DNA of 43,377 nt from a virus: positions 1 to 43,377 of IMG/VR virus record IMGVR_UViG_3300035698_002548. One strand, written 5' to 3'. Numbering within the stretch: the stretch's first letter is position 1; each line of letters starts with the position of its first letter. A model generated the notes under the pieces. The model did no database searches, was not told where the DNA came from, and worked only from the letters and a program-made list of their open reading frames with translations. Of this stretch, positions 1-43,377 are shown one piece after another. The position numbers were made by a program, and so were the translations under genes.

Positions 1-127
1 AGCTTCTCAACCCTCCCTATATCTGCGCTGTATGCCTGGTTACATAGGTTGGATAGGGCAGGAATTTCTACACTGTTTACTGCCAACTGGACTGAGACAG
101 CTAAGTTACTCACCATACTATACAACA
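1..127. repeat. 127-bp terminal direct repeat (circular assembly overlap)
   Basis: Bases 1-127 are identical to bases 43251-43377, and the nuclease reading frame crosses the join without a break. The length 127 equals a common assembler k-mer, so this is most simply the overlap left when a circular assembly graph is cut open. The physical genome could be circularly permuted with terminal redundancy, or cos/pac-ended; the sequence does not tell which. Unique length is 43,250 bp. Confidence 0.9.
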
Positions 128-402
128 ATGAACAGAAGCCCCCGGAAGAACACACTACCCTACAACGAGTTATCAAACCTCGCATTACTATTAAGAAGCC
201 TGAGCCTTTACTCAAAGCCCTGATATTTATGTCTGATGCGTACAAGTTGGGCATAGGGGCGAAGAAGGCTCAGGCAATATGTGACAACTTTGTCAACCTA
301 ATAGACATTGCTATGGCGGATGTAGATGAGTTGTCGCAGTGCCCAGGCATAGGCAAGACAATTGCAAAGAAACTATTAGCGGCATTAGGGAGGACACTTT
401 AA
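1..402 (+). CDS. ERCC4-type (XPF/Mus81-like) nuclease, C-terminal part
   Basis: Codons 129-261 of a gene that starts at 42867 and crosses the circular join. It ends in a helix-hairpin-helix DNA-binding motif (CPGIGKTIAKKLL just before the stop), as in XPF/Mus81-family structure-specific nucleases, which cut branched or flapped DNA. The middle portion, around the join, links the nuclease core to the HhH. The stop at 400-402 overlaps the ATG of the next gene by one base, so the two are translationally coupled. It opens the methyltransferase, nucleotidase and polymerase operon and probably works in recombination or in resolving replication intermediates. The family call is firm; the precise substrate is not known. 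Confidence 0.8.
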   Translation, partial: SFSTLPISALYAWLHRLDRAGISTLFTANWTETAKLLTILYNNEQKPPEEHTTLQRVIKPRITIKKPEPLLKALIFMSDAYKLGIGAKKAQAICDNFVNLIDIAMADVDELSQCPGIGKTIAKKLLAALGRTL

Positions 403-575
403 TGGCTAGGTTATTGCACCAGCAGGAAGAGGAAGTAGGCAAAGCTGACTCAGACATTCTGTATGATTTTGCACTGGTTCTGATTGAACGGTTGTTAGAA
501 GTGTACGCATCAGAACTTACCGCAGAAGAACTTACTGATATAAGAGAGATATCAAAAGTATTTGGAGATTCCTAA
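402..575 (+). CDS. Small acidic hypothetical protein
   Basis: A 57-residue product starting at ATG 402, which overlaps the stop of the nuclease gene and has a GGGAGGA ribosome-binding site at about 388-394. It is rich in Glu, Leu and Asp and looks wholly helical (QQEEEVGKADSDIL, then LIERLLEVYASELTAEEL). No catalytic motif or metal ligand set is visible. Coupling to the nuclease upstream and the methyltransferase downstream suggests an accessory protein of DNA metabolism, but no function can be assigned. A farther upstream start at 339 lies inside the nuclease gene and lacks a ribosome-binding site. Confidence 0.65.
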   Translation: MARLLHQQEEEVGKADSDILYDFALVLIERLLEVYASELTAEELTDIREISKVFGDS

Positions 576-576
576 C

Positions 577-1398
577 ATGAAAGAATTTGCATTGGAGTAC
601 GGACGAGACGAACATAACTGGATACGATTTCCGTCTGATGCCAGGTATCGAAAGGAGATATTTCCAGAGGAAGTAAACAAACACGCAGCAAAGGCTAATG
701 TGTTTCTCATACAGTCCTGCATTGAGTATGTTAGTGAGCCAGGAGAAATGGTGCTAGACCCCATGTCTGGTACAGGTACTCTGATGGTGGGAGGGCTAGT
801 CAACAGGTCTGTTTTTAACATTGAGATTAGTCCACTGTTCTTCGCTTTACAGCAGCAGGCATTGGAGAAGTTAGAAGAAATGGCTCCGGGAGTTTCAGGA
901 CATGTGACGTTGATTAACTCTCCCTGTCAGTCCATTTTGCCTATCCCAAACTTCACAGACCATGTGATATTCTCTCCGCCGTATGCAGGGATAATGAAGT
1001 CGAAAGGCAAAGACAAGCTGACGACTGAAAAGACAGAATATGACATGGCGGAGTACACTTACACTCATGTGCTAAACATGGGACTGATGAATGACTTCTT
1101 GTGGACGCAGGGCATGGAACTGATTTACAAGAAGTGCTTTGAGACAATAAAGCCTGGTGGAACTATGACACTGATAGTGAAAGACCACATGAAGGACAGG
1201 GAGAGAGTGGAGTTAAGCCAGTCCGCAGTTGATGCGTCAGTGAGAGTTGGGTTTAAGCAAGACCCGGCAGAGTGGTTTAAGTGGCTGGCTCCGGGGTCTG
1301 TGTATACTCATATATACAGGAGTAAAGGATGGGAAGTTGTGGATGATGAGGATATTATAGTGCTGAGAAAACCATGGAGGAATGATGATAGTAAGTGA
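577..1398 (+). CDS. DNA methyltransferase (N4-cytosine/N6-adenine, SPPY type)
   Basis: A 273-residue S-adenosylmethionine-dependent DNA methyltransferase. The AdoMet-binding motif I DPMSGTGT is at residues 61-68, motif II (NIEIS) at about 81-85, and the catalytic motif IV SPPYA at 133-137. SPPY favours N4-cytosine methylation, although N6-adenine enzymes with this form exist. There is no long target-recognition domain between the motifs, so specificity is unclear. No cognate restriction enzyme lies nearby, so it is probably an orphan enzyme that protects phage DNA from host restriction or marks it. ATG 577 is chosen because GGAG sits 9 bases upstream; a TTG at 562 in the same frame is the alternative. 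Confidence 0.87.
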   Translation: MKEFALEYGRDEHNWIRFPSDARYRKEIFPEEVNKHAAKANVFLIQSCIEYVSEPGEMVLDPMSGTGTLMVGGLVNRSVFNIEISPLFFALQQQALEKLEEMAPGVSGHVTLINSPCQSILPIPNFTDHVIFSPPYAGIMKSKGKDKLTTEKTEYDMAEYTYTHVLNMGLMNDFLWTQGMELIYKKCFETIKPGGTMTLIVKDHMKDRERVELSQSAVDASVRVGFKQDPAEWFKWLAPGSVYTHIYRSKGWEVVDDEDIIVLRKPWRNDDSK

Positions 1399-1537
1399 AC
1401 TGATTGCTAAGTTAAGTGACATGCCACCGGATGCAGAGATAGGCTATCATACCCATAAAGATGGCATAGACCTTCTCGTTGGGGAAGACGAGAAGTACGG
1501 GGAGATAATAACTATCAAGCAACCTGAGTGGGCTTAA
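1382..1537 (+). CDS. Small hypothetical protein
   Basis: A 51-residue product that begins inside the last codons of the methyltransferase (ATG ATG at 1382, GGAGG directly before) and ends just before the next ATG at 1539. The overlap and tight spacing argue that it is translated. It is acidic, with the stretch IGYHTHKDGIDLLVGEDEK, and resembles nothing I can name. Its place between the methyltransferase and a small metal-binding protein gives no further clue. Confidence 0.6.
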   Translation: MMIVSELIAKLSDMPPDAEIGYHTHKDGIDLLVGEDEKYGEIITIKQPEWA

Positions 1538-1538
1538 G

Positions 1539-1793
1539 ATGGATGTTAAAGATTCATTTGAAGTTAATTGGTGTGAGAAACACCACACTCACTTTATCGG
1601 AGACTGCGCTAACTGCATGATTGATTCCAACGAGCCAGAGATACTGGATACTGGTATGCAGAGAGTAGTGGATTGGATACATGGTGAGATTAGTGAAAAC
1701 AGACTGACAGGAGGCAGCCCCTGCTATGCTATTAGAGTAGACAGTTTTGAAACATTCCTCAAAGATAATAATTTAGAAGGAGAATCAAAATGA
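1539..1793 (+). CDS. Small Cys/His-rich hypothetical protein
   Basis: An 84-residue product with an N-terminal cluster of possible metal ligands, WCEKHHTHFIGDCANC at about residues 11-26 (three Cys and three His), which resembles a small zinc-binding fold. The rest is acidic and unremarkable. The stop overlaps the ATG of the HD nucleotidase gene, so the two are co-translated. Zinc binding is inferred from residue spacing only, and no function is assigned. Confidence 0.65.
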   Translation: MDVKDSFEVNWCEKHHTHFIGDCANCMIDSNEPEILDTGMQRVVDWIHGEISENRLTGGSPCYAIRVDSFETFLKDNNLEGESK

Positions 1794-2359
1794 GCGAAGT
1801 ACCTTGGATTGAAACACGCACAGGGAGGAGGGTGAATCCTCTGCACTTAGAACCTGGAGACATTGTTATCAAAGATATCGCAGGACCTTTATCCAGGATA
1901 TGCAGGTTCTCAGGACAGTGTAAGTTCATGTACACAGTTGGATACCACTCAGTAAATGTAGCCGACACTGTGGCGAAGATGATGCAAGATGACAACTCAG
2001 CAAAGGCACAGATAACATGTCTCGCTGCACTTCTACACGATGCCTCGGAAGCCTACACTAACGACATAGCCAGGCCGGTTAAGTATTACTTCCCTCCTCT
2101 GGTCGAAATGGACAAGCAGATAATTTCCACAATCCTGAAACACTTCCATTGCGAGAATGCTGACTGGGATGTGATACAAAAGGCAGATAATATATGGCTG
2201 GCAACGGAGGCCAGGTATCTCATGTGGAGTCGTGGAGCCGGATGGGACCTGCCAGAGCTTGCACTGACTCTCCCAGTTGGAATTATTTACCAGGATGAGA
2301 TTGTAGTCGAGGCCAAGTTCATGGCACGATTTGAGGAGTTTGGGGGATATAAGAGTTGA
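1790..2359 (+). CDS. HD-domain 5'-deoxynucleotidase / phosphohydrolase
   Basis: A 189-residue HD-superfamily metal-dependent phosphohydrolase. The metal ligands are visible in order: H53 in GYHSV, H83-D84 in LLHDASEAYT, E87, and D133 in KADNIW. The HDxSExxTxDxxxPVKY pattern is that of YfbR-like 5'-deoxynucleotidases, which dephosphorylate dNMPs. In a phage this would shape the nucleotide pool, for example by removing a host nucleotide or supplying deoxynucleosides. A strong GAAGGAG site precedes ATG 1790. The gene overlaps the polymerase gene at its 3' end, consistent with a shared role in DNA synthesis. The exact substrate cannot be read from sequence. Confidence 0.82.
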   Translation: MSEVPWIETRTGRRVNPLHLEPGDIVIKDIAGPLSRICRFSGQCKFMYTVGYHSVNVADTVAKMMQDDNSAKAQITCLAALLHDASEAYTNDIARPVKYYFPPLVEMDKQIISTILKHFHCENADWDVIQKADNIWLATEARYLMWSRGAGWDLPELALTLPVGIIYQDEIVVEAKFMARFEEFGGYKS

Positions 2360-4050
2360 GCGTACTTTACTTCGGCTTCGAGGATGCAGACCCAAAAGAA
2401 CGGTGGAAGTACTGGACAGAACACAGACCGTCCACAGTGACAATAGACACCGAAACCATTGATATAAATGAAAGGCATCCGTTAGGTATCGGCATTGGAT
2501 TCTCTCCTGACGAAGCGTTTTATTTTGAACTGTTTGGAGAGACTCCAGTGGCTGAACTTGAGCAGTTAAAACAGTTTATAACAGATGTCAGGATTAGAAA
2601 GGCTGCCCACAACTGGATGTTCGACATGGGAGTGTTTCCTTTAATACCAGTGATAGGTAAGTACCTCGACAGAGCCAACATATTCGACACTAACATAGCT
2701 GCGAGGTTGTTAGGCTATCAGGAGACAAAGTTATCAATCATTGCAGACGAGTTCAATAAACGCACAATACCTATGGCAGACATATGGAAACAGTATGGGT
2801 GCAAGAATAATCTACAACTGATTGAGAAGAATCCTAAAGCCTTGGCAGAACATTGTGCACTGGACTGTATGGCTACGTATACTTTATACCTTGAGTTTAA
2901 GGACAGGATTCAGAAACAGTTTGGGGAGTATTTCAAAGTAGAAATGGCGGTAATGCCTATACTCCTCGACATATCTATGCACGGGATTGCATTAGATGAG
3001 AAGGCAAGACAAGATTTGGAAGACCGCTACCAGATGGAAGTTGACGCATACCGGGCGAAGGTGCAAAGTTACGGAGTAGACAATCCAGGTAGTGCTCAGC
3101 AGGTAGGTTATATCCTGGCAAAGCGAGGAAACTTCCTGAAGTTCACAAAGTCAAAACGACAACTACGCACTAAGACCACAGACCTGGAGTTCTTAGATGA
3201 TGACATGGCGAGGGCAGTGATTCAGTATAGGAAGAAGTCTAAATTCCTATCTACTTATCTAGTGCCTCTGCGAGGTGAAGACAGATTCTACACTGAGTAC
3301 TATTTAGACACGGTGGTAGGTAGGCTGTTGAGCCGTAACAGAAACATTCAGAACATCCCAGGGGAAGATAACGAGACTGGTGACCCTGGAGCTAGGTTTA
3401 TGCTGATGCCTGACTTCGGTTGCTTTACTTCAGGGGACTACGCCAGAGAACATCTTTACATTCTCGGCAACGCAAGTCAGGATAAAAATATGCTGGAAGT
3501 TCTGTATAGCCGAGATAAGAAAAAATCAGACATTCATCAGCACACTGCTAACCTAATGAACGTACCGAGGAAGTTAGCTAAGGTGTGTAACTTCGCAGTA
3601 ATTTACGGAGCTACTGCGCAGACACTAATGGAACAGTTGAAGACTAAAGACAAGCGTAAGTGCGAGGCATTGTTAGAAGGTTGGTTCAGAGCATACCCAG
3701 GTGCTGCGGACTGGATTAAGTATGCACAACGGGTAGGTTATAGAGACGGCTGGTCTCTACCCACACTGTTTGGAAGAAGGATAAAGCTGCCGGAAGAATC
3801 AAGGGATGGGATGGAAAGGAAGGCAGTTAACTACCCTATACTTGGTAGTGATGGTGAAGTAATCAAACGGACAATTATTCTATGTAATAACAGAAGACTC
3901 GGTCCTCCCCGTATGGTGGTTACAGTACATGACAGTATCACATGGGATGGAGACGTGTTGAAAGAATTACAGCCCCTAATTCCACTGATTGAGAATGTAC
4001 CGGGGTTCAGAGTACCGTTTGAAGTAAAGCAGACCTTCAGGTGGGAATAA
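2356..4050 (+). CDS. Family A DNA polymerase with 3'-5' exonuclease domain
   Basis: A 564-residue replicative polymerase of the Pol I family without a 5'-3' exonuclease domain. Exonuclease motifs: DTET (D31, E33), D90 in HNWMFD, and D170 with H166 in place of the usual Tyr. Polymerase motifs: R323 in GRLLSR; motif A D361 in GDYAREHLY; motif B R405/K409/F413/Y417 with exact E. coli spacing; motif C HDS with D526. Unusual residues are His at the position of E. coli E710 (the steric gate), Leu for Q849 and Ser for E883. The start is TTG 2356, overlapping the TGA of the nucleotidase gene. It is presumably the phage's own replicase. The family call is secure. Confidence 0.92.
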   Translation: MSVLYFGFEDADPKERWKYWTEHRPSTVTIDTETIDINERHPLGIGIGFSPDEAFYFELFGETPVAELEQLKQFITDVRIRKAAHNWMFDMGVFPLIPVIGKYLDRANIFDTNIAARLLGYQETKLSIIADEFNKRTIPMADIWKQYGCKNNLQLIEKNPKALAEHCALDCMATYTLYLEFKDRIQKQFGEYFKVEMAVMPILLDISMHGIALDEKARQDLEDRYQMEVDAYRAKVQSYGVDNPGSAQQVGYILAKRGNFLKFTKSKRQLRTKTTDLEFLDDDMARAVIQYRKKSKFLSTYLVPLRGEDRFYTEYYLDTVVGRLLSRNRNIQNIPGEDNETGDPGARFMLMPDFGCFTSGDYAREHLYILGNASQDKNMLEVLYSRDKKKSDIHQHTANLMNVPRKLAKVCNFAVIYGATAQTLMEQLKTKDKRKCEALLEGWFRAYPGAADWIKYAQRVGYRDGWSLPTLFGRRIKLPEESRDGMERKAVNYPILGSDGEVIKRTIILCNNRRLGPPRMVVTVHDSITWDGDVLKELQPLIPLIENVPGFRVPFEVKQTFRWE

Positions 4051-4073
4051 ATTAGTAAGAGGAGAATAACATA

Positions 4074-4394
4074 GTGAAATACAGAAAGAAACCAGTGGTG
4101 ATTGAAGCAACTCAATGGTTTGAGAACGGCGACCATCCCGATGATTATACTGGGATGCCAGAGCCACTACTTATTGAAGGACAAGTGGTACGTTTCTTCA
4201 GAAGACCAGATGTTGATGGGCATAAAAGGTGTGAGCAATGCAATGATATTATGCTTAGTCATGGTTGGATAGAAACTCTAGAAGGTGGTCACATTGTCTG
4301 CCCGCATGATTGGATAATCACTGATATCAAAGGTGAATACTATCCATGCAAGCCGGACATCTTTGAACAGACATATGAGTTAGTCGAAGACTGA
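4074..4394 (+). CDS. Conserved small phage protein (KKPVVIEA-QW family)
   Basis: A 106-residue product starting at GTG 4074 with AGAGGAG upstream. It has the hallmarks of a widespread uncharacterised phage family: the N-terminal RKKPVVIEATQWF, a central TLEGGHIVCPHDWII, and the C-terminal GEYYPCKPDIFEQTYE. A CEQC pair in the middle could bind zinc. Members are small cytoplasmic proteins encoded in early or replication regions, and their role is unknown. This is the last rightward gene before the convergent late operon. Confidence 0.75.
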   Translation: MKYRKKPVVIEATQWFENGDHPDDYTGMPEPLLIEGQVVRFFRRPDVDGHKRCEQCNDIMLSHGWIETLEGGHIVCPHDWIITDIKGEYYPCKPDIFEQTYELVED

Positions 4395-4404
4395 TAATAA
4401 TTAA

Positions 4405-4436
4405 GGGGAGGGAAGTCGCCGTAAACTCCCCTCCCC
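4405..4436. terminator. GC-rich hairpin between convergent operons
   Basis: GGGGAGGG at 4405-4412 pairs with CCCTCCCC at 4429-4436 across a 16-nt loop. A second 6-bp hairpin (CCTGCC/GGCAGG) follows at about 4450-4465. The structure lies exactly where rightward and leftward transcription meet. Read leftward it is followed by TTAATTATTATC, a weak T-rich tail; read rightward there is no T run. It is probably the terminator of the late operon or a bidirectional barrier. Confidence 0.5.
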
Positions 4437-4467
4437 AATAGAAGGAGGCCCTGCCACGTAGGGCAGG

Positions 4468-6291
4468 CTACCTGTTCTGTTTCAAACTCGATGATGCGAA
4501 GTCTCCAATGTACTGTTTTCTATCCCTCCACACAGCCCAGACCTCATCTCTCCGTTCAGTAGCGTTAGCCTTGAACCTATCTGACAACACTAAATTCCCA
4601 CCTGCGGCTTCAATGTACTTGCCGCCTTCCACAATAATACTATTTATCTCAGCTAATCTCAGTTCAGCTTCTCTTGCAAAGGCTGCTGCCACTGAAGAGT
4701 ACCCATTAGACTGCTCGAGGTATGACCTGACATTGGCTAGTCTCTGCGCAGCTTCCTGTACGTAACCGAGGGCAGAGTTAGTCCGGGTGGTTGCGTTCTG
4801 CTGAAACAGCTTCCTGTCATTCTCAAACGCTCCAACTAATGCTTCCTTGGCTACTCGGGCGAAGAGAGCATAGGTTTCAGGAGTTTTCTCATCTTCCCCG
4901 CCCTCTGTGGTAGAGTTTATCAGAGCATCACCAGCATCCAGGTACGCCTTGATACCAGGTTCAGTAGCACCGTCCACATAGTCTGTAGCAGCGATGTAGC
5001 TGGCTCTTACAGTATCTGCACTGGCTAAATCAGTGGTTGTTAAACCGAGAGCAGTACTTGCATTACCTAATGCAGCAGTAATGGCAGTTCGTAGAGCGTC
5101 AGCATCAGTAGTGATTCTGGCCAGTATTCCCACTGCATCTACATTAGTATTGTTGTCGAGATACTTTGCCATGCTGGCCAGAGCAGTCACCATCAGAGCA
5201 TGTATGTCAGTGGTCAAACCAAACTCTGTTCTCGCACTAGCCAAGTCCGTAGCCGCAGCGTGTTCATACTTTAAGGCAAGGATAAACAGAACATAAGATG
5301 CAGCGGCTTGTAATACAGTGTTCTCAAGGAACTGAGGTACAGTCCCCGGAGCATAGTCATTGGGGGCAGTGTGGGAAGCGTCATAGTAGACTCTCACCTG
5401 CTTCTTATCCATCAGGGCCTGCTGGTCGTAACTATCCCCTGATTCTACTATCGAAACCATCTTGGCAAAGACTTCGTTATCCACAAAGGACTGGGGGATG
5501 TTTCCTACAGGATACTCTACCCTATGGACTCGAATCATGTCGGCTACATCAGACAAGTCAATGTGAGTCTGATTCTTTACATAACTGATAGTGACTGTGT
5601 CTTCTGCCACAATGTCTCCATCTACCACAGCCTTAATCCTGCCATTGACATAGTCAATCCAGAAGTCTGTATCTCTAACAATGGTATTGTCATCACTGTC
5701 AGTTGCGCTGGCTTCACTTCCCCACTTGATAGGCTTGTTAGCTAAGTACACCCAGACACCAGTGTATACTCCCCAACCTACATCCAGCACGTCTCCCGCA
5801 CCTGCCCCGGCAAGCTGGTCAACATAGACCATGTAGACATTCTTAAAGTATTCCTTACCGGGAATGGTTTTGCTGTCTCCTCTAAGCCAGTGGAATGTTT
5901 CCTCAACTGCCAGTTCATCCTCATCAGTACCGTATGCTGTGATAGTCAGGCCAGTCAAAGTATCATTGGCATCAGTAATGGTAATGGTCAGAGGTCTCGG
6001 AACATCAGGCTGTCCGGCAATACTAGTGTTGGAGCCAGCAGTTATGGCAGTGAGGTCCTCGTCTGCCACTACTCCATCAACATCAGTATCCTTTGGCATG
6101 GTGACTTCTTCGCCAGTTACAGTGAAGTCAAGTATCTCCTCATATGTCAACTCCTGGGGAAGAAAACGGCTAAGGTCAGATACCGCTCTCTCAATACAAC
6201 GATTGAGTTCAGCAGCAGTTACCTCAGTTTCAATAGTTATCTTGAGGTCTGTCGCCAGGTCGGTTCTCATTTGTAATCGTGTCTTTCCCAT
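4468..6291 (-). CDS. Putative virion structural protein (head-tail adaptor-like N-terminus)
   Basis: A 607-residue product, the last gene of the leftward late operon. The first 60 residues are helical (EVTAAELNRCIERAVSDLSRF) in the style of gp6/gp4-type connector proteins, which sit under the portal. Residues about 70-270 are Thr/Val-rich beta structure. The C-terminal half is helical and Ala-rich, with YLDAGDALINSTTEGGE followed by a stretch resembling a recurring phage segment of unknown role. This suggests a fusion of an adaptor with a longer accessory domain. No enzyme motif is seen. Structural assignment rests on position and composition, so the exact function is tentative. Confidence 0.6.
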   Translation of the reverse strand: MGKTRLQMRTDLATDLKITIETEVTAAELNRCIERAVSDLSRFLPQELTYEEILDFTVTGEEVTMPKDTDVDGVVADEDLTAITAGSNTSIAGQPDVPRPLTITITDANDTLTGLTITAYGTDEDELAVEETFHWLRGDSKTIPGKEYFKNVYMVYVDQLAGAGAGDVLDVGWGVYTGVWVYLANKPIKWGSEASATDSDDNTIVRDTDFWIDYVNGRIKAVVDGDIVAEDTVTISYVKNQTHIDLSDVADMIRVHRVEYPVGNIPQSFVDNEVFAKMVSIVESGDSYDQQALMDKKQVRVYYDASHTAPNDYAPGTVPQFLENTVLQAAASYVLFILALKYEHAAATDLASARTEFGLTTDIHALMVTALASMAKYLDNNTNVDAVGILARITTDADALRTAITAALGNASTALGLTTTDLASADTVRASYIAATDYVDGATEPGIKAYLDAGDALINSTTEGGEDEKTPETYALFARVAKEALVGAFENDRKLFQQNATTRTNSALGYVQEAAQRLANVRSYLEQSNGYSSVAAAFAREAELRLAEINSIIVEGGKYIEAAGGNLVLSDRFKANATERRDEVWAVWRDRKQYIGDFASSSLKQNR

Positions 6292-6293
6292 AG

Positions 6294-6410
6294 CTATCTC
6301 CTTACTCTACCTCCACCCGTCTTCCTTGTAGTAGTACATCCACCTCTACCCTGATTGGCCCTTACACCCCTGCCACTACCGTCTTTTTTAGGTACTCTTT
6401 TAGTAGCCAT
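6294..6410 (-). CDS. Tiny Gly/Arg-rich protein with single Cys (paralogue of 12624-12728)
   Basis: A 38-residue product between two virion genes, with ATG at 6410 and a stop just before the start of the 607-residue gene. The composition is striking: Gly, Arg, Lys and Thr make up most of it, with a central NQGRGGCTTTR motif. A second protein with the same plan (DGSG, then GRGG, then Cys) is encoded at 12624-12728 in the same operon. Such short DG[ST]G...GRG-G-C peptides recur in phages and prokaryotes with no known function. Both are wedged between structural genes and are likely highly expressed. Confidence 0.6.
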   Translation of the reverse strand: MATKRVPKKDGSGRGVRANQGRGGCTTTRKTGGGRVRR

Positions 6411-6421
6411 ATAGTTTCTCC

Positions 6422-6886
6422 TTATCTTTCTGAGTTCCATACACTGTAAGATTTGGACTCAGCCTTAGTATTTTTAACATAACCTATAGTAATAGCTCCA
6501 GTTGAGTTACCTCCGGCCACTGTGTAGTAAAGTACAGCATCCCTCCACCCCTTCATTCTGCCAGCTATATTGAGAGCTAGCTGTAGTGGAGCATCTGTAA
6601 GTGACCCATTTATTAGAGTTTCAGTATTAGTACCATCGTCAAAAGTTAATGTCACAGTACCGGCCTGAGTCTTATCGGTAGATACTATCAAGTCTGTTAT
6701 CTCAATAGAGCCACCGCTAATCGGAGTGACCATAGCTGTCTTGATTACAGTGCCGGAACTCCAGCTAACAGACTGCCACTGACCATGCTTCTGTCTGTAG
6801 TTTAACACAGACAAAGCATAGCCCCAGGGAGTCTTAAACTGCTCAAATACCTTATTCAGTGAACCTACTAGCTGAACTGCCCACAT
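6422..6886 (-). CDS. Putative virion structural protein
   Basis: A 154-residue leftward product in the tail part of the late operon. It is mostly short beta-strand segments separated by Gly, Thr and Ser turns (for example GTVTLTFDDGTNTETLI and GAITIGYVKN), as in tail-associated jelly-roll or sandwich proteins. No catalytic motif and no signal peptide are seen. It starts at ATG 6886, close behind the stop of the upstream gene at 6896. The role is inferred from location and composition only. Confidence 0.6.
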   Translation of the reverse strand: MWAVQLVGSLNKVFEQFKTPWGYALSVLNYRQKHGQWQSVSWSSGTVIKTAMVTPISGGSIEITDLIVSTDKTQAGTVTLTFDDGTNTETLINGSLTDAPLQLALNIAGRMKGWRDAVLYYTVAGGNSTGAITIGYVKNTKAESKSYSVWNSER

Positions 6887-6895
6887 AATCTACTC

Positions 6896-7462
6896 CTATG
6901 CTTCTTTATAATAGAATGATATGTAGCCAGAATACTTGTTATCATTACCGTTGTTGAAGAGAGAGAATACACCTCCAGGTGCGACATGCCAACCACTTTC
7001 TTTCTGCCACTTAGCAAATGCAGTACCCCAGATATGCCTGCCTGCTATGACAGCATTGGTAGTGACGAAGGTAGTCATGTCTGTGCCTGCCACAGCTATG
7101 ACGTAGAAGCTACCCTGAGCACCTCCAAGTTTGTCAGAGCGCATGTTAGCAGGAACTACTGCAGTACCCTCGGCCAGGTAAGAGAAGGCCTCTCCTAATC
7201 TGGCTTCCAAGAATGTAGTACTTTTGTACTCAGCACACCAAAGACTAACATCAGTAATAACAAGCTCTTTGGTGCTATGCCCATTCTTGATGACAGCCAG
7301 ATGTTCAGCACCGTTTACACTGACTGCATCTATGTCCATAGTGAAAGCTTCACCTTCATGGGCGGCTTCGTAGTCAGTCGCAAAGTGTTCAGCATAGACT
7401 TTCATCTGCCCCTTTTCATTTACGTCTACAGTATTCTTTCTGCCCCATCCGAATAGTTCCAT
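6896..7462 (-). CDS. Putative virion structural protein
   Basis: A 188-residue leftward product whose ATG at 7462 overlaps the stop of the upstream gene. It is beta-rich with aromatic and glycine residues towards the end (GGVFSLFNNGNDNKYSGYISFYYKEA overall), typical of a virion surface or fibre-associated domain. The segment SVNGAEHLAVIKNGHSTKELVI resembles the receptor- or neck-type beta modules found beside tail fibres. No enzyme signature is seen, and no family can be named with confidence. Confidence 0.6.
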   Translation of the reverse strand: MELFGWGRKNTVDVNEKGQMKVYAEHFATDYEAAHEGEAFTMDIDAVSVNGAEHLAVIKNGHSTKELVITDVSLWCAEYKSTTFLEARLGEAFSYLAEGTAVVPANMRSDKLGGAQGSFYVIAVAGTDMTTFVTTNAVIAGRHIWGTAFAKWQKESGWHVAPGGVFSLFNNGNDNKYSGYISFYYKEA

Positions 7463-7989
7463 TATGATTCTCCCTCCAGTTCCTCACCTGAGCCTAAACT
7501 CAAATGAATCACTGTATCCTTAGTATTATTCCTTATCTCTTCAAGCAGGTCCAGTTGCTGCTCCAGTAATTCTTCCATCTTCACATACTCACCTCCTATA
7601 ATAAACCAGTCCGAACCATCACATACAATAGATATATACTGGTACTGGAATTGAAGCGTAACTGATTCTTCACCATCAATGGTCTCACTTACATCATTGC
7701 CCTTTATGACCACAACTCCAGGTGAGTCATCAATCTTCTTTATAACATATACCTTGTGGACACTCCCGGCAGCTATAGGCAATATCAGTTCAATGGAGAA
7801 TGCTGCATCTACTAGCACTACCATCTGGTTGCCTAGGGTAGTATCAGTAGTAACTTCAGTAACTCTAAACTCCCCGGAATAGATGAATGTATTACCGCCG
7901 GGAGAAACTATTGGTGTGCCTTTCTCCAGGTCATAATAGTTGTGTATAGGAGGTGAAGACCGTTCTGGTCTACCAGTTTTGTCCTTTAT
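7462..7989 (-). CDS. Tail/fibre-associated structural protein with non-standard start
   Basis: From 7824 leftward there is a clear frame of 120 residues, but the same frame stays open upstream to a stop at 8023-8025 and reads as normal protein from about 7989 (for example GTPIVSPGGNTFIYSGEF leading into LVDAAFSIELILPIAAG). No ATG, GTG or TTG occurs between 8025 and 7824. A GGGGAGG site at 8005-7999 lies 9 bases before an ATA at 7989-7987, so an ATA start is possible. The alternatives are a -1 frameshift from the upstream beta-propeller gene, a sequencing error, or initiation at ATG 7824. The C-terminal part ends in helical EELLEQQLDLLEEIRNN. The fold resembles phage fibre modules of the form 'VDATxxxxxLPxAxxxxxxVYVIKKID'. 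Confidence 0.55.
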   Translation of the reverse strand: MKDKTGRPERSSPPIHNYYDLEKGTPIVSPGGNTFIYSGEFRVTEVTTDTTLGNQMVVLVDAAFSIELILPIAAGSVHKVYVIKKIDDSPGVVVIKGNDVSETIDGEESVTLQFQYQYISIVCDGSDWFIIGGEYVKMEELLEQQLDLLEEIRNNTKDTVIHLSLGSGEELEGES

Positions 7990-9527
7990 TTGAACAGACC
8001 TCCCCAGAAGTCTACGATGGTCTTACCAAGTTTCTCTACCTCTCGTAGTCCTCCTCCCATGATTCTACCAAACTCACTACCAAAGGTTTCTCCTTTATCT
8101 TCCTGCCAAGGTGTAGAGCTTTGCCAGATACGACTAATCTCACTACCTAATGTTGCACCCTCTTCTTCTTTCCAAGGTGTAATCCGTTGCCATAAGTTCT
8201 CAGGTTTTAGTCTGTCAGCAGATAAAGGCATTACATCTTTTGCCATCTCTTGCATCAGAGCTATAACCTCAGGAGCAGTGGCCTGTGGTACTTCTACCTC
8301 AATATGCCCTATTGCTCCTTCAGCTGAGTAACCCCCTTCTCGCCATCTTTCTTCAGTTGGCTCAGGTACCCGAACCTTAACTCGTTCTGGTGCACTTGCA
8401 ATATCAGTGGTAGTGCTGACGTCTCCTAAGGTAGCTTCCAATCTAAAACTTCCCGGCCGATAGACATGATGGAGACCAGATATTCTTCTCAGTGCATCAG
8501 GTGGCGCAACAGCATTATAAGAAGCAATTCCCCTTGCAGTAGAGGTAGTATGGCGACCTACGTAGAGTTGCCCTTCTTCACTAACAACAAAACCGCCAAT
8601 GCGACCACCTGCTACTCCCCAGGGAGCGTCTGCGGTTAAATCAAGAGACTTAGTCCGAACCGGTGCAGTGCGGTCAGAAATGCTATAAGCTGTGACATAG
8701 GGGATGAGTCCAGTGAAGTTCATTGCGTATAGTATGTTACCAATTATCTGAATTCTACGCACACCATTCAAATAGACATTATCAGTGAAGACTGCAACCT
8801 CAGAAACATTAGTCGGGTCTCTGGTATCAATGATGTGTAGACGGTCATTAAAGTAGTCCTTGACATACACATACCCGTCATTTGTCTGAGCCATTCGAGA
8901 AATATCGCTTACACTGCCAGCAATACCAGTACTGTTATTGAATACTAAAGTTGCGCCACTAAAGGTAAAGACAGAGAAACGAGTGGTAGATGACACAAAC
9001 AAGTATGTATCAGTAGGGTCAACCAGGATTCCCGTAGGTGTGCCTGCCAGATTAGTACTGTCAGTAAAAATCGCTTCTTCAACTATGTTAGTAGGGTCAC
9101 TTACATTGACAATTCCAATATGATGCCAAGTTGGACCTGCAACGAGCCATCCTGGAAGATACACATAGTCACCATGTTTGGCCAGGTCAGTCAAAAAGCT
9201 ACCAGTGCCTGCTGACAACACAAGGAAGTCATTCAGTACTGGTGCAGCAGGGTCAGTAATATCGAAAGAGCGTAGTAGCTTAGCATGACTGTTAATCAAG
9301 TACACATGCTTAGAATTAGTAGGGTCAATAAGTATAGCACCTGGAACATAGCCACTGCCTACGGCTGTCCGACTTGCCAAGTCAATATTGGTAGGTTCAG
9401 ACATGTCAAATATAGTTACATATCCCCGTTCCGCTAAGATAACATACGGGTCTTGCCACAGCATATCACGAACTGTGATACCACCAGAAGTAGTATTTGC
9501 ATCTAATCTTGCCCCAAACTCTGCCAT
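7986..9527 (-). CDS. LVIVD-repeat beta-propeller tail protein
   Basis: A 513-residue virion protein. Residues about 15-340 contain repeating blade units of the LVIVD type, each with a V-I-D-SDPTN core (FDMSEPTNID, FDITDPAAP, VNVSDPTNI, IDTRDPTNV, YSISDRTAP), which predicts a beta-propeller used for binding. The C-terminal 170 residues differ: a beta segment, then two related units LWQRITPWKEEEGATLGSE and IWQSSTPWQEDKGETFGSE, then an amphipathic end. The ATG at 9527 overlaps the preceding stop. A propeller in the tail region of a phage is a good candidate for host-surface recognition. The fold call is fairly firm; the role is inferred. Confidence 0.72.
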   Translation of the reverse strand: MAEFGARLDANTTSGGITVRDMLWQDPYVILAERGYVTIFDMSEPTNIDLASRTAVGSGYVPGAILIDPTNSKHVYLINSHAKLLRSFDITDPAAPVLNDFLVLSAGTGSFLTDLAKHGDYVYLPGWLVAGPTWHHIGIVNVSDPTNIVEEAIFTDSTNLAGTPTGILVDPTDTYLFVSSTTRFSVFTFSGATLVFNNSTGIAGSVSDISRMAQTNDGYVYVKDYFNDRLHIIDTRDPTNVSEVAVFTDNVYLNGVRRIQIIGNILYAMNFTGLIPYVTAYSISDRTAPVRTKSLDLTADAPWGVAGGRIGGFVVSEEGQLYVGRHTTSTARGIASYNAVAPPDALRRISGLHHVYRPGSFRLEATLGDVSTTTDIASAPERVKVRVPEPTEERWREGGYSAEGAIGHIEVEVPQATAPEVIALMQEMAKDVMPLSADRLKPENLWQRITPWKEEEGATLGSEISRIWQSSTPWQEDKGETFGSEFGRIMGGGLREVEKLGKTIVDFWGGLFK

Positions 9528-10612
9528 TAAGATGCTCCTCTACTGTCGTAAATTGTAACTCTGTCATACATTTCTAACTGACAGTCATGTGGTATGACCA
9601 GCTTACCTGCAACAGATTCAGCAATTGTTCTATACAGTATTGCTTCTGCTCTATTATCTGCATCAGCTTTAGTTGTAAGATTGGGAGCCAAAACAACCAT
9701 AGAAACTATTCCATACTTATCTTGGCTATCTGTATTATCAGCCTGGCCAGTAACAATATCATTATAGAGTTCATCACTTCCGGCGTTAGCAAAGACATAG
9801 ACTCTATTCGGGATAACCACACTATTCCGCTCTGTAAACTGGTAGAACTTAGGGGTAGTTTTGGAGTAGTATGCTATAACTGCAGTATCCCCGGCCTGCG
9901 GATATTTTACTTCCCATGCTAGACCAGACTTTGGCTTCAGATAACTCTTTGTCATTTTGACTAAGTCATAGATTACTTCCGCAGCATACTGAAAAGGTCT
10001 ATTAACATTAACTTCAAAGGAAGGCTCTAAAGTATTTATGATAGAATCATCTTCCACTAAGGCATCCAAAGACATCACAGGGTCAATTTCTGAGGTTAGT
10101 AAATAGTCAATAAGACCATATGGAGTCTTTGCTGCGGAGAAGTCACCATCTGCTGTAGTGGCTTCGTAGAATGGGGCAGTACCCATCCGCAGGAGTGTCT
10201 CTCTTAACTTAGCCCACATGCCTTCAAGCTCCAGTATAGCTATGAGTTTACCTCCGGCACTCACAGTCTGCTGATGTTTGACCCAGAGTCGTGGAGTTGA
10301 TTCACTCCCACCGTTAACTCCATCGCCACAATATTCTTTCCCGGTAGCAGTAGTATCGCCATAGCCTATCTCGACCCAGTAACCCTTGAGGTCAGGAACA
10401 AGCAGGTCATGGTTCTTCAATATAATAATAGCATAGTCATTATAAGGTTCTTCGTGGTGGTCAACTAACATTATCCTATTACCATACACACTTGAATCCT
10501 TACTCATATCAACCTCATTACTATCATCATAGCTGGTAAAGACAGCCTTGATAAAAGGCACACGGCTATTAGATGACTGCGCTGTGAGTAAGGTATCAGT
10601 GATAGTTCTCAT
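9527..10612 (-). CDS. Putative baseplate/tail hub protein
   Basis: A 361-residue product starting at ATG 10612. Its pattern resembles tail-hub proteins of the ReqiPepy6 gp37 / gpD-like group: N-terminal beta domains with NDYAIIILKN and WVEIGYGD, a central helical part, and a C-terminal segment with ADADNRAEAILYRTIAE followed by LEMYDRVTIYD, a common arrangement in baseplate hubs. It lies between the tail fibre and the propeller protein, consistent with a role in the tail tip. No lysozyme or peptidase motif is present. The assignment is by pattern memory and context. Confidence 0.55.
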   Translation of the reverse strand: MRTITDTLLTAQSSNSRVPFIKAVFTSYDDSNEVDMSKDSSVYGNRIMLVDHHEEPYNDYAIIILKNHDLLVPDLKGYWVEIGYGDTTATGKEYCGDGVNGGSESTPRLWVKHQQTVSAGGKLIAILELEGMWAKLRETLLRMGTAPFYEATTADGDFSAAKTPYGLIDYLLTSEIDPVMSLDALVEDDSIINTLEPSFEVNVNRPFQYAAEVIYDLVKMTKSYLKPKSGLAWEVKYPQAGDTAVIAYYSKTTPKFYQFTERNSVVIPNRVYVFANAGSDELYNDIVTGQADNTDSQDKYGIVSMVVLAPNLTTKADADNRAEAILYRTIAESVAGKLVIPHDCQLEMYDRVTIYDSRGAS

Positions 10613-10613
10613 A

Positions 10614-11963
10614 CTAATCAGCCTTCATCAGAACTATATTCATCCAAGTATGCGCCCCGGCTGCACTACCATAAACGTCACTGGTATCCACTCCCGCATA
10701 ACTCTCTACTGCCAGCGCAACTTTATCATCAACGTCAAGGTGTACCATGTCTACAGACAGTGGATTAAGGCCCTTGGCTGCTGCACTTTGAGCTATAATC
10801 CTTCCCGTATATACCCCATTTACCAGGAATTGACTCAGATATTCCTTATCAGGCACTACGCTACTCCATATCCAGTGTGCAGTCCCGGACAAGAGCCAAT
10901 AGCCCGCAGTGGGAATCAAGAAGTATGCCTTGGTAATAACGTAGGTGTCACTAACTGCAAAGTCTGTCCCAGAAGTCTTGTAGATACTGATACTGGTCGC
11001 ACTGTTTATAGCGGTAATGAATCCGTAACTACTCCCTCCATCCCATACGATACGGGAGTAAAGCATAGATGCTTCAAAGCCTGCGCCTGTAGTAGGGTTA
11101 GCGTCTATAACAGTAGTGCTACCTGAACCAGCATCTCCAACTCCGCCCTGCCAGACACCAGTCTGAAATATGCTGGAAGGGTCGAAGGCAGTATCATTGA
11201 GTGTAATCGTGGCATTCTTAGCATGGGGGAAGTTTAACTCTGCTACATTCAAGAAAGCTCTGGCGAGTACTGTAGAAGCCACGCCATCCAACTTGCTCTT
11301 GTCTGCCTTAGACATCAGCCCATGTAAGGCGGCAGTTGCATCCAAGTCAGTATTATCATCAGGCACAGCATGGTCATCTAGCTTGGCTGCCTCTGCCTGA
11401 GTCTTGGCCTCAGCATCTGTATACTTTACATGATGAGGTGAATTATCACCTGTTGCAGAGTGCTCAGTAGCACCCCACTCATCAGCCTGGTCATGGTTCA
11501 AAGAGTTGTCATCTGCCTTGACCCCCATTGCAGTGACTGCTTCTGCATCTGTGTATTTTGCATGGTGAGAGTCATCATCAGTAGCATGGACAACTATAGC
11601 CGCAGCCGCTACTGCCAGAGCTTCAGCATCATTATACTTAACATGGTGACTGTCTGCATCCACATCATCTAACCTATCATGAGACAACCTGGAACCTGCT
11701 CCTAACGCCTCCAACAGCACAACAATCTCAGCACCTGTTAAGGTAGAACCCGCAGCAAGAATAATACTCTCGCCATTGTAGTTGACAATCAGAGTACCCT
11801 CAGAATGGTTGATGTAGACGTTGCCGACCTCCTCAAATCCGTCAGGCGGAGTCGACACCACAGTATCTCTATACACAATAGAACGTCTGAACACACGACC
11901 ATCTGAATAGGTAATAATCAATATGTTTCCGTCTTTAACTGCGGATGAGATAGTAATAGCCAT
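10614..11963 (-). CDS. Tail fibre protein with SHHxKYTDAEA repeats and TNF/C1q-like end
   Basis: A 449-residue fibre. Residues 1-90 form a beta N-terminus that likely anchors to the virion. Three repeats with the core HHxKYTDAEA occur at 105-114, 132-141 and 176-186, separated by short acidic linkers, as in trimeric phage fibre shafts. A common phage motif LHGLMSKADKSKLDGV follows at 213-228. Residues about 235-449 are beta-rich with IPTAGYWLLSGTAHWIW, like C1q/TNF-type receptor-binding heads. It is probably a receptor-binding fibre, and the repeat count may vary between relatives. Confidence 0.8.
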   Translation of the reverse strand: MAITISSAVKDGNILIITYSDGRVFRRSIVYRDTVVSTPPDGFEEVGNVYINHSEGTLIVNYNGESIILAAGSTLTGAEIVVLLEALGAGSRLSHDRLDDVDADSHHVKYNDAEALAVAAAAIVVHATDDDSHHAKYTDAEAVTAMGVKADDNSLNHDQADEWGATEHSATGDNSPHHVKYTDAEAKTQAEAAKLDDHAVPDDNTDLDATAALHGLMSKADKSKLDGVASTVLARAFLNVAELNFPHAKNATITLNDTAFDPSSIFQTGVWQGGVGDAGSGSTTVIDANPTTGAGFEASMLYSRIVWDGGSSYGFITAINSATSISIYKTSGTDFAVSDTYVITKAYFLIPTAGYWLLSGTAHWIWSSVVPDKEYLSQFLVNGVYTGRIIAQSAAAKGLNPLSVDMVHLDVDDKVALAVESYAGVDTSDVYGSAAGAHTWMNIVLMKAD

Positions 11964-12241
11964 TAAATGCCACCTACTTCAAAAGTATTCCCAGGGTCGG
12001 CTTCTTCAAAGGACACACCTGATTCAAACTGCACATAGACATCATCAGGAAACAATGATACTATGTCCTTCGCTTCGCTAATTCTCAGCGTCCCTTCAAA
12101 CTGCAGTCTAACCTGCGGATAAGGGGCACTGACCCAAGAGAACCGATACTTCTTTTTCAGTCTCTTGAATCGCTGATTTATTTCTGCTCTGACAGTGTAA
12201 TCACTCCAACCCATACTAACCTCTATTGTACCCACGTACAT
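11963..12241 (-). CDS. Small virion protein
   Basis: A 92-residue product starting at ATG 12241, which lies within the end of the upstream gene (26-base overlap); its own stop abuts the fibre gene. A basic segment (QRFKRLKKKYRFSW) is followed by a beta stretch (YPQVRLQFEGTLRI) and an acidic C-terminus. It is probably a minor tail or fibre-assembly protein by position. No family is recognised. Confidence 0.6.
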   Translation of the reverse strand: MYVGTIEVSMGWSDYTVRAEINQRFKRLKKKYRFSWVSAPYPQVRLQFEGTLRISEAKDIVSLFPDDVYVQFESGVSFEEADPGNTFEVGGI

Positions 12242-12593
12242 AGAATGTTCTGTCTGCCGCCTGGTTCGTGTCTGCTTTGATACGTATGAACTCCGCTGCG
12301 CCTACCCGAAAGACAATTACCTGGGCAGTAACAGCCGCAGTATGTGCATGTAGGAATGAGCCAGTTGCGTCAGCATCTAGTACATACACTCGGACGGGAA
12401 CCTCGTCCTCCTCAGCACCTCGCTGAATAACTACTCCTATAACCGAGCTAGTGATAGTAGGGATTACTACCACAATAAACTCGAAGTCTGCACCTAGGTC
12501 AACCAGTTTGGAGTACTGGTCAACGTCATCCCCGGCAAATTCTGTTGCCCGGTCAATATCCATCAGGACGGGTTTCCAGCCACCTGCAATCAT
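12216..12593 (-). CDS. Small beta-rich virion protein
   Basis: A 125-residue product, mostly Val/Ile-rich strands (FEFIVVVIPTITSSVIGVVI; VPVRVYVLDADATG; AQVIVFRVGAAEFIRIKAD), suggesting a compact beta-sandwich used as a head or tail ornament. Its 3' end overlaps the next gene by 26 bases. ATG 12593 has AGGAAG just upstream on the minus strand. Function is inferred from location among virion genes. Confidence 0.6.
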   Translation of the reverse strand: MIAGGWKPVLMDIDRATEFAGDDVDQYSKLVDLGADFEFIVVVIPTITSSVIGVVIQRGAEEDEVPVRVYVLDADATGSFLHAHTAAVTAQVIVFRVGAAEFIRIKADTNQAADRTFYVRGYNRG

Positions 12594-12623
12594 AGTTACT
12601 TCCTCCCTAGTTTATTACAAGTT

Positions 12624-12728
12624 TTATTTCTTTCTGCCTGGGCATCTTCCACCACGCCCATCTTGAGGGCCATTTCCACTTCCATCCCTCGGACCTTGTG
12701 CGCTACCGCCACCTTTGCTCTTAGTCAT
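12624..12728 (-). CDS. Tiny Gly-rich protein with GRGGRC motif
   Basis: A 34-residue product (ATG 12728, TAA 12624) with an AGGAGG-type site upstream. Nearly half the residues are Gly, Lys or Arg, and the core reads RDGSGNGPQDGRGGRCPGRK. It matches the plan of the 38-residue protein at 6294-6410 (a DGSG block, a GRGG block and a lone Cys). It was missed by length filters but sits neatly between two structural genes with normal spacing. Function is unknown; it may be a virion-assembly or nucleic-acid-binding peptide. Confidence 0.6.
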   Translation of the reverse strand: MTKSKGGGSAQGPRDGSGNGPQDGRGGRCPGRKK

Positions 12729-12740
12729 TACAACCTCCTG

Positions 12741-13217
12741 TTAGTCTTCCATTATATCCAGGCGCAGAACTTTTACCCACACCCGAACCTGGCCTTCCAC
12801 TGTCGGTGCAGCATCAGCAACTGTAACTTGCACAATTACTTCTCCACCATCCTTGTACCACTTACCCACTCTTTGCCAGTTGGGTAGGGTTTTCTCTTCA
12901 TTGGATATGGTTTCGTATCTTAATAGATAGTCACCAATCTCATCAGTATCGTTGCCATATACATCTCTTGCCTTGGCAGCAACAATGCTCTGCTCCAGAA
13001 CAAAACCGTCTGCATCCAGAGCATCCCCGACTACCACTACTGCAGTTCCCGCGACAATCGGTACCTTAACTACTTCCACGAGTACATCCTTTACAAAGGA
13101 ATTCGAAGGAATGGTTATAGTATCAGTTTTTACCCCAGTGCTGAACCCAGTCTTAACCGCTGCAGTATCCCAGTACTCATCAGCATTGAAGTTTCTACTT
13201 GAAAATTGTTTTTTCAT
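12741..13217 (-). CDS. Putative virion structural protein
   Basis: A 158-residue product with ATG 13217 and AGGAG upstream on the minus strand. The N-terminus is polar (MKKQFSSRNFNADEYW), then an extended beta region (VKTDTITIPSNSFVKDVLVEV) with Val-rich strands, resembling small capsid or tail beta-sandwich proteins that read as 'response to an isotope of a jelly roll' by composition only. It follows the capsid-associated protein and a hairpin that may tune its expression. There is no enzymatic motif. Confidence 0.6.
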   Translation of the reverse strand: MKKQFSSRNFNADEYWDTAAVKTGFSTGVKTDTITIPSNSFVKDVLVEVVKVPIVAGTAVVVVGDALDADGFVLEQSIVAAKARDVYGNDTDEIGDYLLRYETISNEEKTLPNWQRVGKWYKDGGEVIVQVTVADAAPTVEGQVRVWVKVLRLDIMED

Positions 13218-13234
13218 GCTACTCCTTAGAAGTA

Positions 13235-13263
13235 GAGGAGGGAGAATTATCTCCCCCCTCCTC
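13235..13263 (-). terminator. Intergenic hairpin in the late operon
   Basis: An 11-nt arm at 13235-13245 (GAGGAGGGAGA) pairs with 13250-13263 through 6 bp, a 3-nt bulge and 5 more bp. It lies between the stop of the 272-residue gene and the start of the 158-residue gene. The U-rich tail expected of an intrinsic terminator is poor (TACTTCT on the minus strand), so it may be a partial terminator or a 3'-end stabiliser that limits expression beyond the capsid genes. Confidence 0.4.
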
Positions 13264-13275
13264 CGCTGTCTTCGC

Positions 13276-14094
13276 TTAGTGGTCGAGAGTCAGGAATACC
13301 AGAGAACCCTGTCCGGCTGCATCACAGATGGAGATAGGCCAACCGATTTCTGAGAGCGCAGCCATGTTGTCTACTGACGGGTCAATCTGGGCAGCGGTAG
13401 TACCTGCCATTGCCTTGTGTCCGGCATCTATGGCAGCATGGGTGAGGATACAGGCAGGGCCACTGGTCTGCATCCAGAAGTAATAGGATGCTGTCAGAGT
13501 AAGCATGTTCACTCCGACTGGTACTCCGGACATGGCAGCAGCAGAGGCGATTACGGAATCATAGACATTCTTCCGCAGACCCCAGAGAGAATTGCCTATA
13601 GTTGACGCCACTACCAGTGGGTCATACAGGGTGAAGATGCTGCCCGCGGCAGTACCTACCAGCGCAGCATGAGAGCGGATTTTGTAGACAGAGCCAAAGC
13701 CTAAGCCAGTGTTTATAAAGGCATAGCCTTCTTTGTAGAAGTTGGCTGCGACTGCCCCGTTGGTAGTTGAGGTTAACGAAATGGTGAAGGCACCGATTGC
13801 AGTGGTAGCATCAACTACCAAGTCCAGGTCATCTTCAGCATGGTTGACTATTGCAGTCTGCAGGACAGTACCAGGCCCCGGAGTACCCGCACCGTTCAAG
13901 GTGTAACGCCAGGTTCTCTCACCCTGAATAAGTTTGGTGCCAAGAGGAAATTCCTGGGTGGCTGACTGGGCGTAGGGGTTAAGGGTAGGAGAACCATCCA
14001 ACAGAGCAGCCATGCTAGCTACATTTGGAAACTCCAGTATGTAGCCTGAACGGTTCATTACTTTCCTCGTGTATAACTGGTTTCCAGTGGTCAT
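13276..14094 (-). CDS. Probable capsid-associated (decoration/head) protein
   Basis: A 272-residue product directly downstream of the major capsid gene. It is rich in Ala, Gly, Thr and Val, with repeated short beta segments and stretches such as GLGFGSVYKIRSHAALVG. A decoration or second head protein is the natural reading of this position, though a major tail component cannot be ruled out. Codon use is smoother and more GC-rich than in the early genes, as for the capsid gene, which suggests high expression. No motif is diagnostic. Confidence 0.55.
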   Translation of the reverse strand: MTTGNQLYTRKVMNRSGYILEFPNVASMAALLDGSPTLNPYAQSATQEFPLGTKLIQGERTWRYTLNGAGTPGPGTVLQTAIVNHAEDDLDLVVDATTAIGAFTISLTSTTNGAVAANFYKEGYAFINTGLGFGSVYKIRSHAALVGTAAGSIFTLYDPLVVASTIGNSLWGLRKNVYDSVIASAAAMSGVPVGVNMLTLTASYYFWMQTSGPACILTHAAIDAGHKAMAGTTAAQIDPSVDNMAALSEIGWPISICDAAGQGSLVFLTLDH

Positions 14095-14108
14095 TTTTAT
14101 TTCTCCCT

Positions 14109-14137
14109 TTTAGCTTTCGGCTAAACACTCTAAGCTA
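14109..14137 (-). promoter_or_regulatory. Alternative hairpins before the capsid-associated gene
   Basis: TTTAGC (14109-14114) can pair with GCTAAA (14120-14125). TAGCTT (14111-14116) can instead pair with AAGCTA (14132-14137), so the two are mutually exclusive. The structure sits in the mRNA between the major capsid stop and the next ribosome-binding site (GGGAG). It may modulate translation or mRNA processing after the capsid gene. Confidence 0.35.
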
Positions 14138-14161
14138 GGAGGATGTTAAGATTTCATCCAC

Positions 14162-15232
14162 CTATATGATTACTGCCACGTCATCCACGTCATACTGCCT
14201 ACCAAGGCACTGGGATGACGGGAGTATCAGGGCGCCGTAGTTGACCAGACGGATACCGCCTGCATCGTAGTCCTCCAGTTCCGGGAAACGCACCAGTTTA
14301 TAGAAGTCCCCCTGGCCCTTCGTTCCGCCATAGCAGAAGTAGATACCGGGGTTTGAACTCATCACGTCTCCGTCACCATACTTGAGTCCAAATATGGAAT
14401 AGGTCTTGTCAGTTGAATACAGAGCCCTTGCATTGGCAGACGAGCCTGTGCCAGTGGCACTCTCTTCGCCAACCAGGAAGTCAGTCCGGGTGAGAGGAAT
14501 ACCATCCCAGAAGAGGACTCTCTTGCCCAGTTCATTGTACCCCATTGAGATAAAGGCCATGCTGGTAGTGTTGGCGGCAGCCTGCAGAATACCACGCTCC
14601 TGGTAAGTGGCATCCATTCTTCGGACAATCTCGTAAGGCATCAGAAGTTCATCCACTCCGTGCTTCATGGAGTCCACCAGGACACGGAGAAGAGAAAGAC
14701 TCAACCCCACATTACCGTTGTTGATGTTCTTCGGGTCATAGGCACTTCCGGCAGTGTATGGCGTACCGTGTTCTGCCGCCAGAGCATGAAGACCGTCAAA
14801 CTGTTTGTTACTGGTGTAGGTATAATCGGCGTAGATAATCCGGGCGCCGACTCGCCTCTTCAACCCCTTCTCACACTCCAGCAGCATCCTGGCCTCGTAG
14901 TTGTTGTAGGTACCGTAGATACCCTCAACGTAGTGGTCAAGTTTGCGCTGGATATAACTGCGCCTCAGGGTCATTTCCTTCTCATCGTACTCGACATCAT
15001 CAGACCAGGACAACTGCTCGCCGATGTCAATGTCAGCTACCGCATCTTCGGTAGTTGTTTTCTCTCTCAGCCACTCGACTTTGAGACCAGTACCCGCAGC
15101 CTGGGCTACAGGAAATCTCTCCACCGGATTGACACGTTTGATGTCTTCCTCGAAGACACCGGGAACTTTCAATGACTGAGTAAGCTTTTGCGCCTCAGCC
15201 AGAGTCTTCCAATGTCCACCACTGTCAACCAT
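14162..15232 (-). CDS. Major capsid protein (HK97-fold, inferred)
   Basis: A 356-residue product placed straight after a scaffold-like gene, the usual order. Features typical of HK97-fold coat proteins are an N-terminal helical region (FEEDIKRVNPVERFPVAQ), a long basic helix (KEMTLRRSYIQRKLDHYVE), the segment KRRVGARIIYAD, and a C-terminal Pro/Gly-bounded beta part with VRFPELEDYDAGGIRLVNYGA. Codon use is strongly biased and GC-richer than its neighbours, as expected of the most abundant virion protein. The ATG at 15232 follows GGAG. The fold is not proved by sequence, but position, size and codon bias agree. Confidence 0.78.
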   Translation of the reverse strand: MVDSGGHWKTLAEAQKLTQSLKVPGVFEEDIKRVNPVERFPVAQAAGTGLKVEWLREKTTTEDAVADIDIGEQLSWSDDVEYDEKEMTLRRSYIQRKLDHYVEGIYGTYNNYEARMLLECEKGLKRRVGARIIYADYTYTSNKQFDGLHALAAEHGTPYTAGSAYDPKNINNGNVGLSLSLLRVLVDSMKHGVDELLMPYEIVRRMDATYQERGILQAAANTTSMAFISMGYNELGKRVLFWDGIPLTRTDFLVGEESATGTGSSANARALYSTDKTYSIFGLKYGDGDVMSSNPGIYFCYGGTKGQGDFYKLVRFPELEDYDAGGIRLVNYGALILPSSQCLGRQYDVDDVAVII

Positions 15233-15251
15233 AATTTTTACTCCTTAGTTA

Positions 15252-15914
15252 TTAACCTGCCGGGTTGCGTACTCCACGAACAGGAGTAGCATCAAGTACC
15301 TTTGAGGCTCTCTCCATCTCTGTCATCGGTGTTGCGCTAGAAGTGAATCCACCGAGAGCATAGTTTCCAGGTCCTCTGGGATTTGTTGATAGAGCCTTCA
15401 GGGCTTCTTCAAAAGAATCAAGCTGTGTGCTGTCTTTTTGAAGGAGGCTTTGACCAGCTTCAGAATCCGCCGGGATATTGTAGGATGCCATGATGAGTTT
15501 CCTCTTCATATCCAGTAAAGAAGTGTTGGCGGTAGTGAGGTCGGTCTTAGCAGTTTCAGCTTCCTGCTTAATTCTCGATGTCTCTTCGGCAGAAACATCT
15601 CCCGTACTACGGGCATCAGTGGCTTCTTTAAGAGCAGCGTTTGCCTTGGCTACTTCCTGATTAGACTCAGATACCTGAAGACTCAGTTTATCAACTGCGT
15701 CCTTATGTACTGTCTGAGCTTCATCTAGTCGCCCCTGCAAACTCCCCTTCGCAGCGATTAAGTCAGACTCTCTGACAAACTTCTTACCGTCTACCGTTAC
15801 CACTCCATCAATTACTTCAAACTTCGGAGCGTCACTGATAGGCGGAGAAGCAGGTGTAGTCTCCCCTTCGCTAACCGGGGCATTGGGTATATTCTGTTCT
15901 CCGTTTGTAACCAT
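15252..15914 (-). CDS. Capsid scaffold protein
   Basis: A 220-residue acidic protein with a long central coiled coil (about residues 55-150: GSLQGRLDEAQTVHKD, KANAALKEATDARS, TDLTTANTSLLDMKRK), a Pro/Thr-rich disordered N-terminus and a Gly/Ser C-terminal tail. This is the classic make-up of a phage scaffold, which templates the procapsid and is then released or degraded. It directly precedes the major capsid gene, follows a strong promoter, and has GGAGG before ATG 15914. Confidence 0.8.
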   Translation of the reverse strand: MVTNGEQNIPNAPVSEGETTPASPPISDAPKFEVIDGVVTVDGKKFVRESDLIAAKGSLQGRLDEAQTVHKDAVDKLSLQVSESNQEVAKANAALKEATDARSTGDVSAEETSRIKQEAETAKTDLTTANTSLLDMKRKLIMASYNIPADSEAGQSLLQKDSTQLDSFEEALKALSTNPRGPGNYALGGFTSSATPMTEMERASKVLDATPVRGVRNPAG

Positions 15915-15936
15915 CTTGCTTTGCCTCCATTACTAT

Positions 15937-15965
15937 AGTCTACCACAATTAAATACGGCTGTCAA
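15937..15965 (-). promoter_or_regulatory. Leftward sigma70-like promoter for scaffold and capsid genes
   Basis: On the minus strand the -35 TTGACA (15965-15960), a 17-bp spacer and the -10 TAGACT (15942-15937) form a near-consensus promoter about 20 bases before the scaffold leader. The spacer end ATTGTGG and the upstream ATTTATAC are shared with the promoter at 26989-27017, so both are probably controlled together. It gives the capsid genes a second transcription start inside the long late operon. Confidence 0.7.
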
Positions 15966-15977
15966 GTATAAATAATA

Positions 15978-16013
15978 ATACATATATAATGTTATAGCGA
16001 TTATTTTTTATAC
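15978..16013. promoter_or_regulatory. AT-rich operator-like element, copy A
   Basis: The core at about 15981-16013 matches, with three differences in 33 bases, the element in front of the LuxR-type gene (about 37585-37617). The 3' half (ATTATTTTTTATACA form) is also present at 27038-27051. It lies just upstream of the -35 box of the leftward scaffold promoter, a position suited to an activator, an operator or an UP-like element. Confidence 0.5.
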
Positions 16014-16014
16014 A

Positions 16015-19000
16015 CTACTCCACCATGCTTTCTTTCAAGTACTGCTTAGTCATATCATTATACATTTCCTCAGCAGTGGTGGTTATGAAAGAGTCAGTGT
16101 TGCCGAAGAAATAAGACCATGCGTCTAACTCCGGGTCAGCGTAGCGAAGGCGTTGGCGAGCTTCTCTCACATTAGTATTGAAGCCTGCGATTAGCTTCTC
16201 GCCATCAGGTCCTATGACTTCTTTCAATGCTTCACGCTCTGTCCCTCGGGCTACTTCATACCTCCTTATTTGCTGACGTTCTTCGTCAGAATACTGACCC
16301 ATTACAATGGTTCGGACGTTTCTGTAAGGTCTGAGGTATTCTCGGCTCACAGACCAGTACAGACGTTCCATCGGAGTCCAGTCAGACTGAATCCTGGTTA
16401 ACAATCTCTGCCTATGTGTTTCATCAAGAGACTCTAACAACGCATCTACATGAGCGTAGTATGTGTCGAAGTCTAACTCCATTCGGTCAGAATCCCAGTT
16501 GTATTTGAGTTCAGGCTCAAGCTCATAGTAATACCAAAGGAGTTCCTGGTCAGCACCGTAAGTTGGAGTGACAACGCCCTTCTCTCTCAACCATGCCTCA
16601 CGTTCTTCCAGAGTCTTTGGCACGTCTTTGTATGCAGGACTCTCGCCGAGAACTCTCGCTGCTTCGCCTTGCTGAGACTTAATACTTCCCACAGCAGATT
16701 TCCACTGGTCAGGACCTATCTCCCCTGTCACTCTCTGCCGATTCAAGTCTACAATGGAGGGCCTGACTAACTCCCCATCTTCGTACAACCCAGTGTACCG
16801 AGCTTCAGTTGACATCTTTTCCAGAGTCTCATAATAATCTCTGATTTTTATTTCCATGTTCTGCCAGCCAGAAGGTAATAGTGGAGTAACCATTCCCTGC
16901 CATCGTCTGAAGTCCTCATTTTGGTATAGGAGTTTCTGCTGCAGTACATCTAACTTATAGTAATCACTGAACCGTTTGCCAGTGACTGCACTCATCCGGT
17001 CAATCTGTTGTTGGATAGAAACTGGTACACCTGTAGCCTCCTCAATAGCCAGGCCCATTTCTCTCTTAATATCTTCATATTCTTCAGGACGAATCCTGAA
17101 TATCCCGGACTGTTCCATTAGAATCCCCTTCAGTCCGTTTGCTTCGGCTTCTGCCCTTAGCCAGATTTTTTCCTCGCCTTCCTCCAACTTAATCCCCTGC
17201 TGCACCTTACTCCATATATCGTCTGCATCGTAGCCATGTTTGCCTAGAGTAAGCATTGTCTGGAAGTCTCGGTAACGGTCAGGGAAGAAATGGTCTATAA
17301 CCTTACCCATATGCTCAGGAGACAATGCCCGGAGAGCGGATAGTCCAGTTTTCATAAAGGCTGGCAGTACCTCATTAAACTCAGGTTTGTCTCCTACAGT
17401 AGCTCCCCATACAGTAATAGGAGCCATGATATGTATGCCGGGGTAGAAACCTGCTCTGCCTATAGTGTCAATCTGCTCCATACCTGGCATGGCATCGTAG
17501 TACTCAGGGAAGTCTTTCATAAAGAATCTTCTCATACCGCCAGCCCAGATAGAGCCTCTGAGAGGATTGAGTTGTAAGTCAGTCCCTGGGATAGGAATGT
17601 AACCACCGTCAGTGTTGTCCATGTATCTAGCCATACCAGTCATTGTGCCGGGAGTCCGCATCCATGTTCTAGGCATCCACTTCCAACGGAAGGCCTCGTA
17701 AGTCCAGAAGGGAAAGATAGCTCTCATAGTTTCATCTATGACATTGGCATCATCGTAAGTAGGGTATGCAAGTTCGTGCATTTCCCTGGCTCGAGTCATG
17801 GCTTGTTCTTTCTTGTCTAACCAAGCTGCCTGGTCAGGAGTCGTAACACCAGGCTTGCCAACCTTTGAAACAGCCTTAGCAGGTCTAATAATATCATCCT
17901 TAAGAACTATAAACCAAGTATCTAAGTCTATGGCATCGTATCCGGCCTTCTTAGCAGCATTTACTATAAGCTCTTCGCCAGTCCAGTCATACAACTCATC
18001 TTGCCAATCGTCACCAAACTTGGATACCATATCAGGTTCTATGCCAAGTAGCTTAACAGCCTCCTCCTCACTTTCTGCGACCAGAGGTTTAGAAGGGCTG
18101 AATGTAGACTCGACTACTTCAGGCCCGAACATATCAACTGCTTCTTCTTTGCTCGTAGTATAAAACTGGTGCTCTGCCCATTTTTCTTTCTGGACTGCTT
18201 CCCCCAAACCTCTATAGTAAACCTTACCTTCTTTATATGTACCAGGGAGTTTTGCTTCTGGAACATCTGTCTTATACATTGAACTTCCCTTCACATCTTC
18301 CGCCACTCCACTAACATACTTCCTCCACTTCACTACATCAGTTTCATCCATCTTAACTGTAGCATGGAGTCTATTCAATTCTTGCCTGATGTCATCCAAC
18401 TGCATTACAGTGGGAGAGTCAGGGGTCAGTGTACTTGGTTCCATGCCGAGGTTCCGCCAGAGTTGGTCATAGACTTCTCCTATAGCATCACTACTAAATC
18501 CAATGTCTGCGGCAGATGTTTCAAACTTCCTAGCATATGCGTCTGCCTGATTTTTGATGTATAGTACAAAGTCTTCCTTTGGTCTGATAGTACTATGGTG
18601 ATGTACCCGAGTCAGTCCTCTATACACATCATCGCCGGAGACTCCGAACAGGTAACTGATATGGCTTGGAGTTAGTTTACCTGCAACTGGCATGAGGGTT
18701 TCAGGAAGATACGGAGCCTTTCCTGCAGATGTCAAGAATGACCGACTCGCATCCAGACGGAGATTCTTAAGTTTCCTTGCATTGATGGTATGAGTATTCC
18801 ATACTACAGACTTATCAAGTCGCTGCTGTTTCCAGAATCTGTCACTCGCTGCAATTCTAGCATCAACATCTTTAATCGCACGGATTTTCTTTCTGGTATT
18901 AGGGATGACTGACTCAATCTTACTCAGTTCATTTCTCGTAGCCATTACGTTGGAGTTTTCCAGACGATATAAGTCAGCAAGGCTATCCACTGAGGACTTC

Positions 19001-22000
19001 TGCTGAGGAGTCAACGGAGCATCTACAGTCCCTGTAAAACGCTTTAACTCGTCTACTATCTTGTCCATCTGAACCTTGGACTCTTCCATGAACTTTCCAA
19101 GCAGTTTATTAGAGCCAGTGTGAAAGTCATCTACTTCTTTCCCAGGCTTGAGCTTCTGACTCCTCAATTCCACTAGACTTCTATAGTCATGTATCCTTTC
19201 ATCCACAGCATTCTGGATACCTGTGATATTCTCCAGGTCTCCTAATAGTTCATCAAGATTCTTGGGTGCATGAGAGGCAGGCTCCATGAGTTCTTTACTG
19301 AAATAACCTGGGATAGTTTGTTTGTAGCCAGTACCAGTATACATTAACTTATGCTTGTCTTTGGATACAATAGTTACTTTGCTATATCCTCGTTCTTTAG
19401 CTAAGTTATGAATTACTGTATCCATGTCTAGCATGAATCTGCGGTTAAGTTTGCCAACAGCAGTTACCTCTAGCTCAGAAATCACCATCTCGTCAGGAGT
19501 TGCGCCGGGATGAAAGGTAAGCTTACCTACATCTTCGCCATCTAAACGGATAGGTGCGTCAGAGAACACAAGTCCTTCAGTCACATCTCCTAGACCTATG
19601 TCTTGGCTAAGTTCATCCAGCAGTGTAGCTGTGTTTGTGTAGGCCTTGACAAAGTCATCTGCTTCAGTCTGCATGGCATCAATCTGTTTAGTCAGGCTTA
19701 CCAAAGACATCTCTTGTTCTTCCGCCACCCTCGCTGCCATTCTACCGTCAATGTCTGCAAAGATGCTACCGTCCAGTATCTCATTCCTGATACCTACTTT
19801 TGTGCCTGTACGTACATCAGTACATTTGTCAAAGGTTTTGCCGAGTTGCTGAGAAATCTGTCTCTTCTCAAGCTCTAGTACATCTACTTCCAGATGCGCT
19901 GCAACGGCTTCATATCCTACAGTAGCGTCCTGAATCATTACTCTCTCAACATCTGTTATATCTTTGGGAGAGTACTTACCTATCTGCTCAAGCTCGTTAC
20001 GACGAGTAAGTACGAAGTCTGCCAACTGCTGCATTTCATCCGGGGCAGTTTCATACAGTGCCTTCATATAATGTACTTGATAGTCGTATGACCGCTGAAT
20101 AGTAGTCATTTCTTCCCACATGTCATTGTAGGATTGGAAGTCTGTCAGCTTGTATTCTTTACCTCTAATGCTAATACTCTTGCCTATGTCACGGCCTCGA
20201 AACTTTACCCCTTTAGTAATGAAAGGTATTTTGCCATTATTGAACGCAGTAGTGCTACCAGTCTTTGGGTCTACCAAAGCCATTTCCATTCTCTGTGCGC
20301 CACGCTCTGCCATCTGTAACTCATACGGTGCGTTTGTGAGGCCTCGGAATAGACGGTTAGTTTCAGCTACTCCGCCATAACTTTTCGGATATAGTATCTC
20401 CCCACCGCCGAGAAAACTCCGCTGCATGTTCTCGAGGAAGTTAAAAGGCCCGAAATTGGCAAAGAGTAAATTCCACCGAGCATAAGGCATTACGACCTTG
20501 CGCTCAAAGTTAACTAAACGAGATGCGTGGAGAAACCTGTCAGATACTCGGCTAACCCATGATACGGCTCTTCCCGCCTGGGTCATGTGAGTTGCTAGCG
20601 GACTGGCAAGATTTGCATAACGATTCTCTACCGCATTGTCAAACATGGAGATGAGTTGAGTTGTAGGATTCTCTCCCTTAAACGGTTTCAATGCTCCTGC
20701 AATGATGTCGTCTTTTAGCACCGCTAACTTCGCCATTACTTTATTAAAGGAAGCATCAGTCTGAATCAGCCCTAACTTAGTAATAATGTTGCCTGATGTT
20801 ATCTGAGGACTTTGTCCGGAGAACATATTGAGGACTTCGTCATTCAGGCGACTGAGACGGATAGTATCAAATTCAAAGCCTTCATCTACTACACCTTTCA
20901 GAATAGCTCCCCACTCGTCTGAACCTATGTACTTGAACTCCATTAACTCAGTTCCAGTTTTCACCATAAGGTCATGGCCTTCGCCAGGTCTTTCTATCGC
21001 AGCATTGACACAGGCCTCAGCAGTTTCACGTAGTTCTCTCGCAGTCAGTCCTGTCATATTTCTTACATTAGGAAATGCTCTGTCTGCCACAGCCTTGAAA
21101 TTCATGGAAGTCTGACGAGCAAAGTTCCTGGACATCTGAGTTATGGTTCTGGGTATCTGATATCCTGCTCCAGAAAGCCAGAAGCCTCCTTTAACAGGAG
21201 CACTGATAAGCCAGAAAGCACCTTTGACAGGAACCAATGCTGCCTTCATTCCAGCCTTAAACACTAAGTCAGAAGTCTCTGCAAAGCCACTTTCCATTGC
21301 ACCTACGAAAGGACCGATTCTGCTGCCTACAGTTTTCAGTCCAACTCTGGTAAGACTTCTTCCCGCCATTTTTGCAGCGGCAGTTCCGAAACCTATTCCA
21401 ATGTAGGAAGTGAGGTCAAAGGCAGTCTCAATTCCCATACGCATAAGCCAGTTCATGTCTGTCTCACTCATAGCCAAGGCGTAGGATGCCCAGTCTGTCT
21501 CACCCTTACTTTTGTAGTACTGGTAAGTATCGTGCATTCTCCCGGCAAGAGTTTCATCGTCAGTCTTAAATAACTTATGCACTCCAATGATTGCAGCAGA
21601 GGCTAATGGTCTTGGAAGCATGTCGAAGTACTTATCTAACAGTTGAATCGAACCCATGACAGGCTGGACGAACATCAAGTTGGCAAACTCGCCAGGAGTT
21701 AACTCAGGGGACTCAGGCTGAAGTAAACCAGCCCGGATTAGATTCAGACGGTCAGTTTCCTTTGCCCAGGCACTGGCTCGCTCTCTCAGATACACATCTA
21801 ACTCTACCTGAGTTTCCTCGTCAAGTTGCATGTACGACAAGGTTTTCCTCATGTTCTCGGCAGTCAACCCCTCAGGCATGTCTATTGCAAAAGGCTGCAT
21901 AGACCGCTCAAGTTCGTCAATCGCTAAGTTATGGACTGCCCGAGTCTCCAGCTTCGGCTCAGACAATATCTCAGTTACAATTTTATTCTGGGCATCTTCA

Positions 22001-22566
22001 ATGGAGCCTGTGAAGTCTGCAGGCAGTGTGTTGTTGAGATAATCTAACTTATCCAGTGTACCTTCCAGCCAGTCTCTATCCACTGCGCTTAGAGTACTGT
22101 TAGAAGTCAACTTAAGCACATCGTCTACATTAGATATGGTGTAGTTCTGGCTAGCCAAGTAACCAGGCAGTGTGTTCAGAATCTCTAACCGCCACTCAAG
22201 ACTTTCAAGTTCACGAGTGCTAAGGTCAAGTTCAGCCTGCGCCTCTGCTCTTTGCTGTGCAATAGTTTCTGGAGAAATAATTCCGCCTGCCGCAGACTGA
22301 AACCATCCTTCAGGAGTACCAAAAAGCAGACGCATTACAGGACTTGTACCCTGGTAGCTGAGAGGATGAGGAGTACCTGCCAGGTTTATCTTATCTACTC
22401 TCGTAGCAGCCTTGATAACTTGCTTCTCTATCCCATACAAACCTTCGCTGTACTGTTGTTTCTCTGCACCAAAACCTGGGAAGTACTCAGAAGGTTTAGG
22501 CGGAGGAGGCACTTCTCTCGGCTTATCTCTTATCAGTTCTTCTTTATCTTCTATCGGTTGAGTCAT
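16015..22566 (-). CDS. Giant multidomain virion-associated (polyvalent-type) protein
   Basis: A 2183-residue protein between portal and scaffold. This position and size fit a large internal or ejected protein, or a large polyvalent protein of the kind described in phages by Iyer, Aravind and colleagues. Visible regions are a Pro/Lys N-terminus; helical segments with hydrophobic runs at about 370-470; a GNAT-like stretch at about 1000-1092 (ERGYSKVTIVSKDKHKLMYTGTGYK); a coiled coil; an ADP-ribosyltransferase-like region at about 1440-1565 (VYYRGL, FYTTSKEEAVDMFG, KKAGYDAIDLDTW, LKDDIIRP); an aromatic-rich segment at about 1610-1640 (FPFWTYEAFRWKW); and a helical C-terminus. ATG 22566 has AAGGAG. 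The domain names are pattern-based and tentative. Confidence 0.7.
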   Translation of the reverse strand: MTQPIEDKEELIRDKPREVPPPPKPSEYFPGFGAEKQQYSEGLYGIEKQVIKAATRVDKINLAGTPHPLSYQGTSPVMRLLFGTPEGWFQSAAGGIISPETIAQQRAEAQAELDLSTRELESLEWRLEILNTLPGYLASQNYTISNVDDVLKLTSNSTLSAVDRDWLEGTLDKLDYLNNTLPADFTGSIEDAQNKIVTEILSEPKLETRAVHNLAIDELERSMQPFAIDMPEGLTAENMRKTLSYMQLDEETQVELDVYLRERASAWAKETDRLNLIRAGLLQPESPELTPGEFANLMFVQPVMGSIQLLDKYFDMLPRPLASAAIIGVHKLFKTDDETLAGRMHDTYQYYKSKGETDWASYALAMSETDMNWLMRMGIETAFDLTSYIGIGFGTAAAKMAGRSLTRVGLKTVGSRIGPFVGAMESGFAETSDLVFKAGMKAALVPVKGAFWLISAPVKGGFWLSGAGYQIPRTITQMSRNFARQTSMNFKAVADRAFPNVRNMTGLTARELRETAEACVNAAIERPGEGHDLMVKTGTELMEFKYIGSDEWGAILKGVVDEGFEFDTIRLSRLNDEVLNMFSGQSPQITSGNIITKLGLIQTDASFNKVMAKLAVLKDDIIAGALKPFKGENPTTQLISMFDNAVENRYANLASPLATHMTQAGRAVSWVSRVSDRFLHASRLVNFERKVVMPYARWNLLFANFGPFNFLENMQRSFLGGGEILYPKSYGGVAETNRLFRGLTNAPYELQMAERGAQRMEMALVDPKTGSTTAFNNGKIPFITKGVKFRGRDIGKSISIRGKEYKLTDFQSYNDMWEEMTTIQRSYDYQVHYMKALYETAPDEMQQLADFVLTRRNELEQIGKYSPKDITDVERVMIQDATVGYEAVAAHLEVDVLELEKRQISQQLGKTFDKCTDVRTGTKVGIRNEILDGSIFADIDGRMAARVAEEQEMSLVSLTKQIDAMQTEADDFVKAYTNTATLLDELSQDIGLGDVTEGLVFSDAPIRLDGEDVGKLTFHPGATPDEMVISELEVTAVGKLNRRFMLDMDTVIHNLAKERGYSKVTIVSKDKHKLMYTGTGYKQTIPGYFSKELMEPASHAPKNLDELLGDLENITGIQNAVDERIHDYRSLVELRSQKLKPGKEVDDFHTGSNKLLGKFMEESKVQMDKIVDELKRFTGTVDAPLTPQQKSSVDSLADLYRLENSNVMATRNELSKIESVIPNTRKKIRAIKDVDARIAASDRFWKQQRLDKSVVWNTHTINARKLKNLRLDASRSFLTSAGKAPYLPETLMPVAGKLTPSHISYLFGVSGDDVYRGLTRVHHHSTIRPKEDFVLYIKNQADAYARKFETSAADIGFSSDAIGEVYDQLWRNLGMEPSTLTPDSPTVMQLDDIRQELNRLHATVKMDETDVVKWRKYVSGVAEDVKGSSMYKTDVPEAKLPGTYKEGKVYYRGLGEAVQKEKWAEHQFYTTSKEEAVDMFGPEVVESTFSPSKPLVAESEEEAVKLLGIEPDMVSKFGDDWQDELYDWTGEELIVNAAKKAGYDAIDLDTWFIVLKDDIIRPAKAVSKVGKPGVTTPDQAAWLDKKEQAMTRAREMHELAYPTYDDANVIDETMRAIFPFWTYEAFRWKWMPRTWMRTPGTMTGMARYMDNTDGGYIPIPGTDLQLNPLRGSIWAGGMRRFFMKDFPEYYDAMPGMEQIDTIGRAGFYPGIHIMAPITVWGATVGDKPEFNEVLPAFMKTGLSALRALSPEHMGKVIDHFFPDRYRDFQTMLTLGKHGYDADDIWSKVQQGIKLEEGEEKIWLRAEAEANGLKGILMEQSGIFRIRPEEYEDIKREMGLAIEEATGVPVSIQQQIDRMSAVTGKRFSDYYKLDVLQQKLLYQNEDFRRWQGMVTPLLPSGWQNMEIKIRDYYETLEKMSTEARYTGLYEDGELVRPSIVDLNRQRVTGEIGPDQWKSAVGSIKSQQGEAARVLGESPAYKDVPKTLEEREAWLREKGVVTPTYGADQELLWYYYELEPELKYNWDSDRMELDFDTYYAHVDALLESLDETHRQRLLTRIQSDWTPMERLYWSVSREYLRPYRNVRTIVMGQYSDEERQQIRRYEVARGTEREALKEVIGPDGEKLIAGFNTNVREARQRLRYADPELDAWSYFFGNTDSFITTTAEEMYNDMTKQYLKESMVE

Positions 22567-22575
22567 GTTAACTCC

Positions 22576-24291
22576 TTATCCTGAGACATTAGGTGCCGGA
22601 GGAATACCTTCAGTTCTATTACCTATAGCAGGGCGTTGAGGAGGAGGAGCAGTAGGTGAAGGTTGCTGAGGGATAAGTTTAGCTTCTGCTGCATTAGCCG
22701 CCGCCTCGTATAACTTCGCAGCCGCAGCATCTTTATCAGCCAGGTAAGCAGCTTGCTTTCTGTAATATCTCACCTGCACTATGACTGCGTTCTCCGGGCT
22801 GAGTTCAACCTGGTCTTCTAACCGCCTTGCACGTTCTCTCATCGGGTCTCGAATCTCCGGGAATAGTTTACTAACAGTTAACGTGTATGACAGAGCGAAG
22901 TCCGGGTCAAGCATCCTGGCCACAGTAGCTCGCTGTATTAAGTCTCCCGGTATCTCAATTTCAAAGTCAGCGGAGACTTCAGCATTGGAAGGCAGACCTA
23001 CAGGTAGTTTCCAGCCGTAAGGCCTTATCCCTCGCTGTTTAACATCTTCAAGCCAGTCGTTGTCTATGTCAGATATGAGGTTCTGTAATGCCTGATGAAA
23101 TGGCCGGATTACTTGGTTAGCAGAAGCAGAAATCTGAGCCATGACGTAGGCAGACATTTGGCCTGTGACACTGCCATACATCGCCCAACTAACCCCACCT
23201 CTCTGCAACATCGCTTCCAAGTCAAGCTGAGTACTTCTCAATTCCATTGGCATAGGAGGAGTACCCATGAAGTCCACAGAATCCTCTGGAGAACCTCTGA
23301 ATATGGCTCCTCTTCTCCACACATCCTCCGGCATGACGATTTTCTTCCCCGACCTGCTACGCTCAAATATTCTGGGCTGAGCAGTATCCCGGAGAAGTTG
23401 TAGACTGAATGTCTCCCACTTGTTCCAACTCTTATACACAAACTCATTAGTCGCCAGTATGCTCTGGCCGATTTCTTCCTTCCACCTCTCCCCAGTAGTT
23501 GAGCCTGCATTGAAGGATGTGCTGAGTTCAGAATTCTCACTCAATGGGCCTGTATCAGGAAGTCCCCCCACAGGCGCAATGTATATAGGCATTTTGGTAA
23601 AGCGTGTGGGTTCGAACTTTACTAACTTACCTGCTATAACTGTAGAGTTCCAGACTCTATATGTGAAAGGAAATTCCGATGCAATCTCCATCCACCAGAG
23701 GTCATAGACTATCTGGTCTCCTCTCAATGCACCCACATCAGTTAAACCACTTGCCAGTATCATCTGCATAGCTCGCTTTGCGCTGACAGGGAAGATATGG
23801 GCTACTTCGCCCAGACCCATGTCTCCGTCCCACATAGGGAATACTTGGGCAGGATTCCATAGGTCAAGATATGCCTCTTTACCCCAGTCATCAAAGGCCG
23901 CCCAGACAGAATACCAGCCAGTCGCCAGTAGCAGCCCGATTAGACTTCTGTTAAGACTCTGTCTAGGGCCAGACTTTCTGAATTTCTTCGCCACGTCTGC
24001 CCAGGCAGTGTCCATGAGTCTACCAACCGCAGCACTCGCTCCTGCAAACTCCATGTCAACATCATCCTGAGACTTTAGTCTATGAGGAATGTCTGTATCG
24101 AGCATGTGGAGGACTAAGTTGAACATTGACCTGGGGTCATTGCCTACAAAACTTTCCATCTTTGCAGTCTTCAACTCATCAATCATTTCAATGAGTTTAT
24201 ACCACACTCTCATCTTGGCATTTCGAGGTTCCCAGAAAGTCTTTAACTCATTACAATGAGCTATTATTTCTCTACTCTCAGCTTTAATCAT
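22576..24291 (-). CDS. Portal protein
   Basis: A 571-residue product between the large terminase and the giant protein. The layout is that of portals: a helical N-terminal region, an aromatic-rich core (WYSVWAAFDDWGKEAYLDLWNPAQVFPMW), a wing with mixed beta structure, a long helical stem near STQLDLEAMLQRGGVSW and ISASANQVIRPFHQALQNLI, and a disordered Pro/Gln-rich tail. The portal forms the dodecameric channel through which DNA is packaged and ejected. ATG 24291 is near the terminase stop with GGAGG upstream. Order in the operon supports the call strongly. Confidence 0.82.
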   Translation of the reverse strand: MIKAESREIIAHCNELKTFWEPRNAKMRVWYKLIEMIDELKTAKMESFVGNDPRSMFNLVLHMLDTDIPHRLKSQDDVDMEFAGASAAVGRLMDTAWADVAKKFRKSGPRQSLNRSLIGLLLATGWYSVWAAFDDWGKEAYLDLWNPAQVFPMWDGDMGLGEVAHIFPVSAKRAMQMILASGLTDVGALRGDQIVYDLWWMEIASEFPFTYRVWNSTVIAGKLVKFEPTRFTKMPIYIAPVGGLPDTGPLSENSELSTSFNAGSTTGERWKEEIGQSILATNEFVYKSWNKWETFSLQLLRDTAQPRIFERSRSGKKIVMPEDVWRRGAIFRGSPEDSVDFMGTPPMPMELRSTQLDLEAMLQRGGVSWAMYGSVTGQMSAYVMAQISASANQVIRPFHQALQNLISDIDNDWLEDVKQRGIRPYGWKLPVGLPSNAEVSADFEIEIPGDLIQRATVARMLDPDFALSYTLTVSKLFPEIRDPMRERARRLEDQVELSPENAVIVQVRYYRKQAAYLADKDAAAAKLYEAAANAAEAKLIPQQPSPTAPPPQRPAIGNRTEGIPPAPNVSG

Positions 24292-24305
24292 CTATTCCTC
24301 CAAGA

Positions 24306-26000
24306 CTATTTGCCCCAGTCATCGTCCCATCCTCCGTCATCCCCAGTGTTGCCTGCATAACCTATTGCGACAGACTGTGCAAATCTACAGCATACTGCAA
24401 TCACTCCTGCGTCATGGTGGTCATCTGCTCCAACTACCGATATTCCATACTTCTTCGTAGGGTCTCTACGGATGTTCTTGCACTGAGACCAGAATCTATC
24501 ATCATTACATTCTATGTCTTCCATGTGGCGGTTAAGTTCTGTCAGCATATAAGGCTTAGTAGATGTGTTAGTCTGCCAACCGACAGACCTGACTGACTTA
24601 CCACTACGAACATCTTCACGGTAGTAGAGACTTGGATACCCTCGCAGATGGCTTACTATGTCTAAGTTATCTTCTGGACACGCCACCGCATCATTATAGT
24701 ACTTACCAAACTCTTTACAGTACTCCGCCATTTCCCACTCGTCATACCAGCCTGATAAAGTAGCATCGTGACGAAGTACTGGCGGTATGTCATTGTTATC
24801 CTTATCAGTGAAGCCATCTTCAAAGTGCCAGATATGGCCTACAGATTCTGACGCCTTTCCCTTCCCAGGGTCTATGCTCATGACGTAAGGAAGACCTTTC
24901 TCAACGTCTCTCCATATCTGAGCGTCAACACTTACTCCAGTCTTCTTGTTAATGAAAGGACGAGTTATCGGGGCAGGATAGCATGTTCGGAGTTTCTGGC
25001 TAATAATGTCTGTCGAGTATGCTTGGTTTCCCGCAGTGATAAAGCATGACTCGTCATCTTCAGGATACTCCTGATTGAACATAAATATCGTTGCACCTGT
25101 ACGTTGCAGAGACTTCATTTCGGCCTGCTTGTACCTTCTCCAACGAAGTTTCGCCATAGATAGTTTTGTACCCCAGTTGAAGTCACTGATAAACTTCTTC
25201 ATTAGAAGTTGCTCCTCAGCATCCAAGTTGGGCAGGGGGTCTACAGCGTCAGCAGTAAGACAGAATGGGTCGTCAACGTACATGACGTATTCTGGATGGA
25301 AGAACCAGGGGTAAAAGTGAGGCCTGTATACAGATTCAATGCCTCCTGCCCCGATACGTTGTCCTTCTTTTGCAGTACAATACATTTCACAGAATGGGTT
25401 ATCTTCACCATTTGCAGTGCTGCCAATCCGAATCTTAGTTCCTGCCTTCAATGGAACTCGTTGGACGGCAGAGGCAAATACAAGTTCGTGGGTTCCTATT
25501 GGCCAGAACGCATACTCATCGAGGAGTAGGTTGTGAATAGTCTCGCCCCTACCCAACATGTAACTCTGGCTGCTGAATATGTAGAAAGTACTATAAAACC
25601 CAGTAGCTTTGTCAACAAAACTTAATTCAGATGCAGACTTATGGTCAAGTTTGGGAATCGAAGGAATCTTGCGCTCTAGAGACTGATGATACTTTTTGGC
25701 CTTCATCAACAGTCTCTTTGCGCTAAACTCATCATAGCTGATGATTACTGACACAGTTCCATTGATAGTGATGTTGTCTATAATGAAGTCACCGGCAACA
25801 CAGGCAGTAAAACCAACTTGCCCAGGCTTGACATAGATGTCTCTTAAACTGCTATGCTGAATGATGTCAGTCTGAATCGGATTGAGCTTCATAGGAATCA
25901 ACTGACGTTCCTTGTTCTCAATCTCCAGCAAGGTTTCCATAGTTATTTTGCGGTCTGAGAATAGCTTCCTCAGCGCATCTTCTTGTACTGCAGTTGCCAT
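24306..26000 (-). CDS. Terminase large subunit
   Basis: A 564-residue packaging motor. The ATPase part shows the Q motif (PIQTDI, 41-46), a lambda gpA-type deviant Walker A KPGQVGFT (58-65, the lysine at the first position instead of before the final Thr), Walker B LLLDEYAF with D161/E162, and motif III GSTANGED (193-200). QEYPEDDE (310-317) leads into the nuclease part, with D377 in SIDPGKGKASE, E443, and the acidic group ADDHHD at about 525-530, consistent with the RNase H-like headful or cos nuclease. It lies in the standard position before the portal. Confidence 0.92.
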   Translation of the reverse strand: MATAVQEDALRKLFSDRKITMETLLEIENKERQLIPMKLNPIQTDIIQHSSLRDIYVKPGQVGFTACVAGDFIIDNITINGTVSVIISYDEFSAKRLLMKAKKYHQSLERKIPSIPKLDHKSASELSFVDKATGFYSTFYIFSSQSYMLGRGETIHNLLLDEYAFWPIGTHELVFASAVQRVPLKAGTKIRIGSTANGEDNPFCEMYCTAKEGQRIGAGGIESVYRPHFYPWFFHPEYVMYVDDPFCLTADAVDPLPNLDAEEQLLMKKFISDFNWGTKLSMAKLRWRRYKQAEMKSLQRTGATIFMFNQEYPEDDESCFITAGNQAYSTDIISQKLRTCYPAPITRPFINKKTGVSVDAQIWRDVEKGLPYVMSIDPGKGKASESVGHIWHFEDGFTDKDNNDIPPVLRHDATLSGWYDEWEMAEYCKEFGKYYNDAVACPEDNLDIVSHLRGYPSLYYREDVRSGKSVRSVGWQTNTSTKPYMLTELNRHMEDIECNDDRFWSQCKNIRRDPTKKYGISVVGADDHHDAGVIAVCCRFAQSVAIGYAGNTGDDGGWDDDWGK

Positions 26001-26005
26001 AGAGT

Positions 26006-26254
26006 CTATTTCCTACTGTTTCTACTTATGTCCCGGAGAGTTACGCTAAGTTCAGCCAGAGCCTTAGTGTTGTCTTCCCTGCTCACCTGGTCTTGTACAA
26101 GCATCTTCGTCAACCTGTCTTCCATGAACACACGGTCAGAACGAAGCTGGTCTTCACTCCGTTTTCTATCTTTTCTGTACATGAGAAAGATAATAAGAGC
26201 CAATATTGCTGTGGGTCCTCCAGTTGCGAGTGTTTCAACTATCACAGGTTCCAT
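26006..26254 (-). CDS. Holin-like single-membrane-span protein
   Basis: An 82-residue protein with an N-terminal membrane segment (about residues 8-26, TLATGGPTAILALIIFLMY), then a basic stretch RKDRKRSED, then an amphipathic or coiled-coil C-terminus. This matches the BhlA/UviB plan of small holins. It is encoded between small and large terminase genes, where holins occur in some phages. An alternative is a spanin-like or other membrane protein. No endolysin was found beside it, so the holin label is provisional. Confidence 0.5.
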   Translation of the reverse strand: MEPVIVETLATGGPTAILALIIFLMYRKDRKRSEDQLRSDRVFMEDRLTKMLVQDQVSREDNTKALAELSVTLRDISRNSRK

Positions 26255-26269
26255 GCAAGTTCCTCCAGT

Positions 26270-26410
26270 CTACCTCTTTCTTAACGGTCTAACCCTTCCT
26301 AAGCTTCTTGGCTCCTTTCTCCTAAACCTCCCTACATGGGCTTTTGCTAAGTTACGCCTGGCAGATGCCGATACTTTGGCAGACGGCGCCCGCCTTGCAC
26401 TATTCCTCAT
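26270..26410 (-). CDS. Arginine-rich 46-residue protein
   Basis: This overlaps the 3' end of the small terminase gene: its ATG at 26410 lies 8 bases before that gene's stop in another frame (an in-frame ATG at 26413 is also possible), with GAGAGG upstream. The product is about one third Arg and Lys (NSARRAPSAKVSASARRN, then FRRKEPRSLGRVRPLRK), with no acidic cluster. A strongly basic peptide between terminase genes suggests DNA or RNA binding, for instance in packaging. It is too short for a family call. Confidence 0.55.
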   Translation of the reverse strand: MRNSARRAPSAKVSASARRNLAKAHVGRFRRKEPRSLGRVRPLRKR

Positions 26411-26945
26411 CATCTTGACCTCTCATTACTGTCACAGTATCAGTTCGGCTCATTTGAACTATGTCAGGGTTACTTGCTATCCACTGGGCGAAGTTCAGCC
26501 CATCCTGTCCCTTTTCGACCAGTTGCTCCAGAATCTGGATTTGAGCAGGAGTATACTGACTTCTCATCTTAATCAGATACTCATGTTCGTGGCGAGTTAA
26601 CTCATCAGCCTTATTCAGTGACTTCTTAATCACCTGATGGTCTTTCTCAAGAATCAACCGGAAGTTGCGGAAGAATTCAATCTCGAGATATTCCTTGCTG
26701 AGTTCCCGGCGAATCTCCGGCAAACGCTTCTCAATGGTAGTGAAGGCCACATCTCGCCTCTGAATAGATAACCAGGGCTTAGACCTCTTGATAGCGTTCA
26801 ATGCCTCTCGCACACTCAATCCAGATGCTCTGTAACCAAAGTACAAAGCTCTGGCATCATCTCTCGGCCAGGGAATGATTGAAGATGCGATGGAAGTTTC
26901 TGGCGTACTTTGCGGGTCAGGAGGTATAATTGATGTTTCAGTCAT
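26400..26945 (-). CDS. Small terminase subunit (putative)
   Basis: A 181-residue product that opens the late operon. Residues about 30-60 form a helix-turn-helix pattern (YRASGLSVREALNAIKRSKP), followed by a long helical part (KSLNKADELTRHEHEYLIK, YTPAQIQILEQLVEKGQDG). Small terminases carry an N-terminal DNA-binding HTH and a helical oligomerisation core. Proximity to the large subunit supports the call. It is expressed from the leftward promoter at 26989-27017. Confidence 0.65.
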   Translation of the reverse strand: MTETSIIPPDPQSTPETSIASSIIPWPRDDARALYFGYRASGLSVREALNAIKRSKPWLSIQRRDVAFTTIEKRLPEIRRELSKEYLEIEFFRNFRLILEKDHQVIKKSLNKADELTRHEHEYLIKMRSQYTPAQIQILEQLVEKGQDGLNFAQWIASNPDIVQMSRTDTVTVMRGQDDEE

Positions 26946-26988
26946 TGCGCCTCCTCTAGGTCAGGATTGTTTAATTATCGTATAGTTT

Positions 26989-27017
26989 AGTTTACCACAA
27001 TGAACGAGCCATGTCAA
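26989..27017 (-). promoter_or_regulatory. Leftward promoter of the late operon
   Basis: The minus strand carries -35 TTGACA (27017-27012), a 17-bp spacer and -10 TAAACT (26994-26989). The sequences around both boxes (ATTTATACTTGACA; ATTGTGGTARACTA) match the scaffold promoter at 15937-15965. It starts transcription of the packaging and virion genes. Confidence 0.7.
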
Positions 27018-27018
27018 G

Positions 27019-27056
27019 TATAAATCAAACAGCCGATGATTTATTATACAAAGTAT
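27019..27056. promoter_or_regulatory. AT-rich operator-like element, copy B
   Basis: An inverted repeat of GTATAAATCA (27018-27027) and TGATTTATTATAC (about 27037-27049), lying between the divergent leftward and rightward promoters. Its right arm matches the shared core of the elements at 15981-16013 and 37585-37617. A protein bound here could switch between early and late transcription. Confidence 0.5.
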
Positions 27057-27064
27057 ACTCATGC

Positions 27065-27094
27065 TTGACACCTCCATTCCAAAGATGTTATAAT
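27065..27094 (+). promoter_or_regulatory. Rightward sigma70 promoter of the early accessory operon
   Basis: A consensus TTGACA (27065-27070), an 18-bp spacer and TATAAT (27089-27094). The first ATG of the next gene is at 27100, at or next to the predicted start of transcription, so the mRNA may be leaderless. It is divergent to the late promoter. Confidence 0.8.
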
Positions 27095-27099
27095 ACATT

Positions 27100-27585
27100 A
27101 TGGATATATGGATAAGTCGGTGTAACAAAACTGTAAAGTGTGCAGGCTGTGGTGAGCCTATAACAAATGGAGAAGCCGCAGTCTTTGGACAGTTATGGAA
27201 GAAATACGGTGGAGACACTGTGGAGGTAAGAAGATGGAGGCTAAGATTCCGGTGGCACGCGAAGAGACTTCGAGACGGCAAGTGTTGTTGGCTGGACGCA
27301 GGACTAGAGCATCTCGCAAAGACTCCCCACGTGGAGACCCGAGGTCGCCAGGCGTTAGTAATGTCAAAGGAAAAAAGAGCTCAACGTCTGGCGTTACTGC
27401 GAAAAAGGGCAAGAGTGATGCAGAGACTCCGGGAACTGATGGCAGACGAGGTCGTAAACGTGGACGCAATTATTCACTTGGGGAGTGCATTAGAAAAGCT
27501 GAAAGACGAGATAGCCCCTTTGGGAGGAGTGCCCAAGAGTTGGGGATTGAGTGGCCAGACGACAGATGCGAACGCTCCCCAGTAA
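27100..27585 (+). CDS. Basic zinc-ribbon protein, possibly leaderless
   Basis: A 161-residue product with a zinc-ribbon-like start (CNKTVKCAGCGEPITNGE), a Trp/Arg-rich middle (RRWRLRFRWHAKRLRDGKCCW) and a basic helical C-terminal part (KEKRAQRLALLRKRARVMQRL). Nucleic-acid binding is likely. The promoter's -10 box ends 5 bases before the ATG, so there is no room for a ribosome-binding site and translation may be leaderless. As the first gene after a strong promoter next to the divergent switch it is a plausible early regulator. A second reading frame overlaps its 3' end. Confidence 0.65.
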   Translation: MDIWISRCNKTVKCAGCGEPITNGEAAVFGQLWKKYGGDTVEVRRWRLRFRWHAKRLRDGKCCWLDAGLEHLAKTPHVETRGRQALVMSKEKRAQRLALLRKRARVMQRLRELMADEVVNVDAIIHLGSALEKLKDEIAPLGGVPKSWGLSGQTTDANAPQ

Positions 27586-27914
27586 CTAAAGCACATCACT
27601 TCTGCCAGCGTTCAATAGTTAGCGAGGGATTTCTGTTTGAATGTAAGTACTGTCATTCTCTCAAATGGATTCCTACTAATTCTAATGAGGCCAGGAAGCT
27701 CGGAAACTACCTTAAAATATATGGTAAGAACCTAGGCTATCAGAAAATGCTAGACAAACATCCAAAGGCGAAGAGACTTATCAGCAAGATACAGGACATA
27801 CAGTACTTACGCCGGGCGGTTTCTGCTGAACACTTCCCGATTGCAGTCGCTTCCATAGTCATGGACAAAGAATACCCGTATGATGTGGAGATTAGAGAGG
27901 AGGACATACTGTGA
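27540..27914 (+). CDS. Hypothetical protein with Cys pair
   Basis: A 124-residue product if started at TTG 27540, which has GGGAGGAG 10 bases upstream and overlaps the previous gene by 46 bases. The frame stays open back to 27195, but that extension is Arg/Gly/Ser-rich shadow sequence inside the first gene, so I prefer the short form. The C-terminus is ordinary (MLDKHPKAKRLISKIQ, SIVMDKEYPYDVEIREED), and CQRS plus CKYC in the first third may bind zinc. Function is unknown. Confidence 0.5.
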   Translation: MGIEWPDDRCERSPVTKAHHFCQRSIVSEGFLFECKYCHSLKWIPTNSNEARKLGNYLKIYGKNLGYQKMLDKHPKAKRLISKIQDIQYLRRAVSAEHFPIAVASIVMDKEYPYDVEIREEDIL

Positions 27915-28114
27915 CTAGCCAAGTAGATAACAAAAATGAGTCCGGCTTTGAACTAGAGTGCATCGTATGTGGAAGATGTGAGGGCATATCTCTTGTAGCT
28001 CATAGAAACAGTGTGAATATAGTGGGTTTCATAGCTGCTTGCAGAGACCATCTAGACACAGTATACAGCGCAGACTTTCAATTACTGGTGAATAAGAAGG
28101 AGGACATACTATGA
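27911..28114 (+). CDS. Small Cys/His protein
   Basis: A 67-residue product starting at GTG 27911, four bases inside the previous stop, with GAGGAGG upstream. CIVCGRCEG and CRDHLD could together bind a zinc ion. It is one of several tiny metal-ligand proteins in this region and is tightly coupled to its neighbours. No family is recognised. Confidence 0.6.
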   Translation: MTSQVDNKNESGFELECIVCGRCEGISLVAHRNSVNIVGFIAACRDHLDTVYSADFQLLVNKKEDIL

Positions 28115-28260
28115 ATCAGGTTATGGAAAGAGTAAATCGCATAGAAAAAACAATCGAAACCACGTACAGAGGAACTACCATCACGAGTGCGGAGTATATC
28201 CTGCTAGTAAATAAGATTATGGCACGAATGGCTAAACTTGCTGAGAACATAAAACCGTAG
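28111..28260 (+). CDS. Small hypothetical protein
   Basis: A 49-residue helical product with AAGGAGGAC upstream; its ATG overlaps the previous stop. It contains MERVNRIEKTIETTYRG and a basic C-terminus (MARMAKLAENIKP). The excellent ribosome-binding site and the overlap support translation. Function is unknown. Confidence 0.6.
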   Translation: MNQVMERVNRIEKTIETTYRGTTITSAEYILLVNKIMARMAKLAENIKP

Positions 28261-28279
28261 GAGAAAATAGGAGGCCATT

Positions 28280-28516
28280 ATGACGTTCAAACTAACCAGA
28301 GATTGCTGCAAGTGTGGAAAAGTAACCGAAGTGCTGGATTCACAGTCAGAAACCTATATCCTAGAGTTTATTCGGGGAGAATCACCACTATGCCAGACCT
28401 GCTCCAAAGAATTCCAGGAAGAGTCCCATGCAGCCCGGTATGAGTATAAGGAGAAAGTCCAGGCCATCCGTGCCAGATACGGTCTCCCAGAAGTCAAACA
28501 TGGTTTTGAGAGGTAA
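28280..28516 (+). CDS. Small zinc-ribbon protein
   Basis: A 78-residue product with AGGAGG before ATG 28280. Two CxxC pairs (CCKCGK and CQTCSK) are separated by about 25 residues, a classic zinc-ribbon arrangement, followed by a charged helix (YEYKEKVQAIRARYGL). It probably binds nucleic acid or a protein partner. Confidence 0.65.
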   Translation: MTFKLTRDCCKCGKVTEVLDSQSETYILEFIRGESPLCQTCSKEFQEESHAARYEYKEKVQAIRARYGLPEVKHGFER

Positions 28517-28517
28517 G

Positions 28518-28838
28518 ATGAGTAAACTATCAGCAGAGATAGAAGACATGATAGAGGCAACTGATATACTAAGTAAGCAACCTATCCAGGAATGTACGGC
28601 TCAGATTATTGCCAAGATAAGTAAAGTAATAGAAGCCGCCGGACTATCCATAGCCTTAAATGAAGTTAAAGAGGCCATTGGTAGAGGTGATATAAACAGG
28701 TCAATGGAACTCGCCAGATTAGCCCAGGCTAAACTCCAAACCCTCCTGTCCATCCTCAATACTTCTCCTCCTCCGCCTATCCCACCTCCGTCCAGAGCCA
28801 CTCTATATCTTCCCATACCTCCTAATTCTCCAAAGTAA
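28518..28838 (+). CDS. Helical protein with proline-rich tail
   Basis: A 106-residue product starting at ATG 28518, one base after the previous stop, with GAGAGG upstream. Residues 1-85 are helical (SAEIEDMIEATDILSK, NEVKEAIGRGDINRSMELAR). The last 20 residues contain PPPPIPPPSR and PIPPNSPK, an unusual proline-rich tail that may bind a partner. It is the last gene before a noncoding stretch of about 520 bases. Confidence 0.6.
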   Translation: MSKLSAEIEDMIEATDILSKQPIQECTAQIIAKISKVIEAAGLSIALNEVKEAIGRGDINRSMELARLAQAKLQTLLSILNTSPPPPIPPPSRATLYLPIPPNSPK

Positions 28839-28962
28839 CATTTCCCCAGATTGAGAATTTTGCACAGACCAGATAATAGATGAATGGCAGTGTAAAGATG
28901 GGAGGCCGTACCCCATACTTTATGTCAACCTGACTACCCCCTGCCCTGTCTCCAGCCAGACG

Positions 28963-29072
28963 TAGAACAATTGTTCGCAGAACATTAGTGCTATGCCTGG
29001 ACACTAGCATATAGTAGAACACTTGTGCTAGCCTCCCACATGATAGCCAATAGAACACCTGTTCGTAGAACT
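28963..29072. promoter_or_regulatory. Three SOS-box-like palindromes (GAACN4GTTC)
   Basis: Perfect boxes GAACAATTGTTC at 28965-28976 and GAACACCTGTTC at 29053-29064, with a one-mismatch box (GAACACTTGTGC) at 29017-29028. The first and third are each preceded by TA and followed by GYAGAAC, giving two copies of a longer composite element. GAACN4GTTC is the known operator core of the LexA type found in Gram-positive bacteria. The spacing is about 5 and 3.4 helical turns. Confidence 0.6.
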
Positions 29073-29078
29073 TATGCA

Positions 29079-29159
29079 GTAACAGTCACGCTCATATCTT
29101 CGTTACTAAACTGTTACCGTTCTGTTACTTCCGAGCCTGTTCTGTAACCTCGCTGTAAC
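29079..29159. repeat. Phased GTWAC direct repeats
   Basis: GTWAC occurs at 29079, 29102, 29113, 29124, 29144 and 29155. Within the run the steps are 11, 11, 20 and 11 bases, so sites face one side of the helix. Two pairs of longer repeats are visible, CTGTTAC (29111, 29122) and CTGTAAC (29142, 29153). They end about 10 bases before the TATAAT box and cover the weak -35 region, which suits an activator-controlled promoter or an iteron-type origin. Confidence 0.6.
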
Positions 29160-29169
29160 CTCATTGCTG

Positions 29170-29175
29170 TATAAT
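29170..29175 (+). promoter_or_regulatory. -10 box with poor -35, downstream of the phased repeats
   Basis: TATAAT lies at 29170-29175. The correctly spaced -35 (about 29147-29152) does not match TTGACA. Activity may therefore depend on a protein bound to the GTWAC repeats. It points rightward, into the hairpin-rich leader and the small gene at 29359. Confidence 0.5.
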
Positions 29176-29228
29176 GAGACTACACAAGGAAAACAGGATA
29201 CGGAGGTGACAGCACCGGAGCATTACAA

Positions 29229-29313
29229 GCGAGACGCTCGCACTGGTCACAGACCAGACTACAAATAGTCAGGATTACTTGTCGATACCGGACATGCCAA
29301 CCTTCATCAAGTT
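29229..29313 (+). ncRNA. Candidate structured leader or small RNA: tandem hairpins
   Basis: Three adjacent perfect hairpins: GCGAG-ACG-CTCGC (29229-29241), CTGGTC-ACA-GACCAG (29243-29257) and GACTA-CAAA-TAGTC (29257-29270), the last two sharing one base. A fourth, CCAAC/GTTGG extended by TT/AA with one bulged C, follows at about 29299-29317. They lie between the -10 box at 29170 and the ATG at 29359. A structured 5' leader or a separate small RNA is possible. No known riboswitch motif was recognised. Confidence 0.5.
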
Positions 29314-29358
29314 GGGATACTGACTCATACGATGTGTGGACTGCTGGGAGGTGTTAAT

Positions 29359-29523
29359 ATGTATACAATTATTGACCAGACAGTCTTTGGTGAGTTCAAT
29401 CGTTATAAGGTAACACTAGCAATAGACCGATTTGGTAAGTGGTGTTGTCTTGTGGAAGATGCGGAACTCACTGACGAACTGACACAACTACCATCTGTCA
29501 TTGCACAGGTTACGCAGGCTTAA
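29359..29523 (+). CDS. Small hypothetical protein
   Basis: A 54-residue product with GGGAGG seven bases before ATG 29359. It has a beta-like start (YTIIDQTVFGEFNRYKVTL) and an acidic C-terminus with CCLVEDAEL. It is the first gene after the structured leader and stands alone before a further promoter, so it may be regulated separately. A longer upstream frame exists but starts inside the leader and lacks a ribosome-binding site. Confidence 0.6.
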   Translation: MYTIIDQTVFGEFNRYKVTLAIDRFGKWCCLVEDAELTDELTQLPSVIAQVTQA

Positions 29524-29577
29524 CGCCTGCCACCAGTCCACACATTAAGGCTAAGCAACTCAGCTATAGCACTGCCC

Positions 29578-29607
29578 TTGACATCTGCCCCCCTGTTATG
29601 TTATAAT
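29578..29607 (+). promoter_or_regulatory. Sigma70 promoter for the 29639 gene
   Basis: TTGACA (29578-29583), an 18-bp spacer and TATAAT (29602-29607), then a short leader with AGGAGG before ATG 29639. It drives a gene with strongly biased codons, so high output is expected. Confidence 0.8.
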
Positions 29608-29638
29608 AAGATGATTAAAATAACAGGAGGAACCTATA

Positions 29639-30217
29639 ATGGCAGATGACAAAACCCCTGTAACTCCCGTAGTGGGAACAACCATAGCGAACGCAGTAAA
29701 TGCTGTGGAGGAGAAGCCAAAGACTGAAACCGAACTCATGGCCGACATGAACAAGGCGGTAGCTTCTGGCGATTATAAAGCAGTCGCCAAGGTAGCTATG
29801 GAACTGGTTAAATTCCAGAAGGCTAAGGAAGCTACCGAACTGGAAGCCAAGCTGAAAGTGCTGGAAGCCAAGACCGAGGTTGTTAAGAAAACAATCGGTG
29901 CGGCTCTTGCCAAGCTGGTCGAGTCCGGAGAACTGGATGCCGCAGATGGTATCTGGTATGTCAATGACTTCGGGGAGAAGCTGGTCACATGCAGGCTTGT
30001 TAAGGTTGCAGTCAGGACCAACAAAGCCTCGACAACCACAGGTGGCGGAGGTGGGAAGAAATACACTGTGTCCACGAACGACTTGCTTGCCAAGTTCGGT
30101 GAGGTCGAGTACAAAGATGGCGCATCATTCCAGGCTGCGTACGACTCCAACACTGACAAGAACTGGAGGTATGGTATCCGAGAAGCCTTGCTGAAGAAAG
30201 GCGGATACATAAGCTAA
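29639..30217 (+). CDS. Abundantly expressed hypothetical protein, coiled coil plus C-terminal domain
   Basis: A 192-residue product with its own promoter, a strong AGGAGG and a terminator after it, so it is a free-standing transcription unit. Residues about 30-90 form an Ala/Glu/Lys coiled coil (MADMNKAVASGDYKAVAKVA, KLKVLEAKTEVVKKTIGAALAK). A Gly-rich linker (TTTGGGGGKK) leads to a small C-terminal domain (STNDLLAKFGEVEYKDGASF, NWRYGIREALLKKGGYI). Codons favour CTG, AAG, GAC and GCC more than the neighbours do, as in the capsid gene. Function is unknown; an abundant early nucleoid-like or host-directed protein is possible. Confidence 0.65.
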   Translation: MADDKTPVTPVVGTTIANAVNAVEEKPKTETELMADMNKAVASGDYKAVAKVAMELVKFQKAKEATELEAKLKVLEAKTEVVKKTIGAALAKLVESGELDAADGIWYVNDFGEKLVTCRLVKVAVRTNKASTTTGGGGGKKYTVSTNDLLAKFGEVEYKDGASFQAAYDSNTDKNWRYGIREALLKKGGYIS

Positions 30218-30258
30218 CCTATTCAGAAGGCAGGGAGGCAGAAGTCAAAGGCAGTAGA

Positions 30259-30300
30259 GCGGGGTTGCTCAGTTAGTGGGCGACCTCGCTTTATCTTTGT
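30259..30300 (+). terminator. Rho-independent terminator
   Basis: A 12-bp stem, GCGGGGTTGCTC (30259-30270) with GGGCGACCTCGC (30278-30289), including three G-U pairs, a 7-nt loop, then TTTATCTTTGTTT. It lies 40 bases after the stop of the 192-residue gene and is the clearest intrinsic terminator in the window. Confidence 0.85.
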
Positions 30301-30331
30301 TTACATTTGTTTAAGATTGTTTAGATTGTCA
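30297..30331. repeat. TTGTTTA repeats with 10-bp period
   Basis: TTGTTTA starts at 30297, 30307 and 30317, with a partial fourth (TTGTC) at 30327, exactly one repeat per 10 bases. It directly follows the terminator and partly coincides with its T-tract. Helically phased T-runs can bend DNA or form an AT-rich unwinding tract. Confidence 0.5.
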
Positions 30332-30403
30332 GGCTGGCTAGCTTCGGATATTGGCTGAGCGGCGGCTGGCAGTTGACAAGCGCAACAGAAGGGAGGTATA
30401 GTT

Positions 30404-30517
30404 ATGGATGAGTTAGCGCACTGCATACTACACAAGCAAGGCAAGAATGACCGACACAATCCTCATGGATATAAGTACAGTGTACTACTACAGGAAATGG
30501 TTGACTTGTGGAGGTAG
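30404..30517 (+). CDS. Tiny hypothetical protein
   Basis: A 37-residue product with GGGAGG 7 bases before ATG 30404 (contains NDRHNPHGYKYS and ends LLQEMVDLWR). A TTGACA at 30373-30378 with TATAGT at 30397-30402 overlaps its start, too close to serve it, so it might be transcribed from elsewhere. Support rests on the ribosome-binding site only. Confidence 0.4.
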   Translation: MDELAHCILHKQGKNDRHNPHGYKYSVLLQEMVDLWR

Positions 30518-30527
30518 TCAGTGTTAT

Positions 30528-30562
30528 GGCACCTCTGACCGACCTCCCAAATAGGGAATTTC
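30528..30562 (+). promoter_or_regulatory. Leader element copy 1 (GGYACCTCTG family)
   Basis: One of three related sequences (also 32176-32209 and 36252-36286) with TTAWGGYACCTCTG, a variable middle, then AAAT and RAATTTC-like ends. Here a short hairpin TCCC-AAATA-GGGA is possible. It lies upstream of the promoter at 30575-30604. Confidence 0.5.
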
Positions 30563-30574
30563 GTTTACTGGGGG

Positions 30575-30604
30575 TTGACAACGGCAACACAAAGATGGTA
30601 TAAT
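30575..30604 (+). promoter_or_regulatory. Sigma70 promoter for the 30637 operon
   Basis: TTGACA (30575-30580), an 18-bp spacer and TATAAT (30599-30604), followed by a 32-base leader with TGGAGG before ATG 30637. It should start the run of small genes from 30637 rightward. Confidence 0.8.
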
Positions 30605-30636
30605 ATATATAGACTAATGAATGGAGGTACTGACCA

Positions 30637-30831
30637 ATGCCTGATGATGTTAACTACGAGCCACCGGAAACCAGATGCAAGTCTACTACTGAGCTATGGT
30701 CAGGCATTAGAGACTATGAGTTCAGACGTAATGTCAGAGCTATGTTAGTTAAGCAGTGGGTAGAGGAGATACCGTACTACCCCTGGCTGAAGCAGAACAC
30801 AAGTAATGTACCACGAGGAGAGGAGTCCTAA
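30637..30831 (+). CDS. Small hypothetical protein
   Basis: A 64-residue product with TGGAGG upstream; the stop overlaps the next ATG. It contains a helical, basic segment (RDYEFRRNVRAMLVKQWVEE) and no recognisable motif. It is the first gene of its promoter's operon and is coupled to a gene with a similar Trp/Arg-rich style. Confidence 0.6.
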   Translation: MPDDVNYEPPETRCKSTTELWSGIRDYEFRRNVRAMLVKQWVEEIPYYPWLKQNTSNVPRGEES

Positions 30832-31007
30832 TGTCTGATATGACTGACTGGAGACCAGACCTCACGAATGTACCAACACCTGAACTGTTAAAGTTATTCC
30901 CTGAGTTCGCACCTGCGTGGAATTCTTGCATTAGTGAAAGGGTAAGGAAACCTATCCGGCAAGCATTGAAAGAACGATACTGGGTATGGAGGAAGGTCAT
31001 TGGGTAG
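30831..31007 (+). CDS. Small hypothetical protein
   Basis: A 58-residue product starting at ATG 30831 (it shares one base with the previous stop) with GAGGAGAGGAG upstream. It is rich in Pro, Trp and Arg, ending RYWVWRKVIG. The tight overlap supports translation. No function is known. Confidence 0.55.
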   Translation: MSDMTDWRPDLTNVPTPELLKLFPEFAPAWNSCISERVRKPIRQALKERYWVWRKVIG

Positions 31008-31116
31008 ATTATCATATTCTCTAGCCTACATAGCGTATCTTATCTTATGTGGTACTGTATCACTCGGTATCACGGGCGGTATTCTTTACATAGTGGAGGT
31101 AATATCCAATGGCTAA
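31000..31116 (+). CDS. Tiny single-span membrane protein
   Basis: A 38-residue product starting at TTG 31000 with GGAGGAAGG upstream, overlapping both neighbours. Residues about 8-32 (LAYIAYLILCGTVSLGITGG) are a hydrophobic membrane segment. Such short membrane peptides are common in phage early regions, often affecting the host envelope. No family is assigned. Confidence 0.5.
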   Translation: MGRLSYSLAYIAYLILCGTVSLGITGGILYIVEVISNG

Positions 31117-31306
31117 TCAGTCACCAGAAGAAAGAATAGTGAAGTGGGTAGTTAGGAACTCTCACAATGATGCCACCCCATTACTTTCTCGCCCCGAGTA
31201 TACAGTCAATGCACATGAGTTACTAGATGAGATAGCTAACATAGTTGGGTTAAGTAAAGAACAGATAAACCGTTGGGTTGAGGAGGAGACAGGTCATGGG
31301 AACTAG
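31109..31306 (+). CDS. Small hypothetical protein
   Basis: A 65-residue product with GTGGAGG before ATG 31109. It is helical and mildly acidic (SPEERIVKWVVRNSH, AHELLDEIANIVGLSKEQIN). The pattern resembles small regulatory or chaperone-like phage proteins, but none is identifiable. Confidence 0.6.
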   Translation: MANQSPEERIVKWVVRNSHNDATPLLSRPEYTVNAHELLDEIANIVGLSKEQINRWVEEETGHGN

Positions 31307-31484
31307 CGCACCTGCAGTAAAAACCCACGACATACCTATAACAGAACCATACCAGCCTCCAGCCCAGATACCTGCGGCAAATCCTGACCGTTGGATTACT
31401 CCAATACCTGTCACTGTCCCTGCCCGAGAACCTGTACCTATCAGGCGTACAACCACAGTACCTGAACGGGAGGTACAGACATAG
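31296..31484 (+). CDS. Proline-rich small protein
   Basis: A 62-residue product started at ATG 31296 (GAGGAGGAGACAGGTC upstream) inside the end of the previous gene. It is very Pro/Thr/Val-rich (YQPPAQIPAANPDRW, PIPVTVPAREPVPI) and so probably extended and disordered. It may be a linker-type or partner-binding peptide. Confidence 0.5.
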   Translation: MGTSAPAVKTHDIPITEPYQPPAQIPAANPDRWITPIPVTVPAREPVPIRRTTTVPEREVQT

Positions 31485-31486
31485 AC

Positions 31487-32161
31487 ATGCTGAGGTCAAG
31501 TGCATGGAGAGGCATTGAGGCTGAGTACAATGTCGCACGAGATAGCTTGTCTATCCTTGCCAAAGAATCCGGCACACTAGGCAGTGGTGCTGAAGAACTC
31601 ATCATCAACTTGGACATACACTTCCATAGACTCCAGTACCGTATGAATCAGGCGGTGCCTCTATCTCAAAGTCTTGTAGCACCACTGCCCCCTCCTATCA
31701 ACAGGTTCAAGGTCAAAGGTATCCTCGCATATCGGGCATGGAAGATGGATATTAAAGGCTCACTCTCTCCTTCCATCATCCGTAATGCAGACACATGGGA
31801 GAATGAGGTAGCCTTTGCAGACCAGCCACCTACAACCTATAACCAATACGGTCTCCATGCTACAAGGATAGAATACTGGAATAGAAACAGCTATAACACC
31901 CAAGGTCTATCTGGTATTGTGGACTTGTTTGGTAAGGTAGTAGAACATTCGGATGGAGTGATGAGAGCAGAGTGTGCCCGAGTCAAGACAATCTTCATAT
32001 TAGTAGACAGTACCAATGAACTGGTTAACCTCATCACTGGGGTATACGAACTAATGCACCACCAGTACCCTAACACTCCTATATACATGATGAACTCACA
32101 CTCCCTCGAACTATATATCTGGCGTGAGGTACTTATCACAATAGGAGCAGTGAGATGTTAA
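31487..32161 (+). CDS. Hypothetical protein (224 aa)
   Basis: A 224-residue product starting at ATG 31487, three bases after the previous stop. A central stretch GILAYRAWKMDIKGSLSPSI, followed by TWENEVAF and YNQYGLHATR, resembles a recurring bacterial and phage protein with a 'YRAW ... GIYA' pattern of unknown function. The C-terminal third is helical and hydrophobic (TIFILVDSTNELVNLITGV). It is probably soluble. The resemblance is loose. Confidence 0.55.
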   Translation: MLRSSAWRGIEAEYNVARDSLSILAKESGTLGSGAEELIINLDIHFHRLQYRMNQAVPLSQSLVAPLPPPINRFKVKGILAYRAWKMDIKGSLSPSIIRNADTWENEVAFADQPPTTYNQYGLHATRIEYWNRNSYNTQGLSGIVDLFGKVVEHSDGVMRAECARVKTIFILVDSTNELVNLITGVYELMHHQYPNTPIYMMNSHSLELYIWREVLITIGAVRC

Positions 32162-32175
32162 CCAGTTTAGCTTAT

Positions 32176-32209
32176 GGTACCTCTGCTCTTGCTCCGAAAT
32201 CAGAAATTC
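32176..32209 (+). promoter_or_regulatory. Leader element copy 2 (GGYACCTCTG family)
   Basis: Shares GG-ACCTCTG and an AAAT...GAAATTC tail with the elements at 30528 and 36252. It ends just before the AGGAG ribosome-binding site of the 32222 gene. CTCC within it could pair with that GGAG, which would allow control of translation. Confidence 0.55.
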
Positions 32210-32221
32210 AGGAGAAACACA

Positions 32222-32386
32222 ATGACAGCTAGTGAACTACAAGCATGGCTAAAGGAAATGCTTCCCTCAACTCCCATAATCGGGAAGTACTACGAGCGAG
32301 ACAATGAAGTCATACTATCAGCGGAGTACTTTGATTACAACAAAGGATATAGGGTAAAGAAGGAGGTCACAATAGGGTATGACTAA
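32222..32386 (+). CDS. Small hypothetical protein
   Basis: A 54-residue product with CAGGAG upstream; its start follows leader element copy 2. It is helical at the N-terminus (MTASELQAWLKEML), with a beta C-terminus (NEVILSAEYFDYNKGYRVKK). An upstream start at 32174 lies inside the leader element and is less likely. Confidence 0.55.
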   Translation: MTASELQAWLKEMLPSTPIIGKYYERDNEVILSAEYFDYNKGYRVKKEVTIGYD

Positions 32387-32648
32387 ACCTAGAGATGAGT
32401 ACTTAGAGGGCATACTGCACCACAAAACACCTGACCGACTTTTGCGACAGGCAGGTATGATTGATGAAAGAATGAAGCATAGTCCCAACATGGTAATGAT
32501 AACTGTAGAAGTAGCACCCGTACACTGCCCTTGTGGTATTACCTTCACTCCCAACAGAGCGGCAAGTATGTTCATCTGCCAATGTGGAAGGAAATACTAT
32601 TGTGTCATAAGAAAGATTCATACATTCAAGGAAGATACAGGTAAATAA
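32379..32648 (+). CDS. Small zinc-ribbon protein
   Basis: An 89-residue product overlapping the previous gene. CPCG and CQCG, 20 residues apart (with FTPNRAASMFI between), form a zinc-ribbon type site near the C-terminus, ahead of a basic tail. One of several such tiny proteins in the region; the target is unknown. Confidence 0.6.
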   Translation: MTKPRDEYLEGILHHKTPDRLLRQAGMIDERMKHSPNMVMITVEVAPVHCPCGITFTPNRAASMFICQCGRKYYCVIRKIHTFKEDTGK

Positions 32649-32661
32649 AAGGAGGCATCAA

Positions 32662-32988
32662 ATGAACTGGGAGAAAGTTAAGGAAATATCATGCACAGAC
32701 ACTGACGGAGTGTTCAGAATCAGGACTTCAGGGAAGAAGTTAGTAATTGAGAAACAGGTGGATGAATGGAAGGACGTAACAAAAGAATGTGCTACATTTG
32801 TCTGCGACTCCGTCAGAGCTATTGAAGAGGGATGTAGTTCCAGGTACTTTGGCCTAGAGCATCATGGCCAGAAAGTAGTAATCTTCAATCCTCTTGGCGA
32901 AGTATCGGTCAGACATACAGACAGATACAAGATTGAGATACCGATTGGCAGTATGTTCAGCTTCAAAGTACTCATGAAGGTATCTTAA
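32662..32988 (+). CDS. Hypothetical protein (108 aa)
   Basis: A 108-residue product with AAAGGAGGC upstream of ATG 32662, mostly beta (DGVFRIRTSGKKLVIEKQVD, KVVIFNPLGEVSVRH). It contains two Cys residues in the middle and no visible motif. The stop overlaps the HNH gene start, so they are coupled. Confidence 0.6.
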   Translation: MNWEKVKEISCTDTDGVFRIRTSGKKLVIEKQVDEWKDVTKECATFVCDSVRAIEEGCSSRYFGLEHHGQKVVIFNPLGEVSVRHTDRYKIEIPIGSMFSFKVLMKVS

Positions 32989-33278
32989 TGCCCCAACCTA
33001 CAAAGCGCAGACGCACAGGTCTATCAAATGAGAAATCCAGACTCAAATACTTCCTCTGGACTCTCATTCAACAACACCATCCTGTCTGCTGGATGTGCAA
33101 GGAAACCTTCATCTACTCCGACATCCTGCCTTCCCGAGGCACAGACACTCTAACCGAACATCATATAGATGGAGACCACATGAACATGGCTCTATCAAAC
33201 CGAGTTCTTGTTCATCGTACTTGCCATAAGTCCTTCCACGTGAAAGATAATATATTGAAGGATAAGTACATTGGCTAA
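32988..33278 (+). CDS. HNH-type endonuclease
   Basis: A 96-residue product with the features of small HNH nucleases: zinc-binding CWMC (34-37), then EHHIDGDHMNMALSNRVLVH (57-76) with catalytic histidine and asparagine, then CH at 79-80 and an H at 84. HNH enzymes nick or cut DNA and occur in phages as packaging partners, homing nucleases or restriction enzymes. Here it stands amid small early genes, far from the terminase, so a packaging role is less likely. Its ATG at 32988 overlaps the previous stop. Confidence 0.72.
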   Translation: MPQPTKRRRTGLSNEKSRLKYFLWTLIQQHHPVCWMCKETFIYSDILPSRGTDTLTEHHIDGDHMNMALSNRVLVHRTCHKSFHVKDNILKDKYIG

Positions 33279-33477
33279 ACCTTTACGTCACTTCAAAGGA
33301 AATGATTATCTACTCTCCCTCTACGGCACTCATGCCTACTCCTCCATCTGGACATATTCCCAGGCATGGGCAGCAGCAGTACGCCAAGACAGCACACTGC
33401 TCTTCACCCGACTACGCCAAGAAATGCTATCAATACACTTAGCCCTACATCCCACAGACCCAAACTGGAGAAGCTAG
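33271..33477 (+). CDS. Small hypothetical protein
   Basis: A 68-residue product starting at TTG 33271, overlapping the HNH gene by 8 bases. Aromatic-rich in the middle (YLLSLYGTHAYSSIWTYSQAW), basic at the ends. It has only a weak ribosome-binding site (AAGGA). No function is inferred. Confidence 0.5.
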   Translation: MAKPLRHFKGNDYLLSLYGTHAYSSIWTYSQAWAAAVRQDSTLLFTRLRQEMLSIHLALHPTDPNWRS

Positions 33478-33491
33478 AAAGGAGGAAACCT

Positions 33492-33698
33492 ATGAGAATG
33501 ACATCACAATACTACGCCAAGTTTCTACGTGAGACGAGCAAGCATCCAGAATGTCCTACATGCCGGAGACACTTCCTCGGCTCCACTCAATCCAAGAATC
33601 TAAATCCCAACAATCTCCGCCGACATATCTTGGCCAAGCACGGCCTACCAAAGTCCTGGCTCGAACGACTCACATCATTCTTACATATCGGAGGTTAA
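33492..33698 (+). CDS. C2H2-like zinc-finger protein
   Basis: A 68-residue product with AGGAGG before ATG 33492. The pattern CPTCRRHFLG, 13 residues of spacer, then RRHILAKHG places two Cys and two His as in a C2H2 zinc finger (C-x2-C ... H-x4-H). Such fingers are rare in bacteria but known in phages and archaea. A DNA- or RNA-binding role is likely. The upstream frame to 33366 is shadow sequence. Confidence 0.6.
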   Translation: MRMTSQYYAKFLRETSKHPECPTCRRHFLGSTQSKNLNPNNLRRHILAKHGLPKSWLERLTSFLHIGG

Positions 33699-33699
33699 G

Positions 33700-33876
33700 T
33701 TGAATAAACATATGACTATCGCAGGCAAGAGCTATACTCTTCACAAGGATGGCTACCCATCTGCACTCTGCGCCAGCAATGCCATTGCGAAGATGAGTGA
33801 GAAAGAAGAAGACTGGAAGTACGTAATAGTGCATGACCACAAGACATATTCTTATTCAATATACAGGGGACACTAA
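33700..33876 (+). CDS. Small hypothetical protein
   Basis: A 58-residue product starting at TTG 33700, with CGGAGG upstream and one base after the previous stop. Contains YTLHKDGYPSALCASNAIAK and a C-terminal beta stretch (DWKYVIVHDHKTYSYSIY). It overlaps the next gene's ATG at its stop. Function is unknown. Confidence 0.55.
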   Translation: MNKHMTIAGKSYTLHKDGYPSALCASNAIAKMSEKEEDWKYVIVHDHKTYSYSIYRGH

Positions 33877-34115
33877 TGCCTGCAAAGCATGAAGGGTTTC
33901 ATCCAGAACCTCTAGGCAAGATAACTCCCAGCCTTGCGGGTAGCTACTCCTACAATCATGATTACACTCCTGACTGGATTTTATTCTTATGCCCTTCATG
34001 TAACTCTGACAACATTTGTTGTCTGCATCCTGACCTCTCAGACTACGGTTTCCGGTGGTTCTGTATCTCTTGCCAATCATCTTGGATATGGGTACCTGAT
34101 ACAGACGAAGATTAA
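33876..34115 (+). CDS. Small zinc-ribbon protein
   Basis: A 79-residue product with an aromatic N-terminus (PSLAGSYSYNHDYTPDW) and two Cys pairs, CPSC and CISC about 24 residues apart. This resembles a zinc ribbon with an acidic tail. One of the region's family of similar mini-proteins; no specific function. Confidence 0.6.
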   Translation: MPAKHEGFHPEPLGKITPSLAGSYSYNHDYTPDWILFLCPSCNSDNICCLHPDLSDYGFRWFCISCQSSWIWVPDTDED

Positions 34116-34139
34116 AAAATAAAGTAGAAGGAGAACACA

Positions 34140-34679
34140 ATGAGCAACTCACAGTACATGAGCAAAGAAGCTATGGAAAAAATGGTGAACCAAGGAATAC
34201 CCAAGTTAATGGGTCGAGAAGATTCACTCCAGGTTTTGTTAGACCTCGAACCCATCATACAAACTCTACCTAAATTCCATGATAGAGAATATCTCGTCAA
34301 GTATATCTTCGGGGCTTTGGGCGCAACAGTTGAGTCAATACCTACCGTCACCCATCATCCTATCAGTGCAAGAGACTTAACTATCCTAATGAGTACCATG
34401 TTTTCTCTCGGGCGTCTGTTTGAGACTAACCCAGACCTCCTCTCCTCTCTCCATGCCTCCCATATTGAGAGATTCGGTAAGGTCACTCTACTTGAACTCT
34501 TAGAAGGTTTCAACCATGCCCAGGCTCCTCATGACAATGCAGACCCTGAGGACTTTTCCAAGCCAATTACTGACATACTCAGCGCACTCGGCTTCAGGAC
34601 CAAAACATTCTACCGTGACGACCTACCTAACGATGGAGCAGTAGAGTATCCGGAGAAAGACACCGCAGAGGAGGTCTAA
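34140..34679 (+). CDS. Hypothetical protein (179 aa)
   Basis: A 179-residue product with AGAAGGAG upstream. It is helical throughout (EAMEKMVNQGIPKLMGRED, DLTILMSTMFSLGRLFETNP, ERFGKVTLLELLEGF) with an acidic C-terminus. No metal or catalytic pattern is seen. Unknown function; its longer length stands out among the tiny genes around it. Confidence 0.6.
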   Translation: MSNSQYMSKEAMEKMVNQGIPKLMGREDSLQVLLDLEPIIQTLPKFHDREYLVKYIFGALGATVESIPTVTHHPISARDLTILMSTMFSLGRLFETNPDLLSSLHASHIERFGKVTLLELLEGFNHAQAPHDNADPEDFSKPITDILSALGFRTKTFYRDDLPNDGAVEYPEKDTAEEV

Positions 34680-34681
34680 TC

Positions 34682-35041
34682 ATGCCTGACCAGATACACT
34701 GTAATAGATGTGGATGGAAAGGGACTACGTCTGAACTAACCAAGCAGTTAGTCCCAATCCTCTCCGGCCCTGGCAATGCAGAACATATCCTTACATGCCC
34801 TGCCTGTCATTCTGAAAAATACTTGGAGGACAACCCATATAAGGACACAGTACAAGCAAGCCAAGAAGACTTTGAGATGCGACTCTTGACCAGCCACATA
34901 GAATGGTTTAAGAACGCCACTTTCGAAGAACGTGACAGTTACATAGCAAAACGCAAGGCCAGGCTGTCACCCGAAGGCTTAAGAATGTGTAATCTCATAT
35001 CTGGCCGATTGAGAAGAAAGGATAACCCGAATGAAGTTTAA
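34682..35041 (+). CDS. Zinc-ribbon protein (119 aa)
   Basis: A 119-residue product with AGAGGAGG upstream; three bases after the previous stop. CNRCGW near the N-terminus and CPACHS in the middle form a CxxC pair set of the zinc-ribbon kind; the C-terminal half is a basic helical region (EERDSYIAKRKARLSPEGL). Nucleic-acid binding is a plausible role. Confidence 0.62.
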   Translation: MPDQIHCNRCGWKGTTSELTKQLVPILSGPGNAEHILTCPACHSEKYLEDNPYKDTVQASQEDFEMRLLTSHIEWFKNATFEERDSYIAKRKARLSPEGLRMCNLISGRLRRKDNPNEV

Positions 35042-35480
35042 CCCTGACTCCTGGCAGTGGAAAAACAAAGATGGCGTCCACTTGATAGAAGACATTGACG
35101 ACAAGTGGCTCAACAACATAGTCAATATGCTACAAAGAGCCATTGACCAGTTTGAAGACATTGAAAATAACGAAGACACTATAGAAGCTGAATACAAACT
35201 TGCCGAAGTCACATGGTTGAAATCAGTACTTGCAGACCGCAAAGACAATCCGGTCAATCCTCCCAAGCCTTCTATCACTCCCCCTCCTCATATTGATTCT
35301 ATCTACACTCCCTTCAAGCACTCCCAATATGAGTTCACTGTCGTTACCTTTGCCGAACATGACAAAGACCAAAGGTATATTACCCAGGCCACTTCACTCC
35401 TCAATGAGTTTGGTAAAGATGGCTGGCAAGTAGCAGCATGTAACTCCACCGAAATCATTCTACAGCGGGAGGTTGCATGA
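35031..35480 (+). CDS. Protein with C-terminal DUF4177-like domain
   Basis: A 149-residue product overlapping the previous gene by 11 bases. The N-terminal half is acidic and helical, then a Pro-rich linker (NPPKPSITPPPHIDSIY), then a domain of the pattern YEFTVVTF ... LLNEFGKDGWQVAAC ... IILQRE, which matches the small DUF4177 fold (a compact alpha/beta unit of unknown function). No partner is known. Confidence 0.6.
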   Translation: MKFNPDSWQWKNKDGVHLIEDIDDKWLNNIVNMLQRAIDQFEDIENNEDTIEAEYKLAEVTWLKSVLADRKDNPVNPPKPSITPPPHIDSIYTPFKHSQYEFTVVTFAEHDKDQRYITQATSLLNEFGKDGWQVAACNSTEIILQREVA

Positions 35481-35758
35481 CTGACAACATGCCAGTGTCA
35501 AAACTCCGCAGACGTATACTCAATCGCCGAGGCGTACAACCTGCACCCCGTACTAAGAAACTCCAGCCTCCTCCTGAGCAACCCGACACTTTCCCCAAGA
35601 CCCGAACAATGAAGATGCTAGAGTACAAGTACAATGTTCGGATGGAGGTATTGTTGTACTCCGGCAGTCTTGATGAAGTAGTCCGCTTCTTAAACAATGA
35701 AGTAGACCGCAGCACTATATCCAAATGGCGTAAGAGAATGGAGGATTATAATGCCTGA
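35477..35758 (+). CDS. Small HTH-like DNA-binding protein
   Basis: A 93-residue basic product whose ATG overlaps the previous stop. A Pro-rich basic N-terminus is followed by a segment reading SGSLDEVVRFLNNEVDRS then TISKWRKRM, a helix-turn-helix pattern with a Thr-Ile-Ser-Lys-Trp recognition helix as in resolvase or transposase-type HTH. A local regulator role is possible. Confidence 0.55.
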   Translation: MTDNMPVSKLRRRILNRRGVQPAPRTKKLQPPPEQPDTFPKTRTMKMLEYKYNVRMEVLLYSGSLDEVVRFLNNEVDRSTISKWRKRMEDYNA

Positions 35759-36251
35759 TAAAGAAAAGGAATTAAAGTTCAGAGCAAAGGCTTCGCTCAG
35801 TAGAGAATGGTGGGTCGGAACTCAAGGCAATGTATTCGGATTGCATGAGGATTCTCTGTCAGTATTCTTCCACAACATAGAATCTGGCTCGCTTATTCCT
35901 GCCACTCTAGCCCAGTGGACAGGTTACCAAGATGGAGATAAAAAAGATATCTATGATAAGATGTCATGGAAGTGCGGTAACCTCACAGGTACCATAACTA
36001 AACTAAATGGTAACTGGATATGTCATACAGGCAAACCAAACCAATATCCTCACCTCCATGTTATGTGCCACAATATCATTGTCTATGACGAAGAAGACGA
36101 GTACGCAATGGCTTTAGAACTTGTTATCAAGAAGATGACAGATATTTACGCCCGAAGAAGTGAAACTGCCATAGAAGGTTTCCATTCAATGCTCAAGGAA
36201 ATCCCAGAGCTTGCAATAGTAATAGACAACAAAATCATCAAGCCACGTTAA
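35751..36251 (+). CDS. YopX-like phage protein
   Basis: A 166-residue product with the start overlapping the previous stop. The N-terminal half resembles the YopX family common in phages (KEKELKFRAKASL, then QWTGYQDGDKKDIYDKMSW, near the family pattern QxTGLxDKNGKEIYEGD); the C-terminal half is a helical extension not usual for that family. YopX proteins are of unknown function. The assignment is moderate. Confidence 0.6.
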   Translation: MPDKEKELKFRAKASLSREWWVGTQGNVFGLHEDSLSVFFHNIESGSLIPATLAQWTGYQDGDKKDIYDKMSWKCGNLTGTITKLNGNWICHTGKPNQYPHLHVMCHNIIVYDEEDEYAMALELVIKKMTDIYARRSETAIEGFHSMLKEIPELAIVIDNKIIKPR

Positions 36252-36286
36252 GGCACCTCTGCTCTAATCTCGCAAATGAGAATTTT
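36252..36286 (+). promoter_or_regulatory. Leader element copy 3 (GGYACCTCTG family)
   Basis: Shares GGCACCTCTGCTCT with copy 2 and the AAAT...GAATTTTC tail with copies 1 and 2. A short hairpin TCTC-GCAAAT-GAGA is possible here. It is directly before the AAAGGAG ribosome-binding site of the 36306 gene. Confidence 0.55.
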
Positions 36287-36305
36287 CAAAAAAGGAGAAT
36301 ATCAA

Positions 36306-36503
36306 ATGGTAAACAAAGAATGGATACAACACACGGCAGATGAACTGGCTAACTCCCGTTACAGCAAAGACTTCTATGACCTGCCTATAAAAATCCAGAC
36401 TGAAGTATATCAGTATGCTTTAGCTGAATACTCCGACCATTGCGCCCAACAAATGGACTCTATGTATGAAAGAATCAGGGACTTAGGCATTGACAACTCC
36501 TAA
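36306..36503 (+). CDS. Small hypothetical protein
   Basis: A 65-residue helical, acidic product with AAAAGGAG before ATG 36306 and leader element copy 3 before that. It contains QHTADELANSRYSKDFYDLP and ends with RIRDLGIDNS. An ATG at 36276 lies inside the leader element and is an unlikely start. Unknown function. Confidence 0.58.
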   Translation: MVNKEWIQHTADELANSRYSKDFYDLPIKIQTEVYQYALAEYSDHCAQQMDSMYERIRDLGIDNS

Positions 36504-36518
36504 TAATTATGGTATAAT
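36490..36518 (+). promoter_or_regulatory. Sigma70 promoter for the RepA-like ATPase gene
   Basis: TTGACA (36490-36495), a 17-bp spacer and TATAAT (36513-36518), overlapping the end of the preceding gene. The predicted start of transcription is about 36525, leaving only about 9 bases before ATG 36534, so the leader is very short. Confidence 0.75.
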
Positions 36519-36533
36519 ATACTATCACAGGGA

Positions 36534-37565
36534 ATGAAAAAAGGAGTTAAGTATGCCAAGCCCGTTACAACAAATACTGAACAAGTAGGAGGCCATATCT
36601 TGCCAAGCGACATCAATAAAGTTGACCGTAGTTTATTCACTATTGACGACTTGCAAAAGTGGACTCCTCCTCCTAATCGCCATATAGTATGGGGTGGAGT
36701 TCTAGACGTAGGCCACAGGTTTCAAATATTTGGAGACGAAGGCTCTTGGAAGTCAATGCTCGCTCTCCACATGGCTTACTGCATCGCAACTGGTCGAAAG
36801 TGGTTAGGCTTCAAAACCTCTCCAGCCAATGTTATCTACATCCAAGGCGAAATGGGCAAGTCGTCTGTGAGAACTAGAAGCATAAAGTATTGTGAAGGCA
36901 CACGCCGGATATATCTTGCTCGGCCTGGTGATGTGCCGAATGAGTTGGAAAGAGCAGAAGCCATATCCTATCCTACCAATGTCATTACTCACATTACTGA
37001 GTTCTTCCATCTAGACGAGCAAGCAGGCATAGCGGCCTTGCGTAAGATAGTAGATACTGTCATCATGAACTACAATGACTTGCCTATTGTGGTAATAGTT
37101 GACCCTCTCTACAAAGTATTTCATCATGACTTGACTGTTGGCAAGGAAGTTAATTACTTCTGTGAGAACATAGATGTCATGCTACACGACTACAATGAAC
37201 CTCGAAATGGGGTGTCTCGTAACATGGCCTTTGTATTTATCCACCACTCTCGTAAGGCCGGGGTTGATAAAGAAGGACACAGAACTCACCAAGGGTCTGA
37301 AGATTCCTTCGGTGCAAAGCAGATATCCTGGTGGTCAGATGCAATACTAAATTCTTCCCTTGATGAAGACGATGAAACCAAAACTACCATGAACCTTACA
37401 TTCTCCAAGCAAGGCCGAGACGCAGAAAACGCATTGCCAAAGCTGATACAACTCCAATGGCATCGGGATACTCTCCATCCTTTAATATCCAAACGGTACA
37501 TGCCATCACTACCTGAAGACGCTCTGGAGATACGTAGTGAGTTAGACATATCTCAACTTGAGTAA
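36534..37565 (+). CDS. RepA-like (AAA_25) RecA-fold ATPase
   Basis: A 343-residue P-loop ATPase. Walker A is GDEGSWKS (67-74), Walker B VVIVDP (D190), and a later IHHSRKAG (about 240) and GAKQISWWSDAIL fit the sensor and hexamer elements of RepA/AAA_25-type helicases or helicase loaders. It probably opens or loads DNA for the phage polymerase. If it starts at ATG 36534 the mRNA is nearly leaderless. An in-frame TTG at 36600 has AGGAGG at good spacing and could be the actual start, shortening the protein by 22 residues. It has a dedicated promoter. Confidence 0.8.
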   Translation: MKKGVKYAKPVTTNTEQVGGHILPSDINKVDRSLFTIDDLQKWTPPPNRHIVWGGVLDVGHRFQIFGDEGSWKSMLALHMAYCIATGRKWLGFKTSPANVIYIQGEMGKSSVRTRSIKYCEGTRRIYLARPGDVPNELERAEAISYPTNVITHITEFFHLDEQAGIAALRKIVDTVIMNYNDLPIVVIVDPLYKVFHHDLTVGKEVNYFCENIDVMLHDYNEPRNGVSRNMAFVFIHHSRKAGVDKEGHRTHQGSEDSFGAKQISWWSDAILNSSLDEDDETKTTMNLTFSKQGRDAENALPKLIQLQWHRDTLHPLISKRYMPSLPEDALEIRSELDISQLE

Positions 37566-37584
37566 GCAATGATAATTATAAAGC

Positions 37585-37618
37585 AATATATAATGTAATA
37601 GCAATTATTTATTATACA
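37585..37618. promoter_or_regulatory. AT-rich operator-like element, copy C
   Basis: The 33-base core (about 37585-37617) matches copy A near the scaffold promoter with three differences and shares its right half with copy B. It includes TATAAT at about 37588 and lies directly before the LuxR-type gene, so it may be an autoregulatory operator. Confidence 0.5.
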
Positions 37619-37635
37619 ATTACTGGGAGAAGCAT

Positions 37636-37833
37636 ATGAGAAAACTAAGTGCAAGAGAAATTAACGTACTGCAATGTGCGGCTGATGGATTGACTAGGAT
37701 AGAAACTGGACGCAAACTATTCGTATCGGACTCCACAGTACAGAAACATCGGTTACATATCTGTGACCTAATGAGAGCAAGAAACACAGTACAAGCAGTA
37801 GCTATGGCTATCCGCCAAGGGATAATAGAATAA
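37636..37833 (+). CDS. LuxR/GerE-type helix-turn-helix regulator
   Basis: A 65-residue protein made of little more than the LuxR DNA-binding domain: LSAREINVLQCAADGLT (1-20), then RKLFVSDSTVQKHRLHICDLM (27-47), a classic GerE helix-turn-helix. There is no receiver or ligand domain, so activity may be constitutive or set by abundance. GGGAG precedes ATG 37636. The AT-rich element before it also occurs at the two late promoters, so it is a good candidate for the late-gene activator or switch. Confidence 0.72.
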   Translation: MRKLSAREINVLQCAADGLTRIETGRKLFVSDSTVQKHRLHICDLMRARNTVQAVAMAIRQGIIE

Positions 37834-37858
37834 AATCCTTTGCAATTCATCTGCACGA

Positions 37859-37887
37859 TTGACATCTTGTGCACTATGTGGTATAAT
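37859..37887 (+). promoter_or_regulatory. Sigma70 promoter for the 38020 gene
   Basis: TTGACA (37859-37864), a 17-bp spacer and TATAAT (37882-37887), near consensus. A leader of about 125 bases runs to ATG 38020 and contains a possible small open frame with an ATT start (about 37929). Confidence 0.78.
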
Positions 37888-38019
37888 TATATTGTGGGTA
37901 AGGAAAATAAAAAGAAAGGAGTGCCAGGATTGAAACTGGATTAGTCGTAATCATAATATTAGTAGAAGCTACACTTCCCATACTTGCCTTGAAAATATTT
38001 AGTGACGGAGGAACAAATA

Positions 38020-38790
38020 ATGGTAATGCCTACCGAAGAAAAATTGCCCAGTGTAAGAGACTTGGTCGAATCCGACTCAGGACCTCTAAGAAGGTTTACC
38101 GGAGTACTTGACTCCATGCCCCAGGAAGAACAGGTGTGGCAGGCCGGTACTCCAGATGAACGGAAGTCGATGAAGCTGAACCTGAACTACAAAGACATTG
38201 AAGTCATCGAATCCGTTGAATCCTACCACTTCCCCATCTACATTCTTTCCCTGGGACTTTCCAACCGGAAGAAATCCAAGTATGGAGTGTTCGGCGTATC
38301 ACTGGCAGAGATTCTCGACCAGCAATACTCCGCAGCGCAACTTGACCCTGACAGTGCTGAGTACGTAAAGCCCACTAACCGGATGGACTTGAAGGACTGT
38401 GTCGGAAAAAGAATGGGTATGGTACTGGCTGATGGGCCTGAGACTGGACGCCCAGACAAGCATCTGCTGTTTGATGGCAGAGCCAAGGATGAGGAGCATC
38501 CAAAAGGCCAGGACATGCCAACAGCCGTATGGGAAGTCTATATGGTGGAAGGAGTCGGAGTGAAGGGTGCTGAAGGTCAGAATCCAATGGAGACAGCTAT
38601 TAAGTTGCTGGACGGTGCGAACCTGACTGAGTTCAGAACAGCTGCAATGGCCTCAGACCTGGTACGTGGAGATATTCCACTACTTCAGTCCATCGGGATG
38701 CCGGAGACCGCCCCGAACTCCTTTGCCGCTACCATGATTACCTCCGGGTCGTTCACTAAGGATGAGAACGGCGTGTTCCACAAGGTTTAA
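38020..38790 (+). CDS. Abundant hypothetical protein of the replication module
   Basis: A 256-residue acidic protein started at ATG 38020 with GGAGG 8 bases before it (an in-frame GTG at 38002 also exists). It is mixed alpha/beta with a beta-rich middle (KSMKLNLNYKDIEVIESV, HFPIYILSLGLSNRKKSKYG, which could be an OB-like barrel) and a helical, Gly/Met-rich C-terminus. Codon use is strongly biased and GC-rich, like the capsid gene, so the product should be abundant. With recombination genes beside it, a single-strand-binding protein is one guess, not established. No motif I can name. Confidence 0.55.
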   Translation: MVMPTEEKLPSVRDLVESDSGPLRRFTGVLDSMPQEEQVWQAGTPDERKSMKLNLNYKDIEVIESVESYHFPIYILSLGLSNRKKSKYGVFGVSLAEILDQQYSAAQLDPDSAEYVKPTNRMDLKDCVGKRMGMVLADGPETGRPDKHLLFDGRAKDEEHPKGQDMPTAVWEVYMVEGVGVKGAEGQNPMETAIKLLDGANLTEFRTAAMASDLVRGDIPLLQSIGMPETAPNSFAATMITSGSFTKDENGVFHKV

Positions 38791-38799
38791 TGAAGTAAG

Positions 38800-38886
38800 T
38801 GTGCTGGTGTCGTAGCGGAAATGAGAAGAAAATACATACCTCAACGCAAATCGGACTATTATGGGAAGTGTTACCGAGCCAGCACA
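38800..38886 (+). promoter_or_regulatory. Leader inverted repeat before the 38904 gene
   Basis: TGTGCTGG (38800-38807) pairs with CCAGCACA (38879-38886) around a 71-base loop, in the interval between the 38790 stop and ATG 38904. A 29-codon basic open frame (38821) lies within it. The structure could be a weak regulatory stem. Confidence 0.35.
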
Positions 38887-38903
38887 ACTTCAAGGAAGAG
38901 AAT

Positions 38904-39200
38904 ATGCTAAGTAGATTGGCAAGACGCAAGGCTATAAGAGAATGTAAGAAGCTCTGGGCAGCGATTGTAGAGACAGGGCTGAGTAAGAAAGAGTTCTTCC
39001 GTACTCCCGCAGGTGAAAAGTGGATGCGTGATAAAGGGTATAGTTGTCCTTTGTGCCACTACGCCAATAGGGGGGATGGTAAGTGTGCAGTAGAATGCCC
39101 ACTATTTCTTCAACACGGTAAGGACTGCTTTGATTTGGACTACCAAACTGACCCCTCAGGCTTCAACGTATACGTACAGAAACTCAAGGAATGGAGGTAA
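38904..39200 (+). CDS. Cys-rich hypothetical protein
   Basis: A 98-residue basic product starting at ATG 38904 (GGAAGAG upstream). The N-terminal half is helical (RKAIRECKKLWAAIVETGLS); the C-terminal half has Cys residues spaced CPLC then C...C...C (GYSCPLCHYANRGDGKCAVEC), a candidate zinc or Fe-S site. A longer form from GTG 38799 begins inside the inverted repeat and is less likely. Function unknown. Confidence 0.55.
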   Translation: MLSRLARRKAIRECKKLWAAIVETGLSKKEFFRTPAGEKWMRDKGYSCPLCHYANRGDGKCAVECPLFLQHGKDCFDLDYQTDPSGFNVYVQKLKEWR

Positions 39201-39201
39201 C

Positions 39202-39456
39202 ATGGCTCAAGTAGACTCCGGAGTTGAACAAGAAACAATAGACCAGTTAGCATCAAGTTGCAAGATGGCAGCAAAAAATATTAGCTGTATGCTGAGGGAA
39301 AGGTTCTCCCTTCCAGAACCTGCTGCCAACCCAGGCCAACCTACCGTAACCCTACCAGTTCTGGATGAGATAGTCGATACATTAAGGGATTGCCGTGATG
39401 AACTGAGCGAAACTGTTAGGTTCCTCACTATGCACGTATTCCCGAAGATTAAATAG
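39202..39456 (+). CDS. Small helical hypothetical protein
   Basis: An 84-residue product with GGAGG just before ATG 39202, overlapping nothing. Helical and acidic (TIDQLASSCKMAAKNISCML; PVLDEIVDTLRDCRDELSETV). Unknown function. It precedes the structured leader at 39476. Confidence 0.6.
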   Translation: MAQVDSGVEQETIDQLASSCKMAAKNISCMLRERFSLPEPAANPGQPTVTLPVLDEIVDTLRDCRDELSETVRFLTMHVFPKIK

Positions 39457-39475
39457 CACTGTACCGTATTACAAC

Positions 39476-39543
39476 TGGTGGCCTGGTGAAGTGAATAGTA
39501 ATCAGGTGGAGGAACCCCATATATACAACACATCAGGCCACCA
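39476..39543 (+). promoter_or_regulatory. Structured 5' leader (13-bp stem)
   Basis: TGGTGGCCTGGTG (39476-39488) pairs with CATCAGGCCACCA (39531-39543), 13 bp with one G-U pair, closing a 42-base loop. It is directly before the AGGAG ribosome-binding site of the gene at 39555. Such a stem could shield or present that site, or sense a ligand. The loop has no recognised riboswitch core. Confidence 0.5.
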
Positions 39544-39554
39544 TAGGAGAAACA

Positions 39555-39857
39555 ATGAGGCACAAAATAAATGGCATGAGGACTCACTGCTTTACTGGTG
39601 TTAAGAAAGAAGTACAGTTAGAGTGTGAGCTAATTAAATGGGACTGGCCGGCCTCCTCTGCTCGTACTGTATTCCAAGTCTACGGAGGTCCTACAGGCTA
39701 TGAGTCCTTTCAGGTTAATCCAGAATCGTTGGAGGAAACAAGTACTGGTGGCTGGTGTGCCTGTAATGGAACTCCTGGCAGGTGGGACATGCTATTCATT
39801 CCTCCTGACCAGATGAAGAAAGCTTTCGAGGAGGAAGAATGTTTACAGCATCAGTAA
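39555..39857 (+). CDS. Hypothetical protein downstream of the structured leader
   Basis: A 100-residue product with ATAGGAG before ATG 39555 and the 13-bp stem above it. Contains ECELIKWDWPASSARTVF and a Gly/Pro-rich middle (GGWCACNGTPGRWDML); the C-terminus is acidic (MKKAFEEEECLQHQ). Function unknown. It overlaps the following tiny membrane gene. Confidence 0.58.
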   Translation: MRHKINGMRTHCFTGVKKEVQLECELIKWDWPASSARTVFQVYGGPTGYESFQVNPESLEETSTGGWCACNGTPGRWDMLFIPPDQMKKAFEEEECLQHQ

Positions 39858-39928
39858 TAATAGGTATGATTTACTCAGTAATCGGACTGGCCTTAATCAT
39901 AGGTACAGTAGAAATGAGGAGGGATTAA
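39839..39928 (+). CDS. Tiny membrane peptide
   Basis: A 29-residue product with GAGGAGG upstream of ATG 39839. Residues about 3-23 (TASVIIGMIYSVIGLALIIG) are a membrane segment, followed by a charged tail (EMRRD). It overlaps the previous gene by 19 bases and sits two bases before the nuclease gene. A small membrane toxin or envelope modulator is conceivable, but this is only composition. Confidence 0.45.
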   Translation: MFTASVIIGMIYSVIGLALIIGTVEMRRD

Positions 39929-39930
39929 GA

Positions 39931-40599
39931 ATGAGAAGAACCGAAAACCCAGAAATGCGCCGTAAGTTACTCAACCATCTTGCATCACAGTACAAGATAA
40001 AGGAAATCCGTGAGCCTAATCATCTGTCAAGTTTCGTTGGATGCAGGACACGGACTTTTTTTGACCAGCAACAGGCCATTGAGCCAACTGATGATGAAGT
40101 AATGATGTTCGCACTAGGCTATGGCCTGCAAGATGTGCTAACACCCGAGGCAGTGGAAGAAGGATACTATGACTACAAAGGAGTCCTTTACCGCCCGGAC
40201 ATGAACTTTGAGGCTAATCCCTCAGAAATTGCAAAGCTACTCGAAATGAAAACTACCAGACGCTCGGCCAAGTACCATTATATTGACACTGAGATTCCTG
40301 TGACCTGGACAATGTATATGAAGGGAGGATGCAAGATAACTGGTACTACCACGTACGACCTTGCAGTCCTCTATATGATGGGTAACTATGCTCCGCCTTT
40401 TCCTCAGCTATACTGTGACAAGTTTTACTTCAACCAGGATGAGATTGATGAGAACTGGCAGATTATCATGAGGAATAAGGAAGTGTTAGACAATGCAATA
40501 GAACTCGGCAAACCACCAGAACCATTTGCCCACTGCTTTGGTTGGGAGTGCAAGTTCTGCCGATACAAATTGATGTGCCAGGTTCTTTCACCAATCTAA
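39931..40599 (+). CDS. Cas4-like PD-(D/E)XK nuclease with Cys cluster
   Basis: A 222-residue nuclease of the RecB/Cas4 superfamily. D90 (YRPD), then E105 and K107 in LLEMKTT, form the PD-(D/E)XK core. C38 near the N-terminus plus C202/C207, C210 and C216 (HCFGWECKFCRYKLMC) match the four-cysteine Fe-S arrangement of Cas4-type exonucleases. Such phage nucleases process DNA ends for recombination. It is followed at once by a Sak4-like ATPase, a known partnership. ATG 39931 has GAGGAGGG upstream. Confidence 0.78.
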   Translation: MRRTENPEMRRKLLNHLASQYKIKEIREPNHLSSFVGCRTRTFFDQQQAIEPTDDEVMMFALGYGLQDVLTPEAVEEGYYDYKGVLYRPDMNFEANPSEIAKLLEMKTTRRSAKYHYIDTEIPVTWTMYMKGGCKITGTTTYDLAVLYMMGNYAPPFPQLYCDKFYFNQDEIDENWQIIMRNKEVLDNAIELGKPPEPFAHCFGWECKFCRYKLMCQVLSPI

Positions 40600-40618
40600 A
40601 TAACAGGAGGACAAAACA

Positions 40619-41551
40619 TTGGAAGATAACTTTATAGGAGTGGTTGCGATAGTGGGGGAGGAAGGCACATGCAAGACCACAATGGGACTGACATTTGAAT
40701 TACCTTTGTTTCACTTTGAGATTGATGTGGGAGGATTCAGACGAGCAGCCTGGAGGTTAGAAAAAACGAACCCGGAACTCAGGGTGAAAAGATGTGGGGT
40801 AGGTGAGGACTTGACAACCATTGACTTCTCAGCCTATGACATCATTACTAAGCCTTACCCGAAGCCTCTACAACAGAACAAGCTGATGGGGCAGTTAACA
40901 GGCCAAGGTAGCTCACCGTCAATACGCACTATCACTCAGCCAAAGAAGGTTGAAGGGATGAGAGAGATGTGGCAGACCTTCATTACCGATTTTGTCTACG
41001 TGTGCGGACAGAGAACAGTCACACTTAATTTTGATTCATCTACTGTTCTCTGGAACATAGCTCATAACTGTAGGTTACAGGAGTTGCAGGAGAATCAAGA
41101 ATACAAGTGGAAATTAGACTCGGCTACAAAGAGCGTTCCATTCCCTGAGAACGAGTACCGAGAACGGCTACAACCGATAGAATATGGCCCTGCGAATGAC
41201 AGGATGAGAACGCTCCTGGACACCGCCAGAAGTTTTGGCAAGAACCTGATATTAGTACATTATCCTACAGATGAGTACGGTACAGTAGCGGATGGTAAGG
41301 GGGGAGTAAAGGATGGCAAGACTGGAAGGCGAGTGATTGATGGGTTCAAGGAGACAGCTAAGTTGTGTGACTTGATAGTATGGACATCAGTCAAAGACAT
41401 GCCTAATACCCAGGGTAAGACAATCAAGATGCCCATAGCTAAGATTACCAAGTGTGGAGTTGAGGGTATGGGACTTGATGCAGTTGGCCAAGAAATCCCA
41501 GCAAGCATGGAAGGATTTATAAATCTGCGTAACTTGATGATGAGTATATAA
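40619..41551 (+). CDS. Sak4-like RecA-fold recombinase ATPase
   Basis: A 310-residue ATPase with Walker A GEEGTCKTT (13-21), Walker B-like VTLNFDSSTVLW and a later sensor region LILVHYPTDEYG. This is the layout of the Sak4/AAA_24 single-strand annealing ATPases, which are small RecA-like proteins used for phage recombination. It starts at TTG 40619 with AGGAGG upstream, 19 bases after the Cas4-like stop. End processing followed by strand annealing is the likely joint role. Confidence 0.78.
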   Translation: MEDNFIGVVAIVGEEGTCKTTMGLTFELPLFHFEIDVGGFRRAAWRLEKTNPELRVKRCGVGEDLTTIDFSAYDIITKPYPKPLQQNKLMGQLTGQGSSPSIRTITQPKKVEGMREMWQTFITDFVYVCGQRTVTLNFDSSTVLWNIAHNCRLQELQENQEYKWKLDSATKSVPFPENEYRERLQPIEYGPANDRMRTLLDTARSFGKNLILVHYPTDEYGTVADGKGGVKDGKTGRRVIDGFKETAKLCDLIVWTSVKDMPNTQGKTIKMPIAKITKCGVEGMGLDAVGQEIPASMEGFINLRNLMMSI

Positions 41552-41700
41552 TGGGCAAGTTAACAGACGGTAAATGTGTATTATGCCACAAGCGTCTTCA
41601 CAAACATGATAATCTTCGGATGAGAGTAAGGGTTGAGGAGATAGCGTACAAAATCGTACACTTATCATGCTTCCAGAAGAACCTTATAGAGAGAGGTTAA
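41551..41700 (+). CDS. Small Cys/His protein
   Basis: A 49-residue product whose ATG at 41551 overlaps the stop of the recombinase gene. CVLCHKRLHKH and a C-terminal SCFQ supply possible zinc ligands. Small basic protein; function unknown, but coupling to the recombination genes is clear. Confidence 0.58.
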   Translation: MGKLTDGKCVLCHKRLHKHDNLRMRVRVEEIAYKIVHLSCFQKNLIERG

Positions 41701-41702
41701 GA

Positions 41703-42143
41703 ATGCCAATAATATATACAGACGCTAATCCTAGAACAGTTGCCTATGTGATTGACGGAGGAGGTAGTGGATATTCAGAACTTCCCGGTGAGTACACATC
41801 AATGGAGGCAGAGTATGTTGCTATTATCTATGCTCTGAATGAGTACTACCTCAAGTGGAATAAGGAGTTGGACAGCCGCCAGTATAACGCATCGTTGGAG
41901 TCAGATGGAGAATTCTACAAGGTGGCTAGTCCAGCGAGTGAGACTCCAAGACCTCTGCCTCCTCCAGTCCAGATACGCTGCGACAATGAGACTGTAGTAA
42001 AACAGCTTAGTCGCCAGTGGCACATCAAAGCGGCCAACCTACGCCGCCTGGCTCAGACCGTATGGAAGATGGCTGAGAATGTAGAAGTCGTGTTTGAGTG
42101 GGTCTCAAGGAAAGATAATCCAGCAGGAAAAATGTTAAAGTAA
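41703..42143 (+). CDS. rnhA: RNase H-like protein
   Basis: A 146-residue RNase HI-type enzyme started at ATG 41703 (GAGAGG before it). Catalytic residues are visible: D7 in YTDAN, E35 in SMEAEYVA, D94 in RCDNET, and D138/N139 in RKDNPAG. RNase HI removes RNA from RNA-DNA hybrids, for example primers, and would serve phage replication. A gene symbol is given on family grounds; the protein is not E. coli RnhA. A possible upstream start at 41667 is inside the previous gene. Confidence 0.8.
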   Translation: MPIIYTDANPRTVAYVIDGGGSGYSELPGEYTSMEAEYVAIIYALNEYYLKWNKELDSRQYNASLESDGEFYKVASPASETPRPLPPPVQIRCDNETVVKQLSRQWHIKAANLRRLAQTVWKMAENVEVVFEWVSRKDNPAGKMLK

Positions 42144-42154
42144 AGGAGCAACCT

Positions 42155-42880
42155 ATGATTATCAATGAAGACAATAAGACAATGGAAATTGAACCTAGGG
42201 ATGTAGACTACGTGTTGCCTGCGTATGTCAGGTTATACCTGTTCCAGACGAAGAACGAAGACCCGGAAAAGATTATCTACCCGATGTTCAGTTCTGTACG
42301 CCATCCTTCCAAGCAAGGAGTAACTATTCCTATAGAGTATGTGGACGAGAAATCACCTGAAGCTCTGGCGATTATTGAGGACGGCAGTAATATTCCAGAG
42401 GCTACTCCTGAATCCGAGGCTGCGGCGGATAGGAAAGAAGATGAGTATGATGCGATGAAGGGAAAAATCGCAGCACTGGAAGAAGAACTTGCTGCTACCA
42501 AAGGCACTGTAGTAGAATTAGACTTTGCTAAAGCAGAAGCAGAGTTTGCTGGTATTAATCAGGAAACTATAGCTCAGGCCATAGCCGAGTCCACTGATGA
42601 CAGTCCTGCCAAGGCAGCGTTTAAGGAACAAATGACACAGGAGGCACAGGCTGCAATAGAGTCCATACAGCCAACTCCTGCCCGGATTGCTCTTGCAAAA
42701 CAACCAGAACATATGATACCCCCAGGTATGCCACTTGACCTGGGCGGAGCCAGAGATGCAGCAGACCAGAAACGTATCGCAAGGGACTTGATACCGGAGA
42801 AAGATATTAAAGGAGAAGAGACAGACGCAAGCGACATCGCAGAACATGCCAAAGGTGGCGATACTCATGATAATGGTTGA
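42155..42880 (+). CDS. Acidic coiled-coil hypothetical protein
   Basis: A 241-residue acidic protein (Glu/Ala/Asp-rich) with an ordered N-terminus (VLPAYVRLYLFQTKNEDPEK) and a long coiled or disordered remainder (EDEYDAMKGKIAALEEELAATK; AKAEAEFAGINQETIAQAIA). AAGGAG-type site before ATG 42155. Its stop overlaps the start of the ERCC4 nuclease gene, so the two are coupled and may work together. No motif is diagnostic. Confidence 0.6.
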   Translation: MIINEDNKTMEIEPRDVDYVLPAYVRLYLFQTKNEDPEKIIYPMFSSVRHPSKQGVTIPIEYVDEKSPEALAIIEDGSNIPEATPESEAAADRKEDEYDAMKGKIAALEEELAATKGTVVELDFAKAEAEFAGINQETIAQAIAESTDDSPAKAAFKEQMTQEAQAAIESIQPTPARIALAKQPEHMIPPGMPLDLGGARDAADQKRIARDLIPEKDIKGEETDASDIAEHAKGGDTHDNG

Positions 42881-43377
42881 TGAGTTCGAACCGGATAATA
42901 TCTTAAAACTTATCCGCCAGGTTGTTCCGGCAGTTGTTGCGCCTCTCAATCGCACAAACTTCAGTGATTACTTCTTCGGAGGCTATGACGGTACTACGTT
43001 TCAGTTCAGTAGAAAACAGGCAGGCGAGTTGGTAGGGAACATAGATGAAGCGGAGGCACAGTTAGTTGACTACTACCATAATGCAGATGTTAACTATCAA
43101 CTTGTCGAAGGGCTTATTCTGCCCCTGCCTATCAAAGGGATAGACATTCGAGACCATTCTAAGGTGGGAGCAAGTATTAGGGAGTTAGGTTTGGGGCAGA
43201 AGCTGTACTGCTACGCTATCCAGCCCAATGGAAAGATAGAGCATGGAGACAGCTTCTCAACCCTCCCTATATCTGCGCTGTATGCCTGGTTACATAGGTT
43301 GGATAGGGCAGGAATTTCTACACTGTTTACTGCCAACTGGACTGAGACAGCTAAGTTACTCACCATACTATACAACA
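42867..43377 (+). CDS. ERCC4-type nuclease, N-terminal part (continues at base 1)
   Basis: Starts at ATG 42867 (overlapping the previous stop by 14 bases) and is cut by the window end; it continues at base 1 to 402, giving 261 residues in all. The nuclease core shows GYDG (39-42) then FSRKQAGELVG (47-57) and LVEGL (79-83). In XPF/Mus81 the core is GDx(n)ERKx3D; here Glu is replaced by Ser (S48-R-K) and the final Asp by Glu, as in the phage RKQ variants. An HhH closes the protein. It is likely a flap or junction nuclease. Confidence 0.78.
   Translation, partial: MIMVDEFEPDNILKLIRQVVPAVVAPLNRTNFSDYFFGGYDGTTFQFSRKQAGELVGNIDEAEAQLVDYYHNADVNYQLVEGLILPLPIKGIDIRDHSKVGASIRELGLGQKLYCYAIQPNGKIEHGDSFSTLPISALYAWLHRLDRAGISTLFTANWTETAKLLTILYN
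43251..43377. repeat. Second copy of the 127-bp terminal repeat
   Basis: Exact copy of bases 1-127, lying inside the ERCC4-like nuclease gene that continues at the window start. It should be counted once when the genome is circularised. Confidence 0.9.

Follow-up and report, generated by a model that had tools for sequence, protein, structure and literature searches.

Tandem hairpins in the early leader of an uncultured phage, possibly a derived form of a leader RNA whose loop is complementary to a downstream terminator loop in related phages

The stretch of DNA analyzed here, hereafter the window, is a complete virus record of 43,377 bases. Its leftward genes include those of the major head protein (14162-15232) and the large terminase subunit (24306-26000; 564 amino acids, with remote matches to annotated terminases), a DNA polymerase gene lies at 2356-4050, and the rightward genes, among them one for a primase/helicase-like AAA protein (36534-37565), begin at about 27.1 kb. 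Matches of the terminase and the DNA polymerase to annotated phages are remote only, and a DNA search of annotated phages with the window returned no match. The whole window was searched for tRNAs and Rfam RNAs, and none were found. One contig (L085, IMGVR_UViG_3300031227_000568) derives from a near-identical phage, its terminase fragment being 100% identical to that of the window over 382 residues; the leader discussed below lies outside the end of that contig.

The region of interest is the apparent 5′ leader of an early rightward transcript (29182-29358, + strand), which would start at a presumed promoter with the −10 box TATAAT at 29170-29175 and no TTGACA at −35. Directly upstream of this box, at about 29114-29160, are CTGTTAC/CTGTAAC direct repeats spaced 10-11 nt apart, about one helical turn, which are possible activator sites. 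Further upstream, at 28960-29075, we observed a cluster of AGAACA-N2-TGTTCT / GAACATATGTGCT dyads; similar clusters precede the early leader in L043, L056 and L058, and by their sequence they resemble Gram-positive LexA-type or phage repressor operators. The leader is followed on the same strand by a small ORF of 54 amino acids (29359-29523), a second promoter (TTGACA-18-TATAAT, 29578-29607), the gene of a 192-amino-acid early protein (29639-30217) and an intrinsic terminator (30254-30294) with the loop GTTAG. The 192-amino-acid protein is conserved in the clade and its gene served as the anchor for comparing leaders; fold and family searches gave no credible match for it, nor did the search of annotated phages. 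The rightward strand carries two further perfect TTGACA-18-TATAAT promoters, at 27065-27094 and 30575-30604, and a fourth site one base off this sequence at 30373-30402, all four with an 18-base spacer.

The preliminary description had reported a run of perfect hairpins between a −10 box and the next gene, and this is borne out by the sequence. Three hairpins directly follow one another at 29229-29270: H1 (GCGAG-ACG-CTCGC, 29229-29241; 5 bp, loop ACG), H2 (CTGGTC-ACA-GACCAG, 29243-29257; 6 bp, loop ACA) and H3 (GACTA-CAAA-TAGTC, 29257-29270). G29257 is common to H2 and H3, and without it H3 is a 4-bp ACTA/TAGT stem at 29258-29269. A fourth hairpin, H4 (CCAAC-CTTCATCAA-GTTGG), follows at 29297-29315. 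All four are on the + strand, at least 54 nt downstream of the −10 box, and precede the ATG at 29359. None is followed by a T-tract and the leader contains no terminator-like site, in line with the earlier view that they are not terminators; likewise, Rfam covariance models gave nothing above the gathering threshold for the window, in agreement with the absence of a recognizable riboswitch.

To judge how unusual the run is, we defined it as a stretch of no more than 45 nt with three perfect hairpins, each having a stem of 4 bp or more and a loop of 3-5 nt, separated by gaps of at most 2 nt and together comprising at least 14 bp. A script run over the 43 kb found one run that fits this definition, H1-H3, and 60 dinucleotide shuffles of the window gave 0.22 on average, so that the run is unusual for a short leader and not astonishing for a 43-kb search. 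The fold of the 51-nt core has a z score of −3.64, with 0/200 shuffles as good, that of a 96-nt segment has a z score of −2.0 (10/200 shuffles as good), and the whole leader folds as an ordinary sequence does (z −0.88 and −0.57). The hairpin run is thus locally striking and mildly improbable for a whole-genome search. Perfect dyads close to a promoter could also be DNA operators for phage regulators acting downstream of it, and the many GAACA-N2-TGTTC-like dyads at 28960-29075 are typical of repressor sites. However, the three dyads of the run have no sequence in common, unlike the repeated sites of one regulator, and none of them recurs elsewhere in the window, and we regard operators as very improbable here.

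The hairpins are followed by an inverted repeat, whose 5′ arm (29332-29357) includes GGGAGGTG, the Shine-Dalgarno sequence for the small ORF, and whose 3′ arm (29520-29545) can pair with it at about 24 of 26 positions. The ORF is the variable content of this arrangement; the one relative found for its product is encoded in L009 (51% identity over 41 residues). The inverted repeat, TGGACTGCTGGGAGGTG...GCCTGCCAGCAGTCCA, surrounds unrelated small ORFs in at least five phages (the window, L041, L021, L047 and L049), and its outer arm bases vary between phages yet stay complementary. A search with the 3′ arm yielded mostly unrelated contigs among the matches listed. Judged from these sequences, the inverted repeat and its ORF look like an exchangeable cassette, the start of which could be masked by pairing with the cassette's own 3′ end.

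Within the leader there is also a possible coding frame of 20 codons with a GTG start (VTAPEHYKRDARTGHRPDYK, 29206-29268), which spans H1 and H2 and ends inside H3, and an alternative stem, 29267-29275 with 29317-29325 (AGTCAGGAT/ATACTGACT), which includes the 3′ arm of H3. These suggest an attenuator, in which translation of the peptide through H1 and H2 up to its stop in H3 would toggle H3 against the long stem and so change access to the small ORF. The frame is open and has AGGA 7 nt upstream of the GTG, H3 and the long stem are mutually exclusive, the long inverted repeat surrounds the small ORF in at least five phages, and L041 has a GGAGG and a 4-codon ORF (MTYR) at the matching place. 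Against this, the peptide is not conserved, begins with GTG and is known from one sequence, and the inverted repeat by itself would already mask the Shine-Dalgarno sequence. We therefore consider translational attenuation unlikely.

We collected relatives with the 192-amino-acid protein (29639-30217), and others via the terminase. Among those in which the leader is covered, the closest are L041 (69% identity in the 192-amino-acid protein) and L082/L222 (66%). Neither these nor any other related locus contains H1, H2, H3 or H4; an exact match to H1 was found only in L120, an unrelated contig, and H2 alone is weakly similar to a hairpin in the leaders of relatives. The leaders of the window and L041 share only TACGGAGGTGACAGCA / TATGGAGGTTACAGCA, and an Rfam search of 16 related loci returned one tRNA and nothing else. 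H1-H4 are not a conserved RNA family by this comparison: the position of the leader is conserved across the clade and the hairpins of the window are not. There is thus no support for a new RNA family made up of these hairpins, and when relatives are checked for loss of the pairing, as the preliminary description had proposed, the claim about H1-H4 either fails or, at best, lacks homologues in which covariation could be assessed. A separate small RNA, which it had also suggested, would fit the compact hairpins and the −10 box upstream; yet no terminator follows the hairpins, a gene in the same direction starts 89 nt later and there is no conservation, and of the readings weighed here we find this one the least probable.

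The same leader in relatives does hold a conserved element. Upstream of the 192-amino-acid gene, the leaders of 29 related phage contigs share a hairpin whose stem covaries and whose loop, AGYGGYAAC, in most relatives reads AGTGGTAAC, AGCGGCAAC or a close variant. The stem sequences differ completely between phages and the pairing is kept: 97.6% of 125 cells were paired and the covariation score was 1.30 vs 0.24 in shuffles, measured on trimmed sequences in which the five pairs next to the loop were picked by eye and the variable linkers were left out. The covariance model that we built was sequence-only and did not score the stem, which was tested separately. In most of these relatives a boxA-like sequence, GCACTTTAACAA / CAGCACTTTAACAANNGAATA, lies downstream of the hairpin; GCACTTTAACAA is one base off the E. 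coli rrn boxA core, GCTCTTTAACA. Across 2.9 million viral contigs the combined loop and boxA pattern was matched by no more than 16 stretches, and those examined belong to this clade. A motif scan of genomes gave a single match, in Crenothrix, which has no promoter or terminator context and is probably due to chance. The inverted-repeat arm that comes after the hairpins of the window is also present in L047 and L049, where the conserved hairpin and boxA stand between it and the promoter. Two loci carry a second leader, in which the boxA-like ACATTAACAATTGAATA stands straight after the promoter and the conserved hairpin is missing (L042:3478-3498, L048:3381-3401). The leader hairpin of the relatives is an RNA element absent from Rfam and apparently undescribed. 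The suggestion of a new cis-acting leader RNA at this place therefore held for the relatives' leader; H1-H4 are not that element.

Several of these leaders have a further hairpin just before the conserved one, and for this reason the density of tandem hairpins in the clade's leaders (9 in 6 kb) is about 11 times that elsewhere in these loci (22 in 166 kb), with leader intervals that were set by hand. Many of the relatives' leaders also fold far better than their shuffles (z down to −5.5).

Directly after the 192-amino-acid gene, 0.6-1.5 kb from the leader, the relatives have a terminator hairpin with the loop GTTACC(A/G), GTTGCC(A/G) or a variant, and this loop is complementary to the leader loop. 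Across the 29 phages 174/174 core positions can pair, 160 of them as Watson-Crick pairs, compared with 169.9 in permutations (p 6e-5; p 0.00018 when identical leader/terminator combinations were collapsed to 13), although the phages are related and these values are consequently not strict probabilities. At the variable position of the core we observed C-G, U-A and U-G and never a leader C with a terminator A, as expected for RNA pairing; at a seventh position, beyond the six core bases, 3 of the 29 phages have a mismatch. Compensatory changes are seen in L084 (TGACAAC/GTTGTCA) and L082 (CGACAAC/GTTGTCA), where both sides have changed (GAC/GUC). Two phages examined after the hypothesis had been formed fit too: in L223 a new leader loop, ATAGGCAAC, is matched by the terminator sequence GTTGCCTAT over 9 bp, and the loop pair of L021 is also complementary. 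A loop of the GTTRCC type was found in 24/47 terminator-like sites of the same loci and was absent from the other 23; all 24 belong to the terminator after the 192-amino-acid gene or, in loci fetched by the motif, to the first terminator after the leader. Downstream of this terminator come the next promoter and then further early genes, which read-through would therefore feed.

Both halves of this pair have been lost in the window and in L041, its closest relative with a visible leader. The sequence-only model of the conserved element has no match in either, the window has no site within 3 mismatches of the boxA-like GCACNTTAACAA, and its terminator loop after the 192-amino-acid gene lacks GTTRCC, the motif of the relatives. 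Complementarity between the leader and its own terminator loop is no better than in shuffles, in the window as in L041; an 8-base candidate, TACTGACT at 29318-29325, was dropped, being at chance level and inside a stem.

A trace of the element may nonetheless persist in H2. The segment 29242-29257 has 2 mismatches to AGTGGTAACAGNCCAG; no other site in the window comes within 3, and chance alone would give 1.5 sites within that limit somewhere in the window. Scored against a profile of the conserved hairpin, H2 ranks 12 of 86,724 sites, with 0.019 sites of this rank expected in the leader, and 3.1% of shuffled leaders reach its score. It is identical to L055 at 13/14 positions, and its place between the promoter and the inverted-repeat arm is that of the conserved hairpin in L047 and L049. 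Through the two bases that differ, the former loop can pair with the 3′ arm of its own hairpin. H2 may accordingly be a derived copy of the relatives' leader hairpin, the similarity being weak and its p value (about 0.02-0.03) post hoc.

We favor, at a probability of roughly 0.4, the reading that the hairpin run is the phage's own derived cis-acting leader RNA, 29182-29358 being the 5′ leader of an early rightward transcript: the clade would keep its leader RNA in another form, of which the run in the window would be the derived version. The main rival, which we consider nearly as probable, is that the run has no function of its own, having arisen by chance or being a neutral remnant of a leader in decay since its loss of the conserved element. 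This reading would account for the 0.22 runs expected per shuffled window, the whole-leader z scores near −0.6 to −0.9, the absence of the hairpins from all relatives and the loss of both the conserved element and the terminator motif in the window and L041. It is less easily reconciled with the local fold (z −3.64, 0/200 shuffles) or with the roughly 11-fold density of tandem hairpins in the clade's leaders, which suggests that this place favors such structure.

Under the favored reading of a derived leader RNA, the events in the relatives would run as follows. The leader loop AGYGGYAAC would pair with the terminator loop that comes after the next conserved gene. In most phages the boxA-like sequence after the hairpin, presumably through NusB binding, would keep the leader near RNA polymerase. 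The likely outcome is control of stopping versus read-through at the terminator, and hence of the flow into the early operon, although sequence alone cannot tell whether termination is hindered or promoted by the loop pairing, or whether the pairing serves to protect message ends. In the window the changed loop bases would close H2 on itself and the terminator loop has no partner sequence; with the leader loop changed and its terminator partner lost, the contact is probably gone. The hairpins would then act, if at all, locally, in leader folding, 5′ protection or spacing before the sequestered Shine-Dalgarno sequence. The complete scheme, in which a boxA-tethered leader hairpin kisses the terminator loop and so decides read-through into the early operon across the clade, and the window represents the state after its loss or remodelling with H1-H3 as derived hairpins, is a tentative proposal that we hold to be somewhat doubtful. 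H1-H4 alone would be a single-genome curiosity. The comparison that they prompted is more valuable, since it points to a compact RNA element across an uncultured phage clade, whose loop covaries with that of one particular terminator.

We know of no phage mRNA in which direct pairing of a leader loop with a terminator loop steers an intrinsic terminator, and a limited literature search found none. A close parallel in gene order is phage lambda, whose early genes are arranged as PL-nutL-N-tL1 and whose nut site, with boxA and boxB, serves antitermination by N bound to the hairpin together with Nus factors. Like nutL/N/tL1, the relatives have an early promoter, a hairpin with a boxA-like sequence, one protein gene, an intrinsic terminator and further early genes. 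They differ in that the hairpin mostly precedes boxA, that the loop pairs with the terminator and that no N homologue was recognized, the 192-amino-acid protein having no recognizable relation to N or any known fold. With boxA and a boxB in the leader they have a nut site of the lambda type in a loose sense only, and the window has neither boxA nor the loop. A leader RNA that brings about antitermination without a phage protein is the put RNA of HK022, two stem-loops of about 70 nt in all, just downstream of an early phage promoter, whose bulged stems bind the zinc-binding domain of RNA polymerase (PMC9378689). By that description the window differs, with three small perfect stems in place of the bulged ones; H1 and H2 are one base apart and start 54 nt after the −10 box. 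In the LoaP-dependent dfn leader, read-through at an intrinsic terminator is governed by a small hairpin that precedes it; the UNCG-type loop of this hairpin is bound by LoaP, and the parts of that account available to us describe no complementarity to the terminator loop (PMC12691694). The rrn operons, with their antitermination elements in the order boxB-boxA-boxC, also place a hairpin before boxA, and in the published model of the leader-trailer helix the leader is tethered through boxA and meets the downstream RNA when that RNA emerges from RNA polymerase (PMC10250234). In the relatives the RNA would be a phage mRNA and not rRNA, and the contact would be a loop-loop one of 6-9 bp with a terminator. 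It is because their order of hairpin and boxA resembles that of rrn leaders (PMC10250234) that we favor control of the terminator by the leader in these phages.
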